Shown here one piece after another: positions 1 through 64,000 of a stretch of DNA of 64,000 nucleotides; the first letter of the stretch is position 1, and the number at the start of each line of letters is the position of its first letter. The position numbers and the translations under genes were made by a program. Where the stretch lies: NCBI RefSeq assembly GCF_001318295.1, contig NZ_CP012665.1, positions 248,001-312,000 of the forward strand. Direction: 5' to 3'. This DNA is from Candidatus Xiphinematobacter sp. Idaho Grape (lineage in GTDB: Bacteria; Verrucomicrobiota; Verrucomicrobiia; Chthoniobacterales; Xiphinematobacteraceae). The notes beneath the pieces were generated by a model, which worked only from the letters and a program-made list of their open reading frames with translations, had not been told where the DNA came from and did not search any database.

Positions 1-107
1 ACAAAAGGGGAGACAATAATTCGTTGTTTTGCAACAATTCCCTTGCCAAATCTACCCAATACTTCAACAAGCTATTCTCCCGTCGCTACCGGAACTGTGA
101 GAGTCCT

Positions 108-812
108 GTGAAAATCCAAATTCTAACACTCTTCCCGGATGTATGTGAGGGGATGCTTTCCCAAAGCATTCTAGGGCGTGCGAGAAAGCGTGGGTCGATA
201 GAAATTCAAGCCTTAGATCTGAGGCAGTGGGCTGTTGGCAAACACCGTGTTACAGATGAAGCACCCTATGGTGGAGGCCCGGGGATGGTAATGAAGATAG
301 AACCCTACGCTAGTGCTCTGGCTGATTTATGTAGTCCTCATACTCGTACGGTGTTGATGTCTGCTCAGGGACGGCGTTTTCAGCATACCATTGCCTATGA
401 GTATTCTTTGGAAAAGGAGGTTATTTTATTGTGTGGTCACTATGAGGGAGTCGACCAACGTGTTGCCGACCACCTAGTAGACGACGCAATTTCGATAGGA
501 GACTATGTTCTGACCAGCGGTATTCTCCCAGCATTGGTGTTTGTGGACGCAGTAGCCCGGCTGATCCCAGGTGTATTAGGAAATACGGATTCTACCGGCC
601 AAGAGTCCTTCATTACCGGGCTTTTAGATCACCCTAGCTATACAAGGCCGGAAACGTTTCAAGGATGGAAGGTGCCCTCTATCCTACTCTCAGGCAATCA
701 CGCTGAAATTCAGAAGTGGCGTGCTGTTGCTGCTTTGGAATTAACGAAACAGAGGAGACCTGATCTGCTGGGCTTCCATCTCGCACAAGAGGGGGGATAT
801 CCCCACGGGTGA
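108..812 (+). CDS. trmD: tRNA (guanine-N1)-methyltransferase TrmD
   Basis: SAM-dependent enzyme that methylates N1 of G37 in tRNAs and so prevents frameshifting; cytosolic. The 234-residue product has the SPOUT trefoil-knot signatures DEAPYGGGPGMVMK (about 50-63), LLCGHYEGVDQR (107-118) and ISIGDYVLTSG (129-139). The GTG at 108 is chosen because the family starts with K-I-x-I-LTLFPD; the frame stays open back to a TTG at 24, but those residues do not look like TrmD. In many bacteria rplS follows trmD; here T3SS genes follow instead. The end of a ribosomal operon is therefore directly next to a virulence-type cluster. Confidence 0.96.
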   Translation: MKIQILTLFPDVCEGMLSQSILGRARKRGSIEIQALDLRQWAVGKHRVTDEAPYGGGPGMVMKIEPYASALADLCSPHTRTVLMSAQGRRFQHTIAYEYSLEKEVILLCGHYEGVDQRVADHLVDDAISIGDYVLTSGILPALVFVDAVARLIPGVLGNTDSTGQESFITGLLDHPSYTRPETFQGWKVPSILLSGNHAEIQKWRAVAALELTKQRRPDLLGFHLAQEGGYPHG

Positions 813-993
813 GAATGTGCGCAAAAAGGGGTGCCGAGCAGACAACGAAGACGCGTCCTGCAATGTTTTCTGCAGAAAGCGGCTTGGGCTGGGCCTTCTT
901 TGGATTTTCTCACTGGACAAAGAGACGTTTAATGCTATCATTCCGGCGTGGCTTTGACTTTGCGGTGTGTCGACCACATGTTGTTGTATTGAT

Positions 994-1257
994 ATGAATG
1001 GAGCACCTCTACAGCGCTTGGACTATCCCTCGGTAGGGCTCAATCCGGCGGAAGTTATCAATGCCGTTGGTCCACAGGCAAGGGGGTATTATTCAACTAT
1101 TATGCAAATGTTGCCTGCCCTGGATACTGCTAACGCAGGGGTGTTGGCAAAGTTCAACGTTTACTGGGCGATGTACAGCGCTACCATTCAGTTTATGTCT
1201 CAGTTCACTGTGGCAAACCAGGCCTTGTGGAAGGAATGCATCCAAAACATTCGTTGA
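994..1257 (+). CDS. sctF: T3SS needle subunit, SctF family
   Basis: Small helical protein of 87 residues, the usual needle-subunit size, predicted to polymerise into the extracellular needle of a type III secretion system. The second half has the needle pattern: NAGVLAKFNVYWAMYS at about 47-62 followed by an amphipathic helix ending in CIQNIR, comparable to the IIQNFR end of MxiH. ATG 994 is preferred; a GTG at 967 would add nine residues. No clear Shine-Dalgarno precedes it. The identity rests on length, the C-terminal pattern and the following SctG-like chaperone, not on strong overall similarity. It is the first gene of the T3SS cluster. Confidence 0.75.
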   Translation: MNGAPLQRLDYPSVGLNPAEVINAVGPQARGYYSTIMQMLPALDTANAGVLAKFNVYWAMYSATIQFMSQFTVANQALWKECIQNIR

Positions 1258-1610
1258 GTGGCTCCACAGTACTCACTCCAAAAGGCGAGCAGTGGGAGGT
1301 AGGTCCGATTCCGGCTGCGTTACGACGCTTGTTGATGGAAATTAGCCTGATGGGATTGGGTTGTGGGTTGCGCGTAGAAGCTTTTCAGCTCCTTCAGTTG
1401 CTTCGTGCCGTGGAGCCGGATGCGGCCTACCCGTTACTTGGATTATCTCAGTTTTATATGCTCAATAATGAAATGGAAAAAGCTAGAGAGCTTCTGTCGG
1501 AATTGGCGCTTCGCCAAGATCTTCTGGGCACGCCACTTCTAAAGATGGTACAGGCGCTCCAAACTTCAGGAGCCCAAATTTTGCGAACCTGTCCAGTAGA
1601 GACTGTTTAA
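1236..1610 (+). CDS. sctG: T3SS needle chaperone, SctG (YscG-like TPR) family
   Basis: Probable cytosolic TPR-like chaperone that keeps the needle subunit unpolymerised. The stretch LLMEISLMGLG followed by helical pairs (VEAFQLLQLLRAVEP, then AYPLLGLSQFYMLNN) matches the layout of YscG, whose N-terminus is LLAEIALIGTG. In Yersinia yscG also directly follows the needle gene. The start is uncertain: ATG 1236 overlaps sctF by 22 bp and has GGAAGGA immediately before it. A TTG at 1254 overlapping the sctF stop and an ATG at 1335 are alternatives; the last would give 91 residues, closer to the YscG core. A GTG at 1227 is also in frame. Confidence 0.65.
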   Translation: MHPKHSLSGSTVLTPKGEQWEVGPIPAALRRLLMEISLMGLGCGLRVEAFQLLQLLRAVEPDAAYPLLGLSQFYMLNNEMEKARELLSELALRQDLLGTPLLKMVQALQTSGAQILRTCPVETV

Positions 1611-1700
1611 CCGGCTAGGTTTGGCGAAGATACACACCTAGTGTAAGCTGGGTGGTTATTGAATCCGTGGTGCAAGCGGCCAGCCTCGTTCTAAAAAGAG

Positions 1701-1988
1701 ATGTCTTCTTCCATTTTTCACTCCGTACTTGCAACCGGAAGATGGGTTCTTAGGTCAGAGGGAATCCCTCCCCAGAAGCTGTCAGAAGCTGTCATCCGTC
1801 AGAAGTTGGTTAACGAGGGCAAACTTGGTGAGACTCAATCCCTAGAGGAATATTTTTCCAACATACCAGAAGGGGAGATAATCAGAGACCTCCAGCAGAG
1901 CATCCTTAGGCACTTGCAGGACCAGATACGAGTGGAAATACAAGAAAGGGAAAAGGAAATTGCAGAATTGAGGAAGGAGAGAAAATGA
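1701..1988 (+). CDS. uncharacterised small protein in the T3SS cluster
   Basis: 95-residue product, not recognised. The N-terminal half is mixed and contains LSEAVIRQKLVNEGKLGE. The C-terminal third is strongly charged and heptad-like (RVEIQEREKEIAELRKERK), probably a coiled coil. It lies between sctG and the putative inner-rod gene, the position of yscH in Yersinia, but no sequence resemblance to YopR/YscH could be argued. No signal peptide or membrane segment is visible. It could be a secreted substrate, a small chaperone or a structural adaptor. ATG 1701 follows AAAAAGAG, a weak ribosome-binding site. Confidence 0.55.
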   Translation: MSSSIFHSVLATGRWVLRSEGIPPQKLSEAVIRQKLVNEGKLGETQSLEEYFSNIPEGEIIRDLQQSILRHLQDQIRVEIQEREKEIAELRKERK

Positions 1989-2043
1989 AGTCGTTTCTAT
2001 TATTTGCTGTACAATCCAGGGTCCTACTCGTGTAGGAAGATGC

Positions 2044-2301
2044 ATGGCCATTTCCCTTTTGCCCATATCTGGGAAAGAAGCAGTGGGATCTATGTTCTTC
2101 CCAGAGGGCTATCAAAGAAGTATCGATCACGATGAGCAAAAGAGGGTTCTTGATCAGATTCTAGATGGAGAATTGACAGCGGAGAGGCTAGTTGAGATAG
2201 AGCAGCGGTGGGGACTGCATGCCTACCAATGGAGTCTCGTGTCTGCGCTTTCTGGAAAACTTGCAGCTGGGGTGCAAACCCTTTTTAGTAACCAGGTTTA
2301 G
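2044..2301 (+). CDS. sctI: putative T3SS inner-rod protein, SctI family
   Basis: 85-residue protein without signal peptide. The C-terminal 35 residues (a Q-x-W-SLVSALSGKLAAGVQTLF pattern ending in SNQV) look like the conserved amphipathic C-terminal helix of SctI/YscI/PrgJ rod proteins, which anchors at the base of the needle. The N-terminal part is unspecific. ATG 2044 follows AGGAAG by about four bases; another ATG four bases upstream is out of frame. The gene order sctF-sctG-x-sctI also fits the Yersinia ysc order. Position and C-terminal pattern are the evidence; a short coiled-coil chaperone is the main alternative. Confidence 0.5.
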   Translation: MAISLLPISGKEAVGSMFFPEGYQRSIDHDEQKRVLDQILDGELTAERLVEIEQRWGLHAYQWSLVSALSGKLAAGVQTLFSNQV

Positions 2302-2360
2302 ATTACACACGTCTCCCAAATCGGCCTGGGAAAATGCGATGGGAGTTAATTTAGGTAAAG

Positions 2361-3812
2361 ATGCCTAGGGTAAGCCCCGAAGGGTTTGAAGTAGGTGCAG
2401 GTCGGTTTGTCGTGAGAGTACTAAACGGCCCTCACGAGGGTGCTGAAATGGAAATTCCGAGGGATGGAGTTACCATCGGAAGTGGTGAAGAATGTGATTT
2501 GATTCTGTTTGACACTCAAGTAGTTCCCAGACACGCTCAGCTTACTCTCGGGGGGCAGAGGGTGGTTTTGTGCCCGCTGCAAGGGGCAGTCTGGTTGGAT
2601 ATGGTCTCTATCAAAGACAAGGTGGAGCTACTCGACGGTGCCAAGCAGATAATTACCGTAGGGAACACGCATTTGGCAGTAGGATCTCTCCTGCCAGGAG
2701 AGGGAGAGGCGTGGTGGCCTGCTGCTGGCTTAAGCGGTGGACTTCCTTCCGGGGAGGAGAGCGCTTCTAGCATGGTGGTCCAAACGGCCTTTCCAACAGA
2801 AAAGAGTAGGAGGCGTAACGCTTTGTTGTTCATTGCTGTGGTAGGTGCACTGCTCATTTTCACTACCTTGGAAATGTCGAAGCATCTAGGAAGAGAAAAA
2901 GTGGCAAGGGTGCAAGAAATGGACAGGCCTGTTTTTTTAGGAACAGTTACTCCTAAATCAATGCCGGGGCACTCAGGCTCAGTGGTTGTCCCTCACCTTC
3001 CCATTCCCAAGCCTATTGATCCAAGCTTGTTCCCCCTGGAGGCCAAAGTAGCGACTCAGCTCTCTAATGAAGGGGTGGTCTTTTCGTGGAAAATACAGGG
3101 CAGCAAGCCACAACTTAGGATATGGGCCAGGGGGGGGGCTGAAAGTGCTGTTGCACGCAGAATTATAAGTAGATTTTCACCCCCCTTGCATTATCACATT
3201 TTCGATCTTTCCCAAGTAGAGGCCTCAGCAGCTATGCTGGCGCAACTTTCCGGACTATCTCTCCGAGTACGCATAGAGCCAGAAGGGGTCGCCTTCTGGA
3301 GTGGTTATCTACAGCATGAAAAAATGTGGCACGACTTCTTCCTACATATCGTTCGTGAGTTACCCCTTATCCAAAACCACCGCTGTAAGATTGTCTTCGG
3401 AAACCAGTTAGTTAAGATTCTGCAGAAAGAGTTACGCCAACATGGACTGAAAGTGCAACCTGTTGCATCCACAGGCAGTGTGCTCCTGGTCGGAAGCTTA
3501 CCAAAAGAACAAAAGGAGGAATGGGACTCTTGGATGACCAAAGCATATGAAAGATATGCTTCACGGGTCTCTCTTATTGATAGAGTAAATAGTAGTATCG
3601 TGGCGGGAGTTGCCTCTAAGGATTTTTTTCCATCACGTATTGTAGGGGTTGCTGGCGCAGAAGGACCATGGGTTACTCTTGCGGATGGGTCAAAGTTCTT
3701 CCAAGGTGCTAAGCTGAAAGATGGACATGTTTTGGAAGAGATTACCTCTAGTATGCTTCTGTTGAGTGGTCCAGAAGGTGCATTAGAGCTCCATCTTTCT
3801 ACGTTGGACTAG
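2361..3812 (+). CDS. sctD: T3SS inner-membrane ring protein, SctD family with FHA domain
   Basis: Outer component of the inner-membrane ring of the T3SS basal body. Of 483 residues, about 14-110 form an FHA domain (LNGPHEGAEMEIPRDG, then VTIGSGEECDLILFDTQVVPRHAQ). A short linker and one transmembrane helix at about 153-171 (NALLFIAVVGALLIFTTLE) follow, and then a periplasmic part of about 300 residues compatible with BON-like ring-building modules. This cytosolic FHA, single TM, periplasmic layout is that of YscD/CdsD. A run of nine G (3130-3138) falls near codon 257, where slippage would truncate the periplasmic region. ATG 2361 follows a weak AGG box. Confidence 0.8.
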   Translation: MPRVSPEGFEVGAGRFVVRVLNGPHEGAEMEIPRDGVTIGSGEECDLILFDTQVVPRHAQLTLGGQRVVLCPLQGAVWLDMVSIKDKVELLDGAKQIITVGNTHLAVGSLLPGEGEAWWPAAGLSGGLPSGEESASSMVVQTAFPTEKSRRRNALLFIAVVGALLIFTTLEMSKHLGREKVARVQEMDRPVFLGTVTPKSMPGHSGSVVVPHLPIPKPIDPSLFPLEAKVATQLSNEGVVFSWKIQGSKPQLRIWARGGAESAVARRIISRFSPPLHYHIFDLSQVEASAAMLAQLSGLSLRVRIEPEGVAFWSGYLQHEKMWHDFFLHIVRELPLIQNHRCKIVFGNQLVKILQKELRQHGLKVQPVASTGSVLLVGSLPKEQKEEWDSWMTKAYERYASRVSLIDRVNSSIVAGVASKDFFPSRIVGVAGAEGPWVTLADGSKFFQGAKLKDGHVLEEITSSMLLLSGPEGALELHLSTLD

Positions 3813-3863
3813 GATTATTTATGCCGTGGTGCCTTGTTGTCTCCCGTAGAGGATGGAACTAGA

Positions 3864-4097
3864 ATGGAATCTACCTCCGAGCCAGTTTTTATCTTTTTTA
3901 CAGAACTTGCCATCCGTATTCATGGGGATCGCACAGATTCTGAGCGCAAGAGGGTGATTCATTTGCTAGAGCGTTGGCGTCGGGAACAGGCTGAGGAGGC
4001 TACGTCCAGTCTATCCCAGAGCCGACCCATAGTGCAGGCGATCGATTTAGCTATAGAAATTACCAGGAATGCCTTCATCCCACCCTGGGAACGTTGA
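3864..4097 (+). CDS. uncharacterised small helical protein in the T3SS cluster
   Basis: 77-residue product from ATG 3864 (a TTG at 3834 is in frame), preceded by GAGGA. Apparently all helical: FIFFTELAIRIHGDRTDSE, then RKRVIHLLERWRREQAEEA, then IVQAIDLAIEITRNAF. No signal peptide. Its size, two-helix pattern and position next to sctD allow the hypothesis that it is the SctE-type co-chaperone of SctG. Chlamydiae also carry a small gene next to the FHA-type sctD. The sequence alone does not prove this, and no family is recognised with confidence. Confidence 0.5.
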   Translation: MESTSEPVFIFFTELAIRIHGDRTDSERKRVIHLLERWRREQAEEATSSLSQSRPIVQAIDLAIEITRNAFIPPWER

Positions 4098-4333
4098 CGA
4101 GTAAGGTAGCAATTAGAGCACAGTAGCAAGTTTGCATACTTTTATTCCCTCATTCCCCATCAGGGGAGTGTGCAGCGCTCGTATGGTCTGCAGGTTGTTT
4201 TGCATGTTGAAAAAGAACTGCACTTGCCAATTTTCCTGCAGCCGGTGCATTCGGTGCATTGGTAGATTCTGATACATCGCTTGTCAATAAGCGTGCAAGC
4301 TCTGACATTGTCTGACATTGGAATATACAAGAA

Positions 4334-4801
4334 GTGACGCATAGCCTCACATATGGGACAGTGGGTGCTGTGAACATCGTATCCTCTCAAAGTGGAGACT
4401 TCAGACTTCTTGCGTTAGTACTCGAGATACTCGGAGTCAAGGAACTGGATAGAAGTGTACCCCTCCCGGTTGATCTCATAGTAGATGGACACTTACCGGT
4501 CCAGGTGTGCCGACACAAGCGCCAATGGTTTGTTAGCGGGACAATCGCTACGGAGATCTCTAGCTGTGAGGGCAAAGCACTCTTTCACCTTGTAAACGAG
4601 GCTTCCAAGACATGGAACAGCCTAGTAGGTATTATGTCCTATGAAAAGGATAAAGATATGTTAGTTCTATGGACGCAGGTGTCATGCCTTGCGCACCGGA
4701 AGGACTTGGAATTAAGCATTAGTCTGTTTTTAAAAGACCTTAAATTTTGGCGTGCAGAGGCTGATGGAGCTGGTTGCACAGGGAGAGATAGTTTTCTGTG
4801 A
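4334..4801 (+). CDS. T3SS effector/substrate chaperone, CesT/SycE-like
   Basis: Up to 155 residues with the class I T3SS chaperone pattern: an N-terminal helix (FRLLALVLEILGVKELD), a strand pair around a dynamically charged core (LIVDGHLPVQVCRHKRQWF), then LVLWTQVSCLAH and a final helix ELSISLFLKDLKFWRAE. Such proteins dimerise and hold secretion substrates for export. No ATG precedes the conserved part; GTG 4334, 4361 and 4370 are the possible starts, all without a good ribosome-binding site. The 3' end overlaps sctC by 38 bp, implying co-translation. No obvious cognate effector is adjacent. Confidence 0.65.
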   Translation: MTHSLTYGTVGAVNIVSSQSGDFRLLALVLEILGVKELDRSVPLPVDLIVDGHLPVQVCRHKRQWFVSGTIATEISSCEGKALFHLVNEASKTWNSLVGIMSYEKDKDMLVLWTQVSCLAHRKDLELSISLFLKDLKFWRAEADGAGCTGRDSFL

Positions 4802-6692
4802 GGAGACTTTGACTCTATTACGTTCACTGTTTAGATCCGCTCTGGTCTTAGCGAGCGCTGCGGGTACTGGAACGCCTACTACTTGGTCGGCATCCTCCTC
4901 CAGGTCCACTGGATCGGCACCGGCAGCCGAGATTCAGTCGTCTTCCGAATCTAACCCACGGAACAGTAATAGTGGTGTTCACTGGCTATCAGGCTCCATC
5001 AACATTTTAGCTGATCAAAGTGCCATAGAGGATATCCTGCGGGAATTTGGGGACCAAACAAATCTCAGAATTGTCCTTAGCCCAGCCATTCATGGAAAAG
5101 TCAGCGGGAAGTTTATGGGCTTAGGACCGAAACAATTCCTGCAGCAAATCTGCCGTGCATACGGATTAGATTGGCTCTACTATAACAAGCAGATCTACTT
5201 CTATTCCAACACGGAGAGCAAAACAGCAGTATGCACTCTAAGATATTTGCCCGTTGTACATGCAATAAGGACAGTAGAACAGATCGAGATGCTCTCCTTG
5301 GGAGCCTCTATCCACCCTATCCCTAACACTCCTATGGTAGTTCTAAATGGCCCTCCAAAATATATAGAAATTGCCCAAGCGGTACTCCGCACGTTGGAGG
5401 CGCAGAACGCTCATAGACAGACAAATGAATTGGTGATCCAAGTATTCCCTCTTAACTATGCCTGGGCTTATGATGTAGAGCTTTCTAACGGTGTACGTGT
5501 TGAAGGAGTCGCTACTACTCTCTCCAAACTTATCTTAGGAGGTTCGCACTATGGGCATACAACGACAGGAGAAAAATTTCCAGTTTCTTTAGGAACTCTT
5601 GGGCATGTTGCCAATCCAGTCCTTGGTGTTAACGATGAATGGCCAAGACAACGGCGGGTGGCAGCCCCCCGTGCCCTCTTCTCTCTTGGAGGAGGGCAGG
5701 AGGGCGCCAAAAATGCTCCTATTATCCCTTCAGCTAAAAGCCCAGCACCAAATGATGTCTACAATCCAGCCTCTTCCCCCGACAGTAGCCCTTCCATTGC
5801 GGCAAGTGTACGTGCCAATGCTATTGTCATTCGAGATGTTCGGGAGAACATGCCGTTTTATAAAGCAGCCATTGCCAAATTGGATGTTCCTATACGGGTA
5901 ATTGAAATTTCAGCTGCTATTGTAGACGTGGACATCCATGCCTCTCGGGCCTTAGGGTTAAGTGGTATTAACGCAAGCATAGGGGGAGTCACTGGGGCAG
6001 CAAGTAGCACAACAGGAGAGCCTATTAGACATAGCGGTAATTTGAATATAAAAGGCGTCTTCGGCACTAGCGTTGTTACTGCGGCGCTGAACTTTCTAGA
6101 AAGAAACAAGAAGGCAAAAATTTTGTCGCGCCCTACTATAGTTACGCTGGATAACTTTGGCGCCTCCATCGGAAGTGCGGACACATTTTACCAATCCGTA
6201 CAGGGCAACTACGTTAGTAACATGTTTAATGTGAGTGCCGACCTAAGGCTAGAAGTGGTTCCACACATAATGATGCACAAAAAACAGCCGCAAATTTATA
6301 TGCAAGTCAAAGTAGAAGATGGCTCCTTCGACTCAAAACAAAAGGCAGCCTCCTTGCCCATGGTGCACCGCTCCCAGCTTGTTACGCAGTCTATCGTCCG
6401 CAAGGATCAAAGCCTTCTCATCGGAGGGTTGTACCGCAAGGTAGATGTACGGGAGCGCAGCGGATATCCTTGGCTGAATCAAGTTCCCATTCTAAGCTTT
6501 TTCTTCTCCTCAAATACTCGTAGAAACCTGGTAGTAGAGCGATTGTTTCTTATTACACCGAGGATCGTCGATATTAACTCCAGGAGTTTGAGAGATTACA
6601 GCCAATACTTTCATCCTCATCCCGCCACGGAGAGTACGCGGAGGCTCTCTACAAGAGCCCCTCGAAAATGCAACACCGTCTACGTACGCTAG
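4764..6692 (+). CDS. sctC: T3SS outer-membrane secretin, SctC family
   Basis: Outer-membrane ring through which the needle passes. 642 residues from ATG 4764. The N-terminal 35 residues hold a weak signal-like stretch (TLLRSLFRSALVLASAA), followed by a Ser/Thr-rich linker, N0/N1-type ring modules (ILREFGDQTNLRIVLSP; the AYGLDWLYYNKQIYFYS strand pair; ILNGPP-like VVLNGPPKYIEIAQAVL) and a C-terminal secretin domain. The latter contains AALNFLERNKKAKILSRP, LLIGGLYRK at about 552 and WLNQVPILSFFFSS, the hallmark end of secretins. A long Pro/Ser-rich insert lies at about 300-340. It is the best-supported T3SS gene here. Confidence 0.88.
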   Translation: MELVAQGEIVFCEETLTLLRSLFRSALVLASAAGTGTPTTWSASSSRSTGSAPAAEIQSSSESNPRNSNSGVHWLSGSINILADQSAIEDILREFGDQTNLRIVLSPAIHGKVSGKFMGLGPKQFLQQICRAYGLDWLYYNKQIYFYSNTESKTAVCTLRYLPVVHAIRTVEQIEMLSLGASIHPIPNTPMVVLNGPPKYIEIAQAVLRTLEAQNAHRQTNELVIQVFPLNYAWAYDVELSNGVRVEGVATTLSKLILGGSHYGHTTTGEKFPVSLGTLGHVANPVLGVNDEWPRQRRVAAPRALFSLGGGQEGAKNAPIIPSAKSPAPNDVYNPASSPDSSPSIAASVRANAIVIRDVRENMPFYKAAIAKLDVPIRVIEISAAIVDVDIHASRALGLSGINASIGGVTGAASSTTGEPIRHSGNLNIKGVFGTSVVTAALNFLERNKKAKILSRPTIVTLDNFGASIGSADTFYQSVQGNYVSNMFNVSADLRLEVVPHIMMHKKQPQIYMQVKVEDGSFDSKQKAASLPMVHRSQLVTQSIVRKDQSLLIGGLYRKVDVRERSGYPWLNQVPILSFFFSSNTRRNLVVERLFLITPRIVDINSRSLRDYSQYFHPHPATESTRRLSTRAPRKCNTVYVR

Positions 6693-7253
6693 CACTGGGA
6701 GCAGCGAAGGAGGACAGTCGAAAGTATTGATATTTCTTAGAGCTTGCTTAGCGTACTTGCTGCTAAACCGGCAGTTAAAACTCTCTCGAGCGCGAGCCAA
6801 GGCGTACTGGAAAGCTAACCAGCCTGATTAACTTGATACAAGGAAGCTGTCCTTTCAGACTAATCGATAGCTTTGTCTTGTCTTTGTCTGCGCGATTTGA
6901 TCACCCCCAACGGGATCGCTTGTATGTGAAAGTTGCACTTGCCTTCGGTCATCACCAAATGTGATGACATGTACCAAAAAATTTACTCTGTTAGCACTAT
7001 TCAACCATCGTGTTGGGGTGTACTCCCATCAGGGAACTGATAATAGACAATTTGAGCAACTGAATGGTATTATGGTTGCCTTGTGGGGTTGTTTCTCAAT
7101 ACCATGCCTTGTACGCGGGAGGCGTGTGCCCAGTGTGGCTAGGAGTTCACTAATGGGCCCGTTCTGGTGTGGTGTTGCGTGATGTCAAAATACATGGAAC
7201 CGCCCGTCTAGGAGACTATAAGGGGCTTAGCTAATAACAACATAATAAGGTCA
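6693..7253 (+). other. gene-free interval after the T3SS cluster
   Basis: 561 bases without a convincing gene. The only open frame on the + strand (6961-7182) gives a protein without a family-like pattern and begins inside a hairpin. The interval carries a perfect 8-bp inverted repeat with a 5-base loop (6948-6968) and the short repeat CTTGTC/CTTTGTC near 6872. It could hold a promoter or operator for the DNA-binding protein gene at 7254, or be a decayed gene. Confidence 0.6.
6948..6968. promoter_or_regulatory. perfect hairpin/operator-like inverted repeat
   Basis: GTCATCAC - CAAAT - GTGATGAC: 8-bp perfect arms with a 5-base loop, in the gene-free space between sctC and the winged-helix gene. 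No T-run follows on either side, so it is not a typical terminator. An operator for a dimeric regulator or an RNA hairpin is possible. Confidence 0.35.
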
Positions 7254-7679
7254 ATGAATATTGAGTCGTTCACGCCAGCGACCGTTCGAGCGCTCGTTTC
7301 CTTGGCAGAGAAACGGAAGAAGCTTTTAGAGCAGGTGCAGTCCCTAGAAGCTGAGATCGCTTCTCTTCTGGATAAACTGCCTCCTGGAATTACTGCTGGA
7401 AAAGGTGGGCGTCCACTTAAGAATTCGACGAGATCCGCTAGAACTAAAAGAGGGGATGGGAAAGGACAAAAGCCGGGTGTATTAAAGAAACGCATCCTGG
7501 AAATGTTACGGTTAGCCGGTGCTACCGGAGTTACCGTGTCGGAAATAGCCAAGGAACTTTCCATTCGCCCAGCAAATGTTCATGTGTGGTTTAGCACGAC
7601 TGGCAAACGTTTAGAGGAAGTAGCAAAAGTTGCACCAGGTCGTTTCTGCTATCATGCGACGACTTCCAAAAAGGGGTAG
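7254..7679 (+). CDS. coiled-coil / AT-hook-like / winged-helix DNA-binding protein
   Basis: 141 residues. Residues 12-42 form a heptad-rich coiled coil (LVSLAEKRKKLLEQVQSLEA), 51-57 (GGRPLKN) resemble an AT-hook, and the Lys/Arg-rich linker around 58-80 would favour DNA contact. Residues 74-135 look like a winged helix-turn-helix (ILEMLRLAGATGVTVSEIAK, then IRPANVHVWFSTTGKRL). Probably a dimeric nucleoid-associated or regulatory protein; the target is unknown. ATG 7254 follows AATAAGG. It is the first gene after the T3SS cluster on the same strand, so a regulatory link is conceivable but unproven. Confidence 0.7.
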   Translation: MNIESFTPATVRALVSLAEKRKKLLEQVQSLEAEIASLLDKLPPGITAGKGGRPLKNSTRSARTKRGDGKGQKPGVLKKRILEMLRLAGATGVTVSEIAKELSIRPANVHVWFSTTGKRLEEVAKVAPGRFCYHATTSKKG

Positions 7680-7688
7680 TGGGGAGTT

Positions 7689-9638
7689 TTAGTGAGACAG
7701 TGGTTTGTTAGTGCATGGTGCTTTTCCTCCCGTTGGATGTTTTAAAATTTTCAGTACTGCTTCTTTTACTTGTCTTGTACTAATCGCCTTCATGCACCTA
7801 AAGTCGGTGGGACAGCTTTGTAGAAAGCAGGGGCTACACTCCACATGTTGGCGCAACACACAATGTTTGCTCCCAAGAGGGGAAGTTAATAAAGGCTCTG
7901 TAGAGCCAAAAATGGCCACCACAGGGATCCCTAATAGGGCAGCTAGGTGCATAGTCCCTGTGTCATTTGTTAAAAGAAGGCGGATAGACAAAAGCTCTGA
8001 GATCAGCATGGCAAGATCGGTTTTCCCTACATAGTTCAGTACGACGCCTTTTGGAAGGCCAGCTACAATTTCCTGGACAATAGAAACGTCCTTGGCGGTA
8101 CCAAGGACTTTCCAACGGTATCCTGTTTTCTCAAAAACTTCCTTAATCACCTCTCTGAACCGATCTGTTGGCCAACACTTGGCGGCACCATATGCTGCAC
8201 CTGGGCATAGCCCGAGAGTGGGAGCAATTAAGCGACTCAACGGAAAAGGAAGGCTAAGTGTGGAAGGTTGGTGGGGTGGTGCCCCAAGTACTTTTGCTAT
8301 ATGTAGATAATGTTCTGAGTGATGTTTTGGAATTGCGCCCACCCTTTGCTTTGGTGTCTCTATAATCTGATTGAGTAACCAGGAACGGTAGTGTCCTTGG
8401 TAGCCAACTCGACGTGGAATACCAGCCAGAAAAACTTCCAATGCACATCTGCAGGAATTGGGAAAAAGTATGGCAACTTCGAAACAGCCTCGTAGCTTAT
8501 CCGCAATACTCCAGAGGCTTTCTTCCTTGGAGATCAGTACTACTTCATCGACCTCGTCTACCGTATACCAGAGTGCAGCTAGCTTTTCTGATACCAAGAC
8601 GGAAATTCTAGCATCCACTCTCCCTTGTTTGATGGCCTGTACCGCTGGAATGCTCATAGTAGCATCTCCAAGCCAGTTGCTGGAGCGGACAAGTATGCGA
8701 AAGGGATGTAGGTGCTCTTTAGTTCCTTTAGGCAGATAGGTCCCCCGCTTTTTCTGGAAGAGCAAGAAGTCTGGATTGGGTACTTTCCAACGATCATGAA
8801 CCCAGAACCAATCTTTTGGCGATTCCTGGATTTGCGATTCGAGAACGCGGTTAATATCCGCAGTCAACTGGTTAGAATTGTCTGGCTGGTACGAAATGGG
8901 GTGTCGGACTGAAATTCTCCAATGAGCAAACCCATCTGTGAAGATGGCCATGGGAAGTACTATTGCTCCAGTTCTACATGCAAGCGTAGCAGCGAGGGGA
9001 GATGTTGAGGCTAATCTGCGAAAAAATGGGGTCCAAATTCCCCCATCGCCAGCATGCTGGTCCACAAGTACTCCTACGACTCCTCCCTGGCGCAGCATAG
9101 CAGCAGGAGCAGCAAATCCCTTTTTTCGGTTAAACAGAACCAAACCGCGTCTACAGCGGTCTCTGTTGACCAAATTTTCAATCCACCTGTTCCGCAGAGG
9201 CTGGTAAACGGCACCAGTAGGTACATCTGGGAGGAAAAAACTCAACTGGGCAAAGAGTTCCCAGTTTCCTATGTGGCTAATAGCCACCACTATTCCTCTA
9301 CCTGTTTCCGTGCAAGACTGGATTAGCTCCTCGTTTTCCATAGAAGAACAGGCACGGATTTGTACCTCGCTGAGAGCAGGGATCTTTAAGGCGCTGAGGA
9401 AGTTTGCGCCAGCCGTTATAAAGTGTTGCAGAACCAGTAGACTGACCTGAAAGTCAGAGTGCTTATCTAGAAAAGCATAGGCTATATTTTTCCTGGCTAG
9501 TCTGCGGTACTTTGGTAGCGCCATCCAAACGATTAATCCTAGCACTTGCCCAATAAAAAAGCAGACAGAGAGAGGAAACAAGCGGAGAATACTTACTACT
9601 CTATAGCCTATCCAGGAAAAGGCATCATCATGGTGCAT
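7689..9638 (-). CDS. fused lipid A acyltransferase (LpxL-type) and LPS heptosyltransferase (WaaF-type)
   Basis: 649 residues with two enzymes in one chain. Residues 1-300 are a lysophospholipid-acyltransferase domain of the lipid A late-acyltransferase type: an N-terminal membrane segment, the H-x4-E catalytic motif SHIGNWE with H122 and E127, and GVVGVLVDQHAGDGG at about 185-200. From about 312 a GT-9 heptosyltransferase follows (FRILVRSSNWLGDATMSIPA, then LGLCPGAAYGAAKCWP, then NDTGTMHLAALLGIPV). The chain would couple secondary acylation of lipid A with inner-core heptose addition at the cytoplasmic face of the inner membrane. No frameshift or internal stop is seen at the junction. It converges with the winged-helix gene (stops 9 bp apart). 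Confidence 0.88.
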   Translation of the reverse strand: MHHDDAFSWIGYRVVSILRLFPLSVCFFIGQVLGLIVWMALPKYRRLARKNIAYAFLDKHSDFQVSLLVLQHFITAGANFLSALKIPALSEVQIRACSSMENEELIQSCTETGRGIVVAISHIGNWELFAQLSFFLPDVPTGAVYQPLRNRWIENLVNRDRCRRGLVLFNRKKGFAAPAAMLRQGGVVGVLVDQHAGDGGIWTPFFRRLASTSPLAATLACRTGAIVLPMAIFTDGFAHWRISVRHPISYQPDNSNQLTADINRVLESQIQESPKDWFWVHDRWKVPNPDFLLFQKKRGTYLPKGTKEHLHPFRILVRSSNWLGDATMSIPAVQAIKQGRVDARISVLVSEKLAALWYTVDEVDEVVLISKEESLWSIADKLRGCFEVAILFPNSCRCALEVFLAGIPRRVGYQGHYRSWLLNQIIETPKQRVGAIPKHHSEHYLHIAKVLGAPPHQPSTLSLPFPLSRLIAPTLGLCPGAAYGAAKCWPTDRFREVIKEVFEKTGYRWKVLGTAKDVSIVQEIVAGLPKGVVLNYVGKTDLAMLISELLSIRLLLTNDTGTMHLAALLGIPVVAIFGSTEPLLTSPLGSKHCVLRQHVECSPCFLQSCPTDFRCMKAISTRQVKEAVLKILKHPTGGKAPCTNKPLSH

Positions 9639-10154
9639 ACTGTGATTTCTGGTAAAGAAGCTGCTTGGGTGAATACTAACGCGGATACAAGGTGCGAGGT
9701 CTAGACTAGCAGACCAAGGGAGTCAACCCCTGAAGGGTATAGTCTCCAATTTTCGGAGCGCGTGGTAGACCTACTCAATGTCTGTTGCCCTGATAAGCAA
9801 ATAGTTCATTTCTTAACCACTCCTATCGTCAAGCTGGTGTGGATGATGGCGTAGCTTGCTGTTATTGCCATCTCACCAGAGGTCAACGGGGTCTTTTGCT
9901 ACCGCGCATCGCTCATTTAAACTCTGCGGGATACTCAGCCATTTCATGGGGGATCCGGGAGAAGGTGTGCAAAGTTGCAGCTTAAGACTGATAGACGTTG
10001 TGCTGTTTCCAGCAGAATGATTACCCTGCAACGGTTGTTTTTGGTTGGTATGAAAGGAAAGTCGATTTGCGGCCCCGGCAAGGGGGGTGAGATTTTCTTG
10101 GTATAAAAAGCGATTATATACTGCGGAGGACGCATATGGTAAGCTTTGCAACGG
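9639..10154 (+). other. gene-free interval before the MoxR/Bat operon
   Basis: About 515 bases between divergent genes with no supported gene. It should contain promoters for both the acyltransferase-heptosyltransferase gene and the Bat operon. The last 30 bases carry a strong GGAGGA box (10125-10130) in front of an ATG that is out of frame with moxR. Confidence 0.55.
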
Positions 10155-11141
10155 ATGGATATGTTCTCGGAGTTAGACGAGCAAGTTCAGGAGGCTAGGC
10201 ACTGGATACAGCCCTTACTTGATGAAGTTAGCAAGGTGATTATTGGTCAGCGTGTGCTACTTCAACGCTTGTTGATAGGTATTCTAACTAACGGGCACAT
10301 TTTGTTAGAGGGTGTGCCTGGTTTGGCTAAAACATTGGTGGTACGTACTCTAGCCTCGGCAGTTCAGACGGGCTTTCAAAGGGTACAATTTACTCCTGAT
10401 CTCTTGCCTGCTGATCTGCTAGGAACGCCCATTTACAACCCACGTACCGGTGAATTTGCTACAAAGCTAGGCCCTATATTCTCCAACCTGATCCTTGCGG
10501 ATGAGATTAATCGAGCTCCAGCTAAAGTGCAAAGTGCCTTGCTAGAGGCTATGCAGGAGCGGCAAGTGACCCTAGGTGGACAGACTTACCCCCTTCCAGA
10601 CCCATTTCTGGTTTTAGCAACACAAAACCCTATTGAGCAGGAGGGTACTTATCCGCTACCTGAAGCTCAGTTAGACCGCTTCATGCTTAAAATTAGAATA
10701 AGCTATCCGAACCGAGAAGAAGAGCTTGCTATTCTAGATACGATGGCCACTTCTGCACCACGGCTCTCTGTGTTGAATACAGTGAGTATGTCGGAGATTG
10801 TTCGTGCCCGCAGTGTGGTAAACGGGATTTATGTGGATGAGCGTGTAAGAGATTACATCGTAGATATTGTTAGAGCTACTCGTGCTCCAGAAGCCTTTAA
10901 GCTTAAATTGGATAATCTAATCCGCTATGGTGCATCTCCGCGTGCCACTATTTTCCTTACACTGGCTAGTAAGGCAAATGCGTTTATGACCGGCAGAGCG
11001 TATGTGACTCCACAGGATGTCAAATCTGTCGGATTGGACGTGCTGCGCCATCGGATTGGGATAACCTACGAGGCAGAGGCAGAGCTAGTAACTAGCGAGG
11101 ATATTGTAAAAAAAATTTTTGCCGGCCTTCCAGTACCCTGA
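10155..11141 (+). CDS. MoxR-type AAA+ ATPase
   Basis: AAA+ chaperone of the MoxR family that works with vWA proteins in complex maturation or stress tolerance. 328 residues: Walker A EGVPGLAKT (52-60), Walker B LILADE (112-117), then ATQNPIEQEGTYPLPEAQLD, the MoxR sensor region. The C-terminal lid contains SPRATIFLTLASKANAF. ATG 10155 (or 10161) is in frame, with no good ribosome-binding site; the strong GGAGGA box serves ATG 10135, whose 20-codon frame overlaps moxR. It heads the seven-gene moxR-DUF58-DUF4381-batA-batB/C-batD-batE block. Confidence 0.93.
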   Translation: MDMFSELDEQVQEARHWIQPLLDEVSKVIIGQRVLLQRLLIGILTNGHILLEGVPGLAKTLVVRTLASAVQTGFQRVQFTPDLLPADLLGTPIYNPRTGEFATKLGPIFSNLILADEINRAPAKVQSALLEAMQERQVTLGGQTYPLPDPFLVLATQNPIEQEGTYPLPEAQLDRFMLKIRISYPNREEELAILDTMATSAPRLSVLNTVSMSEIVRARSVVNGIYVDERVRDYIVDIVRATRAPEAFKLKLDNLIRYGASPRATIFLTLASKANAFMTGRAYVTPQDVKSVGLDVLRHRIGITYEAEAELVTSEDIVKKIFAGLPVP

Positions 11142-11209
11142 CTTGCACTTGACCGGAGGATATAGGCTAGGGTCTTGGCATCTTCATCAAAGGATGTAGG
11201 GCGTACTAT

Positions 11210-12091
11210 ATGCATAAGCCAGATGAGATCTTTCGAGCGGTTCGGCAGCTCGAGCTGCACACACGGCATCTCGTGAGGTCTTCTTTTTCTGGCTACTATC
11301 GTAGCGCTTTCAAGGGAAGTGGAATGCATTTTGATGAAGTGCGTGAGTATGCACCTGGCGATGAAATTCGTACCATCGACTGGAATGTGACTGCACGTAT
11401 GGATATGCCTTATGTGAAAAAATTTGTGGAAGAGCGAGAGCTGACGGTTATGTTAGTGGTGGATGTTAGTGCCTCTGGAACTTTTGGAAGTGCATGCCTA
11501 AGTAAGCGAGAATTTGCTACGGAGATAGCATCTATCTTAGCCTTTAGCGCTTCCCAGAATAACGATAGAGTGGGTCTTGTCTTGTTTAGTGATCGCATGG
11601 AGCTTTTTATCCCTCCAAAGAAGGGACGTCTTCATGTATTGAGACTTATTCGAGAAATGCTTCTTTTTGAGCCTAAGGGCAGATGCACAGACTTTTCTGC
11701 AGCATTTAAGACACTCAATCACGTGATTCATCGACAGGCTGTAGTATTTGTTCTTTCCGATTTTCTCATCTCAGATCTTTCAAAGCAGTTCATTACAGCA
11801 AGCTATAGGCATGATATTATCGCTCTATTCATCGTAGATCCTGGTGAAATCCTCCTACCAAATGTAGGTATTATCACTTTTGAAGATGCTGAAAGTGGTT
11901 GCCAAGTAGAGTTTAATACTTCCAAGAAGAGGGCGGTGGAGGAATTTGTAAGGCTTGAGTCTAGGCGCCGCAGTGCCCAGAGAAAAATGCTGCAGAATCT
12001 TGGGATTGATGTTGTACTCTTCCGAAGCAACGAAGGCGTCGTTCCGCCGCTGCGTACTTTTTTTAAGCAAAGAAAAAGGAAATTGTTATGA
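11210..12091 (+). CDS. DUF58 protein with von Willebrand A-like domain
   Basis: 293 residues. The DUF58 signature VREYAPGDEIRTIDWNVTAR sits at 44-63 and a MIDAS-type DVSAS at 85-89, followed by LVLFSDRMELFIPPKKG. No transmembrane segment, so cytosolic. DUF58 proteins accompany MoxR ATPases and are thought to be their substrates or adaptors, perhaps in folding or metal insertion. The stop overlaps the next start (ATGA at 12088-12091), showing translational coupling. Confidence 0.92.
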   Translation: MHKPDEIFRAVRQLELHTRHLVRSSFSGYYRSAFKGSGMHFDEVREYAPGDEIRTIDWNVTARMDMPYVKKFVEERELTVMLVVDVSASGTFGSACLSKREFATEIASILAFSASQNNDRVGLVLFSDRMELFIPPKKGRLHVLRLIREMLLFEPKGRCTDFSAAFKTLNHVIHRQAVVFVLSDFLISDLSKQFITASYRHDIIALFIVDPGEILLPNVGIITFEDAESGCQVEFNTSKKRAVEEFVRLESRRRSAQRKMLQNLGIDVVLFRSNEGVVPPLRTFFKQRKRKLL

Positions 12092-12609
12092 CTTCCGTTG
12101 TCTCCTCTTCACTAGAGCCAGCGCCGCTTCATGATATTGATCCTCCAATTCCTATTTCTTTATATCCAGCTTGGATAGCCCCGTTGGCCATTTTAGGTAT
12201 TCTGGTCCTCGCTGCTCTGTTTTTCTGCAGTAGGAAACTTTCCTTTCCTAAAAGGAAACAACTCGTCAATCCTAAAAACGCTGCGTTAGAGGCATTAGCA
12301 GTTCTCCATTCCCATATAGAAGTACTTTCTCCGCACGATTTTGGTGTTGAGGTTTCCGCTCTCCTCCGTCGCTATATACAAGATGAATATGGGTTGCGCG
12401 CGACAACTCAAACCTCCGTGGAGTTTTTAGTATCCATTCGAGACAGCCCTATATTTTCCTCTGAGGAGAAGATCATATTAGGAAAATTTCTCGAGATGGC
12501 CGACCTTCTTAAATTTTCCAGGAGAGATGCAAGGCGAGACGAGACCTCCTCATTGCTGTTACAAGCGGAGCAGCTCATATACATGCGAAACCGAGGCATA
12601 GCTTTATAG
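12088..12609 (+). CDS. DUF4381-like membrane protein of the Bat operon
   Basis: 173 residues: a Pro-rich N-terminus (DIDPPIPISLYPAW), one transmembrane helix at about 28-48 (IAPLAILGILVLAALFF), and a cytosolic helical domain including FGVEVSALLRRYIQDEYGL. That arrangement is the one of DUF4381 proteins found between DUF58 and vWA genes in aerotolerance operons. Function unknown; likely an inner-membrane partner of BatA/BatB. Starts by 4-bp overlap with the DUF58 gene. Confidence 0.78.
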   Translation: MTSVVSSSLEPAPLHDIDPPIPISLYPAWIAPLAILGILVLAALFFCSRKLSFPKRKQLVNPKNAALEALAVLHSHIEVLSPHDFGVEVSALLRRYIQDEYGLRATTQTSVEFLVSIRDSPIFSSEEKIILGKFLEMADLLKFSRRDARRDETSSLLLQAEQLIYMRNRGIAL

Positions 12610-12645
12610 GAACTGCAAGAAAAGCAACTGCAAATAGAGAGTGGA

Positions 12646-13674
12646 ATGATACATCCGCTTCGCTTTGGCAACTTCACAATTCTATATCCCTGGGTCCTCC
12701 TTTTTTTGTTGGCCGTTCCAGTACTGTTCCTCCTAGGCAGGAAAGTGAGGAGTGCTGCTCAGGCAGTACAGTTTCCTTCCACAGAGATAATGTTGGCTTT
12801 GAGCCGAGGTGGGAAATCGCGAGCCAGAGGTTTCCTTGATGCAATTACCTTCTTAGCAGTGGCCCTTTTACTGCTAGCGGCATCTCGTCCACAACTGGAG
12901 AGGAGTAACATTCATATTCAGGCAAGCGGTGTAGATATCATGTTGGCTTTCGATGTTTCTAGCTCTATGGCGGCGGAAGATATGACCATCGCTAACAAAC
13001 GAGTAAGTCGAATAGAGGCCGTCAAGAGGATTGCGCAGCAATTTATTGCTGAACGCCTGAGTGATCGCATTGGTATTATGGCGTTTGCCGGACACCCTTT
13101 TTTAGTTAGCCCACCTACACTAGATCATGGCTGGTTGCTAACAAACATAGACCGCATGCAGGCAGGCATGATGGAAGAGGACAGCACCGCTATTGGTTCA
13201 GCAATTGCTGCTGCTGCGCGGCGCCTTAGGGGCCATTTTGCTAAATCAAAGGTTCTGATACTACTTACGGATGGTGCAAACAACGCTGGCTGCATCTCTC
13301 CACTAACTGCTGCAGAGGCAGCTAGGGTACTTGGGATAAAAATTTATACTATCGGTGCAGGTTCCAGCGGTCCCGTACCTTACCCAGTGTTAGATATATT
13401 TGGCGGAACTAGATATCGAATGGTTAAGTTTGATAGTGATTTAGATACCCTAAAGAGAATTGCGGAGATGACGGGTGGGCAATTCTTCCGCGCGTCAGAT
13501 AGTCAGTCTCTGACGAGAATTTTTCAAAAGGTTAACCGAATGGAAAAGTCAAGAGCAGTGATGACCAAAATATCGTCTTATTGGGACTTATTTCCATGGC
13601 CTGTAAGTGTAGCACTCGGGCTGCTCCTAGCAGAAATTCTTCTTTCTCAAACGGTGTGGAAACGGCTTCCCTAA
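12646..13674 (+). CDS. batA: BatA-type vWA membrane protein
   Basis: 342 residues: N-terminal transmembrane helices at about 11-30 and 65-80, a von Willebrand A domain with the MIDAS motif DVSSS (103-107), LLTDGANNAG further on, and a C-terminal transmembrane helix (about 314-340). The vWA domain would face the periplasm. Bat (Bacteroides aerotolerance) proteins protect the envelope against stress; their exact activity is not settled. ATG 12646 follows GAGAGTGG. Confidence 0.9.
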   Translation: MIHPLRFGNFTILYPWVLLFLLAVPVLFLLGRKVRSAAQAVQFPSTEIMLALSRGGKSRARGFLDAITFLAVALLLLAASRPQLERSNIHIQASGVDIMLAFDVSSSMAAEDMTIANKRVSRIEAVKRIAQQFIAERLSDRIGIMAFAGHPFLVSPPTLDHGWLLTNIDRMQAGMMEEDSTAIGSAIAAAARRLRGHFAKSKVLILLTDGANNAGCISPLTAAEAARVLGIKIYTIGAGSSGPVPYPVLDIFGGTRYRMVKFDSDLDTLKRIAEMTGGQFFRASDSQSLTRIFQKVNRMEKSRAVMTKISSYWDLFPWPVSVALGLLLAEILLSQTVWKRLP

Positions 13675-15413
13675 GCTTTGGTGAGCCATCCTGGTTTGCC
13701 GCTCTGGCCATCCTACCAGTAATTACCTTGCTTCTGTGGTGGGCAAATCGACGGAACAAACTGCTTCTACAGCAAGTGGTAGCTCTGCGTCTATTTGATC
13801 AACTTGTAGGTTCCATAAGTAGAAGGCAGCAATCTATTCGAACAGCCCTCTTACTAGGCAGTCTTGCTCTACTAATTATAACCCTTGCTAGGCCCCGGCT
13901 TGGGGCCTCTCCTATAAAGACCCTTCAAGAAGGGAGGGACATTATCGTTGCAGTAGACATCTCTAGAAGTATGCTGGCGGTTGATTCTGCGCCCAACCGG
14001 CTGACACACGCAAAGTTTTTCGTACAAGACTTCGCTGATTTCCTTCAAGGAGACCGTTTGGGGTTAATCACTTTTTCCGGAATAGCTTTCCTACAAATCC
14101 CGCTGACAACTGACTATGCTGCTGTAGCCAACGGAGTTAAAGAATTGGACACCAACTTTATTCCCAGAGGTGGAACTAACATTGCTTCCGCTATTCGAGT
14201 AGCTAGAAAGACGTTTGGTCACTTTAGTGGAGTAGTCCGTGCGTTGATCCTTGTATCTGATGGTGAGGAATTGGAAGGGAGGGCTGTCATCGAAGCAAAA
14301 AGGGCAGCCTCTCAAGGAATCCGCATCTACACTGTCGGTATCGGCACTACGGGTGGATCCTTACTCCCCATTGCTGCTGCACGAGCTGGAGAGCAGGATC
14401 TCGTGCGGAGTACTGATGGGAAGCCAGTAACCAGTTATTTAGATGCGGCGCACCTCAAAGAAATTGCAGAAACCACTGGCGGCTTTTACTGCCCCTTTAA
14501 GCCATTCTCATCTGCTCAACGGATCTTTCACAAGGGCATACTTCCTTCACTTGTCGCAAGGGAGGGTCAAGCTTCAATTTCAAGCCGCCCCGTTGAGAGG
14601 TTTGAGTGGACCCTAATTCCGGCGATTCTGCTGTTATCAACTTGGTGGCTAACAGGTAACCGAAAAGGGAATGTTTTCCAGGGTAGGCCCACTATTCTCT
14701 TTTTAGATCTAGTTTTATTAGCTGTCTTATCAACAGTAACGTCGATAAATGCTGCACAAAATGGTCTGGAAAGTTATCGGAGGGGAGACTATCAAAAAGC
14801 TCTCAAGGATTTCGAAAGTTACCTACAGAAAAGGCCAAATCTTGCGGAAGCCTCCTTTGATGCAGGTACAGCAGCTTATAAGCTTGGGGATTATGATAAG
14901 GCCCTTAACTTCTTTGGGAAGGCTATCCTGGGAAAATCTGTACAGCTTCGTGTCAGTGCCCAATACAACATGGGTAACAGCCTAGTACGAAAGGGTGAAG
15001 CAAGTCCTTCGGATGACCAGAAACGAGCACAGTGGAAGGCTGCCATCCAGCAATATGATCAAGTGCTTAGACAGAAGCCTAAAAACAGGGCCGCTGCAGA
15101 TAACAGGCAACTGGTACAGAAGATGTTAAAAGAACAGGAGCAAAAGGAAACCCGACAGGAGCAAAAGGAAACCCGACAGGAGCAGAATTTACATTCTGGC
15201 GTTTCTCCTGCTCTTTTCTCTATTGCTTCAAAGTCAGACAGAAATGAGAAAGCTGGTGGAAGAGAAAAGTCCTTTTCCCACAGGAAGACAGTCCCTTCTG
15301 TATCACTGACAAAGGAGCAGGCAAACGTGCTGATAGACTCCATGAAGGAGGATGAGCAACACTTTGAGGTCCACGGACAGGACTTCTCTCAAGACATCTA
15401 TAGAAATTGGTGA
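13656..15413 (+). CDS. BatB-BatC fusion (vWA domain plus TPR)
   Basis: 585 residues from GTG 13656, overlapping batA by 19 bp (an in-frame ATG at 13581 lies deep in batA). Residues 1-330 are BatB: two N-terminal membrane helices, MIDAS DISRS at about 101-105, and a third helix at about 305-320. A second hydrophobic, signal-like segment (FLDLVLLAVLSTVTSI, about 348-365) leads into TPR repeats (GLESYRRGDYQKALKDFESYL, about 370-480), corresponding to a BatC whose start has merged with batB. A 2.4-copy 21-bp tandem repeat (15135-15184) encodes an EQKETRQ repeat in the low-complexity tail. Confidence 0.88.
   Translation: METASLSFGEPSWFAALAILPVITLLLWWANRRNKLLLQQVVALRLFDQLVGSISRRQQSIRTALLLGSLALLIITLARPRLGASPIKTLQEGRDIIVAVDISRSMLAVDSAPNRLTHAKFFVQDFADFLQGDRLGLITFSGIAFLQIPLTTDYAAVANGVKELDTNFIPRGGTNIASAIRVARKTFGHFSGVVRALILVSDGEELEGRAVIEAKRAASQGIRIYTVGIGTTGGSLLPIAAARAGEQDLVRSTDGKPVTSYLDAAHLKEIAETTGGFYCPFKPFSSAQRIFHKGILPSLVAREGQASISSRPVERFEWTLIPAILLLSTWWLTGNRKGNVFQGRPTILFLDLVLLAVLSTVTSINAAQNGLESYRRGDYQKALKDFESYLQKRPNLAEASFDAGTAAYKLGDYDKALNFFGKAILGKSVQLRVSAQYNMGNSLVRKGEASPSDDQKRAQWKAAIQQYDQVLRQKPKNRAAADNRQLVQKMLKEQEQKETRQEQKETRQEQNLHSGVSPALFSIASKSDRNEKAGGREKSFSHRKTVPSVSLTKEQANVLIDSMKEDEQHFEVHGQDFSQDIYRNW
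15135..15184 (+). repeat. 21-bp tandem repeat inside batB/C
   Basis: Two perfect 21-bp copies (15135-15155, 15156-15176) plus the first 8 bases of a third. The unit is a multiple of three and encodes EQKETRQ, so copy-number change keeps the frame and only lengthens the charged tail after the TPR domain. Confidence 0.9.
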
Positions 15414-15578
15414 ACTGTCAGGTTATTCCTCTAATTGAAATAGGGGTATCATGGGAATGTAAGCCCTGATTCTCGTTCCCTACATCAGCTTTATCTTCCT
15501 CTACCTGATAAAGATTCGATAGGAAGAGGAGCAAGGTGTCTTGTGAGAAGCTTGTTAAATGTCTGTTTGAAGGAGTGC

Positions 15579-17348
15579 ATGGTGGGTTCAGTAATCTACT
15601 GTTGGTGGTTATGGTGTATCTTTTTCCCTTGTGCCCAGGCAGCAGATATTCAGGCAAGTGCTCGAATTTCCGATGGGGAGACGCAAGTGGGACAGTCTGT
15701 CCGTCTAGACATTATTGTCCAGGGAGCAAGAAATGCAGAAGTGCCCAATGATATAAAAATAAAGGGCTTACGACTGAGTTATATTGGGCGGTCGATGCAG
15801 GTTCAAATGCTTAATACGCAGGTAACTTCAAGCGCCACTTACACCTTTTCCGTGTATCCGTTGCAGGCTGGGAATTTCATTATTCCCTCTTTGCAAATCA
15901 GGGCGGATGGTGAAATCTTTCAGACTCAGTCATTTTCTCTGAAAGTAGTAGATGCTCCTTCACGGAAGGGAATAAGTAGAGAAAAGACACCTCGGCGATT
16001 CCGATCGTCGCATTCTGCCGGTACAAAGCTTACATTTGGAATACTTTCCCTCCCTGGGAGGGAAGCCTACGTAGGGGAAAAAATCCCCATCAAAATCCAA
16101 TATTATTTGCACCCTTATTTTTCCGTACGATCTATTAGTTCTACACCATCTCTCCTCGGAGAGGGATTTATGGTTCAGAAAATGGAAGAGCCTAAGCAGG
16201 GCTATCAAGAAACCAATGGAGTTAGGTATACAGTTCTCACTTTCCATAGTTCTGTTTTCCCGCTAAGAGCAGGGACTCTGCAAATTCCCTCCGCATCCCT
16301 TGTCTGTCAGGTACTGACTCAGCCACTTCCTGATATCTCCCAACAGTGGAACGTGACGGATACTTTTTTTCAGCGCTTTTTTGGCACGATATCAGCTGCT
16401 TCAGCCATGCAGAAAATAGAGGTGAAGTCAGATTCTGCCACCATACAAGTGCTACCCTTGCCGGATAAGAAACAGCCAGTTTCTTTTCATGGTGCTGTCG
16501 GAAACTTTACTCTACGTGCAGAAGTCTCCACAAAGGATCCCTTTCCGGGAGACCCAATTACCTTGCGGGCGATCATTTCTGGGAAGGGGAATTTTGAGCA
16601 GATTAGAGAGTTAGACTTGGATGCTAAACGGGGGTGGAGGTCCTATCCCACTCTAACGGAGTTTAAAAGATTGGGGGAATATGGTGAGAAAGTGTTTGAA
16701 TGGATGCTGGTCCCCAATGTGGAGAAAAATTCCACACCAGAAGTTGTTTTTTCTTATTTTGACCCTACCCTTGCAAAGTACATAACGCTGCGTACTACCC
16801 CACAGGTAGTAAAAGCAAATCCAGCGCCTCACTCAATCCCTGTGCCGACAATGGCATCCTCCCCCTCCCTCACTGAGAAAGAAAAATGGAGGGTCGTGAG
16901 AAAATTCGTCGCTGAATCTTATCAACCAATCACTAGACGTCCTGAGTTTGCGGTCGCTAACGGAATAGCCATCCTAGCATTGTTGGCTTTTGTTGGAGTT
17001 CAATCCACACGGAATTTTAAAAAAGCTGGTGTTGGGAAAGTGGGATTACATCGCGCTTTAAAAGCGTCCTTAGATAAGGCCTCTGATCCTTACACTTCTC
17101 CAGAAGAGCTCTATTCCTCCGCTGCAGAGTTTCTTCGCTTATGGGCACAATTAGCCTCCGGGAAAGATATGAGGGGGGAATCAGCACAAGAGATTGTGCG
17201 TGCCATTGGTCTGATAGGTAAGGAATCTGAGTTGGCGTTGGAAATTTTTGCCCTTTATGAGGAATTGTCCTATGGATTCCGTCGGGTAGGAAATCCTTCT
17301 ACTGCAACTCGCGCCTCTATCCTGGAGCTCTTGAGGCGTCGGAGATAA
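15579..17348 (+). CDS. batD: BatD-type oxygen-tolerance protein
   Basis: 589 residues. Signal peptide VIYCWWLWCIFFPCAQA with cleavage before ADIQA, several beta-rich periplasmic modules, and a transmembrane helix near the C-terminus (VANGIAILALLAFVGVQ) followed by a cytosolic helical domain. This is the BatD arrangement. ATG 15579 has AAGGAG just upstream; GTG 15543, also in frame, adds twelve residues before the signal peptide. A perfect palindrome (16046-16064) lies inside the coding region. The stop overlaps the next start by one base (TAATG). Confidence 0.88.
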   Translation: MVGSVIYCWWLWCIFFPCAQAADIQASARISDGETQVGQSVRLDIIVQGARNAEVPNDIKIKGLRLSYIGRSMQVQMLNTQVTSSATYTFSVYPLQAGNFIIPSLQIRADGEIFQTQSFSLKVVDAPSRKGISREKTPRRFRSSHSAGTKLTFGILSLPGREAYVGEKIPIKIQYYLHPYFSVRSISSTPSLLGEGFMVQKMEEPKQGYQETNGVRYTVLTFHSSVFPLRAGTLQIPSASLVCQVLTQPLPDISQQWNVTDTFFQRFFGTISAASAMQKIEVKSDSATIQVLPLPDKKQPVSFHGAVGNFTLRAEVSTKDPFPGDPITLRAIISGKGNFEQIRELDLDAKRGWRSYPTLTEFKRLGEYGEKVFEWMLVPNVEKNSTPEVVFSYFDPTLAKYITLRTTPQVVKANPAPHSIPVPTMASSPSLTEKEKWRVVRKFVAESYQPITRRPEFAVANGIAILALLAFVGVQSTRNFKKAGVGKVGLHRALKASLDKASDPYTSPEELYSSAAEFLRLWAQLASGKDMRGESAQEIVRAIGLIGKESELALEIFALYEELSYGFRRVGNPSTATRASILELLRRRR

Positions 17349-18103
17349 TGAAGACTCACCTTTCTTTTCGTGTGTTGCTGTTTGCAGCGTGCCTTGTTGA
17401 AATGCACGCTACTACACAAGCTGTCTCTTTTGAAGAAGCAACTGACAGATTGCTAAAGGGGGATATAGATAAAGCAGCTACAGCATATGAGGCACTACTC
17501 ACCCAAGGTATTTGTGGATCAGCAATTTATGCAAATCTAGGATTTACTCTTCAGAAAAGGAATAAATTAGCTGAGGCGGCACTTAATTACTACCGGGCAT
17601 TAATGTTAAATCCTCAATGCATTGAGGCTAAGGCAGGATTAAATCAATTGCGTGTGCAAACAGGACTTCCAGAACTTACTCCTACCTGGATACAAAGACT
17701 TTCAGAGATAGTTGCACCCACCTTTTTACTTATTGCTGGTGAGATTCTTTTTTGGATAGGGACCTTTCTGCAGGTTAGGGGGGGGGGTAGAAAAAAACTA
17801 TCGCTTTTTCTGAGCAGTAGCGGCCTCTCGTTATTGGGTGCCACAGTGTTTTTGGTTGGTTGGTTGAGCGATCCACGTGTGACGAGAAAACACCTGGCTA
17901 TTGTAACTGCCCAGGAGGGGGAGCTGGCCTTGGCCCAACCGGTAGCTACAGCTCCCCGCATAGCTCCTCTTCCATCAGGCACTCCTGTGACAGTTCTTTC
18001 TGAACGAGGAGACTGGAGCTACTGTCGACTTGCTGATGGGAACCAAGTCTGCTGGATTCCAACTTCGAGCCTGTCCTACGTATACCAGAAGCCTGCCTTT
18101 TAG
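17348..18103 (+). CDS. BatE-like TPR/SH3 membrane protein
   Basis: 251 residues: signal peptide (residues 1 to about 25, ending TTQA), TPR-like helices to about 105 (KGDIDKAATAYEALL, AALNYYRALMLNPQ), two transmembrane helices at about 120-142 and 150-172, and a C-terminal SH3-like domain (190-247: GTPVTVLSERGDWSYCRLAD). BatE proteins have TPRs and close the bat operon in Bacteroidetes; the SH3 part may bind peptidoglycan. A run of ten G (17778-17787) and then seven A lies between the two membrane helices and encodes RGGGRKK. Confidence 0.82.
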   Translation: MKTHLSFRVLLFAACLVEMHATTQAVSFEEATDRLLKGDIDKAATAYEALLTQGICGSAIYANLGFTLQKRNKLAEAALNYYRALMLNPQCIEAKAGLNQLRVQTGLPELTPTWIQRLSEIVAPTFLLIAGEILFWIGTFLQVRGGGRKKLSLFLSSSGLSLLGATVFLVGWLSDPRVTRKHLAIVTAQEGELALAQPVATAPRIAPLPSGTPVTVLSERGDWSYCRLADGNQVCWIPTSSLSYVYQKPAF

Positions 18104-18324
18104 GCTACTAACTTAACACGGGTCCTTACTCTATTTTTCAGTGGGGGCCGCACGTTTTCTCTAAAAACAGGTAGACTTTTGGCATAAAGCTGAAGTGAAA
18201 CATCTTTTTTCTTACCAAGGCACGCCTGGAATGATACCCCGGCAGCAGACTCTCAAACAGTGCCAAGGAAGTTTGGGAGGACTTAAGGGAAGTAAAGAAA
18301 GTGGTCTAGTAGCCTCAATCTCTC

Positions 18325-19671
18325 CTAAGAGGACCAAAATGCCAGAAATGGAGACACGATAAGAAGTATTCCAGTAAGAACTATGACAATTAGCGCTATA
18401 TTTCGATACCTTGCAAGTTCCGGTACTCGTAGAACTAACCATGCGGGAATTAGGCATCCAACCAGTCCAAAAATGGGGCTGGACACTGATGTAAAGTATA
18501 GAATGGGGATGTTTAAACCGACCACTCCCCAGGCAAGTACGATGGTAAACATCTGCACTCCTCGGTTGATCCATACCGAGCTGATTTCTCCGTTTGGAAA
18601 AAAGCGTTGAAAAATGTTGAGCACTAATCCTCGACATACCTCGTGAAAGCCTAGGTAGATACTAAAAAATGCCGTCACTATGGCAAATATATTAAGAGTG
18701 ATGCCCAGTGTTGTCGCCAATCCGGATGGCAAAAACCTCGCGGCCATTGCCAGGGCAGAGATGTTGTTACGGAAGGCGAATTCGGCCTCCTCGTACCCAA
18801 ATGCCAAAGTAAACGATAGGGCATAGAAAAAGACTGTTCCAAACAAAATTAGAAACGCGATATTCATCACCCGGAGCGACTTATAGCGTGCTACTTCTGG
18901 AAATTTTTCTCGGGCTCGATAAGATATTACCATAGGGCTCAAAGTCTGTATGAATAATATCGAAGTTAGAGTGAACGGGAGGGTAATAATACCTTGCTTA
19001 ACAAGCACATGATAGGGGTCGACTGGGCCAATATTATATAAATTCCAGAACTTGATCATTGCCACTCCTAGAAAAATAATAATGCCTAGTTTGATTAGAA
19101 CCATGAGTACAGATACCCTGAAAAGGAACTGTTCTCCCTTGGCTGCAATCGATACGAGACTGCCAATCAAGACTAAGGAATAGAACGGGTTTCTGGAGAG
19201 TAAATTCTTGGTCACCCCAAACGTTTGGAGGTAGGAAGCACTATCGTTAGTAATGTCGGTAAAATAGACAAAGATCCAAATGACCAACATGAAGAAATAC
19301 AAGACACCTAGGGCTATACCCCAATTCTTACCGAGATATCCGGAGATTACTGCAGGATAATCGCTGCAAATTTTTGATTCCGCTAGCGTATTGATGAAAA
19401 GTCTTTGAAACAAGTATAGGGATGGATAGGCCACTATTGCAGAGGCAAGAAAGCACCATATCCCTACCCTCCCTGCCTGGACCGGTAAGAAAATTATTCC
19501 TGCGCCTATCGCCATTCCTATGCTTAGGATAACCCACCCTACGTCCACTCGGCTAAAGCGTGTTGCTTCTTTCCACTCTTCCGGTGACAGCCCCCCTCCA
19601 GAGGCCTGATCTGGCGAAGGATCTTCACGAGTCATGGCAGCAGTTTCATGTGGTAACCGCGAACTATTCAT
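18325..19671 (-). CDS. amino-acid permease of the HAAAP (SdaC/TdcC-like) family
   Basis: 448 residues with about eleven transmembrane helices. The first, GWVILSIGMAIGAGIIFLP, carries the glycine-rich G-x-A-x-GAGIIF signature of the hydroxy/aromatic amino-acid permeases; the nearest known functions are proton- or sodium-coupled serine or threonine uptake. A charged, Pro-rich 35-residue cytosolic N-terminus precedes it; ATG 19635 is an alternative start. It stands alone, convergent to the Bat operon. Substrate specificity cannot be read from sequence alone. Confidence 0.82.
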   Translation of the reverse strand: MNSSRLPHETAAMTREDPSPDQASGGGLSPEEWKEATRFSRVDVGWVILSIGMAIGAGIIFLPVQAGRVGIWCFLASAIVAYPSLYLFQRLFINTLAESKICSDYPAVISGYLGKNWGIALGVLYFFMLVIWIFVYFTDITNDSASYLQTFGVTKNLLSRNPFYSLVLIGSLVSIAAKGEQFLFRVSVLMVLIKLGIIIFLGVAMIKFWNLYNIGPVDPYHVLVKQGIITLPFTLTSILFIQTLSPMVISYRAREKFPEVARYKSLRVMNIAFLILFGTVFFYALSFTLAFGYEEAEFAFRNNISALAMAARFLPSGLATTLGITLNIFAIVTAFFSIYLGFHEVCRGLVLNIFQRFFPNGEISSVWINRGVQMFTIVLAWGVVGLNIPILYFTSVSSPIFGLVGCLIPAWLVLRVPELARYRNIALIVIVLTGILLIVSPFLAFWSS

Positions 19672-20012
19672 AATGACTAACGATTTGACCGGAAAGCCCC
19701 TGCTGTCTGCTAAGTTCTACAGCATGGGACAGGCAGCTTAATTGAGAAACTAGTTCTTGTAGAAGAAAAAAGTACCTCCGTCCCGTTTAACCCAAATAAC
19801 CATCTCTTTCTCTCGGTCGTAACAACTATTGGGTCCCCCGCTCAGCCGCTGCGTTTTAGGTTATCGCAACCTATTTTGGAAAGCTGCTACTAGATGGAGA
19901 AAAACCGCCACCTCTCCCAATTTCTTGAAGTCTCCAACCAAAGAGGGCAGAGTACCCTACAGTTTTTGGTCGGAATAGGAAAATTTTTCCATACTCGTGC
20001 ATTTTTTGAGGG
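19672..20012 (+). other. gene-free divergent intergenic region
   Basis: About 340 bases between the divergent permease and CNNM genes. No open frame, RNA gene or repeat was recognised; it must contain the two promoters. Confidence 0.6.
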
Positions 20013-21296
20013 ATGAATGAAGTTTTTTATCTGCTTCTACCCCTGGGCATTTTGCTGGTGTTCACCTCAGCTCTTCTTTCTATGGCGAGCGCGTCGTTTT
20101 CTGCTTTGACAGAAACCATGAAACAGATTGCACAGAAGAAGGATAGAGTGCTTGCACAACAGCTGGAAGAATGGATGTGCTCTCGTAGAGAAGTTTTAAG
20201 CGCTATTAACATAGCAGATGGTCTGGTGACGCTTCCGCTTATTTTCTTCTGTCTGTGGTGGGTAGATGCTCAAGGCCTGAGTGTTTACTTGCCGGGATGG
20301 ATGTTGGCCATGCTGCTCTTTGTGGCAGTCACTCTTCTCTGTGAACTTCTACCCAAGCTTGTTGGTCTGGCACAACCAGTGTTTGTTTTGTCCATCTGTT
20401 GGCCAATTGTATCTGGCGTCTACTGGTTGCTAGGACCCATTGTTCTCCGAGTGCTAACGTGGAATGACCTCTGGATGGATAGATCTAGCGATAATCTCAT
20501 TTCTCCTGATGGCACACTTTCTTTGGAAGAGCTACAGTCGCTACTCGAAGTAACTGAAGAAGAGGGGGGAGTGTACCATGAAGAGGCTGAACTACTCCAA
20601 AAGATTATCAAACTATCATCTGAGGTGGCTAATCACTGCATGATCCCACGAGTAGACACTTTTACGCTGCCTGATAATCTCTCAAACGCTCAGGCGGTGG
20701 TTCTCATCCGATGGAATAGGCACAGGCAAGTGCCAATACGAGGGGAAACACCGGACGAAATCCTTGGCGTTTTAGACGCCAGAGATTTTCTTCTATTTCC
20801 TGAGAGACACTACACAGGCATGCTTAAGCCGCCTTCTCTTGTGCCGGAAACGATCCAAGCTTTAGATCTACTCGTTGCTTTCCAGATTCAGCAAAAAAAC
20901 ATGGCGATTTTACTGGACGAGTACGGAGGGATTGAAGGACTTGTAACTTTTTCCGACCTCCTAGAGGAAATTTTTGGCGAAGATGGCCATGAGCACAGAA
21001 ACTCCCCCTCCATCAAGAGGATAGAGGGAGGAAGATTTTTGGCAAGTGGCGGGCTACATCTCGATGAGCTTGGAGAGGTATTAGGTATCGACACTTCCGA
21101 CTTTTCTGCTCATACCGTTGGGGGGCTGCTGATCGAGCATTTTGGGCAACTACCTAAGGTTGGAGCTTCTATGCTACTAGCAAACTGGGAAGTCTGTGTT
21201 CGACAGATTTCCAGAAAACGTGTTCTAGAGGTTCTTATTTCCCCACTGCAACAAACTCAAACCAGTTCAGCGGCATCTTTGCCACTGCTCAAATGA
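20013..21296 (+). CDS. CNNM/CorC-type membrane protein (DUF21 + CBS + CorC_HlyC domains)
   Basis: 427 residues. Residues 1-180 are a DUF21 transmembrane domain with four helices (LLLPLGILLVFTSALLSMAS at the start). A CBS pair at about 205-325 includes NMAILLDEYGGIEGLVTFSDLLEE, the family signature, and a CorC_HlyC domain closes the protein (about 335-415: GLHLDELGEVLGID). The family handles Mg2+/Co2+ export or is called hemolysin-like. GAGGG stands one base before ATG 20013. The stop overlaps the next gene's start by 4 bp (ATGA), so two paralogues are translated together. Confidence 0.9.
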   Translation: MNEVFYLLLPLGILLVFTSALLSMASASFSALTETMKQIAQKKDRVLAQQLEEWMCSRREVLSAINIADGLVTLPLIFFCLWWVDAQGLSVYLPGWMLAMLLFVAVTLLCELLPKLVGLAQPVFVLSICWPIVSGVYWLLGPIVLRVLTWNDLWMDRSSDNLISPDGTLSLEELQSLLEVTEEEGGVYHEEAELLQKIIKLSSEVANHCMIPRVDTFTLPDNLSNAQAVVLIRWNRHRQVPIRGETPDEILGVLDARDFLLFPERHYTGMLKPPSLVPETIQALDLLVAFQIQQKNMAILLDEYGGIEGLVTFSDLLEEIFGEDGHEHRNSPSIKRIEGGRFLASGGLHLDELGEVLGIDTSDFSAHTVGGLLIEHFGQLPKVGASMLLANWEVCVRQISRKRVLEVLISPLQQTQTSSAASLPLLK

Positions 21297-22285
21297 TTTT
21301 CATTACAATTTTTGCCTGTATGTTCTTCAGCTTTACGCTCTCTGGTGTTGAGTCTACCCTTAATACCAATCGAGCTCGGCTACACCACTATGCTAAACTC
21401 GGCGACGCTACAGCGTCTACTCTACGTTCACTTCTAGTACAGAGAGATTGTTTGTTAGTTACGGTAATAACGTTTTCTACACTCCTTCGAATTCTCACCC
21501 TTGCATTACTATATTCCTTTCTTGCACCAAGAACTGGTGTCCTCGGCGCTGCAGCGGCAATAACGTTGAGCATCCCATTGCTTACGTTGTTCTTAGTAAA
21601 ACTTCCTCAGATATTATTCCAGCGACTTCCAATTTCTGCTGCGATAGCTTTTGTCAGTGTTCTTTCCATTTTTCAAAGGATCACATGGCCACTTGCCTCT
21701 TTGCTTACTTGGCTAGCCAGTCCCTTTGTAGCCTATAACAAGCGGGAGCAGTTATCTATGCAGACCCTTGCAGCTACTGTGGAAATTGGGCGTGCTGTCT
21801 CACGTCTCATGGAGATAGGCCAGCTAAGCCATACAGCTTTTCAGCTGGTCCAGAATCTTCTCAGATGCAGAAATCAAAGGATCTCCTCCTTTATAATTCC
21901 CCCCCAGGACGTAGTACATGTTGGTCCAGATACGCTGGTTCCCGAACTCCTAGAACTTTCCCGCCATACTGGAACGGAACAAATCCTCGTTTTAGGAGAA
22001 CACAAGCAGATTATGGGGATAGTAGATGTTCTTGACCTTCTACTCGAGGGCATTCGTGTTGGAAAATCTAAATCTCATGCCAGAAACATTGCCTCAGTTT
22101 CTTCCACTGAGAGCATCCACACGGCCATCCGAAAAATGCGAGCTGCCCAAAGTAGCATTTGTGCCGTCACCGCACAGATCTCTGGGGATGTACTAGGTGT
22201 TGTCACCATAGATTCTCTTCTTCAGTGCCTCCTTATAGGAAAAAATCGAGCCACCTCCCCTGGAGAGGCAGCACTTTCATTGTAA
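21293..22285 (+). CDS. second CNNM-type membrane protein (DUF21 + CBS, no CorC_HlyC domain)
   Basis: 330 residues, paralogue of the preceding gene: DUF21 helices ([20 protein letters not shown], then [30 protein letters not shown]) and a CBS pair ([21 protein letters not shown], then [15 protein letters not shown]). The C-terminal CorC_HlyC domain of the first paralogue is missing. Tandem full and short CNNM proteins suggest a heteromeric transporter. The 3' end overlaps lpxD on the other strand by 9 bp. Confidence 0.87.
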
Positions 22286-23299
22286 AAGCTCGGTAATTTT
22301 CTCTTCTAACCGTCGTACTCGTGCATAGAATTTCTCCAGACGTTCCACGTAAAAAAATTTACGTTTGTAGACCTCGATTGGACGGGCCGGTACTCCAATC
22401 AATACCTCTTTTGGAGAAACGGACTTGACCACTCCGGACTTTGCAGCAATGACCGCCTCATCTCCCACTTCTATATGACCATTGATTCCCACCTGTCCTG
22501 CAATAGTCACGCAACGCCCTACCTTGGTGCTTCCTGCAATCCCTACTTGACCACAGAGAATAGAGCATTCCCCGACAGTAACATTGTGGGCAATCTGAAC
22601 AAGGTTGTCAATTTTAGTCCCCTTCTGAATCCAAGTACGCCCAAAACGAGCACGATCTACCGTAGTATTAGCACCAATTTCTACATCGTCATCTACTTGC
22701 ACAATACCTCTTTGTGGAAGTTTGACATGTTTTCCTCTCAAGTATTCAAACCCAAAGCCATCTGAGCCCAAAACTACACCGGGATGGAGAACTACCCTAT
22801 TTCCAACCAAGCACCGTGCCAGGATACTCACACGAGGATGCAGAAGACACTTCTCTCCGATAACGACTTTTTGTCCTATGTAACAATGTGCCCCTATCAC
22901 CGTTCCAGTGCCAATTTGAGCTCCTGATTCTACCACAGCAAACGGCTGGATGCTCACTCCCTGAGAAATGTGTACCCCTTCTGCAATGCAGGCAAGCCGA
23001 TGCACTCCCGGCGTGTAAGAGGGATCTGGCTCGGAAAAGAAATCGATCAGCTTTCCAAAAGCAGTCGTTGGACTTTCTACACGGAGAAGAATTGGCGGAA
23101 CTGGCTCCTCAAAATTCATGGGAACCAGAACGGCAGAGGCACGGCTAGAGCGTAGGGCGGGCAAGTATTTGAGATTCCCCAAAAATGTTACATCACCCCT
23201 TTCTGCGTCTCCTACAGCAGAAATCCCGCGAATCTCTACGGCCGCGGAACTCAGCGAAACTTCTGTACCAACGAGCCGTGCAACCTCTTCAAGCCTCAT
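22277..23299 (-). CDS. lpxD: UDP-3-O-acylglucosamine N-acyltransferase LpxD
   Basis: Third enzyme of lipid A synthesis: adds the N-linked 3-hydroxyacyl chain to UDP-3-O-acylglucosamine. 340 residues: N-terminal domain (1-100) and left-handed beta-helix hexapeptide repeats from about 105 to 300. It includes the active-site region [16 protein letters not shown], in which the His is catalytic by family knowledge, and a C-terminal helix. Follows skp and bamA, the classic order. The leader contains nine C on the + strand (23305-23313), i.e. nine G immediately before the GGAGG ribosome-binding site. Confidence 0.96.
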
Positions 23300-23304
23300 A
23301 ACCT

Positions 23305-23313
23305 CCCCCCCCC
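23305..23313 (-). promoter_or_regulatory. poly-G tract abutting the lpxD ribosome-binding site
   Basis: On the coding strand nine G run straight into AGG, four bases from the lpxD ATG (23299). Length changes would alter the ribosome-binding region without touching the protein. The flanking CCTCCC...GGGAGG is also able to pair. Confidence 0.5.
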
Positions 23314-23403
23314 TCAGACAAGGGAGGACACAACAATCTCTGCCTGTGAACAGACGGGAGCCACATGCATGTCAACCTTCTCTTCCTGGAAGAAAGGCAG
23401 CAA

Positions 23404-24009
23404 CTAGGTTTTTTTGGGCTTCTTTGTCTTTGGCATCCCTTTATTTAGATCATTTAGATCAGAGATAACCTGAACAGTTAAATCAACATCATCGGGTGCG
23501 TGGAGCACTACTGGAATTCCTCCAAAGCCCAGCCCAGATTTATCAAAAACAAAGTCGTAGCTGTCAGATTTCACCTTGGCGATGACTACCTTCATGATGT
23601 CCTGGACGATATCCGCTCGCATATGCCCAAATTTCTCCTGGAGCTGCTGTTCCTTCATAGCTCGAAAACTGGAGCATTCACGGTCCAGCTCCCTTGCTTC
23701 TTTAACTTTCACCTCCCGCTTTTTGGTCTTTGCCTCCTTAGTCAGCCTGCTAAGCTCAGGCTTCTTGATATCCTGACTTAGGCTTTCAATCACCTTCATA
23801 GTGTCCTTCAGTTTCGTAAGACGCTCCTCTAAGTGTCGCTTGGAGGTCTCTCGCTCGGCATTGAGCTGACTTTGGGCTTCCTTCGTCTTGTAATACTCCG
23901 TGAAAACACGGTTCATATCCACGGTGCCAACTTTAACGGCGTATGCAGAGGTCCCAAATAAAAGGATACCTGCTGCAAGGAGGAATGAGGAAAAAGGGGA
24001 TCGAGGCAT
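23404..24009 (-). CDS. skp: periplasmic chaperone Skp/OmpH
   Basis: 201 residues: signal peptide 1-24 (SFLLAAGILLFGTSAYA, cleavage before VKVG), then a long, highly charged coiled coil (about 45-150) typical of Skp tentacles, ending in KVKSDSYDFVFDKSGLGFGG. Holds unfolded outer-membrane proteins in the periplasm for delivery to BamA, the gene just upstream. A Lys-rich tail (PKTKKPKKT) is longer than in E. coli. Confidence 0.9.
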   Translation of the reverse strand: MPRSPFSSFLLAAGILLFGTSAYAVKVGTVDMNRVFTEYYKTKEAQSQLNAERETSKRHLEERLTKLKDTMKVIESLSQDIKKPELSRLTKEAKTKKREVKVKEARELDRECSSFRAMKEQQLQEKFGHMRADIVQDIMKVVIAKVKSDSYDFVFDKSGLGFGGIPVVLHAPDDVDLTVQVISDLNDLNKGMPKTKKPKKT

Positions 24010-24061
24010 ATCGCTTTGTGTAGTGCTAAATTTTTTGGTTGTTCTTCAATTTATAGACGAT

Positions 24062-26407
24062 TTAGAACTGGTATCCAATATTGAATTGGAATCTCCCTTT
24101 GTTGCGGTTGTACTTATCGCATTTGATCGGGTATCCAAAATCGAAACGAACAGGCGTACCTGCGAGAAAATCTAGATGAAGACCGACGCCAATGTCCCCG
24201 TTTGTGTTTTTTGCTGAAAAGTCATAGTTGCTCACATTCACTCCTCCCCAATCCGTAAAGAGGGCTCCACGAATCCTAGGCAGGACAGGGAATGTAACCT
24301 CCAGCGTACCAAAAAAAAGCGAGCTCCCTCCAACGGCGTTTCCGAACTTATCCTTCGGCCCTACATCCCGAAAATCAAATCCTCGGAGGTCACCTGACCC
24401 TCCCAGATAAAGCCGGTCAAAAATTGGAACATCTCTGTGCATCCTTCCCCAACTGGTTGTAACAGCAATTCTAGCTTTTGCCATAAAAATCAAATCCCGC
24501 GGCAGTAGCACATACCGTGTGGCATCTAAACTCAGTCCGTAATCCTGAACGCTTCCACCCAACATGCCTCCGGAGAGGAAGTTAGTGTATCTAATTATGG
24601 CGCCGTGCCTGGGCAAAAAAAGGTTATCACGTGTGTCATAATCCAATCCTGCAGAAAGAGAGTTTCTCGTATATCTGCCTTTGGAGTTCTGAATATATAG
24701 CCCAGTGTTTTTAGCAACACTGTGGACATAAATCCCCTCCCTGCGACATTCACCCCGCATGGAAATAAACGAGGTGATAGGTAGACGAAAGTGGAACGCG
24801 CCCCCATAGTACATTTGATCGTAAACCGTACTGAGATAATCGGCATCGTGGTAGTAACCCTCTATGCCTACCAAGAGCCTACGGCCCAGGAACCAAGGCT
24901 CCGCCAGTGAGACTATAAAATCTTTTCTCTCAAGGCCATACTGCATTCGAATTCGAAGACGTTGACCAGCACCATAGAAAGTTGGCCAGCCAAACAGGTC
25001 AAAGTTGGTTTGTTGCAGCTCTGCGAAACCAACCAAGCTATCGATGCTGCTATAACCTGCGCCTATATTGAAATTTCCTGTATTTTTCTCTTCCAGAAGA
25101 ACGTGTAAATCTTTCCGGTGAGGAAAGAGAGTAGATTGTGGAAAAAGATCTACACGCGAGAAGTAATTCAAGTTCTGCAGGCGAGCCCGGCTAATATCCA
25201 TCCGTTGCGTATCGAAAATTTCCCCCGGTTTTAGGGCAAGCTCACGCCGAACTACAAAGTCTCTGGTACGGGTATTGCCCTGAATCCTGATGAGGTTGAC
25301 GTAAGACCGTACCCCCTCGTCTACATCGAACAGAAGGTCGACTCGGGAAGCTCCAACGGGGAAAACGTGAGGATTCACGCTATGGTCTAAGAAGCCACAC
25401 TTCCCATAAAAGCCATTAATAGCCCTAAGATTACCATGCAAACCCTTTGGGGTGTAGAGGGCGCCTTCCCGCATCCTAAGGAGGCCAAGCAGCTTCTGCG
25501 ATCTATTGGAGGGAATACCACTAAATCTAATGGCCCGAACATGATACTGTGTTCCCTCCCTAACCTTGTAAATAACCTCCACCCTTTTCCGTGGAAGAAG
25601 CTTTACCTGTACACCGATACATTCAGCATCTGCAAAACCACGATTTTGGTAGAGGAGACGGATTCTGCGCTTATCTTCATCCAACCGCTCTGGGGTCAGT
25701 CTGCCACTCCCATTAATGAAGGAAAGTAGATTGCGGCTCTTTGTCCTTAAAGAGGTACGCAATTCTCTACTTGAGAGAGAACTGTTGCCGACGAAGGAGA
25801 TCTTCCCCACGACTATACGGGGTCCCTCTACGATATTAAATGTAACCCGAACATAGTTTTTCTTAGGTGTAGGCTGAACGGAAAATGACACTCGTACCTG
25901 CCCAAAGTTTTTGCTCTCGTAGAGTCTGATGATTCTCCGTCGAGCTTCCGCTAAACGCTCCTCACTTAAAGCCTGGTCCACCTTAGCAGAAATTTCCCTA
26001 CGCACACGGGCAGGCGGCACCTGATTAGTGCCCTTGATATGGATAGCAGCTATGGAGGGTAATCCCTGGATGAAGACCACCACCTTTACTCCATTGAGAA
26101 GAGGTTCTGCGGAGATGCGCACGTCTGAGACCAATCCCGTTGCGTAAAGGGAACGCACATCCTGCTTCGCAAGTCGCCAGCTATAGGGTAGCCCTTTTTT
26201 CATGCTTAGGTTTGCGAGAACACGTTCCCTGCTGATCCTGGGGGGGGGGCCAATAAATTGAATGTCGATTCCTTGCACCAAAGGGTCTCCTTGTGCCAAA
26301 AGGACATCCGACACCGGCAGGAGAAAATAGCAAAGAGACCAGCAAAAAATGATAACCAGACGTGAGAGATAGGTAGTCACAACGGTCAATGGGTTAAGGC
26401 AATGCAT
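24062..26407 (-). CDS. bamA: outer-membrane protein assembly factor BamA
   Basis: 781 residues from ATG 26407: signal peptide (LVIIFCWSLCYFLLPVSDVLLA), five POTRA domains (about 40-420) and an Omp85 barrel ending in aromatic F (FQFNIGYQF), the C-terminal beta-signal. The barrel includes RGFDFRDVGP and a lid-loop-like LYLGGSGDLRGFD region. An in-frame start at 26479 would add 24 residues made by a tandem repeat, so the later ATG is preferred. Ten G on the + strand (26240-26249) encode the GPPPRIS turn in POTRA1. bamA-skp-lpxD form one operon. Confidence 0.95.
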   Translation of the reverse strand: MHCLNPLTVVTTYLSRLVIIFCWSLCYFLLPVSDVLLAQGDPLVQGIDIQFIGPPPRISRERVLANLSMKKGLPYSWRLAKQDVRSLYATGLVSDVRISAEPLLNGVKVVVFIQGLPSIAAIHIKGTNQVPPARVRREISAKVDQALSEERLAEARRRIIRLYESKNFGQVRVSFSVQPTPKKNYVRVTFNIVEGPRIVVGKISFVGNSSLSSRELRTSLRTKSRNLLSFINGSGRLTPERLDEDKRRIRLLYQNRGFADAECIGVQVKLLPRKRVEVIYKVREGTQYHVRAIRFSGIPSNRSQKLLGLLRMREGALYTPKGLHGNLRAINGFYGKCGFLDHSVNPHVFPVGASRVDLLFDVDEGVRSYVNLIRIQGNTRTRDFVVRRELALKPGEIFDTQRMDISRARLQNLNYFSRVDLFPQSTLFPHRKDLHVLLEEKNTGNFNIGAGYSSIDSLVGFAELQQTNFDLFGWPTFYGAGQRLRIRMQYGLERKDFIVSLAEPWFLGRRLLVGIEGYYHDADYLSTVYDQMYYGGAFHFRLPITSFISMRGECRREGIYVHSVAKNTGLYIQNSKGRYTRNSLSAGLDYDTRDNLFLPRHGAIIRYTNFLSGGMLGGSVQDYGLSLDATRYVLLPRDLIFMAKARIAVTTSWGRMHRDVPIFDRLYLGGSGDLRGFDFRDVGPKDKFGNAVGGSSLFFGTLEVTFPVLPRIRGALFTDWGGVNVSNYDFSAKNTNGDIGVGLHLDFLAGTPVRFDFGYPIKCDKYNRNKGRFQFNIGYQF

Positions 26408-26411
26408 TACA

Positions 26412-26441
26412 CTAAAGGTTTCTATGCTAAAGGTTTCTATG
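26412..26441. repeat. 15-bp tandem duplication before bamA
   Basis: Two perfect copies of CTAAAGGTTTCTATG in the bamA leader. Depending on the start, it lies in the untranslated leader or encodes SIETF twice. Confidence 0.9.
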
Positions 26442-26540
26442 CTATGAAGTGGCGCCACAGGCCACACTACTCTGGACATACCGAGTCACACCAAGCGGCT
26501 GTTGAAAAAACTGCAACGTCAGCAGCCCCATCGTCGTAAT

Positions 26541-27353
26541 TCAGCCGGAACGTTTATTCCGTTTATTCATCTCTTCAACTAAGGCTGGAAGCTCGCGCAG
26601 AGTAGAAATTTCCGCATAGGGCCATGGCTGCAAAAAATCTCCTGCTGCCTCAGAAGCACGAAGCCAGACGCTACGGATACCCGCATTGCAAGCTCCCGCA
26701 ATATCTCGTTCCTTACTGTTACCGACCATAACCACCTCCGACGGGAGCGTACCTAACTCTGCTATCAACTGGAAGAAGATTTCTGCCCTTGGCTTTCCTA
26801 TTCCTCTTTCTCCGGAAATAGTAATTGCCTGAAAAAACGGCTCCAATCCAGAAGCAGCTATCTTTTCTCCCTGCAGGGAGGGCGCCCCATTCGTCAGCAT
26901 TCCCAGATGATAGCGAGGGTGCAAGTATGCCAGAACTTCCTTAGCATCCGGCACCAATCTCTGGAATTTACGGCGGGCTTTGCTAAAGCCTTCGGACAGT
27001 TCTAAACCCACAGCAGGAGAAACACTGGGTAATTGTTGATGCAACGCACCAGAAAAAACGGCTTCCCGGAAGGGGATAGTCCAATTTCGGAGTTTCTGCA
27101 ACTCTTCCTGTTCATCGCCAAACTTACCCCATAGGCACTCGAAAGCACTAATTCCGACGCTGTCACAGTAAGCAAAGCAAGGCCCCGCACTCCAGAGTTC
27201 ACAAGCCAGGATTTGGCAGTCCCTGACAAAATCTTCTTTTTTAACTCCAAAGCGAGTGACCTTTGTGCCAACTTCCTCGAAGGCCATCCTAGAGACCTCC
27301 TCATCTGCTATTAACGTGTCGTCTAAGTCAAAAATGATAGCCCGAATCTCCAT
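26541..27353 (-). CDS. HAD-superfamily hydrolase (YjjG/nucleotidase-like)
   Basis: 270 residues with all HAD motifs: nucleophile DLDDTL (D9 and D11), MLTNGAP (motif II, Thr), GKPRAEIF (motif III Lys) and VGNSKERDIAGACNAG (motif IV). A helical cap of the C1 type lies between about 20 and 140. Likely a cytosolic phosphatase of small phosphorylated metabolites or nucleotides; the substrate is not readable. Single gene divergent from the porin gene. Confidence 0.85.
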   Translation of the reverse strand: MEIRAIIFDLDDTLIADEEVSRMAFEEVGTKVTRFGVKKEDFVRDCQILACELWSAGPCFAYCDSVGISAFECLWGKFGDEQEELQKLRNWTIPFREAVFSGALHQQLPSVSPAVGLELSEGFSKARRKFQRLVPDAKEVLAYLHPRYHLGMLTNGAPSLQGEKIAASGLEPFFQAITISGERGIGKPRAEIFFQLIAELGTLPSEVVMVGNSKERDIAGACNAGIRSVWLRASEAAGDFLQPWPYAEISTLRELPALVEEMNKRNKRSG

Positions 27354-27591
27354 ACAAATCCAACCCTAGTACCCCCAAGGCTTACAGGGCTAACACCCTC
27401 TTCACAGCAGCCGATATGCAGGCCGAACAAGGAAAGAGAAGGTTTTCTGAACCCCTAGGGCAGGAGCAAGATACTCTAATCCTAATCCAAAAAAGTGAAC
27501 AAGCAAAAGATACTCTACGATTTTCTCTAGCCACATTACGAGAGGTATGTTAATTTCTTCCTGAAGAGTCTGTTCTAACTGAGCTGCAGAT

Positions 27592-28983
27592 ATGTCATGT
27601 TTTTTTCTGAAACGTCGTTCGTGTCGAGGAGTACGTAGGCGCAGATTTACGCTGTCCCTCTTATGTGGGGTGGCGCTTGCATTAGGCGCTAGCAGCAATA
27701 GCGATAGCGGGTATGCCAGCCAGCCGGATGCCATCAGGCGTTGGTGGGAAGGTTCCCACCTTACAGGAGGCTGGTGGAGCGGCCGTCAGTTTTTAGAGAG
27801 CCGCGGTCTTAATCTCGTCGGGGATTTCTCTGCTGTTCATCACGGAGTTCCTATAGGAGACTCCAGGGAGATTTCCATTTTCTGTCACTGCATTTCGCTG
27901 ACAGCTAGGTTTGATTTTGGAAAAATGCTAGGGGTAGAGGGCCTTACCGGCCAGGCCGGGGTCCAGTGGCAGACGGGGAAGGACATTAACGGAAAAGTTG
28001 GCGCAGGAAGTGCCTTTAGCCCTGCGGCCTTTACTGGACATTGGAGGTGGCGCTTAAGGCCGATAGACCTTACATACGTGACACCGGAAGTTTTTGGTAT
28101 CAAGGAGTTCTTCACTATTTCTGGTGGTTGGCAAAACCCAAAGAACTACTTCATGGTGCAACCAGACGCGAATGTGTTTCAGAATTGTGCATTCGGCGGG
28201 GGGGGGCTGGCCGCAAACGATGTTGCTTTCGACGGAGCCTACATAGCCTGGGGGGGATATACCAGAATCCGACCAACCAGTTGGTCCTATGTGCAAGCAG
28301 GTTTCTGGGGCGCGGTCCCGGAGGCTCTAAACTGGAGAAACCGAGGAGTGTACTTTCGACTGGCGCGTCCGTTTAGGCATAACGGGGTGTTTGTTATGGG
28401 AGAGATGGGTGTGAGCCCGGAGTTGGGTGCTGCGTCGCTTCCGGGCAAATATGTCTTCGGAAGTTATTACTGGGGTCTACCCAATCGTTCCTTTCTTGGA
28501 GCTACCTATCCGGGTCGGTTCGGCTTTTACTGGCAAGCCGATCAGATGCTTTATCGAGAGCCCGCCCCCCTCACTGAGGAATATCCGCTAGATGCCGGTC
28601 TTTCTCAGAGAGACAGTGCACGATCTCAGCAAGGACTTTTCTCTTTTGTCTGTGTTAGCCATGCTCCTAAGTTCAACAATGTCGTACCAGTTTTCCTGCG
28701 CGCAGGGCTGGTTTATAAGGGTCTTTTCCCGAATCGGGATAGGGATGACCTTGGCGTTGCCTTTGCATTTGGTAATTATAGCTATTACAGTGTCCTTGCA
28801 CGCCGTACACAGGGTAGATTTCTCCAAAGGACGAGCGAGGCCGTGTGGGAGGTTGACTACCGCTTCCAAGCCAATAAATGGTTGCGCGTGCAACCGTTCC
28901 TAGAATACCTCTTCCGGCCAAGCGGTAGTGGCCATCTTAAAGATGCTCTAGTACTGGGAGTTGCTGCTCAGCTAACTTTCTAA
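27592..28983 (+). CDS. carbohydrate-selective porin, OprB family
   Basis: 463 residues: Arg-rich N-terminus and signal peptide (FTLSLLCGVALALGASS, cleavage near GYA), then an all-beta outer-membrane barrel. OprB features are visible: WWEGSHLTGGWWSGRQFLESRG-like start, FSPAAFTGHWRWRLRP, and the end VLGVAAQLTF with terminal Phe. Such porins admit sugars or other small solutes. Nine G (28198-28206) encode FGGGGLA; a one-base slip would destroy the barrel. Followed by tRNA-Ser on the opposite strand. Confidence 0.9.
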   Translation: MSCFFLKRRSCRGVRRRRFTLSLLCGVALALGASSNSDSGYASQPDAIRRWWEGSHLTGGWWSGRQFLESRGLNLVGDFSAVHHGVPIGDSREISIFCHCISLTARFDFGKMLGVEGLTGQAGVQWQTGKDINGKVGAGSAFSPAAFTGHWRWRLRPIDLTYVTPEVFGIKEFFTISGGWQNPKNYFMVQPDANVFQNCAFGGGGLAANDVAFDGAYIAWGGYTRIRPTSWSYVQAGFWGAVPEALNWRNRGVYFRLARPFRHNGVFVMGEMGVSPELGAASLPGKYVFGSYYWGLPNRSFLGATYPGRFGFYWQADQMLYREPAPLTEEYPLDAGLSQRDSARSQQGLFSFVCVSHAPKFNNVVPVFLRAGLVYKGLFPNRDRDDLGVAFAFGNYSYYSVLARRTQGRFLQRTSEAVWEVDYRFQANKWLRVQPFLEYLFRPSGSGHLKDALVLGVAAQLTF

Positions 28984-29026
28984 TTCTTCGCTAGCTCCTC
29001 CTCTCCTCCTCCACCTCCCCTCGCGG

Positions 29027-29112
29027 CGGTGAGGGAGGGATTCGAACCCTCGGAGCTTTTCGAGCTCGGAGCTTTAGCAAAGCTCTGCTTTCAGCCTCTC
29101 AGCCACCTCACC
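29027..29112 (-). tRNA. tRNA-Ser(GCT)
   Basis: 86 bases. Acceptor GGTGAGG pairs CCTCACC, discriminator G. Anticodon stem GAGCT/AGCTC surrounds the loop TTGCTAA (anticodon GCT). Long class II variable arm (GAGCT...AGCTC) and T-loop TTCGAAT. CCA is not encoded. Confidence 0.96.
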
Positions 29113-29190
29113 GTACTTGGGACAGCTAAGTTGTTTAAGTTGCTCACACTGGGTTATTTATGTGTGAAGGTCAAACATCCATTTTACAAC

Positions 29191-29967
29191 CTATAAGGCT
29201 GTTGAGGAGGTTCCCCATCTATGACGCAAAAAAGCCTCCCAAGGAGAAAAAAGAGTGCGATCTACAAGCAGCCCAATAAGCACAATAACGAGCATAACTC
29301 CAAACACTTGGTCCATTGCATTAAGATCCCGTCCATAGTGAAGGAGCTGCCCCAATCCAAAGCCAGTTAAAACGGTGACGAAAATTTCTGCAGCCATTAG
29401 AGACCGCCAAGCGAATGCCCATCCTTGTTTCATCCCACCCACAAGGTGTGGAAGTGAGGCAGGAAGGACGACATAGATCCACGTGTGGATTCCCCTCGAA
29501 CCCATGGTTAATGCTGATCGCACATAAACAGGCGATGTAGTATATACGCCGCTTTCTGTGGAAGTTATCACAGACCAGAGGGTCCCCATCACTACTACAA
29601 ACAACAGTGCTGGTTCGGCTTGACCGAACCAAAGCAATGCCACTGGAATCCAGCAAACACTCGGAAGGGTCTGGAACCCTAAGGAAAGGAGGCCGATCGT
29701 GTCGTGGAAATACCGATGGCGAGCGCTTAAAAAACCAAGTGGGATTCCAACAGCTAAACTAATGGCATAACCGATAAAGAGACGACCCAGAGTAATTTTT
29801 ATGGCTCCTAACAGAGATCCGTCACACAGCGCCTGCCAAAGGTAGACAGCAATCTGTTCACATTTTGGAATAAGAACAGGAGGAAATTTTCCAGAATAAG
29901 CAACAACCTCCCATAACCCTATAAGGGAGAGAAAAAACAGTGTTGAAACTGCTATGCGGCGAATCAT
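29191..29967 (-). CDS. ABC transporter permease (sulfonate/nitrate/taurine class)
   Basis: 258 residues, six transmembrane helices, with the cytosolic EAA-type loop VVLPASLPHLVGGMKQGWAF that contacts the ATPase. Family BPD_transp_1 of the SsuC/TauC/NrtB branch. Its ATG overlaps the upstream ATPase gene by 4 bp, next to a C9 run inside that gene's last codons. Forms an importer with the two genes upstream. Confidence 0.9.
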   Translation of the reverse strand: MIRRIAVSTLFFLSLIGLWEVVAYSGKFPPVLIPKCEQIAVYLWQALCDGSLLGAIKITLGRLFIGYAISLAVGIPLGFLSARHRYFHDTIGLLSLGFQTLPSVCWIPVALLWFGQAEPALLFVVVMGTLWSVITSTESGVYTTSPVYVRSALTMGSRGIHTWIYVVLPASLPHLVGGMKQGWAFAWRSLMAAEIFVTVLTGFGLGQLLHYGRDLNAMDQVFGVMLVIVLIGLLVDRTLFSPWEAFLRHRWGTSSTAL

Positions 29968-30794
29968 CCCATACCCCCCCCCATTTCTCTACTAGTTGAG
30001 AAACTTTTTAGAGCCGCAGTAACATGCGAGGAATATTGAGCCAAAGTAATACTGTTGATGTCCCTTGGGCGGGACAGTGGAATGGCAAATTCCCGGAAAA
30101 TTCTTCCGGGATTGGGAGAGAAAAGAATCACACGATCCCCTAGGCACACAGCTTCGCGTACATTGTGGGTTACAAAAACAACGGTCTTCTGCCTTGTTTC
30201 CCAGAGATGCTGGACATCGCCATAGAGCTGTTCACGGGTAATCGCATCCAACGCACCAAACGGCTCATCCATCAAAAGTACGTGCGGGTTTGGGGCTAGA
30301 GCCCGTGCTAGCGCGACACGCTGCTTCATTCCGCCAGAAAGCTCATGGACATTGCTCTTTTCACAGTGTGCCAATCCCACTAGATGCAAATAGTACCGTG
30401 CAACTTCTAACCGTTCTTTGGAAGAGAGTTCTGGCTTGAGTTTAAGGCCAAAGAGAACATTGCCCAAAACGTTAAGCCAAGGAAAAAGAGCGTGCTCCTG
30501 AAACATGACCATCCTGCTTCTTCCCGGTCCGTTAATATGTTCACCGCTCAACAGTGCTTCACCCGAATCTGGACGCTCCAAGCCAGCAATAATGTTTAGT
30601 AGGGTAGTTTTCCCACAGCCACTAGGACCAACCATGCAGACAAACTCCCCATTATAAACGGAGAGTTGAATGTCCTTCAGAGCAATGGTAGTCTTCCTAT
30701 GTGTTGCAAACGTCTTGCAGATCGCGCGCAGTTCAATGCGTGCTGATGGCGCGTGGTTAATAGAAGTAACGTTCTTCCATTTATTTAGGCTCAT
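29964..30794 (-). CDS. ABC transporter ATPase (SsuB/TauB class)
   Basis: 276 residues: Walker A VGPSGCGKTT, signature LSGGMKQRVALARAL, Walker B HVLLMDEPFGALD and H-loop VFVTHNV. Energises solute import. Its last codons MGGGMG are encoded by nine G, and the stop overlaps the permease start. Its 5' end overlaps the substrate-binding-protein gene by 14 bp, so all three are co-translated. Confidence 0.94.
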   Translation of the reverse strand: MSLNKWKNVTSINHAPSARIELRAICKTFATHRKTTIALKDIQLSVYNGEFVCMVGPSGCGKTTLLNIIAGLERPDSGEALLSGEHINGPGRSRMVMFQEHALFPWLNVLGNVLFGLKLKPELSSKERLEVARYYLHLVGLAHCEKSNVHELSGGMKQRVALARALAPNPHVLLMDEPFGALDAITREQLYGDVQHLWETRQKTVVFVTHNVREAVCLGDRVILFSPNPGRIFREFAIPLSRPRDINSITLAQYSSHVTAALKSFSTSREMGGGMG

Positions 30795-31776
30795 GGCGCG
30801 GATATGCAGGGAGGGTTATTATCAACTTTGAAAGATCAAAACATACTCTGGATAGCTTTGATAGACGGGCATCAGCCATAAATTGCTCAAAATCCCGCAG
30901 CCGGATAGCATTATTAAAATGCATACCCCTCCATACTTCACAGATCAACTCCGCAGAAAAGTCCTGCCCAACGCATTCAAAAAGCTCTCGACGGATTTTC
31001 TCTTGTGCCTTTCTTGGATTTTCAGTTACCCAAGTTGTGAGCTCTTGATGTGCAGTTAAAAATCTCCGTGCGATGGCCGGTTTTTCTTCTAGAAAACGCA
31101 CGCTAGTTACTAGTACCGTTGCCACGGTGTCTCTTGGCCGGTAGAGAACATGCCCACCAGCCTCTGTAAGAAGGCGGCTCACCCATGGTTCAACTGTCCA
31201 CGCCCCGTCAATGGAGCCTCGAGAAAATTGCGTGAAAATGTCAGGGTTTTCCAATGGGACGACATGGACATCTCCACCAGTTAAACTAACCTGCATCCCA
31301 TTGCGGATTAGCCAAGCACGGCAAGTAACGTCTTGGGTATTACCTAACTGGGGGGTGCAAATAGTTTTCCCCCGCAGATCCCTGGCGGATTTCCATTCTG
31401 GACTGCGTACAACCAATGCCTCTCCGCCATTAGCAGCTCCTGAAAGCACTCGGATATCTTCTCCACTGGAACGTAGGTAGCCATTTAGTGCCGGACACGG
31501 GCCAATATAAGTCAAGTCGATGGACCCAGCAAAAATAGCTTCCACCGCAGATGGTCCGGCATGAAATACAAACCACTGCACATCAACTCCTGACCCTAGA
31601 CGCTTCTCAAACCAACCCTCCCCATCTCTACTCATATTTGAAGCTACCAAAGCCTGGGCATGGGCAACGTTTGGAAGAAGCCCAACTCTAATCACTTCCC
31701 TACCGGGGCTAGTGTAGACTCCACATAATGGAAACACTATGCAAAAGAGAATAGCTAAGCGGTGGCTAGACTGCAT
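30781..31776 (-). CDS. ABC transporter periplasmic substrate-binding protein (NMT1/SsuA-like)
   Basis: 331 residues from ATG 31776 (in-frame 31803 and 31824 lie further upstream), beginning with signal peptide RLAILFCIVFPLCGVYTS. Conserved class features: VGLLPNVAHAQALV, FAGSIDLTYIGPCPALNGY, TPQLGNTQDV and GAWTVEPWVSRLL. These define the nitrate/sulfonate/taurine group but not the ligand, and no desulfonating enzyme is nearby. Likely supplies a host-derived sulfur or nitrogen compound; this is inference. Confidence 0.88.
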   Translation of the reverse strand: MQSSHRLAILFCIVFPLCGVYTSPGREVIRVGLLPNVAHAQALVASNMSRDGEGWFEKRLGSGVDVQWFVFHAGPSAVEAIFAGSIDLTYIGPCPALNGYLRSSGEDIRVLSGAANGGEALVVRSPEWKSARDLRGKTICTPQLGNTQDVTCRAWLIRNGMQVSLTGGDVHVVPLENPDIFTQFSRGSIDGAWTVEPWVSRLLTEAGGHVLYRPRDTVATVLVTSVRFLEEKPAIARRFLTAHQELTTWVTENPRKAQEKIRRELFECVGQDFSAELICEVWRGMHFNNAIRLRDFEQFMADARLSKLSRVCFDLSKLIITLPAYPRHEPK

Positions 31777-31877
31777 TACACTCGTAGTATTGTACCCCCG
31801 CATGCTATAAATTCCTCCGTGCACAAGGGTCGTCCGTCATTGTAATCAGAGGCGGTTTGGTCCGCGCCAAATACCCC

Positions 31878-32726
31878 ATGAAAGAAGAAGTCTTTGTCCA
31901 CATTCCTGCTACCACAGCCAATCTGGGACCAGGATTTGATTCACAAGCCATTGCCCTCAGCATACATAATCGTGTCGTACTCCGTCGAGTATTGAGATCC
32001 TCTCAAGAGGAGATGATTGAGGAAGTAGCGCATGCCTTCTTTGAAAGATCACATCAAGAACCTTTCGAGTTTTCATGCACTATTGACGGAAAGGTGCCAC
32101 AGGCCAGAGGATTAGGTAGTAGTGTCACTGTACGCCTTGGTGTACTTATGGGATTGAATAACCTCTCAGAGAGTTTTCTTTCCGTGGAGGATCTCTACAA
32201 AATTTGCGCAAAACTTGAGGGACATCCAGACAATGCTGCTGCTGCAGCATTTGGGGGATTTGTCATCGCCAGGGAGGATCTCAGCTTCCAGAAGTTTGAA
32301 CTCGCCTTGAGTCTCCATTTTTTACTGTTAATTCCAGATTTTGAAGTTCGCACCCCGGATGCACGTAAAGTCATTCCGGCCTCTATTTCCATAGAAGACG
32401 CCACACTTTCTGCAGCACATGCTGCTTGGACAGCAGCTGCCTTTGCATCTCGAAACTATCATGTGCTCCGCGGAGCATTTAGGGATAGATTTCATCAGCC
32501 ATATCGTCAATCTCTCGTGCCTTTCCTAGATGAGGTTATCTGTGAAGCAGAAAAAGCCGGTGCCCTAGGAGGATGGCTGAGTGGCTCAGGATCTACTGTC
32601 ACCTGTTTAACTCTAAGTCACCCTGACCGAGTAGCAAATGCTATGCAAAAAGCTGCTCCTAGTGGTTCATACCTACTACACACAGTTGTGGATAATCTCG
32701 GTGCTCGTTTAATCTCTTGCTCATGA
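31878..32726 (+). CDS. thrB: homoserine kinase
   Basis: GHMP kinase, phosphorylates L-homoserine on the way to threonine. 282 residues from ATG 31878 (TTG 31857 is the alternative): HIPATTANLGPGFDS (substrate), RGLGSSVT (ATP loop GLGSS), LEGHPDNAAAAAFGG and the C-terminal GGWLSGSGSTVTCL. The other genes of the route, hom, thrC and lysC, lie at 46-49.7 kb on the other strand, so the thr cluster is split. The stop overlaps the lpxK start (ATGA). Confidence 0.92.
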   Translation: MKEEVFVHIPATTANLGPGFDSQAIALSIHNRVVLRRVLRSSQEEMIEEVAHAFFERSHQEPFEFSCTIDGKVPQARGLGSSVTVRLGVLMGLNNLSESFLSVEDLYKICAKLEGHPDNAAAAAFGGFVIAREDLSFQKFELALSLHFLLLIPDFEVRTPDARKVIPASISIEDATLSAAHAAWTAAAFASRNYHVLRGAFRDRFHQPYRQSLVPFLDEVICEAEKAGALGGWLSGSGSTVTCLTLSHPDRVANAMQKAAPSGSYLLHTVVDNLGARLISCS

Positions 32727-33937
32727 TTATGAGCCGTTGGTTGGAAGCGCTAGAAACTTTCGCAATGGACGTTATCCTAGGACACCGCTGTGGTAGGCGT
32801 GCTGGGTTACTCCGAATGACTTTATGGATTTTCTCTTCACTCACCTTTTTGACTGTTCGATTACGCCTTGTCCTTTTTCAGAAAAGAATTTTTCGCCGGC
32901 GAGCAATGGGCTGTCTCGTCGTCAGCGTAGGAAACCTGACTATAGGTGGCACTGGGAAAACTCCGGTAGTTGAGATGCTCGCTCGCCAGCTACAAGCTGG
33001 AGGAAGGAAGGTAGCTATCCTCAGTCGGGGATATAAGAGTACACCTAAGTCTTGCTTGCAAAGAGTCCTAAACAAGGTGTTGTATAACACGCGACTTCTT
33101 GCTCCCCGTATTGTTTCTGATGGAAAATCACTTCTCCTAGACCCACATACGGCTGGTGATGAGCCATTTATGCTGGCAAATAACCTGCATGGAGTGATAG
33201 TACTCGTCGATAGCGACCGTGTGAGAAGTGGTCTCTTTGCCATTAAGCACTTTGGAGCTGATGTTCTGCTGTTGGACGACGGATTGCAGTATCTCAAAAT
33301 GCGGCGCACCGTTGAAATTGTCCTAATTGACCGCGATGCACCATTCGGCAACGAATTTTTGCTTCCACGTGGAACGTTAAGGGAACCAGTCAAGCATCTA
33401 TACCGAGCCACTCATATCTTAATTACTAAATGTACCGGAGAGGATAATTCCTTGCTTATTTCCCGCATACGGAAGTTGAATAGGACTGCAGAAATTGCGG
33501 AGTGTGCCCACCATCCACAACATCTTATTAACCTTTGGACCGGTGAAATCCGACCTCTGAAGTTTCTGGAGGACCTTCCCATTGGTTCTCTCTGTGGGAT
33601 CGCAGTACCAGAAAACTTCGTGAATGTTTTGGAAACATTAGGGGCGAGAGTGGGGCTGACTAGAAATTATGCGGATCATCATCGTTACTCTGTTAAGGAG
33701 GTACAGGCGTTTATACGACGATGCGCCCAATGTAATCTCCAAGCTATTCTAACCACAGAAAAAGATGCCGTCCGCATTCCACATGTCCTAGATCCTGAAG
33801 TGCCTATCTATTTTATGCGTGTTGAGATCAAAATCCTTCGTGGAAGCAAAGTCTGGAAGAATTTTTTTAACCGCCTTGCCTCTCTTCAGCAGGTACGGAC
33901 ACCAAAAAGGTTTTTTGATTCAGGAGATGGTTTATGA
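32723..33937 (+). CDS. lpxK: tetraacyldisaccharide 4'-kinase LpxK
   Basis: Membrane-associated kinase that phosphorylates the 4' position of the lipid A disaccharide, forming lipid IVA. 404 residues, N-terminal hydrophobic helix (LWIFSSLTFLTVRLRLVLF), Walker A VGNLTIGGTGKTPVVEML, and VLLLDDGLQYLKM (the DDGxQ motif). ATG 32723 overlaps the thrB stop; the end overlaps mnmE by 4 bp (33934-33937). Tight coupling of thrB-lpxK-mnmE. Confidence 0.94.
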   Translation: MIMSRWLEALETFAMDVILGHRCGRRAGLLRMTLWIFSSLTFLTVRLRLVLFQKRIFRRRAMGCLVVSVGNLTIGGTGKTPVVEMLARQLQAGGRKVAILSRGYKSTPKSCLQRVLNKVLYNTRLLAPRIVSDGKSLLLDPHTAGDEPFMLANNLHGVIVLVDSDRVRSGLFAIKHFGADVLLLDDGLQYLKMRRTVEIVLIDRDAPFGNEFLLPRGTLREPVKHLYRATHILITKCTGEDNSLLISRIRKLNRTAEIAECAHHPQHLINLWTGEIRPLKFLEDLPIGSLCGIAVPENFVNVLETLGARVGLTRNYADHHRYSVKEVQAFIRRCAQCNLQAILTTEKDAVRIPHVLDPEVPIYFMRVEIKILRGSKVWKNFFNRLASLQQVRTPKRFFDSGDGL

Positions 33938-35268
33938 GCGAGTCTACAGAGACTATTGTGGCGATTTCTACCCCCCCCGGTGAAGGGGCGGTTGCCATGC
34001 TGAGAGTCTCTGGCCCAGAGGCTTTTGTTGTTGCGAAGAGACTTTTTCGTTCTAGAGTTTCCTTTGAAAGGATGCTGCCTCGCCATCTCTATTTTGGTCA
34101 TATTGTGGAAGAGGCGGTCCCAGTAGACGAAGGTTTATGCGCTATTTTCCACGCCCCAGCTAGTTATACCGGAGAAAATTTGGTAGAGTTAAGCCACCAC
34201 GGAGGGATGATGGTCGCAGCACAAGTTCTTCGGCTTGCCCTAGATTCTGGGGCCCGTCTGGCTCATCCCGGCGAATTTACTCAGCGGGCATTCCTGAATG
34301 GAAAGATGGATTTAACGCGAGCTGAGGCAGTCATGGACCTTATTCGAGCACAAACTCTTCAGGCTATGCGGGCTGCGGCTCTGCAATTAGATGGGAGCCT
34401 CAGTCGTGCGATAGAAACTATTCGTAGCGAATTAATTCATATTCTCTCTCATATAGAGACTTCTATCGATTTTCCTGAGGATGGGCTTGAGCCTGATACA
34501 GGAGGAACTCTTTTGAAGAGAATTTTTCAGGTCCGGCAGCAGATAGATACGCTCTTATCCACAGAAAATCAGGGGCGCCTACTTCGGGAAGGCATTCGGC
34601 TTACGATCTGTGGACCTCCTAATGCAGGGAAATCTAGTCTTCTCAACCAACTTTTAAAGTGTGACCGTGCTATCGTTAGTCAATTTCCAGGTACTACGCG
34701 CGATACATTAGAAGAAAGCGCAAGCCTAAAAGGAATGCTTTTCCGCATCACGGACACTGCAGGAATCCATCATACTAGCGATCTTATTGAACTGGAGGGA
34801 ATACGTCGATCCTTCGCAGCTGCTGAAAGGGCCGACGTCATTCTTTATGTTGTCGATGCTGCACAGCCACAACCTCTTCCACCACCTGCTGGCTTACCAG
34901 AGGACAGGCTGCATCTAGTCTGGAATAAAATCGACCTGCTGAGAGAGCCCTTTTCCTATCTACCGACGTCAGCAGCAGTCTCTTGCCGAACAGGAGCTGG
35001 TGTTCCACAACTAATCTCTAGAATTGTAGAGTGGGCAGGCGGTCTAGGACATAGCAGCGGACAGTTAGTTGCTATCAATGCCAGACACCAGTCCTGCCTA
35101 AAACGCGCTGTGGCCTCTTTGAAGCATGCTAGTGACTTGGCCAATGGAGTGGAGCTTGTTGCCTTTGAACTCCAGACCGCCCTTAGTGCTATAGGTGAAG
35201 TGACGGGTGCTGTAGACCATGAGGAGATTCTCGATTCAGTCTTTAGTAATTTCTGCATAGGAAAATAA
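33934..35268 (+). CDS. mnmE: tRNA modification GTPase MnmE
   Basis: With MnmG, makes the xm5U34 modification of tRNA wobble bases. 444 residues: N-terminal domain (1-115), helical domain, and G-domain with GPPNAGKSSLLNQLL (G1), FPGTTRDTLEE (G2), DTAGIH (G3) and NKIDLL (G4). The C-terminal FCIGK supplies the reactive Cys. Eight C near the start (33971-33978) encode TPPGEG. Confidence 0.97.
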   Translation: MSESTETIVAISTPPGEGAVAMLRVSGPEAFVVAKRLFRSRVSFERMLPRHLYFGHIVEEAVPVDEGLCAIFHAPASYTGENLVELSHHGGMMVAAQVLRLALDSGARLAHPGEFTQRAFLNGKMDLTRAEAVMDLIRAQTLQAMRAAALQLDGSLSRAIETIRSELIHILSHIETSIDFPEDGLEPDTGGTLLKRIFQVRQQIDTLLSTENQGRLLREGIRLTICGPPNAGKSSLLNQLLKCDRAIVSQFPGTTRDTLEESASLKGMLFRITDTAGIHHTSDLIELEGIRRSFAAAERADVILYVVDAAQPQPLPPPAGLPEDRLHLVWNKIDLLREPFSYLPTSAAVSCRTGAGVPQLISRIVEWAGGLGHSSGQLVAINARHQSCLKRAVASLKHASDLANGVELVAFELQTALSAIGEVTGAVDHEEILDSVFSNFCIGK

Positions 35269-35270
35269 CC

Positions 35271-36311
35271 ATGGCCTTCTACAGTTTTCTCCTGCACCAG
35301 CTACTATTCAGAATGGATGCTGAGACAGCACATCAGCTCATCCTTTCCTGCCTTTCACATCATCGGCTTCTTTCTCTAATAGAGAAATGCTTCTTTAGAA
35401 CGACGCCACCTGGGGGTCCGACAATTTCCTTGTTTGGTCTCCAGTTTCGTAATCCCGTAGGGCTTGCTGCAGGTATGGATAAAAATGGAGTAGCCTTGGT
35501 TTCTTGGGAAAAACTAGGGTTTGGGTTTGTAGAGGTCGGAACTATAACTGCGTACCCACAAAGCGGCAACCCTCGACCACGTCTATTCCGATTTCCAGAA
35601 TTGGAAGCTCTAGTTAATCGTATGGGATTTAATAATGAAGGAGCAAAAAAAATCGCACTTCGTATGGAACGCTTACGGCGTTCAGGCAGTTGGCCCAGTA
35701 TTCCAATCGGAATCAACATTGGCAAATCTCGGCTTACTGCCCCCCATTTGGCTCACGACGACTACTTGCGGAGTTTTCAGTACCTCTACCCATATGGAGA
35801 CTATTTTGTTCTTAATGTCAGCTCTCCTAATACTCCTGGACTCCGTGCTCTCCAGAATGCAGAGCATCTAACTAGGATCATAAGTACACTGCGAGACTGG
35901 GAGGGAAGTCATAAGCCTCTCTTAATTAAAATCGATCCAGACCTCTCTTCGAAAGAGATCGTTTCCATCGTGAAGCTTGCAGAGCGAGAGCATGTCGCCG
36001 GCCTCATTGCTACGAACACTACTCTGGATCACTCCTCCCTGCCGCCGGAACGTAACGAAGCTGGTGGTCTCAGTGGAAAACCGCTTCAGGCACGTTCTGA
36101 CACTATAATCCGGAGGATTCGGCGGGTCTCCTCTATCCCCATTATTGGGACAGGCGGAATCCTCAGCGCAGGCGGAGCACATGCTAAATTCTCCTCTGGA
36201 GCTAATCTAATCCAGATATACACGGGTTTTGTTTACCGAGGCCCAGCCTTGATCCAAGAGATCTTGCGGGCCTATCCATATCTATGTGATCCCCACAGAT
36301 TAAGTGCTTAA
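35271..36311 (+). CDS. pyrD: dihydroorotate dehydrogenase (quinone), class 2
   Basis: Membrane-bound FMN enzyme of pyrimidine synthesis that passes electrons to quinone. 346 residues. N-terminal helix for membrane contact, NPVGLAAGMDKNGVAL, NVSSPNTPGLRALQ (catalytic Ser), LIATNTTLDHSS and GTGGILSAGGAH. The quinone partner would be menaquinone, since mqnC is encoded at 60.5-61.6 kb. The 3' end overlaps hisA by 4 bp on the other strand. Confidence 0.95.
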   Translation: MAFYSFLLHQLLFRMDAETAHQLILSCLSHHRLLSLIEKCFFRTTPPGGPTISLFGLQFRNPVGLAAGMDKNGVALVSWEKLGFGFVEVGTITAYPQSGNPRPRLFRFPELEALVNRMGFNNEGAKKIALRMERLRRSGSWPSIPIGINIGKSRLTAPHLAHDDYLRSFQYLYPYGDYFVLNVSSPNTPGLRALQNAEHLTRIISTLRDWEGSHKPLLIKIDPDLSSKEIVSIVKLAEREHVAGLIATNTTLDHSSLPPERNEAGGLSGKPLQARSDTIIRRIRRVSSIPIIGTGGILSAGGAHAKFSSGANLIQIYTGFVYRGPALIQEILRAYPYLCDPHRLSA

Positions 36312-37036
36312 CTCTCTCGAGGGGAAAGAACACTGCGCAAGTCACCCTTAATATGACCATCATAAAGAGCCTTCCCAATAATAGATCCGTGGAGGCGCGG
36401 CATAGCATTAAGTCGCTGCAGATCTGCCACACTAGAGATTCCACCGCTAGCTATTAACTGACAAGAGAGTAGAGAAAGTAGTAGAGAAAGTCCCCTAAAA
36501 TTAGGACCTTGCAACATCCCATCGGTAGTGATATCCGTATAGATAATTGTTGAGGCGCCGGCTTTCTGGACAGCTAATGCTAGATCGGAAGCGTGCTGGT
36601 CGGTACGGTGCGTCCAACCGTTGGTGGCGACGAGGCCGTTGTAGGCGTCAATGCTAATAGCAATACGGTTGTCCCCAAAGGCGAGGCACATATCGCGCAC
36701 GAATTCTAGGGACTCGCTGGCGCGTGTGCCGAGTACAATTCGAGAAACACCTGCATCTAGGGCTGCCCTGATGGAGGTTTTGCTGCGCATCCCTCCTCCA
36801 AGCTCGCAGGGGATGGTCACTGCTTGGCAGATAGCACGGACAGAGGCCAGGTTTCTAGAGCTTCCCTCGAAGGCGGCGTCCAAGTCAACAAGGTGCAACC
36901 AATCTCCTCCGATGGTTTCCCATTGTCTTGCAACTTCTGCCGGGTCTCCTGAATATACGGTCTTTTCAGTAACCCTTCCCTGTTTTAGGCGTACGACTTG
37001 ACCAGCCATCAAGTCAATTGCTGGGAGAAGTAGCAT
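36308..37036 (-). CDS. hisA: phosphoribosylformimino-AICAR-phosphate isomerase HisA
   Basis: Histidine synthesis, (beta-alpha)8 barrel. 242 residues: AIDLMAGQVVRLKQG with catalytic Asp8, ELGGGMRSKTSIRAALDAG, and ITTDGMLQGPN with the second Asp. Its ATG lies 23 bp inside the end of hisH, so hisB-hisH-hisA are a coupled set. hisF and hisG are not in this window. Confidence 0.95.
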   Translation of the reverse strand: MLLLPAIDLMAGQVVRLKQGRVTEKTVYSGDPAEVARQWETIGGDWLHLVDLDAAFEGSSRNLASVRAICQAVTIPCELGGGMRSKTSIRAALDAGVSRIVLGTRASESLEFVRDMCLAFGDNRIAISIDAYNGLVATNGWTHRTDQHASDLALAVQKAGASTIIYTDITTDGMLQGPNFRGLSLLLSLLSCQLIASGGISSVADLQRLNAMPRLHGSIIGKALYDGHIKGDLRSVLSPRES

Positions 37037-37679
37037 AAGATGGGAGTGAGACAGGCTGGAGAGAATGGAGAAAATTGGTAATGAATCGAAGCCCTGCAGA
37101 CTGACTCTTTTCCGGATGGAACTGAGTAGCTACTACTTGACCTTTTGTAACACTGGCGGCGAAGCGCACTCCATATTCGCACTCGGAGGAGATAACCTTA
37201 GAGTCCTTTGGAACTGGATAGTAGGAATGTACGAAATAGACATTTATGGGAAGCATGACTCCATCGAAAAGAGCTGGTTGTCTTACAGTCAACTCATTCC
37301 ACCCTATATGAGGAACTTTGACCTTCTGCTTGGGCAGGGAGATGACTTGCCCGGCTAAGAAGCCAAATCCCTTTATTTCTGGCGATTCCTCGCTGGACTC
37401 AAAAAGGAGGTGATAGCCCAGGCATATTCCAAGATATGGACGTTCCCCCTCAATCCAACGGAGGATGGGGAACCACAGTTTTTTTTCGTGAAGGCTTTGC
37501 ACACAACGCCCAAAAGAGCCCACCCCTGGTACCACCAGGGCGCTCCACCGAGATGAGTCAAAGGCCACAGGTTGATCAACCAGATCTACTACAGCTCCGC
37601 AGGTTTCTAATGCCCTTCGCACACTGCGTAAGTTACTACTTCCATAATCTATCAGACCTATAACAGTGCCCCACTTCAT
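37014..37679 (-). CDS. hisH: imidazole glycerol phosphate synthase glutaminase HisH
   Basis: Class I glutamine amidotransferase that feeds ammonia to HisF. 221 residues from ATG 37679: VIGLIDYGSSNLRSVRRAL, the nucleophile loop PYLGICLGYHLLFE, and ATQFHPEKSQSAG with the His-Glu pair. An in-frame start 26 codons upstream would run into hisB and is rejected. Needs HisF encoded elsewhere. Confidence 0.95.
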   Translation of the reverse strand: MKWGTVIGLIDYGSSNLRSVRRALETCGAVVDLVDQPVAFDSSRWSALVVPGVGSFGRCVQSLHEKKLWFPILRWIEGERPYLGICLGYHLLFESSEESPEIKGFGFLAGQVISLPKQKVKVPHIGWNELTVRQPALFDGVMLPINVYFVHSYYPVPKDSKVISSECEYGVRFAASVTKGQVVATQFHPEKSQSAGLRFITNFLHSLQPVSLPSYATSPSN

Positions 37680-37692
37680 TGGGAGTGTTGTT

Positions 37693-38280
37693 TCATAATA
37701 ATCCTTTAGTGCTTGGGATGCCAGGCATACCTGGGTTAAGGCTAGTAGCAGCGGCAAGCGCTTGCGCTAGAGATTTAAAAATACCCTCTACCATGTGGTG
37801 AGAATTACGACCATAAAGGATTGCTGTATGGAGAGTAAGGGCGGCATGAGTAGAGAAAGCCCGGAGAAATTCTCCCACAAGCTGAAATGAAAAGGAGCCA
37901 ATACCTTCCGCTCCAAATGGGGCATGGTAGATCAGAAGAGGGCGCCCACTAATGTCTACAACTGACCTTATAAGCGCTTCATCCATGGGAATATAGCTAC
38001 ACCCATAGCGCATAACTCCACTTTTACTTCCAAGTGCTTGAGCAAGTGCTGCTCCTAACGCGATCCCTATATCTTCTACCGTATGGTGGAAGTCCACAGC
38101 CGTGTCCCCCTGAGCCACAATCTCCAAACCGAAAAGGCTATGAAAGGCAAAAAGGTCTAACATGTGGTCAAAGAAGGGAATCCCGGTGGCAATCCCTAGA
38201 TTCCCACCGCCATCCACATTCAGAACCAAGCGCAACTGAGTTTCCTTAGTAGAGCGCTCTATTTTAGCAACGCGTGGCAT
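37693..38280 (-). CDS. hisB: imidazoleglycerol-phosphate dehydratase HisB (monofunctional)
   Basis: 195 residues from ATG 38280 (start R-V-A-K-I-E-R-S-T). Metal-binding motifs: PFFDHMLDLFAFH, FHHTVEDIGIALG, MDEALIRSVVD, and NSHHMVEGIFK. No N-terminal HAD phosphatase, so histidinol-phosphate phosphatase must be separate. A longer frame to 38352 has no family match. 13 bp before hisH. Confidence 0.95.
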   Translation of the reverse strand: MPRVAKIERSTKETQLRLVLNVDGGGNLGIATGIPFFDHMLDLFAFHSLFGLEIVAQGDTAVDFHHTVEDIGIALGAALAQALGSKSGVMRYGCSYIPMDEALIRSVVDISGRPLLIYHAPFGAEGIGSFSFQLVGEFLRAFSTHAALTLHTAILYGRNSHHMVEGIFKSLAQALAAATSLNPGMPGIPSTKGLL

Positions 38281-38467
38281 AAAGAGCAAACGGAAGACTA
38301 AAGCCGAAGGGAGCAATCGGAAAACCCGCTTTCTGCCGGACAGCCCAGCCATCCCAGCTCACCGAGTTCCAACCTACCGCTAACTCACTGGGGAGAGTAG
38401 CTCCTTTTTGCTCTACAAGTCCACCAAATATATTTGACTTTCCTGGAATGCCACAGCTGATCAGTCT

Positions 38468-39790
38468 CTATCCCCCTCCCTGGGAGGGGGATATAAGAGG
38501 ACCAGATTTCAGGATTTGTCTCGTGCGTTCTGTAGCTCCGTGGTGACGCCTCATGCATTCTACAGCATTCTTGCAGAGTGAATCTGCCCAGGCGGGATCA
38601 CTAAGCATTCGTAGGAGATTGCCCTGTAATTCTTGCTCGTTATGGCTGATTACGGCCCCTCCTACCGAGAGAAGTTCCTGAGCAAGAGCACTAAAATTTT
38701 CCATATGTGGGCCGAAGGTAACTGGCTTTCCAGCTGTAATAGCTTCAGCAGGGTTTTGTCCGCCGTGAGCTGTGAGGCTTTTTCCAATGAAAACGGCATG
38801 AACACATGAGTACCAATCTTGGAGTTCGCCAATAGAATCTAGGACCAGGCAATTGATCCTGCTTGGAAGAAATGACTGAGCACTACGCAATACAGGGTAT
38901 AGCCCACAGCCAAAAAGGTCCTTTAAAACCCTTTTAGAGCGTTCTGTATGGCGAGGTGCAACGAGAAGAAAAGTATTGGGAATAACCCGCTGAATAGCAA
39001 GAAAAGCTCGGCCCAGAATTTTTTCTTCTCCAGTGTGTGTGCTACCGCCAAGTAGAACAAGGGCATTTTTGGGACAACCAATAGATAAGAGCAGCGGGCG
39101 AAGATCTCTTGGAGGGCGATAGACTGCTCTCGCATCATCAAATTTAATACTCCCCGTAAGGTGGATTCGCGTTGGATGGACACCGATTTTTTCCCACCTG
39201 AAGGTATCCGAAGGATTTTGCACGCATATGATGTCAAGCGTGTGGAGAATCGGTTTAATGACAGGTCGGAAGAAGAGATAACGTCTCTCAGAGCGTGGAG
39301 AGAGTCTGGCGTTAACAAGTGCGACAGTCGCTCCATACTGCTTTGCTGCCCAGACAAGATTAGGCCATACCTCTGATTCGACAAGAATGAGTTGTTGGGG
39401 ACGAATAAGGTAGATAGCGCGCCGTACAGTTATAAAGAGGTCAATGGGGTTGTAAATAACTTCGGTCGTCTTGCTCTTTTCTCTTTCTGCTAGCGTCAAA
39501 CCTGCGGTGGTAGTGGTAGACAGGACAAAATGGCATCTAGGATCTTTTTTTTCCATGCAACGAATGAGCTTTAGGGCAACAAGAACTTCTCCCACGCTGA
39601 CAGCGTGAATCCAAGTCCAGGGCCGTAGTGCGACCAAGCGAGACCGTACACTCCGTGAGTAGAGAGCAAATCTCTGGCCAAATTTGTGTCCACATTTTCC
39701 TCTCTCAAAGAGTTGTATGAGGAGACGCGGCAGGAGGATAACTAGAAAAAGCGGAAGGATAAGATTATAGAAAAATCGGGTCCAAGTCAT
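38468..39790 (-). CDS. waaA: 3-deoxy-D-manno-octulosonic-acid transferase WaaA (KdtA)
   Basis: Adds Kdo to lipid IVA on the inner membrane. 440 residues: N-terminal anchor (FYNLILPLFLVILLPRLLI), HAVSVGEVLVALKLI with the catalytic base region, and a GT-B fold with GGSTHTGEEKILGRAF and GGQNPAEAITAGKPVTFGPH. The last codons (SQGGG, stop) are part of a 12-bp-arm palindrome that may terminate transcription. Starts with 4-bp overlap with rsmD. Confidence 0.93.
   Translation of the reverse strand: MTWTRFFYNLILPLFLVILLPRLLIQLFERGKCGHKFGQRFALYSRSVRSRLVALRPWTWIHAVSVGEVLVALKLIRCMEKKDPRCHFVLSTTTTAGLTLAEREKSKTTEVIYNPIDLFITVRRAIYLIRPQQLILVESEVWPNLVWAAKQYGATVALVNARLSPRSERRYLFFRPVIKPILHTLDIICVQNPSDTFRWEKIGVHPTRIHLTGSIKFDDARAVYRPPRDLRPLLLSIGCPKNALVLLGGSTHTGEEKILGRAFLAIQRVIPNTFLLVAPRHTERSKRVLKDLFGCGLYPVLRSAQSFLPSRINCLVLDSIGELQDWYSCVHAVFIGKSLTAHGGQNPAEAITAGKPVTFGPHMENFSALAQELLSVGGAVISHNEQELQGNLLRMLSDPAWADSLCKNAVECMRRHHGATERTRQILKSGPLISPSQGGG
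38469..38493. terminator. 25-base perfect palindrome at the waaA stop codon
   Basis: Arms TATCCCCCTCCC and GGGAGGGGGATA around a single T. The waaA stop lies inside. No T-run follows, so intrinsic termination is uncertain. It shares the core CCCTCCCTGGGAGGG with the palindrome in batD. Confidence 0.5.
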
Positions 39791-40344
39791 TTAGGTTTGG
39801 TTAGGAAAAAGATAGCCGTTTCGTTCAAGCGTTTTTCCTGTAGTAGAACCCAGCTACAATTCTTTGGGAGGTGAAACTCCCGAAACGCCTCTAGCACAAA
39901 AATCCCCCGAGGAGAAATAGCTTGGACGAGGGATTGAGAGTTACAAAGTTGGGAAGCGAGATCTTTCTCGTCTATTGCACATCTGGCATAGGGAGGATCT
40001 GCAAAGATTAGATCAAAGCTATTGGACTCTGTGCGAAAATTAATAAACCGAAAAGCATCCACAGTTTGAATGACAGCGGAAAGTTTAGTTCTTATTAAGT
40101 TACGTCGTATGCATTTCGAACAATGCATTGTGCGTTCTACAAGAACGGCGGAGGTTGCACCTCGGCTGAGAGCTTCAATTCCAAGCGTTCCTACTCCAGC
40201 AAAAAGGTCTAAAACACGGGCACCGACAACAGTTTTGCCTAGGCTAGAAAAAATCGCTCCGCGTACTCGATCTGTCGTAGGACGTACACCCCTAGGAATC
40301 GCCTGAAACCTAATACTTCCTGCTGATCCTGCAATGACGCGCAT
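39787..40344 (-). CDS. rsmD: 16S rRNA (guanine966-N2)-methyltransferase RsmD
   Basis: 185 residues, Rossmann SAM methyltransferase: N-terminal RVIAGSAGSIRFQAIPRGVRPTTDRVRGA, SAM motif VLDLFAGVGTLGIEALSRGA, catalytic motif LIFADPPYA (D/N-P-P-Y). Methylates G966 of 16S rRNA during 30S maturation. 4-bp overlap with waaA. Confidence 0.94.
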   Translation of the reverse strand: MRVIAGSAGSIRFQAIPRGVRPTTDRVRGAIFSSLGKTVVGARVLDLFAGVGTLGIEALSRGATSAVLVERTMHCSKCIRRNLIRTKLSAVIQTVDAFRFINFRTESNSFDLIFADPPYARCAIDEKDLASQLCNSQSLVQAISPRGIFVLEAFREFHLPKNCSWVLLQEKRLNETAIFFLTKPK

Positions 40345-41349
40345 ATGGGAATAGAAAGGGGAGGATAAAACAGATGATTCACAAGCAGTCCCAACGGCAG
40401 GAAACTAAAAGATCCCCCTTCCTGGGGAGTAGAGCTCTCTCCCAGGTGGTATCTAAAACACCCAGCCTGGCAGATATTCTAGCAGACCCCTGCCGTTCAA
40501 AATCAACCTAAATTTAGGGGTCAAGCTCTTAAATTTTAAGAATACGGAGCTAACTGGCAATAGATCTAGGAGTTTACTTAATCCTGGAAACTTTCCGATA
40601 GCGTCTTATTAGTAGCGGGATCTCAACCTTCTATCAACGGTCGGTAATGCAACCAGAGCAATACTCAGAGGGAGGCTTTCTAAAGAAATGGCACACGTCC
40701 TCGTCGATCCTAGGAAAATTAAAGCAACACCAGCATGTGGCGCCTGGGCTAGCGATTATTGTCTCTTTGTAGTGAGAGCAAACTCTGAGGGACTCCCCTT
40801 CCCTACTGTGATGATGTTGCTGCCTTTTGTGTCTTTTATGTATCTCTCCTCTCCATAGCTCTTGAACAGGAAAGATGTCTAACAGATACTATGCCGGTCG
40901 ACTAGTCTCTCCCACGTAAAAAGAAACTATCATTCTGATGACAGACTAGAGGTAGAGGAAAGCCCTGATATATGTGGCTGCTGCCTTTTCTCCTCCACGG
41001 TGCTTCACATCCCTCTCACCCCTTTTTCCCATGGGGAGAGGACATGAGAGGTCACCGCGGTACAAGAGTGTGCGATTAAAAGGAATGTCGGTAGTGGTAA
41101 CCGAGAGTAAATTTGCAGAACATGGAGGATGAACGGAACGCACCGCTCCTGAGAGCGATCCGTGTCGTGGAGATCTTTTCTACTGTGATATCCTACTGCA
41201 ATAAGTAGATGAATCTAAGAACAAGAGATCCCTCTAAGAGTTTTGAGATACATCTATAACTAAGCATCCGGGCAAATCCAACACAAGGACCGGATTTGCC
41301 TATTCCAGAAGAGACAAACAATTATAAGAGAGACAGGTAAGTCGGCTGC
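40345..41349 (+). other. 1-kb gene-free interval
   Basis: The longest gene-free stretch in the window. The only minus frame of note (40946-41143) looks random. It carries several inverted repeats: 40421-40446 (CCTGGG...CCCAGG), 41012-41041 (CCTCTC-ACCCC...GGGGAGAGG) and 41271-41300 (GGCAAATCC...GGATTTGCC). No tRNA-like or familiar RNA fold was recognised. It may be the remains of a lost gene. Confidence 0.6.
41271..41300 (+). repeat. 9-bp perfect inverted repeat before the rhomboid gene
   Basis: GGCAAATCC and GGATTTGCC separated by 12 bases, 50 bases upstream of the rhomboid start. Could be a leader hairpin or an operator; no T-run. Confidence 0.4.
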
Positions 41350-41952
41350 ATGGATACAGGTAAGAAAATAGGTATCAGAGGAGTGCTGATCTGTGTAAAT
41401 ACCGCAGTCTTTTCTGTATTCTGCCTACTTCCCCATTCAGGGCAAGTATTTGTGGAAAGGTGGTTTGGGTTAAACTTGGAGAGTATACTTTGTGGGGCGG
41501 TTTGGCAGGTAGTTACTTACCAATTTGTTCATGCGACTCCCTTTCACCTTTTGGCAAACATGCTGACTCTATGGGTTTCTGGGAGAGTCATGGAATGGAA
41601 ACTAGGGTTGCGGCAGTTTCTAATTCTTTACTTAGTGGGTGGAGCTGTGGGAGGGATGATGCAACTTATCTTGCAGGATTCAGAAGCGGAAATATTGGGA
41701 GCTTCGGCAGCGGTGTGTTCAGTACTTATGGGCTTCTGCACTCTTTATGCGCGACATTACATTACTGCACTGTTCTTCTTTTTTATTCCTCTAAAGCTAC
41801 CAGCGAGATGCTTAGGTTGGGGCATTGTCTTCATTTCACTAGCATTTGCGATAACGGGCTGGCTTCCAGAAATTGGGCATCTTGCCCATTTGGGTGGGTG
41901 TATTTTTGGATTTCTTGTAACGCGTTTCTGGATGAGGAAGACGGTGGTCTAG
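41350..41952 (+). CDS. rhomboid-family intramembrane serine protease
   Basis: 200 residues with about six transmembrane helices. HATPFHLLANM (H61, H66, N70) is the rhomboid HxxxxHxxxN motif, GASA has the catalytic Ser119, and GHLAHLGG holds the His180 base. Cleaves within membrane helices of unknown substrates. Compact GlpG-like core without extra domains. ATG 41350. Confidence 0.9.
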   Translation: MDTGKKIGIRGVLICVNTAVFSVFCLLPHSGQVFVERWFGLNLESILCGAVWQVVTYQFVHATPFHLLANMLTLWVSGRVMEWKLGLRQFLILYLVGGAVGGMMQLILQDSEAEILGASAAVCSVLMGFCTLYARHYITALFFFFIPLKLPARCLGWGIVFISLAFAITGWLPEIGHLAHLGGCIFGFLVTRFWMRKTVV

Positions 41953-42016
41953 AAGGCAGTGTGGTTGCGCCATATCCTCCTATAGAACGGGGCGTCTGTC
42001 TGTGTTTATTAAGTTT

Positions 42017-42034
42017 AGCCCTCCAGGGGGGGCT
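42017..42034 (+). terminator. short GC-rich hairpin after the rhomboid gene
   Basis: AGCCCTC-CAGG-GGGGGCT, a 7-bp arm hairpin with one G-T pair, followed by only TTTA. Weak terminator candidate. Confidence 0.35.
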
Positions 42035-42212
42035 TTACGAGTTTGACTAACCAAGAGGAGATGTTCCTAAAAAGTTACGTGGGGGACGATAAGCATCACG
42101 TTCTGCCCTATTTTTATCTTTTCATCCATTAGAACGTGGCATACCGGTATTTGCCTAACTTTCCATAGTCATTGTAGGAACGTGCTTGATGGGAGATCGC
42201 GCTTTATGTTGA

Positions 42213-43445
42213 ATGGACCGTCTCTTTGTTTTGAAAAAGATTTCTCGCTTCACGTTGGGGATTGTTCTGTTTACGATCCTGATCGACATGATCGGGTTTG
42301 GTATTGTCATACCTGTACTCCCTTTGTATGCCGAAGGGGAGAGGTTTCGGGCTACCTCTTTGCAGTTAGGGTGGTTATTGGGGATGTTTTCTCTGGTGCA
42401 GTTGGTGATGGCGCCTCTTGTTGGTAAGCTCTCCGATCAAGTAGGTCGTAAGCCTGTTCTTTTTCTCAGCATGATCTGCACGACTATCGGGTTTATTATC
42501 ATGGGTGCTGCAACTCAGTTGTGGATGCTGTTCTTAGCGCGGGTTATTGCCGGAGCTAGTGGGGGAAATATTGCTACTGTACAGGCCTGTGTCGCTGATA
42601 TTACTCCTCCTGATCAACGCTCAAAATCTATGGGACTGGTCGGGGCAGCGTTTGGGCTAGGGTTTGTCCTAGGTCCCGCATTGGGAGGCGTGCTAAGCGC
42701 GTGTATTGCTCCGTACGCTCCTTTCTATTTTGCAGCAGTACTTGCCTTTTGTAACGCTCTCTTCATCGCTGTTTTCTTTCCAGAAACCCTTTCTGTAGAG
42801 CGCCGAGCACAATCTTATGAGAAAGCTCCCCTTGCAGAGGTATTTGTTGGCAATCAAAGTATCCTTATTAGTACCATTCTCGTTGCCTATTTGGCATCTA
42901 TTGCTGGATTTGCCATGATGACTACCCTGTTTGCATTGTTCAATGCAAAGCGGCTGGGTTACGGGGTCAGCCAGACAGGCTATTTACTGACCTATGTAGG
43001 GGTATTAGGCATCCTGATTCAGGGAGGGTTGTTGCGCTATCTCCTACAAAGGCTTGTCGAGAAGCAATTGGCTGCCATGGGGTCCCTCATCTTGGCTAGT
43101 GGACTTTTCCTGCTTCCTTTCTGCGATAATTTTGTGTCCCTCTTGGGAGTGCTTGTCCCTATTGCCCTCGGAAACGGGCTTGTTACGCCCACGCTAAATG
43201 GGCTTGCCTCCCGCTGCTCTAGCCCCCAAATCCAGGGGAGAGTTATTGGCCTAATGCAGGCATCTGGAAGCTTGGGGAGATTTTTGGGACCGCTTATAGC
43301 CATGGCGCTTGTAGGATGGGACACGCCTTCCCAATATGGGCGGACCCCAATCTGGGTGGGGGCTTCTCTTTCCCTTGTCGCCTTTTGTTTAGCGGTGACT
43401 TTCCCTCAAAAGAAGACCCCTCCATCAGCTGCTGCTTTAGCCTAA
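42213..43445 (+). CDS. MFS transporter (TetA-like drug/proton antiporter group)
   Basis: 410 residues, twelve transmembrane helices. LIDMIGFGIVIPVLPLYAEG is the TetA/DHA1 first helix, GKLSDQVGRKPVLF is motif A in the 2-3 loop, and the second half repeats at about residue 215. Exports drugs or other small molecules, or less likely takes up a metabolite. ATG 42213. Confidence 0.88.
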   Translation: MDRLFVLKKISRFTLGIVLFTILIDMIGFGIVIPVLPLYAEGERFRATSLQLGWLLGMFSLVQLVMAPLVGKLSDQVGRKPVLFLSMICTTIGFIIMGAATQLWMLFLARVIAGASGGNIATVQACVADITPPDQRSKSMGLVGAAFGLGFVLGPALGGVLSACIAPYAPFYFAAVLAFCNALFIAVFFPETLSVERRAQSYEKAPLAEVFVGNQSILISTILVAYLASIAGFAMMTTLFALFNAKRLGYGVSQTGYLLTYVGVLGILIQGGLLRYLLQRLVEKQLAAMGSLILASGLFLLPFCDNFVSLLGVLVPIALGNGLVTPTLNGLASRCSSPQIQGRVIGLMQASGSLGRFLGPLIAMALVGWDTPSQYGRTPIWVGASLSLVAFCLAVTFPQKKTPPSAAALA

Positions 43446-43455
43446 CCCCACTTCC

Positions 43456-43479
43456 CCCTCTCGCCTATAAGGGAGAGGG
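43456..43479. terminator. GC-rich hairpin after the MFS gene
   Basis: CCCTCTC pairs with GAGAGGG (7 bp, continuing by C64-65/G71-72 pairs) around TATAA. Lies 11 bp after the MFS stop; no T-run. Same design as the hairpin at 41012-41041. Confidence 0.45.
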
Positions 43480-43625
43480 AGATCCCTCCAGCTCTTTTGC
43501 CGGTTAACTCTAAAGACGGCCATCGAAGGAAAAGGGCACACCCTCTTTCCAGAGACGATCCTCTCCCGGAGAAGGAAAGAAGGATACCACGAGTGGAGAA
43601 GCGGGAGCGGCCTTAAAAAAACGCG

Positions 43626-44027
43626 CTAACGCTTGGAAAACTGGAAGCGCCTACGAGCTCCGGGTTGCCCTGCCTTTTTACGTTCTTTCATACGTGGATC
43701 ACGGGTCAACATACCTTCCTTTTTTAGGATTTGTCGAAAAGAAGCGTCGGTGAGAATGAGGGCACGAGAAATGGCTAGGCGCATGGCACCTGCCTGCCCC
43801 ACAATTCCACCCCCTTTAGTTTTGACTGTAAGGTCGAAGGAGTGTACAGAACGTGCTAGCTCCAGCGGACGTAGGACTTCATTTTGCATTGAAATACTAG
43901 GGAAATATTCCACAAAATCCTTGTTGTTAACCTTGATGATGCCTTTTCCCGGCTTGATCTGCAGGTGTGCAACGGCAGTTTTGCGACGTCCCGTAGAGGT
44001 ACAGGTTGAAGAGCTAGTCATAGTCAT
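43626..44027 (-). CDS. rpsI: 30S ribosomal protein S9
   Basis: 133 residues ending in the diagnostic RRRFQFSKR tail that reaches the P-site tRNA. Core GRRKTAVAHLQIKPGKG, then GGGIVGQAGAMRLAISRAL. Follows rplM with 11 bp between. Confidence 0.97.
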   Translation of the reverse strand: MTMTSSSTCTSTGRRKTAVAHLQIKPGKGIIKVNNKDFVEYFPSISMQNEVLRPLELARSVHSFDLTVKTKGGGIVGQAGAMRLAISRALILTDASFRQILKKEGMLTRDPRMKERKKAGQPGARRRFQFSKR

Positions 44028-44038
44028 ATAGAAGAACG

Positions 44039-44461
44039 CTAGACGGGCCTAGGATTCTGCGCAGCGTGTGGATGCGCATTCCCTCGGTAGACTTTTAGCT
44101 TGCGATAGACCCCACGTCCCAGGCGATTATGCGGGAGCATCCCTCTGACAGCGTGTTCAATAAGAAATTCCGGACGGCGTTTTCTGTAGTCGCGAAAAGA
44201 ACGTGACTTGTGTCCCCCAACATATCCAGAGAAGCTCATATAGATCTTAGCAGTTTCTTTCCTTCCGCTTACCTGGACCTTTTCTGCATTAATTACGACG
44301 ACAAAATCCCCAGTGTCCACGTGAGGAGCAAAGGCTACCTTGTGTTTACCACGGAGCAAACTAGCTGCTTTCACAGCAACGCGCCCCAGATGCTGACTCC
44401 CAGCATCGATCACCCACCACTCACGCTTTATTTCCTCGGTCTTGGCAAAATATGTGCTCAT
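44039..44461 (-). CDS. rplM: 50S ribosomal protein L13
   Basis: 140 residues from ATG 44461 (a longer frame to 44509 is not family-like). WWVIDAGSQHLGRVAVKAASLL and the SGYVGGHKSRSFRDYRKR core, then AVRGMLPHNRLGRGVYRKLKVY. Usual rplM-rpsI order. Confidence 0.97.
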   Translation of the reverse strand: MSTYFAKTEEIKREWWVIDAGSQHLGRVAVKAASLLRGKHKVAFAPHVDTGDFVVVINAEKVQVSGRKETAKIYMSFSGYVGGHKSRSFRDYRKRRPEFLIEHAVRGMLPHNRLGRGVYRKLKVYRGNAHPHAAQNPRPV

Positions 44462-44708
44462 TCGACGTACAAAGCAGAAACGGAGCGACAATAATTTGGG
44501 ATATCCCACATGTCAACAGGCTAATTAGAGCCTAACGAGATATTTTAAACTGTTGTAAAAGCGTACTTGCAAATCTTGTGGAACCCTGGTACCGGTGCTA
44601 GCTCTTCTTTTTAAGTAGAATGAAGGAGCCTACCGTGTAAGTTTGCGTAGTGGATCTTGGTATAGGCCTAGCGTTTTGCCACTGAAGCGGTTACCAGAGA
44701 CTCATTTC

Positions 44709-45848
44709 ATGAGAGGTTTTCTTCATTTTCTGGCTTTTACAGTTGCCGTTTCACTCTCAGCCATGGGGGGGGGTTACCTATGGTGGAACACACAGACGCA
44801 CGCATCTTTTCGACTTCCATCCCAATCCCCTCCTCTGACATCTGTAAATAAGACAACTCCTGCTGGTAAACTCCAGATTCTCTCCAAAGTTGATCATGAA
44901 TTCACTGAGCTAGTAGGTCGGGTGATGCCATCAGTTGTAAGTATTACCGCTGTTCAACAGGCAGCTGTCCTTAACGACAGTTTTAGTAAGTTTTTTGGAG
45001 TTACTGCTTTGGTTGAGCTCCCTCCTCAACTTGGTTCTGGAGTAATTGTCTCTCAGGAGGGCCATATTGTGACTAATCTGCATGTCATTGGGGGGTCGTT
45101 AGTTGTTCGAGTCCACCTTAATGATGGAAAAATTCTCTCAGCAAAAGTTTTGGGGACCGATCCTTTTACCGATTTAGCAATTCTTAAAGTAAAGGGCACC
45201 GGCTTCACTCCCCTTGAATTGGGAAATTCAGATGAGGTAAGGGTCGGGCAGGCGGTTATTGCCGTAGGTAACCCTTATGGTCTCCAAGAGACTGTTACGC
45301 AAGGAATTATCAGTGCTAAAGGACGACGCGGTTTTAGTGAAACAGTAAACGAGTTTTTCCAGACTGATGCTGCCATTAACCCGGGGAATTCCGGCGGTCC
45401 ATTGATTGACTCAGACGGAAAAATCATTGCTATTAACAACTCAATTCTTTCCGATAGAGGAGGCTGGCAAGGCATAAGCTTTGCCATCCCTTCTAACACA
45501 GTAAAGCGTGTTTTTAACGACATTCGAACACATGGGCATGTAGTCCATACTTGGTTGGGTGTCCTTACTGCTCCGTTGACTGCATCTTTATCAGAATCTC
45601 TAGGCATACTTCCAGGTCGCCGTGGGGTCTTCATTTACAGAGTTTTTCAAGATTCTCCTGCTAGGCGAGCAGGAATTAGGCCCGGAGACATCATTATTGG
45701 CTTTGGCGGAAAGAACGTGTACGACGGCATTGGACTGAAGAATCGTGTTGCAGAAACCTTGGTAGGCCAGAAAGTTTCCATAAAAATCTTACGCGACCGT
45801 TCCGAAAAACAGGTCGAGGTGACCATCGAAAAGAGCCCTAGAACCTGA
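44709..45848 (+). CDS. HtrA/DegS-type serine protease with one PDZ domain
   Basis: 379 residues from ATG 44709 (TTG 44643 is in frame, not supported). Starts with a non-cleavable-looking anchor FLHFLAFTVAVSLSAM. Catalytic triad His125 (TNLHVIGG), Asp155 (FTDLAILKV), Ser228 (NPGNSGGPL). One C-terminal PDZ domain (RRAGIRPGDIIIGFGGKNVYDG). Envelope quality control and stress sensing. Nine G (44765-44773) encode MGGGY inside the anchor. Confidence 0.93.
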   Translation: MRGFLHFLAFTVAVSLSAMGGGYLWWNTQTHASFRLPSQSPPLTSVNKTTPAGKLQILSKVDHEFTELVGRVMPSVVSITAVQQAAVLNDSFSKFFGVTALVELPPQLGSGVIVSQEGHIVTNLHVIGGSLVVRVHLNDGKILSAKVLGTDPFTDLAILKVKGTGFTPLELGNSDEVRVGQAVIAVGNPYGLQETVTQGIISAKGRRGFSETVNEFFQTDAAINPGNSGGPLIDSDGKIIAINNSILSDRGGWQGISFAIPSNTVKRVFNDIRTHGHVVHTWLGVLTAPLTASLSESLGILPGRRGVFIYRVFQDSPARRAGIRPGDIIIGFGGKNVYDGIGLKNRVAETLVGQKVSIKILRDRSEKQVEVTIEKSPRT

Positions 45849-45921
45849 CAGACCAAGTACCCGGACCCACACTATAAGCCGATCCCGTTTCCCTTCTGGT
45901 TGGTGTCTATGGTAGTGCTCA

Positions 45922-46007
45922 CGGATGGGGGGAGATTCGAACTCCCGGTGCCGATAAGGCACACACACTTTCCAGGCGTGCACAATAAACCGCTCTGTCA
46001 CCCATCC
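45922..46007 (-). tRNA. tRNA-Ser(GGA)
   Basis: 86 bases. Acceptor GGATGGG/CCCATCC, discriminator G; anticodon stem CACGC/GTGTG with loop CTGGAAA (anticodon GGA); long variable arm GTGCC...GGCAC; T-loop TTCGAAT. Confidence 0.96.
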
Positions 46008-46059
46008 CATCCACTTTGCAAGACGAGTTCTAGAGGACTGCGGGGAGGATAGCAACCTT

Positions 46060-47280
46060 TTAGTTTTTTTCCAAATTAAAGGCACTATGAACAAGGCAAG
46101 CAGCTTTTGCAGCAAGTTCTTCGTCAATAATCACGGCAATTTTAATCTCAGATGTTGAAATCATCTGAATATTAATGCTGCCTTGACTGAGGCTCTCGAA
46201 GAGCTTCGCAGCGACTCCTGAATGACTACGCATGCCAATTCCCACCACGCTAAGCTTGGCAATCCCATCGTGCTTGACGATTTTTCCAGCTCCAATCGAT
46301 GATGCCGCAGACTCAAGTGCAGGTCCAATTTTCTCTAGATCTTCCTTGTTCATTGTAAATGAGATATCAGTTGTACCGGCTACGGAGACATTTTGTATGA
46401 TTATATCCACGACTATATTGGTTGCAGCTAACGTGTGAAAAATATGAGACGCACTTCCAGGACAGTCAGGAACCTGGCAAATAGTCACTTTAGCTTGATT
46501 CTTTTCTATGCTGATTCCCCGGACAACGACATCTTCCATACCAGCTGTCTCTTCCTTCACGATAGTTCCTCGGTTGTTGTTTAGACTGCTTCGCACTTCG
46601 AATGGGACGTTAAATTTCTTGGCAAATTCTACGGATCGTGATTGCATGACCTTGGAGCCGGAGCTAGCCATTTCTAACAGTTCGTCGTAGGAGATGACCC
46701 CGATTTTCTGTGCCTCGGAGACAATACGTGGGTCACATGTAAAAACTCCATCCACGTCGGTGTAAATTTCACAGTTGTCTGCCTTGAGTGCACTAGAAAT
46801 AGCGATAGCTGTTAGGTCGGATCCGCCGCGCCCAAGTGTCGTAATTTGACCGGAAGGAGTTTGTCCCTGAAAGCCGGCTATAATGACGATGGTGTCTCTT
46901 TGAAGGTATTCGTGGATTTGGTTGTGAGGGAGGATGTCGTAAATCCTTGCCCTGGTATGGATGCTGTCTGTGACAATGCCTGCTTGCCAGCCCGTTAGTG
47001 GTACAGCATTCCCGCCTATAGCGTTGATTGCCATAGCTGTGAGCGCAGTAGCGACTTGTTCTCCTGTGGCAAGTAGGGCGTCCATCTCTCGTCCCGTTGG
47101 GTAACCAGTAATCTCCCTAGCTAGTTGAATCAGAGAATTAGTCGCTCCGGACATAGCAGAAACTACGGCTACAACGGAATGGGGGGTGCGCTGAGTCTCT
47201 AGAATATGGCGGGCAACCTTTTTGATGCGTTGCGGAGTACTGACAGAAGTGCCCCCGTATTTTTGAACGATGAGAGACAT
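46060..47280 (-). CDS. lysC: aspartate kinase
   Basis: First step of the aspartate family (Lys, Thr, Met). 406 residues: VQKYGGTSVSTPQRI, LGRGGSDLTAIAISSAL, EIYTDVDGVFTCDPRIV, then two C-terminal ACT domains (about 265-400; GMRSHSGVAAKLFESLSQGS) for allosteric control. Monofunctional. Start 11 bp after the thrC stop. Confidence 0.96.
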   Translation of the reverse strand: MSLIVQKYGGTSVSTPQRIKKVARHILETQRTPHSVVAVVSAMSGATNSLIQLAREITGYPTGREMDALLATGEQVATALTAMAINAIGGNAVPLTGWQAGIVTDSIHTRARIYDILPHNQIHEYLQRDTIVIIAGFQGQTPSGQITTLGRGGSDLTAIAISSALKADNCEIYTDVDGVFTCDPRIVSEAQKIGVISYDELLEMASSGSKVMQSRSVEFAKKFNVPFEVRSSLNNNRGTIVKEETAGMEDVVVRGISIEKNQAKVTICQVPDCPGSASHIFHTLAATNIVVDIIIQNVSVAGTTDISFTMNKEDLEKIGPALESAASSIGAGKIVKHDGIAKLSVVGIGMRSHSGVAAKLFESLSQGSINIQMISTSEIKIAVIIDEELAAKAACLVHSAFNLEKN

Positions 47281-47291
47281 AGAGTAAGTTT

Positions 47292-48386
47292 CTACCCTAT
47301 CTCCAGAATGTTTCGAACTGAATCCACTGTAGCGTCAGACTCAATAGGGCACATGCCAGTTCCTGCCGGGGTGTTAAGATCTTTCAGACCATGCCCGGTT
47401 ACTGTGCAGACAATGCGAGCACCTTCCTTCAGTCTCCGGATAATGGGCAGTTCTGAATGTTTAGAAACACACTTAAGCAACCCGGCAATGGAAGCAGCAC
47501 TTGCAGGCTCTACGAAAATCCCCTCCTTCCTGGCAAGCTGAACTTGTGCAGAGAGAATCTCCATATCGGTGACTGCGTCTACGAATCCATGAGATTGATT
47601 AAGAGCAGAAGCAGCCAACCTCCAACTAGCGGGGTTACCAATCCGAATGGCAGAGGCAATAGTGTCAGGATCCTGTACAATATGCCCGAAGACTAGCGGA
47701 GCAGCACCTAGAGCCTGAAAGCCAATCATTTTGGGGAGGATGCTGCATTTTCCGCAAGTAAAGTATTCACGATAGCCACGCCAATAGGCCGTAATGTTTC
47801 CGGCATTGCCAATCGGCAAAAAGTGAAAGTCTGGCGCCTCTCCCAGTTCGTCTACAACCTCGAAAGCGGCAGTTTTCTGCCCCTCGATACGTAATGGATT
47901 AATTGAGTTAACAATTTCTACCTTGGGATCTTTGGAAAGTTGTCGGACGATACTTAGGGCATCGTCAAAATTGCCATGCAAGGAAATGATTTTTGCTCCG
48001 TAAAGGAATGCCTGGAGCAGCTTACCAGTAGCTATTTTCCCATAAGGCAAGAGGACAGCGCAGGAAATTCCAGCATGAGCTGCATAGGCAGCAGCAGCTG
48101 CAGAAGTATTCCCTGTGGAAGCACAGACCACAAGCCGAACATGGCGCTCTACCGCCTTTGAAATAGCAACCGTCATCCCTCGATCCTTAAAAGATCCTGT
48201 TGGGTTGAGCCCTTCACACTTAATATATACCTCACTTCCTTCTCCAATGGACTTACTCAGCCAGGAAGAATATACCAACGGGGTTGATCCCTCACCTAGG
48301 GATACTACTGGAGTGGAGGCCTTCAGTGGCAACATATCCCGATATCGGTTAATGATCCCATTATCTTGCCAAGTGGACTTCTTCAT
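47292..48386 (-). CDS. thrC: threonine synthase
   Basis: PLP enzyme forming threonine from O-phosphohomoserine. 364 residues from ATG 48386 (longer frame to 48449 overlaps hom). PLP lysine in PTGSFKDRGMTVA, CASTGNTSAAAAAYAAHAG, LPIGNAGNITAYWRGY. Starts 1 bp after the hom stop. Confidence 0.95.
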   Translation of the reverse strand: MKKSTWQDNGIINRYRDMLPLKASTPVVSLGEGSTPLVYSSWLSKSIGEGSEVYIKCEGLNPTGSFKDRGMTVAISKAVERHVRLVVCASTGNTSAAAAAYAAHAGISCAVLLPYGKIATGKLLQAFLYGAKIISLHGNFDDALSIVRQLSKDPKVEIVNSINPLRIEGQKTAAFEVVDELGEAPDFHFLPIGNAGNITAYWRGYREYFTCGKCSILPKMIGFQALGAAPLVFGHIVQDPDTIASAIRIGNPASWRLAASALNQSHGFVDAVTDMEILSAQVQLARKEGIFVEPASAASIAGLLKCVSKHSELPIIRRLKEGARIVCTVTGHGLKDLNTPAGTGMCPIESDATVDSVRNILEIG

Positions 48387-48387
48387 T

Positions 48388-49680
48388 TCATACAAAATGC
48401 TCAACGCGCAGTAGCACCGGTTTTTCTCTAACACACGGCAATACAGCAATTTGCCGAATTGCCTTTCTGGTTACCCCCACTACCGCTTTTTGGAGCATAA
48501 GCACCAGAGAGATCTGATGGCCATCTTGCCCTCCTGATTGGACGAGAGACATAATTCCGATTTTTGCATCCCCAAGAATGCTAGCGATCTGAGTAAGAAC
48601 CTTTGGCTGACTGTTAACCACTAATCGTAAGTAGAATGGGGCCAGGCAGGAGTCGGGGTTTTTGATGCGGCCATAGAGATTGTGAGGGCCAGGGCTGCCA
48701 TAGGTAGGGGAAGAAAGACTAAGCGCAGCCTCTGCTAGATTTCCTAGCACGGCACTTGCAGTGGGGGACTCCCCTGCCCCCCGGCCGTAAAAGAGGCTCT
48801 CACCGACCATATCCCCTCGGACAAGAATTGCGTTAAAGACACCATTAACGGATGCAAGAATATGGGATGCTGGGATTAAAACCGGACCTACCGAGATCTC
48901 AATTTCCCGATCTGGGTGCGAACGGATAGAGGAAAGCAGCTTGATCCTGTAGCCTAATTGGCGGGCAAACCGAATGTCAAGGTTGCTGAAAGTTTCAATC
49001 CCTTCCACCTTGATGTCACAAGTACCCACCCAAAACCCATGGGCAAGAGAAGCTAACAAGATAGTTTTATGAGCAGCATCCCACCCATTAAGGTCCAAGG
49101 AGGGATCAGCTTCAGCGAAACCGCGAGATTGTGCTTCGCGAAGAGCTTGATGAAAATCCATCTCAGATTCTGTCATCCGGCTTAAAATGTAGTTGCTGGT
49201 CCCATTGAGAATTCCGTATATGGACTCAAAGCGATTGCCAATAAAGGCCTCTCGAATGGACTTGATAATTGGTACTCCGCCAGCGACAGCCGCTTCGTAA
49301 AAGACAGGCATGTTAGCGGACCGAGATAGTTCGAAGATCTCAGCGCCATGTTCAGCCAGCAAAGCTTTGTTTCCAGTGACAACTAGCTTTCTTGCAGCAA
49401 AAGCAGACCGGAGGAGAGCAAGAGGTTCCACAGTACCTCCCATTAGTTCAACGATAATGGAGATTTTAGGATCTGTCATTAAATCCTGCCATCTAGTGGT
49501 TACTATCTCTAGGGGAGCAGGAAGGGGTCGGCTTTTGGTGGGATCACGCAGAGCGATGCGCCGTATCTCAAAGTGCGTACCAGTCCGCTGTGCAAGTAAG
49601 TCACCATTTTGTTTGAGTGCCCGGAAAACCCCTGCACCAACGGTTCCAAACCCAGCTAGTCCTATGCCAACGGATACCAT
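48388..49680 (-). CDS. hom: homoserine dehydrogenase
   Basis: NAD(P)-dependent reduction of aspartate semialdehyde to homoserine. 430 residues: GLAGFGTVGAGVFRALKQN dinucleotide fold, VTGNKALLAEHGAE, AVAGGVPIIKSIRE, GILNGTSNYILSRM, then a C-terminal ACT-like regulatory domain. First gene of hom-thrC-lysC. Confidence 0.96.
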   Translation of the reverse strand: MVSVGIGLAGFGTVGAGVFRALKQNGDLLAQRTGTHFEIRRIALRDPTKSRPLPAPLEIVTTRWQDLMTDPKISIIVELMGGTVEPLALLRSAFAARKLVVTGNKALLAEHGAEIFELSRSANMPVFYEAAVAGGVPIIKSIREAFIGNRFESIYGILNGTSNYILSRMTESEMDFHQALREAQSRGFAEADPSLDLNGWDAAHKTILLASLAHGFWVGTCDIKVEGIETFSNLDIRFARQLGYRIKLLSSIRSHPDREIEISVGPVLIPASHILASVNGVFNAILVRGDMVGESLFYGRGAGESPTASAVLGNLAEAALSLSSPTYGSPGPHNLYGRIKNPDSCLAPFYLRLVVNSQPKVLTQIASILGDAKIGIMSLVQSGGQDGHQISLVLMLQKAVVGVTRKAIRQIAVLPCVREKPVLLRVEHFV

Positions 49681-50156
49681 AAAGTCAGCCTGTGATACTT
49701 ACCAGACTCGCATAGTGCACGCCCAGAGACTCTGAAAGAGTACCCTTACAAAGCCACGAGTTGGTACTTAACAGGTACAGTAACATGTGATGGACGGAGA
49801 TATTACGGCTTGCTCCGCCGCCGTAGCTCAGTAAGGCACATACCCTTCCAGCCCACTCAGCGTGGCCTCATCTTCCAAAGATACCAGGAGTGCTGCAAGA
49901 CTTATTGCTAGAAGAGTCGAAATAGGATAGGTATGGGAACCTCTCAAGGGAGGACAGTTTCTGGATAAAAGTAAAGAGCCATCTCCCATCGAGGGGCTGC
50001 CCTTACTGTATACCTCTTCAAGAACTCTTTGAGAGTCCCGCCAGACGTGTATTAATTACTACGCTCTAGCACACCTAGGCATAAACACTCCGCCAGAAAT
50101 CTAGTGTTAAACAGTGGGCTAAGCTGTGTCACAACAACTACCTGTCCTGCCTGATA
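49681..50156 (+). other. gene-free interval with a tRNA relic
   Basis: About 475 bases between divergent hom and polX. No open frame of note. It contains a tRNA-Gly-like 5' half at 49817-49854. The rest shows no recognised structure. Confidence 0.6.
49817..49854 (+). pseudogene. probable tRNA-Gly relic (TCC-like anticodon region)
   Basis: GCCGCCGTAGCTCAGT is a typical tRNA 5' half (acceptor, T8-A9, D-stem and loop start). It is followed by ACCCTTCCA, the anticodon-arm 5' side expected for a Gly(TCC) tRNA, but with D-loop bases missing. The 3' half does not continue: no pairing anticodon strand and no TTCGA-type T-loop within 60 bases. Reads as a decayed or truncated copy. Confidence 0.4.
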
Positions 50157-51914
50157 ATGCCTTCTAAATCACTAACTAATAAAGATTATTGCCGTATACT
50201 TAATGATATTGCACTTCTTCTAGAACTTAAGGGAGAGAAGAACCCCTTCAAGATAAGAGCTTATTTGCGTGCCTCTAAGATGTTATCTATGGTTCCTTGG
50301 AAGCTTGCTGAGGCTACTAGCGAACAGGTAAAGGCGATTGAAGGAATAGGAAAATCCATTGCCGAAAAAATATCTGAGCTCACACAAACGGGTCATCTTA
50401 AGTTCTACGAAGAGCTGTGCGGGGAACTTCCTCAGGATATCCTTACACTCCTTAGCATTCCTGGACTTGGTGTTAGAAAGGTCAAAGTTCTCTATGAGGG
50501 ATTGGGAGTAACTTCCATTACTTCTTTAGAGAAAGTGTGCCGAGAGGGAAAGCTCATATCTCTTCCCGGGTTTGGAAGAAAAACTTCCAAAAATCTGTTG
50601 CGATCCTTGGAGGACAAGCGTCGGAATGCTGGGAAATTTTTATTAGTGCAGGTGTTACCCTTGGCTGTGGGATTGGTTGAGGAATTAAAGAGATTGAGTG
50701 AAGTTTCACTGGTTGCCTATGCAGGAAGCATACGCCGAGGTAAGGATATTGTTCATGACATTGATCTTGTAGTGGCTGGAAAAGCCAGCAGGGGGATCCT
50801 GTCTTCTTTCTTACTTCATCCATGGGTGGAGAGCGTCTTAGCTAAGGGGGTTACCAAGTGTACCGTTCGACTCAGGACGGGTATTCCTTGCGACTTACGT
50901 GTGGTGACGGAAAAAGAATATCCGTTTGCTCTAGCCTATTTTACAGGCAGTAGGGAGCACAACATAAGATTACGCTCGCTAGCCTTGAAGAATGGGTGGT
51001 CTCTCAACGAATATGGTTTTACCCCTGCAGAGAAACGCGTCCGGAAACAAGCAGTCCCTAGTGTGGATGATGAGGCGGGCATTTATCAAGCTTTAGGCCT
51101 ACAGTTTATTCCGCCAGAATTAAGAGAAGATCACGGAGAATTTGCTGCCGCAGCAGCAAAGAACATCCCTCCCTTAGTGAAAATGGAAGACCTCAAGGGA
51201 ACCTTCCATTGTCACACTACTGATAGCGACGGATACGACTCTCTAGAAAGAGTGGCCGAAGCAGGCATGAAGCTTGGCTTTCAGTATCTGGGAATTTCTG
51301 ATCACAGTAAAAGCTTAGTGCAAGCAAATGGCCTCAACGAGAGGGCCCTTATGGAGCAGTGTAAGACAATCTCACAGCTGAATGCTACCTATGAGAGGTT
51401 TCATCTTTTTTCTGGGATAGAGTGCGATATCCTGAAAGACGGCAGGCTTGATTTTTCAGATGAAGTGCTCGCATCCTTAGATTACACCATAGCCTCTGTC
51501 CACACTTCCTTCTCATTATCAGCGGCAGCAATGACGCGCCGTATAATCCGAGCGCTGTCTAACCCATATGTCACTGTACTCGGCCATTTGACCGGTCGTC
51601 TGCTCCTCAGGAGATTGCCTTACCAAGTTGACATCCCGGCGGTAATTGAAGCTGCAGCATCGGCGGGCACATGGATCGAGCTCAACGCCAATCCAAACCG
51701 TCTAGATATGGAGTATAGCTGGTGGCCACTTGCTCGCGAGAAAAAGGTGAAGTGCGTAATCAATCCAGATGCTCACTCAGCGAGAGATATCCAAGATGTG
51801 TCTTTTGGAGTTTGTAGCGCTCGCAGAGGAGGGCTCACTCCACGAGATGTGATGAATTGCCTAACATCTTCCGAGATAGCGATCGCCCTCCAAGCTAAGC
51901 GAGTAAAAGTTTAG
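50157..51914 (+). CDS. family X DNA polymerase with PHP domain (PolX)
   Basis: Repair polymerase with 3'-5' exonuclease-type PHP domain. 585 residues: helix-hairpin-helix repeats (IEGIGKSIAEKI, IPGLGVRKVKVLY, LPGFGRKTSKNLL), nucleotidyltransferase core AGSIRRGKDIVHDIDLVV with the catalytic D-x-D, and a PHP domain from about 345 (GTFHCHTTDSDGYDS, ISDHSKSL, SGIECDI, HTSFSLS, INPDAHS) with intact metal ligands. 3' end overlaps ilvC by 4 bp on the other strand. Confidence 0.94.
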   Translation: MPSKSLTNKDYCRILNDIALLLELKGEKNPFKIRAYLRASKMLSMVPWKLAEATSEQVKAIEGIGKSIAEKISELTQTGHLKFYEELCGELPQDILTLLSIPGLGVRKVKVLYEGLGVTSITSLEKVCREGKLISLPGFGRKTSKNLLRSLEDKRRNAGKFLLVQVLPLAVGLVEELKRLSEVSLVAYAGSIRRGKDIVHDIDLVVAGKASRGILSSFLLHPWVESVLAKGVTKCTVRLRTGIPCDLRVVTEKEYPFALAYFTGSREHNIRLRSLALKNGWSLNEYGFTPAEKRVRKQAVPSVDDEAGIYQALGLQFIPPELREDHGEFAAAAAKNIPPLVKMEDLKGTFHCHTTDSDGYDSLERVAEAGMKLGFQYLGISDHSKSLVQANGLNERALMEQCKTISQLNATYERFHLFSGIECDILKDGRLDFSDEVLASLDYTIASVHTSFSLSAAAMTRRIIRALSNPYVTVLGHLTGRLLLRRLPYQVDIPAVIEAAASAGTWIELNANPNRLDMEYSWWPLAREKKVKCVINPDAHSARDIQDVSFGVCSARRGGLTPRDVMNCLTSSEIAIALQAKRVKV

Positions 51915-52936
51915 TAAGATGCCTGCGTCCCTTTCGTGTTCCTCCTTTTAATCCACGGCATCAAAGAACGTAAACGGCTGCCTACCTTCTCGATAGGATG
52001 CTCTTCCCCAGCAGCTAATAAAGCCCTATATCTCCTGAGACCAGACTTATACTCATGAATCCAGTCGTTTGCGAATTTCCCATTTTGGATGTCTTTTAAA
52101 GCAGCTTGCATCCGCTCTTTCACAGATGTATCAATGATCTTGGGTCCGATAGTTATGTCGCCGTACTTTGCAGTCTCAGAGATCGAAAAACGCATCCCAC
52201 TAATCCCAGATTCATTAATAAGATCGACAATAAGCTTTAGTTCATGAAGAACTTCGAAGTAAGCCATTTCAGGTTGATAACCGGCCTCGACAAGGGTTTC
52301 GTATCCCTTTTGGATCAACGCAGAGACTCCACCGCAAAGCACCGTCTGCTCGCCAAATAGATCAGTCTCTGTCTCCTCCTTAAAGGTTGTCTCAAAAACG
52401 CCGGCTCTGGTACTACCAATGCCTTTCGCCCAAGCAAGCGCCACACTCCTGGCGTGCTTGCTGGGATCCTGGTAGACAGCAATGAGTGCGGGTACTCCCT
52501 TCCCTTCCACAAACAACTGTCGGACAAGATGACCTGGACCCTTGGGAGCAACCATAACGATATCCATGTTTTCCTCTGGAACAATAGTACGAAAATGAAT
52601 GGCGAAACCATGGCTAAAAAGCAGCGTCTTGTGCGAATTCAGATGAGGAGAAATATCTTTTTCATAAACATCCGCGATCTTTAGATCGGGTACAGCAATA
52701 AATAGGATATCAGCTTTTCGTACAGCTTCTGCAGTGTCGCATACCTCAAACCCGAAGTCTTTCGCTACAACGCGGCTTCTGCTTTCGGGGTAGAGACCAA
52801 TAATGACACGGATTCCGCCTTCCTTAAGATTGAGCGCATGGGCATGCCCCTGGGATCCAAATCCAATTACAGCAACAGTCCTATCGGAGAGCACCTGTAG
52901 GTCTGCATCTTTTTCAGTGTATATCTTGGCTGACAT
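51911..52936 (-). CDS. ilvC: ketol-acid reductoisomerase, class I
   Basis: Second step of Ile/Val synthesis. 341 residues from ATG 52936: VIGFGSQGHAHALNLKEGG dinucleotide motif, the cofactor loop YPESRSR (suggesting NADPH), KGPGHLVRQLFVEGKG, then SDTAEYG-type SETAKYGDI. Follows ilvN with 32 bp between. The catalytic subunit ilvB is not adjacent and must be elsewhere. Confidence 0.96.
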   Translation of the reverse strand: MSAKIYTEKDADLQVLSDRTVAVIGFGSQGHAHALNLKEGGIRVIIGLYPESRSRVVAKDFGFEVCDTAEAVRKADILFIAVPDLKIADVYEKDISPHLNSHKTLLFSHGFAIHFRTIVPEENMDIVMVAPKGPGHLVRQLFVEGKGVPALIAVYQDPSKHARSVALAWAKGIGSTRAGVFETTFKEETETDLFGEQTVLCGGVSALIQKGYETLVEAGYQPEMAYFEVLHELKLIVDLINESGISGMRFSISETAKYGDITIGPKIIDTSVKERMQAALKDIQNGKFANDWIHEYKSGLRRYRALLAAGEEHPIEKVGSRLRSLMPWIKRRNTKGTQASY

Positions 52937-52968
52937 ATTGGGAAGTTTAACCAAAAGAGACGCTCTCC

Positions 52969-53445
52969 TCAAGGAGAACGAGGAAGGGCCACTTTACCGG
53001 TTCGAACAAGATCTTCAATTCTAAAATCCTCCATAAGACTGAGAAACTTGGCAATTTTATTTTCCGACCCGGTAAGCTCGATGGTGAGTTCAGTGGGATG
53101 CACGCCTACAACCTTTGCACGAAAAGCTTCACAGATTTGTATCAACTCCGCACGGGTTCCAGGACCTGCACACACACGCAAAAGCACCAACTCTCGGTCT
53201 ATGTATTCCCCACCTCGATGATCCTTAACGCTAATGACGTCCACTAATTTCTCTAGATGATGGGTAACCTGCTCTAATGTCTTGTTGTCCCCACGAACAG
53301 CAATGGTCATACAGGAGGTAGAAGAATCTCTAGTAGGACTGACATTAAGGGCATCGATGTTAAAGCCGCGCCCGCTAAACATCCCTACAACCCGGCTGAG
53401 CACTCCAAATCTGTTTTCGACAACTACTGTAATAGTGTGACACAT
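52969..53445 (-). CDS. ilvN: acetolactate synthase small (regulatory) subunit
   Basis: 158 residues from ATG 53445 (MCHTITVVVENRFGVLSRV; the longer frame to 53676 is not family-like). N-terminal ACT domain with NRFGVLSRVVGMFSGRGFNI, second domain ending LVRTGKVALPRSP. Valine-sensing partner of IlvB. Forms an operon with ilvC. Confidence 0.95.
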   Translation of the reverse strand: MCHTITVVVENRFGVLSRVVGMFSGRGFNIDALNVSPTRDSSTSCMTIAVRGDNKTLEQVTHHLEKLVDVISVKDHRGGEYIDRELVLLRVCAGPGTRAELIQICEAFRAKVVGVHPTELTIELTGSENKIAKFLSLMEDFRIEDLVRTGKVALPRSP

Positions 53446-53865
53446 GTTCGAGCAAACCCCTACTCTTACTGTAAACACATGATTCGTCAAACCGAAAGCT
53501 GAGTTACAGACATAAGGGAGGACTAGTGTAAAACATGGTCGTGGTATATATCTTTTCCTTGCAGAGTCTTGCAAAGGGCGCTGATCTAGGAGGATCTCTT
53601 GGCTCTTGAAAGGTCCCCTGAAGGGATAGAACAAAAAGTGCTCGCGTCCATGCAGGAGGCCACAATGGGTAAACAAGCAAGCTCTCCATCCCCATTTTGT
53701 CGGTGGAAGATCAAATTTTGCTGCAGAAAAAGACCTTGGGAAAGGAGAGGGGGGCGCTCAGATCGCTTCTATTTTTCTTGAAAGATGTGTGCAGGGTATG
53801 AGACCTTCCCCCTTTCGGCCACGGGTTCTGTCTATACTCGGTGGATTGGATGATCAACTTGCCGC
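53446..53865 (+). other. gene-free divergent interval
   Basis: About 420 bases between ilvN and gnd. The minus frame open to 53676 and the plus frame 53599-53781 look random. No attenuator-like Leu/Val/Ile leader peptide was seen before ilvN. Confidence 0.5.
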
Positions 53866-55272
53866 ATGAGTAACAGTGATATTGGATTAATTGGCCTTGC
53901 TGTCATGGGACAGAATCTCGCTCTCAACCTAGAAAGCAAGGGGTTTCTCGTCAGTGTGTTCAACCGCACCCAAGAAGTCACTAAGCGCTTTGCTGAGGGT
54001 CGTGCGAAAGGGGGGAAGATTCTACCGACCTATTCCCTCGTTAGTTTTGTTCGATCATTAACAAGGCCACGTAAAATCGTAATTATGGTAAAGGCAGGTG
54101 TGGCTGTAGACACCACTATTAACCAATTAGTTCCCTTGTTGGAACCAGGAGACATCATTATTGATGGTGGTAATTCCCTTTGGACGGATACCCAGCGACG
54201 CGAAAAGGCGTTGCGCAGGGAGTCTATTCATTTTATCGGCTGCGGAATCTCTGGCGGTGAGGAGGGGGCTCTCAAGGGGCCTTCACTCATGCCGGGGGGT
54301 GCTCCAGACTCCTGGGAAGTAATCAGTCCAATTCTGCGGAGGATTGCGGCAGTTGTGGAATCTGAGCCCTGTTGTCTCTACATGGGCCCCGATGGGGCTG
54401 GGCACTATGTAAAGATGGTCCATAATGGTATCGAATATGGCGACATGCAGCTTATCTGCGAAGCTTACGCTATTCTTAAGGATGTACTAGGGCTTTCCAA
54501 TTTAGAGCTCCACGAGGTCTTTTCCAGGTGGAATAATGGGGAGTTGGACAGCTACCTAATTGGAATTACCGCCCAGATTCTTGATAAAATGGATCCGGAT
54601 ACCGGCAGGCCCATTGTGGAGGTTATTCTCGATAAGGCAGGACAGAAAGGGACAGGAAAGTGGGCGATTGCCAGTGCGGTTGACCAGGATGCTACTGCCA
54701 GCGTTCTGTATGCTGCGATAGAAGCGCGTATTCTTTCCTCCAAAAGGGAAGAACGCCTGGTTGCCTCCCGAGTTTTATCTGCTCCCCCACAAAGGCCATT
54801 TTCAGGTGACCGTGCAGGGCTGGCAAATGCAGTGGAGCATGCACTCTACGCCTCCAAGATTGTCAACTATGCACAGGGCATGGACCTCCTAGCAAAGGCC
54901 AGTGAGCACTACCGCTGGAATCTGAACTTTGGTAACATCGTTGCTGTGTGGCGTGGCGGTTGTATCATCCGGGCTCAGTTTCTCAACCGCATAAAACGGG
55001 CGTATGAGAATAAGCCCGACTTACGCAACTTGATGCTGGATCCATTTTTTTGTAGTGTCCTATCCAGAAGTCAGGAAGGTTGGCGCTCTGCTATCAGTGT
55101 GGCACTGCAGAACGGTGTCCCAGTTCCAGCATTCGGTGCAGGACTGGCCTACTACGACAGTTATCGTAGTCCTAACCTTCCAGCTAACCTTATCCAGGCT
55201 CAACGTGACTTCTTTGGAGCTCATACCTATGAACGCGTGGACAAGCCAGGTGTTTTTCACACCAAATGGTAG
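53866..55272 (+). CDS. gnd: 6-phosphogluconate dehydrogenase, decarboxylating
   Basis: Oxidative pentose-phosphate enzyme that makes NADPH and ribulose 5-phosphate. 468 residues: GLAVMGQNLALNLESKG, GCGISGGEEGALKGPSLMPGG, KMVHNGIEYGDMQLICEAY (catalytic Lys and Glu), QKGTGKWA, C-terminal AQRDFFGAHTYER. No zwf or pgl neighbour. Confidence 0.97.
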   Translation: MSNSDIGLIGLAVMGQNLALNLESKGFLVSVFNRTQEVTKRFAEGRAKGGKILPTYSLVSFVRSLTRPRKIVIMVKAGVAVDTTINQLVPLLEPGDIIIDGGNSLWTDTQRREKALRRESIHFIGCGISGGEEGALKGPSLMPGGAPDSWEVISPILRRIAAVVESEPCCLYMGPDGAGHYVKMVHNGIEYGDMQLICEAYAILKDVLGLSNLELHEVFSRWNNGELDSYLIGITAQILDKMDPDTGRPIVEVILDKAGQKGTGKWAIASAVDQDATASVLYAAIEARILSSKREERLVASRVLSAPPQRPFSGDRAGLANAVEHALYASKIVNYAQGMDLLAKASEHYRWNLNFGNIVAVWRGGCIIRAQFLNRIKRAYENKPDLRNLMLDPFFCSVLSRSQEGWRSAISVALQNGVPVPAFGAGLAYYDSYRSPNLPANLIQAQRDFFGAHTYERVDKPGVFHTKW

Positions 55273-55306
55273 GGCAAGCTTGCTGGGCAAAGCTTGCCTT
55301 GCTTTA
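55273..55306 (+). terminator. hairpin terminator after gnd
   Basis: GGCAAGCTT and AAGCTTGCC, 9-bp perfect arms with an 8-base loop, beginning one base past the gnd stop, then TTGCTTT. Plausible intrinsic terminator with a short interrupted T-run. Confidence 0.6.
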
Positions 55307-55408
55307 GGCTGTCCAAAAAAACATTACAAAAGGCAAGAAGCAAACACCCTGTAAACCTAGCCCCAGTACACTATCCTCAAGCTCAAGTTCTCAAAAGAAG
55401 TTCCGAGC

Positions 55409-55654
55409 CTATTTTTTCTCCACGCTTACTCGGCGACCGCCGCGATCAAAAAGAACCCTTCCGGAAGAGAGAGCAAAAATAGTGTGATCACGTCCTAGTC
55501 CCACGTTGTAGCCAGGGTGGAATTTGGTCCCACGTTGACGGACAATAATATTCCCAGCCTGGACGTTTTCCCCACCAAACCTCTTGATGCCGAGCCGCTT
55601 ACCACAGCTATCCCTGCCGTTCTTAACGCTCCCTTGTCCTCTCTTATGAGCCAT
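55409..55654 (-). CDS. rpmA: 50S ribosomal protein L27
   Basis: 81 residues. [21 protein letters not shown], then [38 protein letters not shown]. Overlaps the rplU end by 11 bp. No N-terminal cleaved extension as in Firmicutes. Confidence 0.97.
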
Positions 55655-55985
55655 TACGTATCTCTCCCTCTAGCAAAGTAATCTCCAAGATTTTGAGACG
55701 GGTCATCCGTCTTCTATGCCCTACCGTGCGATGATACCCCTTCCGGCGTTTGAACTTATAGGCAGTAACCTTGCGACCCTTGTACTGCTCAACAACATCG
55801 GCCGTAACAGCAGCACCCGAAATCACGGGAGATCCTACAGCAACCTTGCCCCCCACTGCTGTCAAGAAAACCTTGTTGAAGACCACCTTTGATCCAGCCT
55901 CTACATCTAGACGCTCCACGTCAACACTCTCCCCCCGGGAGACACGGTATTGTTTGCCGCCGGTCTGGAAAATCGCATACGTCAT
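55644..55985 (-). CDS. rplU: 50S ribosomal protein L21
   Basis: 113 residues from ATG 55985: [45 protein letters not shown]. The frame continues to 56255 across the antisense of tRNA-Leu, which is not coding. First gene of rplU-rpmA. Confidence 0.96.
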
Positions 55986-56172
55986 GATGAAAAACCACGC
56001 AGAAACCAGAGCTGAGGTCCCAGCACCAGCCGCCACGCCGGCACTGTGGACTATCCCTCCACTATATTCAAGAAAAATTTTGTCTTGCTGAGAGCTAGCC
56101 GGAATGGTGAGCTGATCCAGCGGTCTCATAGAGGCGAGCCTCCTTGGCGAGGAATGGTTTTCTGTGTCGTCT

Positions 56173-56254
56173 GCTCGGGTGGTGAAATTGGCAGACACGT
56201 ACGCTTGAGGGGCGTATGCTGTAAGGCATGCGGGTTCGAATCCCGTCCCGAGCA
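56173..56254 (+). tRNA. tRNA-Leu(GAG)
   Basis: 82 bases. Acceptor GCTCGGG/CCCGAGC, discriminator A; anticodon stem TACGC/GCGTA with loop TTGAGGG (anticodon GAG); variable arm TGCTGTAAGGCA; T-loop TTCGAAT. CCA not encoded. Confidence 0.96.
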
Positions 56255-56449
56255 ACGGGTGCTATTTGGAGGCACAATACTTCGAAAGCTTTCTTAAATT
56301 TGAGCAGTTTTCTTCAGAGTAGCTTCCTAGCAGCAGCGGGCCTTCTACCACTCCCTTTACGAGCGGAGTACACAGTTTCTTCTCAATATCTGTGGAGACT
56401 GAGCGCATTTTTCTTTTATGCGGGGATGCTCCGTTGTTTTATCTCTCTC

Positions 56450-57553
56450 ATGCGGAACTCTGTGCGCTCTCATATTCTCAATTTAGTTGCCTATGAGCCA
56501 GGAAAACCCATCGAAGAACTTGCTCGAGAAATAGGTTCTGTTCCCGAAAAGATTCTAAAACTTGCATCAAACGAGAATCCATTAGGTCCTTCTCCAAAGG
56601 CACTTGGAGCAATGTGGCAAGCCATGGCTCGGTCCCATTTGTATCCTGATGGGGGAGGTTTTTCCCTGAGGGAGGCTATTGCCACAAGATGTAGCTTGGC
56701 GACCGAAAATGTTGTCCTAGGGAATGGATCCAACGAAATTATTGAATTATGTGGCCATGCCTTTTTGCGGCCTGGAGATGAAGTGATTACGGCTCAATAT
56801 AGCTTTGCTATCTACGCACTAGTAGCCGGTCTGTTCGGTGCAAACACGGTGCAAATTCCTTCTCCAGAATATTCCTGCGATCTGGAAGCTATGTACCAAG
56901 CTGTTACACCCCACACGCGGCAGCTCTGTATTGTTAATCCAAATAACCCTACTGGGACTACTGTTACACAGGAAGAGATCGATTCCTTCATGAATCGAGT
57001 TCCAGGACATGTGCTCGTCATTTTTGATGAAGCATATCGTGAATTTCTAGACTCTCCCCCGGATATTCTGCGCTACATTCGCGAGAATAGAAATGTCGTT
57101 ATCATGCGCACCTTTTCTAAGGCTTACGGGCTGGCAAATCTGCGGATCGGATATGGACTTGCTCCCGTTCAAGTTGCTAAAGTTCTGCAGAGAATCCGGC
57201 AGCCATTTAATGTAAATGGTATTGCCCAAACGGGAGCTTTAGCTGCTCTAGGGGATGAAGAGCACATTCGGGCCACATACAAGCTAGTCTGCGAAGGACG
57301 TTCCTACTTGCAGGAGCAGTTTGGTGCTCTCGGACTAAGATACATACCCAGCCAGGCGAATTTTATCTTGGTGCATACTGGCAGGAGTGGGGAAGCCGTT
57401 TTTCACGCTCTGCTGCAACGTGGTATTATCATACGCGCGATGCGGAGCTACATGTTACCAGAATGGATTCGCATCTCAGTCGGCACTCCAGAGCAGAACC
57501 GGCGTCTTGTTGGCGAGTTAAAAAAAGTCCTGCAATTCCATACAGATTGCTAA
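56450..57553 (+). CDS. hisC: histidinol-phosphate aminotransferase
   Basis: PLP transaminase of histidine synthesis. 367 residues from ATG 56450: LNLVAYEPGKPIEELAREIG, KLASNENPLGPSPKAL, IVNPNNPTGT, FDEAYREF, RTFSKAYGLANLRIGYG with the Schiff-base Lys, and WIRISVGTPEQN. In-frame codons back to 56228 overlap tRNA-Leu and are rejected. Separate from hisBHA. Confidence 0.95.
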   Translation: MRNSVRSHILNLVAYEPGKPIEELAREIGSVPEKILKLASNENPLGPSPKALGAMWQAMARSHLYPDGGGFSLREAIATRCSLATENVVLGNGSNEIIELCGHAFLRPGDEVITAQYSFAIYALVAGLFGANTVQIPSPEYSCDLEAMYQAVTPHTRQLCIVNPNNPTGTTVTQEEIDSFMNRVPGHVLVIFDEAYREFLDSPPDILRYIRENRNVVIMRTFSKAYGLANLRIGYGLAPVQVAKVLQRIRQPFNVNGIAQTGALAALGDEEHIRATYKLVCEGRSYLQEQFGALGLRYIPSQANFILVHTGRSGEAVFHALLQRGIIIRAMRSYMLPEWIRISVGTPEQNRRLVGELKKVLQFHTDC

Positions 57554-57682
57554 GAATGAAAGGGTCTTATATTACCTCCAGCCATGTCGCTCAAGTAAGA
57601 AGGCATACACGTTTCATATCATGTGTAGTCCATCTTTTTAGATGGGGAGAAGTGACGTTGCAGGAGTGGCTTGACTTATCCC

Positions 57683-58504
57683 TCACTTTTGTGCCGGCAG
57701 GTTAGGAAAATGCTCTAGAACCTGTATCCTTCCCCAAGCCAAATGACAACGGACAGCGAGATCCATGTAACCCTTGGCAATGTCCACCGCTTGTTCTAGT
57801 GGCTTCCCTAAGGCCAGCTGAGCAGTAATAGCGGCAGAAAAAGTACATCCAGTACCATGGGCCATAACATCAGGATGAAAGGGGGATTTGTATTCCCACT
57901 CCTCTCCGGCTGGAGCCACAAGGAGATCCCTAGCAACCTTGTCACGTAAGTGTCCTCCCTTGAGAAGGAGTGGAATTCCCCACTCCCTTGAAAGCCTGCG
58001 CCCTACTTGCCTCATTTCCGTGTAAGTATTGACCTTTTTTTTAGCAAATACTCCTAGTTCGTCTAAGTTGGGAGTAACAAGAGTGGCTAGAGGAATTAGA
58101 TCTCTCAGATAAGAGGAACTTATTGTGGTAAATACAAGAGAATCTCCTGTAGAGGTAAGCATCACGGGATCGACCACAATGGGCACACCACGAGCTTTGG
58201 CAAGCTGCTTAAGCACTTTTGCAACCATCCGGACAATTGTCGACGATCGCAAAAGCCCCGTCTTGACCGCCCTTATAGGAAACCCTTCAAATAAAACCTT
58301 GATTTGACTGGCTACCAACTGAGCCGACAACGTCTTGACTTCCGCTACCCTCTCTGGAGATTCTGCTACGATGCACGTCAACGCCGCTAGGCCATAGCAT
58401 CCCTGTGCACTGATAGCCTTCAGATCTGCCTGAATTCCCGCACCACCTGAACTATCTGAGCCAGCGATAGTTAAAACACATGGCTTAGCGAAAGTAGAGG
58501 ACAC
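57683..58504 (-). CDS. thiD: hydroxymethylpyrimidine/phosphomethylpyrimidine kinase
   Basis: Ribokinase-like enzyme that phosphorylates HMP/HMP-P for thiamine synthesis or salvage. 273 residues: AGSDSSGGAGIQADLKAIS, VDPVMLTSTGDSLV, TPNLDELGVF, GTGCTFSAAITAQLALG with the anion hole and catalytic Asp region. Starts 4 bp after the zinc-protease stop; no TPP riboswitch seen. Confidence 0.94.
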   Translation of the reverse strand: MSSTFAKPCVLTIAGSDSSGGAGIQADLKAISAQGCYGLAALTCIVAESPERVAEVKTLSAQLVASQIKVLFEGFPIRAVKTGLLRSSTIVRMVAKVLKQLAKARGVPIVVDPVMLTSTGDSLVFTTISSSYLRDLIPLATLVTPNLDELGVFAKKKVNTYTEMRQVGRRLSREWGIPLLLKGGHLRDKVARDLLVAPAGEEWEYKSPFHPDVMAHGTGCTFSAAITAQLALGKPLEQAVDIAKGYMDLAVRCHLAWGRIQVLEHFPNLPAQK

Positions 58505-58508
58505 CCTA

Positions 58509-59201
58509 CTAGTCCCTGGATGAGGGTCGACTAAGAAACAAGTAGATGAGGTTTCCTAAAGAGGCGATGAATGCCGCTACATAAGTGAGCGCTGCTGAGT
58601 CCAATACGTCACTTATGCCTCTTGTTTCCTCCCGGCCACCTATAATCCCCATTTGCTGCAGAATTATTTTGGCCCTCGCAGAGGCATCAAACTCTACAGG
58701 CAGAGTAATTAGCTGAAACAGAGTTAGAACTAGGTAGCAAATAATGCCGACTGTAATGAGTCCTGTGAAATGAAAGAAAAAGCCACCCAAAATTACGAAT
58801 GGCAACAGCTGTGACGCTACCTGAGTAACAGGAACGATAGCCATGCGGAGATGAAGAGGGGCGTACGCGCGCGCATGCTGGATAGCATGACCAGACTCGT
58901 GTGCAGCGATTCCAGCAGCGGCTACGGATGCTCCCCTATATACATCTGGGGAGAGGCAAAGACGTTTAGAGGACGGATCGTAATGATCGCCCAACATATC
59001 CTCAATGGGTAAGACCTCTACGTCGTGAATCCCGGCAGCCGTAAGAATTTCTCTGGCTACCTCTGCACCGGTTAATCCTATTCCAACAGGAACTCCCTTC
59101 CAGCGAGAAAACGTACCAGAAACCCTCACCTGGGCATAGATCCCAAGCAAGAAGGGTATCCCAATCAACACGGCATACAGAAAAAAAGAGTCTACTTTCA
59201 T
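58509..59201 (-). CDS. membrane zinc metallopeptidase, YugP/Zn_peptidase_2 family
   Basis: 230 residues: N-terminal membrane helix (FLYAVLIGIPFLLGIYA), active-site HESGHAIQHA (zinc His101 and His105, Glu102), two further transmembrane helices (VASQLLPFVILGGFFFHF, LITVGIICYLVLTLFQLITLP) and a third zinc-ligand region VEFDASARAK. Biological substrate unknown. Probably co-transcribed with thiD. Confidence 0.88.
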   Translation of the reverse strand: MKVDSFFLYAVLIGIPFLLGIYAQVRVSGTFSRWKGVPVGIGLTGAEVAREILTAAGIHDVEVLPIEDMLGDHYDPSSKRLCLSPDVYRGASVAAAGIAAHESGHAIQHARAYAPLHLRMAIVPVTQVASQLLPFVILGGFFFHFTGLITVGIICYLVLTLFQLITLPVEFDASARAKIILQQMGIIGGREETRGISDVLDSAALTYVAAFIASLGNLIYLFLSRPSSRD

Positions 59202-59322
59202 GAAACGATTACCAGATTCGAGGCGAGGATAACCTTTCCTTCACTTTTTCCAATAGGAATCTTATTCCATGGCATAAAATTCAGCCGGTACATCTGGTAC
59301 ATCTTACTAATATCACTGTGGT

Positions 59323-60504
59323 TTAGAGCTCGAGGGGTTTATGTAACCGGGTGAGCAATTTACTCCCCTGATTAGTGACCTGAATCACGTCTTCATGGCG
59401 TACCCCTCCCAATCCTGGGATGTAGATACCTGGCTCCACAGTAAAAACCTGACTAGGAAGAAACTGGACGCTCGCAAATCGAGGATATTCGTGCACTTCC
59501 AGCCCTAATCCGTGCCCAGCACTATGGAAAAATCCACTCCATCTTCCCCCTTGCATTTTTGTAGGATATCCATTCTTGGCAAAGAAGTCCCTAACGCCGC
59601 GATGAATGTTTAGGCCAAGCGCTCCAGGCCGTATTTGAGAGAGTATCTGCTTTTGTCCCTGTAGGCAGACTTTCCATAGATGCCGCTGCGCGTCCGAGGC
59701 ATGCCCCTTTACTACCGTTCTTGTCAAATCTCCAAAGTACCCCGATATTGCGTGACGTGGAAAAATATCGATTATGGTGAGTTGGTTAGCAAAAAGAGGA
59801 CCGCCCCCAGTTTCATGGGGATTAACAGCTTGACCTCCTCCGGCAACAATGGAACCGTGCGGAACTGTCCCTCCCCGTCTAACAACACAAATCTCTATTT
59901 CTGCTCTCAGCCGTTCCGAGGTCAAAGGTGTTCTACCCCAATATAAAATCTTGTGCCTGCCGATCCGAGCACCGCGGAGTACCTCAAAGGCCCGCTTCAT
60001 GCCCGCTTGAGCAATGCTTAGGGAGCGCTGAAGGTACCGAATTTCTGCAGGGGATTTTTTCTCTCGCTGTGGCCAGAACGGATCTGGGACACATTGTACA
60101 GAGATATAGGCTCTCCGCAAACTATCAGCTATAAACAGCGGGAAGGTTGCTGGAACCTCCACCCGAGAAATTCCATGTTTTTTTAGAAAGAGGATCAGTA
60201 TTCTCGCCTCCTCTGAGGAGGACGAATAAAGAGCCTGTTCCTTTTCCAGTTCCAGGGCCAATTTGCTAGAAGAGATCACACAGTCCACCCGTGCTTCCCT
60301 TCTGGCGCGATCTATCTCTAAATCACTGACAATAAGGTATTTTTTTCCAAGGTGGAGAATATAAATAAATGGATCTGGAGCTAAAAACTTCGAGGCATAG
60401 AGAATATCAGCATTTTGCTCGCTAGATGCAAATAGTACGCGCGGTGCGGTGGTATCGGACGCTTTCTCCCCACTGAGAGCACAACAATCATTGAAGTAAC
60501 TCAT
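59323..60504 (-). CDS. M24 metallopeptidase (Xaa-Pro aminopeptidase-like)
   Basis: 393 residues from ATG 60504. N-terminal creatinase-like domain, then the pita-bread domain with metal ligands in IIDIFPRHAISGYFGDLTR (two Asp), HSAGHGLGLEVHEYP (His), TVEPGIYIPG and VRHEDVIQV (Glu). Removes N-terminal residues before proline. A start at 60558 would give a signal-like leader but overlaps mqnC by 71 bp, so the shorter form (17-bp overlap) is preferred. Confidence 0.88.
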   Translation of the reverse strand: MSYFNDCCALSGEKASDTTAPRVLFASSEQNADILYASKFLAPDPFIYILHLGKKYLIVSDLEIDRARREARVDCVISSSKLALELEKEQALYSSSSEEARILILFLKKHGISRVEVPATFPLFIADSLRRAYISVQCVPDPFWPQREKKSPAEIRYLQRSLSIAQAGMKRAFEVLRGARIGRHKILYWGRTPLTSERLRAEIEICVVRRGGTVPHGSIVAGGGQAVNPHETGGGPLFANQLTIIDIFPRHAISGYFGDLTRTVVKGHASDAQRHLWKVCLQGQKQILSQIRPGALGLNIHRGVRDFFAKNGYPTKMQGGRWSGFFHSAGHGLGLEVHEYPRFASVQFLPSQVFTVEPGIYIPGLGGVRHEDVIQVTNQGSKLLTRLHKPLEL

Positions 60505-61621
60505 ACCAAGTATTACGCCGCTTAGGCATATAACCAGCACTTTGGATGAGTTCTTCAATGTCGCTGCTGGTCAGATGGAAAGTAGTTCCAGCGCTGCTTA
60601 CCACATTTTCCTCCATCATTACCCCGCCAAAGTCATTAGCCCCGTATCCAAGAGAAATTTGACCGATTCTCGGCCCTTGGGTTACCCAAGAGCTCTGTAA
60701 ATTCCTAAAGTTGTCCAGGAAAATCCTAGAAATGGCTTGCATTCGAAGGTACTCTGCCGCGCCCACCGGGCTGGCGCGGAGCCTAGTATGTGCTGCTTGA
60801 AATGTCCAACAAATGAAAGCAGTAAACCCGCACGTTTCGTCCTGAAGAGCTCGCAATCGTACCAAGTGCTCCACTCTCTCCTCGAGGGTTTCTACATGTC
60901 CAAACATCATAGTAGCGCTTGATCGGATACCCAACTCGTGGGCAGTACGCATGGCCTCTAACCATTGATAAGCGCTGCACTTTAGTGGGGAGATGTGCCT
61001 ACGCACACGATCCACTAAAATTTCTCCACCTCCACCGGGAATAGATCCCAGTCCTGCCTCATGAAAACGCGCAATTACTTCCCTGATAGGCATTTTGAAT
61101 ACTTCTGCGAAATGATAGAATTCCGGTGGACTGAATCCGTGAATATTTATCCGTGGATACCTTTTACGGATGTGTTCTAGCATGGTGAGATAATAGTCGA
61201 TTCCAAGCTTTGGGTGATGTCCTCCTTGCAGAAGCACTTGAACTCCCCCAATAGCGTCCAATTCAGCCAGCTTTTGGTCAATTTCTTCCAACGAGAGGAC
61301 GTAGTGGTCGCTGCTTTTCTCTGTACGATAGAATGCACAAAACTTGCAATAAACGTTGCAAACGTTGGTGTAATTGATGTTTCGATCAACGATGTAAGTC
61401 ACAATTCTGTCCTTGGGCCTTTCGCTACTACGACACCCTGACTTTGTAAGGTATTTTCTGGCATCAGCAAGCCCGCCTAATATGCTGAGCGGAAGTCTAT
61501 AAAGAGACCGTACCTCTCTCGGGGAAATACGCTTCCCATTCAAAACTTTACTGATGATGTAGTTTGTAGTACAGCCCATCCAGGAGAAAATTTGTGCTCC
61601 GGCAGTAAGGTCATCCGTCAC
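60488..61621 (-). CDS. mqnC: cyclic dehypoxanthinyl futalosine synthase
   Basis: Radical SAM enzyme of the futalosine menaquinone pathway. 377 residues: NINYTNVCNVYCKFCAFYRT with cluster Cys 88, 92 and 95, VQVLLQGGHHPKLGIDYY, GLGSIPGGGGEILVDRVR, and the C-terminal ending GYMPKRRNTWY. MqnC rather than MqnE on the CAFYR and IPGGG patterns. Supports menaquinone as respiratory quinone. 4 bp after rdgB. Confidence 0.9.
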   Translation of the reverse strand: MTDDLTAGAQIFSWMGCTTNYIISKVLNGKRISPREVRSLYRLPLSILGGLADARKYLTKSGCRSSERPKDRIVTYIVDRNINYTNVCNVYCKFCAFYRTEKSSDHYVLSLEEIDQKLAELDAIGGVQVLLQGGHHPKLGIDYYLTMLEHIRKRYPRINIHGFSPPEFYHFAEVFKMPIREVIARFHEAGLGSIPGGGGEILVDRVRRHISPLKCSAYQWLEAMRTAHELGIRSSATMMFGHVETLEERVEHLVRLRALQDETCGFTAFICWTFQAAHTRLRASPVGAAEYLRMQAISRIFLDNFRNLQSSWVTQGPRIGQISLGYGANDFGGVMMEENVVSSAGTTFHLTSSDIEELIQSAGYMPKRRNTWYELLQ

Positions 61622-61625
61622 ACCG

Positions 61626-62252
61626 TCACAGTTGCTTCATTTTAACAGACCAGAGACGACACAATGCCGTAATTGCGTCCCGTCGGTGACTTATTTTGTT
61701 TTTGACTGCAGTTGGAAGTTCTGCGAGAGTCCTCCCGAAGCCGGTGGGGAGAAAGAGTGCGTCGTAGCCAAAGCCACCGCTCCCCTTTTCTTCTCTTGTG
61801 ACTCTTCCCTCTACAGTTCCGCTGCTTGTTAGGAGAAGCCTTCCGGATCTGGCTAGGGCAAGTGCGCAGCGAAGACGTGCCGTGCGCCGTTTCTCTGGTA
61901 CACGCAGATTCTCCAGAAGCTTTAGAAGCAAGGTACGGTTTTGAGCATCTGTTGCCTTCGCCCCGGCAAATCTAGCCGAATAAACCCCTGGTGCCCCATA
62001 GAGGGCATCCACCTCTATTCCGGAATCTTCAGCCAGCACCCAACCCGGGAAGAACTTTGAAACTCCTTCTGCTTTCAGCCGTGCATTAATCTCGAAAGTA
62101 TCTCCATCTTCTTCTATTTCTGGGGCTTCGGAAGCAGCTTCCCTTCTCAGGAGTTCAAAATTTGGCCACATAAGCTCCAGCATTTCCTGGAACTTACCGG
62201 GATTTCGCGTGGCCACCAAAACCCGATGCTTAGTGTGGGAAGAAAGCTTCAT
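61626..62252 (-). CDS. rdgB: XTP/dITP pyrophosphatase (RdgB/HAM1)
   Basis: Cleans deaminated purine triphosphates from the nucleotide pool. 208 residues: VATRNPGKFQEMLEL, AEDSGIEVDALYGAPGVYSARFAG, GFGYDALFLPTGFGRTLAEL. ATG 62252. Upstream of mqnC in one transcript. Confidence 0.95.
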   Translation of the reverse strand: MKLSSHTKHRVLVATRNPGKFQEMLELMWPNFELLRREAASEAPEIEEDGDTFEINARLKAEGVSKFFPGWVLAEDSGIEVDALYGAPGVYSARFAGAKATDAQNRTLLLKLLENLRVPEKRRTARLRCALALARSGRLLLTSSGTVEGRVTREEKGSGGFGYDALFLPTGFGRTLAELPTAVKNKISHRRDAITALCRLWSVKMKQL

Positions 62253-62396
62253 AGAAATTTCTTCCAGGGATCATGTGAATATTTTCTTCTAAGATGGTGA
62301 CTATTTTATCCGGTCTTTCTTCCAGGCCACACTTCTTGCTGTCTAGATGTTAATCGGCAGAAGGAGGACTATAGCTGTGGTATCTTTTTGCCCTTT

Positions 62397-62467
62397 CTGC
62401 CCCACATGGACTCGAACCATGAATAACGCCTCCAAAGGGCGCTGTGTTACCATTACACTACAGGGCA
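62397..62467 (-). tRNA. tRNA-Gln(TTG)
   Basis: 71 bases. Acceptor TGCCCTG/TGGGGCA with G-T pairs, discriminator G; anticodon stem GCGCC/GGCGT, loop CTTTGGA (anticodon TTG); T-stem CATGG/CCATG with loop TTCGAGT. CCA not encoded. Confidence 0.95.
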
Positions 62468-62624
62468 AATGAGAGAAACCATGCCATCCATATTCTCCCA
62501 GGATTTTTTCCGTAGACTCTACAGGCTCCCATATACTCGTTGACTCTGTAGCTATTTACCAGATTATTTTCCCTAAGTTTCGTAGACTGTGGTTCGTAAT
62601 TGTACAGTGTCAGCCGACACATCG

Positions 62625-63995
62625 CTAAGGCGCTGGGACTTTTTTGCGCAAGTAACTTGGCAAGATGGAGAGTTGTACACGGTATTTCGCAACAATACGG
62701 CGTGTGGCCAGAAGTCCCCTTCCTCTCAAGAGGGCGACTATCTCTTGATCGCGGAAGGGATTGTATCTATCTTCCCCAGCAACTATTCTTAGGATCTCTT
62801 CACGCACACTTTCACTACTAGTGAAACCACCACTCTTGGTCCGATATCCGGAAGTAAAAAAACGTCTCATTGCAAGGACTCCATAGGGGGTATCCATATA
62901 CTTTCCGGAAACTGCTCGACTAACGGTAGTCTCGTGAACTCCTATTGCTTTGGCTATTTCCCCCATGGTCATGGGATATAAGCCAGTAAAACCTTCCTCA
63001 AAAAATTTCTGTTGACGGATAACAATCTGCTCGGCAGCACCTAGGATAGTTTGTTGCCTCTTTTGGATACTGCGAATAAGGAAGAGGCCAGCTCGGATTT
63101 TCTTCTGGATGTATTCTCGCACTTCTCTGTTACTTCCCTCTCGTGAGAGTAGTTCTCTGTAGAGAGAATTAATTCGTAGACGTGGCAAACCTGCGTTGTT
63201 GAGAATGGGGTGGTACTCTCCATCTCTCCCCTTCCGTACAGTAACTTCTGCAGTTACGAAAGGTTCAACGGAGTCTTCTAATATCCTCCCTGGCCTAGGC
63301 TCTAGCTGGGCAATGTGATTAGCTGCCCGACACACTTGTGCAAGAGGGACTTGGAGTACCCTAGCGATTTCTTTGAATCTGCGATGTGCCAGTTGGTTTA
63401 GGCACAACTTGACGATTCTACTTTCCAAGTGGGTTGCTTTCCCCTGGCGTCTGAGTTGTAGGAGAAGACACTCCTGCAAATTGCGCGCCGCTATTCCAGC
63501 CGGATCTAGACTCTGAACTTGGCGTAACACGGCGTCCACATCCTCTGGACGTGCCTTTGCCAAGCTGGCGATTTCCTCAACGGAAGCTTCTAAATATCCT
63601 GCCTCGTTTAGACTGCCTATGATTAGTAGTGCAATACTGATGTCTTCTGCTTTTGTCTCCATTAATACAACCTCTTTCCTCAAAGAGCTCTGTAGTGTAC
63701 TAGCCTCTATTAGAGAGTTAATCAAATGATGATGCTGCTCTGCAGCTAGAGAAGAAAAGTTGGATTGTACAAAATAGGTATCCCATTCCTCTTGGAGCGA
63801 AAAAGGTTCCCCTCCTAGCAGAGAAAAATCCCTTGAGGAGGTCACCTCTTCCAGAGTGGGGTTCACCCTCATTTCATTTCCTACCAGATGTTTAAGTTCA
63901 CTAAGCGATGCCTGTAAGATCTGGAGGCTCCGTTGCATGAGAGGAGACGGAGCCTGTTGCACAGAAAGGGCATGTGTTTGTTCTATTCCAGGCAT
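62625..63995 (-). CDS. rpoN: RNA polymerase sigma-54 factor RpoN
   Basis: 456 residues. N-terminal region I with SPLMQRSLQILQASLSELKHL, core-binding region (LDPAGIAARNLQECLLLQL), helix-turn-helix around MGEIAKAIGVHETTVSRAVSGKY, and the C-terminal RpoN box TRRIVAKYR. Directs transcription from -24/-12 promoters with an AAA+ activator. ATG 63995 is close to the window end; a further start beyond is possible. Whether it drives the T3SS genes is unknown; no clear -24/-12 site was found in front of sctF. Confidence 0.95.
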   Translation of the reverse strand: MPGIEQTHALSVQQAPSPLMQRSLQILQASLSELKHLVGNEMRVNPTLEEVTSSRDFSLLGGEPFSLQEEWDTYFVQSNFSSLAAEQHHHLINSLIEASTLQSSLRKEVVLMETKAEDISIALLIIGSLNEAGYLEASVEEIASLAKARPEDVDAVLRQVQSLDPAGIAARNLQECLLLQLRRQGKATHLESRIVKLCLNQLAHRRFKEIARVLQVPLAQVCRAANHIAQLEPRPGRILEDSVEPFVTAEVTVRKGRDGEYHPILNNAGLPRLRINSLYRELLSREGSNREVREYIQKKIRAGLFLIRSIQKRQQTILGAAEQIVIRQQKFFEEGFTGLYPMTMGEIAKAIGVHETTVSRAVSGKYMDTPYGVLAMRRFFTSGYRTKSGGFTSSESVREEILRIVAGEDRYNPFRDQEIVALLRGRGLLATRRIVAKYRVQLSILPSYLRKKVPAP

Positions 63996-64000
63996 ACAGG

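What the first reader, a model, noticed from the sequence alone, without database searches (positions are those of the whole stretch)
994..6692. Partial type III secretion cluster in an apparently reduced, nutrient-providing genome
sctF-sctG-x-sctI-sctD-x-chaperone-sctC lie on one strand. The secretin end, the FHA-TM-periplasmic SctD, the CesT-like chaperone and the needle/YscG-like pair agree with each other. The remaining core genes (ATPase, export gate, SctJ) are not in the window. A T3SS kept beside amino-acid pathways suggests it still serves the host interaction. Families are established; completeness is inference.
Basis: partly seen in the sequence, partly recalled or inferred. Interest (0 to 1): 0.75.

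Follow-up and report, generated by a model that had tools for sequence, protein, structure and literature searches.

The report
Symbiont injection needle lacking its pore
A tiny-genome bacterium that feeds a plant-parasitic nematode still keeps an almost complete, selectively maintained molecular syringe (type III secretion system), but it has lost the genes for the pore that the syringe normally pushes into a host cell, so the machine has probably been turned from injector to exporter.

Summary
The cluster is real. Window 994-6692 encodes, on one strand, SctF, SctG, an unknown ORF, SctI, SctD, a YscE-like ORF, a YscB/CesT-like chaperone and SctC. The genome is Ca. Xiphinematobacter (915,884 bp, the size published for CP012665). 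The system is not partial: SctW-TyeA-SycN-SctV lie 0.1-4.5 kb past the window end and SctJKLNOPQRSTU lie 470 kb away. SctV and SctC group with type III systems of Verrucomicrobiota, not with Chlamydiae, flagella or pilus secretins. The two published genome papers do not mention a T3SS in their main text.

The new point comes from comparison. Two larger relatives placed in the same genus (about 1.9 and 2.5 Mb) carry a translocon cassette inside this very cluster, and sctX-sctY between sycN and sctV. The two complete ~0.916 Mb genomes lack both, at those sites and genome-wide by the searches run, leaving short unconserved DNA. The retained apparatus is under purifying selection (median dN/dS 0.16; needle 0.06). 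Best reading: a working needle complex and gatekeeper kept after loss of the injection pore, used for export rather than canonical injection, in parallel with Buchnera's headless flagella. Divergent, unrecognised translocators remain the main rival.

The parts
994..1257 (+). SctF needle subunit (87 aa from ATG 994)
   Evidence: First gene after trmD in all four genus genomes; 89% identical in G002, dN/dS 0.06; C-terminal K...N-x-R shared with SctF of relatives; AlphaFold helical hairpin, pLDDT 70. No Pfam/NCBIfam match; Foldseek not decisive.
1227..1610 (+). SctG-like TPR needle chaperone (true start probably later, e.g. 1299)
   Evidence: TPR_19 over cut-off, HrpB1_HrpK 0.07; homologous to SctG-position ORFs in G002, G003, G001 and other Verrucomicrobiota.
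1701..1988 (+). unknown 95-aa ORF, conserved in G002 only by sequence
   Evidence: 60% identical in G002, most relaxed of the set, dN/dS 0.42; no family.
2044..2301 (+). SctI inner rod
   Evidence: C-terminus WSLVSALSGKLAAGVQTLFSNQV aligns with SctI-position ORFs of G001, G003 and Lentisphaeria-type systems; 72% identical in G002.
2361..3812 (+). SctD inner-membrane ring (FHA-TM-BON)
   Evidence: TIGR02500 97.6 bits over cut-off 86; Yop-YscD_cpl and BON-like domain over cut-off.
3834..4097 (+). small helical ORF after sctD, candidate YscE-like needle co-chaperone
   Evidence: Conserved in G001, G002, G003 (two tandem copies in G003) at the sctD-yscE position; function inferred from position only.
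4098..4333 (.). site of the missing translocon cassette (236 bp)
   Evidence: In G003 5.8 kb coding for 502-aa, SycD/LcrH, SseC-family 660-aa and 482-aa proteins lie here; in G001 668-, 827- and 482-aa proteins. G000/G002 DNA here is unconserved (53% over aligned bases).
4334..4801 (+). CesT-fold chaperone, YscB-like (yscB-yscC order)
   Evidence: CesT weak here (E 0.05), E 3e-4 in its 51% identical G003 homologue; ORF of the same size precedes sctC in other Verrucomicrobiota.
4752..6692 (+). SctC outer-membrane secretin (start may be later)
   Evidence: TIGR02516 319 bits over cut-off 238; secretin tree groups it with T3SS secretins.

Best explanation
This is one of three loci of a verrucomicrobial-type, non-flagellar type III secretion system that the reduced nematode symbiont inherited from a larger-genome ancestor in its genus. 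Shown: the full core (SctC, D, F, G, I, J, K, L, N, O, P, Q, R, S, T, U, V; F, I, O and P named by position and motif) and the gatekeeper set (SctW, TyeA, SycN, a YscB-like chaperone) are intact and under purifying selection, while the translocon cassette and sctX-sctY, present in two larger relatives, are gone from both complete reduced genomes. Inferred: after loss of the translocon the machine no longer perforates host membranes. It exports proteins (needle subunit, SctW, unknown late substrates) through the symbiont's two membranes into the surrounding host-derived space or displays a needle there, still under gatekeeper control.
For: Core genes. Translocon and SctX/Y in relatives. Absence in G000 and G002: SseC profile, no match in either, matches in G001 and G003; tblastn with G003 482-aa protein + SycD + SctY + SctX, nothing at E<=1 in G000 or G002, while G001 SctX/SctY are found at 50% and 72%; no true SycD; no ORF over 62 aa on the coding strand between sycN and sctV; unconserved DNA at both sites. 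Selection: dN/dS 0.05-0.27 for nearly all T3SS genes, near that of neighbours. Active-site motifs: SctN Walker A and SctU N-P-x-H kept. The translocon is required for delivery but not for secretion (PMC3459982).
Against: Translocators evolve fast and could be present but unrecognised (said in PMC3459982 itself). The SseC profile fails to find a clear match in G235, which has a T3SS, so its sensitivity is limited. In Yersinia, SctX and SctY are essential for any secretion (PMC9163089, PMC5864894), so a system that once used them and lost them might not secrete. No secreted substrate was identified. Expression and secretion were not tested.
Confidence: 0.58

Rival explanations
1. A canonical injectisome that still injects effectors into nematode cells, with translocators that moved away or diverged beyond recognition.
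For: Gatekeeper SctW-TyeA with SycN and YscB-like chaperone is kept, which normally orders translocators before effectors; translocators are known to diverge quickly; many genes of this genome are unannotated hypothetical proteins (PMC4607532).
Against: The cassette sits in the same place in two larger relatives and is cleanly missing from both reduced genomes; SseC profile and tblastn find nothing; no SycD-type chaperone over cut-off; sctX-sctY were lost too.
Confidence: 0.24
2. A decaying relic: the system stopped working when the translocon and SctX/SctY were lost and the remaining genes have not yet eroded.
For: Essential Ysc-family parts are missing; SctP (0.34) and the 1701 ORF (0.42) are relaxed; SctU motif changed from NPTH to NPVH; T3SS median dN/dS is slightly above that of neighbours (0.162 against 0.108, p=0.06).
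Against: Some 20 genes in three loci remain open in both genomes at synonymous divergence 0.5-1.3, with dN/dS 0.05-0.27, whereas DNA at the loss sites is only 53-54% identical. NPVH also occurs in another row.
Confidence: 0.12
3. A needle-bearing surface structure with no export role beyond its own subunits, used for attachment or recognition when the symbiont moves between nematode tissues.
For: SctF is the second most constrained T3SS gene measured (0.059); the same idea has been raised for Buchnera basal bodies (PMC8109811).
Against: Retention of the gatekeeper complex and its two chaperones suggests control of late export, not only needle assembly.
Confidence: 0.05
4. Not an injectisome: flagellar export apparatus, type II secretion or type IV pilus secretin.
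For: Homology shared by all these systems.
Against: SctV, SctN, SctJ, SctC, SctD pass T3SS cut-offs while FlhA, FliI, FliF, PilQ, GspD models do not; trees.
Confidence: 0.01

Closest known systems
Verrucomicrobial T3SS (Verrucomicrobiaceae, Opitutaceae, Puniceicoccales; V. spinosum reported to use one against Drosophila and C. elegans, PMC3681970 abstract)
   Same: SctV falls in this clade (SH-aLRT 97; with a lake verrucomicrobial MAG 100); same gene blocks SctD-F-G-I, SctJ-K-L-N-O-P-Q-R-S-T-U, SctW-TyeA-SycN-(X-Y)-SctV.
   Different: One compact locus there, three loci here; sctX/sctY and translocon missing here.
Ysc-family T3SS (Yersinia Ysc-Yop)
   Same: TyeA, SycN, YscB-like chaperone before secretin, YscK; relatives carry SctX/SctY.
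   Different: SctX and SctY, which define and are essential to that family, are absent in this genome; no translocon.
Chlamydial T3SS
   Same: Scattered over several loci; FHA-type SctD; intracellular host.
   Different: SctV not in the chlamydial clade.
Buchnera flagellar basal bodies (PMC8109811)
   Same: Nutritional endosymbiont keeps type III export machinery and basal body in three clusters but has lost the outermost functional part.
   Different: Flagellar there, injectisome here; here needle and gatekeeper are kept and the translocon is lost.
Myxococcales 'Myxo' NF-T3SS (PMC3459982)
   Same: No translocon; proposed to move proteins without injection.
   Different: That one also lacks secretin and needle; this one has both.

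Membership tests
Non-flagellar type III secretion system | Core set SctC, J, N, Q, R, S, T, U, V | tested here: met
   SctC, J, N, V, T over curated cut-offs; SctR over Pfam cut-off; SctS, SctU, SctQ have the T3SS model as best hit but a little below its cut-off.
Non-flagellar type III secretion system | T3SS secretin rather than T2SS/T4P secretin | tested here: met
   TIGR02516 319 bits; PilQ 131 (cut-off 284), GspD 87 (351); tree.
Non-flagellar type III secretion system | Needle SctF and inner rod SctI | tested here: inconclusive
   No family match; position, motif, conservation and hairpin model agree; Foldseek not significant.
Non-flagellar type III secretion system | Translocon (SctE/SctB) for delivery into host cells | tested here: not met
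   None found in G000 or G002; present in G001 and G003. Needed for delivery, not for secretion.
Ysc family of T3SS | SctX and SctY | tested here: not met
   Absent in G000 and G002, present in G001 and G003.
Flagellar export apparatus | FlhA/FliI/FliF type components | tested here: not met
   FlhA 609 bits below cut-off 772 while SctV 832 over 692; only one SctV/FlhA, one SctR/FliP and one SctJ/FliF gene in the genome.
Working secretion system | Expression, assembly and secretion of a substrate | not testable with these tools
   Only sequence conservation was measured.

The most novel reading that the evidence does not exclude
An injectisome that lost both its translocon and its SctX/SctY export-gate factors during genome reduction and was recast as a dedicated export (or surface) organelle of a nutritional endosymbiont, the injectisome counterpart of Buchnera's headless flagella and a natural case of SctX/Y-independent secretion by a lineage that once had them.
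Probability: 0.5. Interest if true: 0.8.

Novelty: new variant of a known kind. Interest (0 to 1): 0.66.

Why it matters
A mutualist that has shed most of its genome still pays for a 20-gene secretion machine, and the parts it dropped are exactly those needed to enter host cells. That makes the question of what type III machines do in obligate symbionts testable with a before/after pair inside one genus, and it offers a natural experiment on SctX/SctY. The host is a virus-vectoring crop pest whose dependence on this symbiont is of practical interest. The two published genome studies discuss nutrition only.

Tried and rejected
Sigma-54 control of the T3SS: rpoN is divergent from sctW in G000 and G002 and one sigma-54 activator exists, but no good -24/-12 site lies at the T3SS clusters; not supported. 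Foldseek for the SctF model gave only chance-level helical hairpins, a solved needle at rank 29, E 3.3. Remains of translocon or sctX/Y sequence in the gaps: none detectable. Chlamydial origin by the scattered-locus resemblance: not supported by the SctV tree. SycD absence is weak evidence alone, because none over cut-off was seen in G001 either (G001 is 73% complete). The 914-aa search held the 482-aa protein, SycD, SctY and SctX; the 502-aa protein was not searched genome-wide, and the 660-aa one only by the SseC profile.
Full report
What the window is. The window lies at 248001-312000 of a single 915,884-bp contig. That length is exactly the one published for the Xiphinematobacter genome CP012665, a Verrucomicrobia endosymbiont of the dagger nematode Xiphinema americanum (PMC4607532). 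Amino-acid genes (aspartate kinase, homoserine dehydrogenase, ketol-acid reductoisomerase) are in the window, so the 'reduced, nutrient-providing' description fits.

The observation. Eight ORFs run on the + strand from trmD to 6692. SctC and SctD pass curated T3SS cut-offs. SctG, SctI, SctF, a YscE-like ORF and a YscB/CesT-like chaperone are supported by position and by homologues in relatives: all eight are conserved in order in G002, a second complete 0.917-Mb genome of the genus. SctF shares the C-terminal K...N-x-R with SctF-position ORFs of other verrucomicrobial systems and is modelled as a helical hairpin (moderate confidence; the structure search was not decisive). SctI shares its C-terminal motif with SctI of relatives.

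The system is complete elsewhere. Just past the window end come SctW (312107), TyeA (312866), a SycN-like chaperone (313521) and SctV (314398-316512; TIGR01399 832 bits against cut-off 692, FlhA model below its cut-off). At 778.4-787.4 kb on the minus strand come SctU, T, S, R, Q, P, O, N, L, K, J. SctP and SctO are named by position. Neither of the two Xiphinematobacter genome papers uses the words type III, secretion, T3SS or effector in its main text, and no paper in the library links the genus to a T3SS in a relevant way. Single genes may nevertheless be annotated in the database record, which I could not see.

Origin. In the SctV tree the genus sits in a clade with Verrucomicrobiaceae, Opitutaceae, Puniceicoccales and a lake verrucomicrobial MAG (97; 100 with the lake MAG), beside Lentisphaeria/Kiritimatiellae-type systems and away from Chlamydiae (midpoint root, drawn for display only; the family names of the coded genomes are my reading of the named rows beside them). 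In 388 genomes of the phylum 28 have SctV over cut-off, and the other members of the order that were sampled have none, while all four genomes of the genus have a match. The SctC tree agrees, with long branches for the two non-T3SS secretins.

The comparison that changes the picture. Two genomes placed in the same genus are larger: G003 (2.5 Mb, 98% complete) and G001 (1.9 Mb, 73% complete). In G003 the gap between the YscE-like ORF and the chaperone holds a 502-aa protein, a SycD/LcrH chaperone (TIGR02552 107.1 bits, cut-off 104.8), a 660-aa SseC-family translocator (39 bits, cut-off 30.2) and a 482-aa protein. In G001 the same place holds 668-, 827- and 482-aa proteins distantly similar to these. 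In both, SctX- and SctY-like genes lie between sycN and sctV (SctY 59.9 bits against cut-off 70, SctX 21 against 30, so below cut-off but right place, size and order). In G000 and G002 the first gap is 236 bp and about 500 bp, and the second about 520-650 bp with no plausible ORF. The DNA in both gaps is only 53-54% identical between G000 and G002 over aligned bases, whereas the flanking genes are 65-85% identical in protein.

Absence genome-wide. The SseC profile finds nothing in G000 or G002 even at E 0.1, but finds G001 and G003. A 914-aa query joining the G003 482-aa protein, SycD, SctY and SctX finds nothing at E<=1 in G000 or G002, while G001 SctX and SctY are found at 50% and 72% identity. 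SycD-profile matches in G000 and G002 are weak hits in other TPR proteins. Limits: the 502-aa protein was not searched genome-wide; translocators diverge quickly; the SseC profile gave only a weak hit in one T3SS-bearing control (G235).

The retained part is maintained. Between G000 and G002 dS is about 0.5-1.3 (NG86; rough because near saturation), and dN/dS is 0.050 (SctR), 0.059 (SctF), 0.066 (SctN), 0.081 (SctT), 0.095 (SctJ), 0.097 (SctV), 0.107 (SctW), 0.145 (SctC), up to 0.27 for SctO, 0.34 for SctP and 0.42 for the 1701 ORF. The median is 0.162 for 23 T3SS genes against 0.108 for 15 neighbours. YN00 gives lower dS and higher ratios, mostly below 0.4. SctN keeps its Walker A motif and SctU keeps N-P-x-H, with T changed to V.

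Mechanism. Known from the literature: the translocon is required for delivery, not for secretion (PMC3459982); in the Ysc family SctX:SctY binds SctV and is essential for a functional system (PMC9163089; PMC5864894), but other T3SS families do without. Inference: in the reduced lineage the gate has been rewired to work without SctX/SctY, and the needle complex now exports proteins across the symbiont envelope, under the SctW-TyeA-SycN-YscB-like gatekeeper, without puncturing a host membrane. For a symbiont already inside host cells there may be no further membrane to cross except that of a vacuole. Buchnera, which keeps export-competent flagellar basal bodies without filament (PMC8109811), is the closest functional parallel. 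The direction, loss rather than gain, is inferred from parsimony: the cassette and sctX/Y exist at the same sites in both larger relatives, and X/Y-sized ORFs occupy the same place in other verrucomicrobial systems.

Verdict. As a T3SS it is a member of a known kind, failing two features tested (translocon; SctX/SctY). As a retained, translocon-less injectisome in a nutritional endosymbiont it is a new variant.

Noticed in passing
genome 787496-787861 (L016 17496-17861, minus), just upstream of sctJ: A 121-aa ORF conserved at this place in all four genus genomes, no family match; model is a b-a-b-a-b-a fold, with stressosome STAS proteins among its better TM matches but none significant. Possibly a partner-switching regulator of the T3SS.
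   Followed up: partly
window 62625-63995 (minus) and genome 859943: rpoN is divergent from sctW (82 bp apart) in both reduced genomes but not at that place in G003; one sigma-54 activator is kept genome-wide. No -24/-12 site found at T3SS loci.
   Followed up: partly
genome 778414-779481 (SctU): The autocleavage motif is NPVH in both reduced genomes and NPTH in G003; NPVH also in one flagellar-type row, L178.
   Followed up: partly
L088 8458-9157, L094 12732-13487; same place in L095, L096, L099, L110: SctX/SctY-like genes in verrucomicrobial T3SS, although the literature read here says they exist only in the Ysc family (PMC5864894). In the outgroup loci they were recognised by place and size only.
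   Followed up: partly
L087 2483-2725 and 2911-3153: The YscE-like ORF is duplicated in tandem in G003.
   Followed up: no
window 1701-1988: Fast-evolving small ORF in the sctG-sctI interval (dN/dS 0.42), unrelated in sequence to the 185-aa and 97+66-aa ORFs at the same place in G001 and G003; a candidate secreted or substrate-like protein.
   Followed up: no
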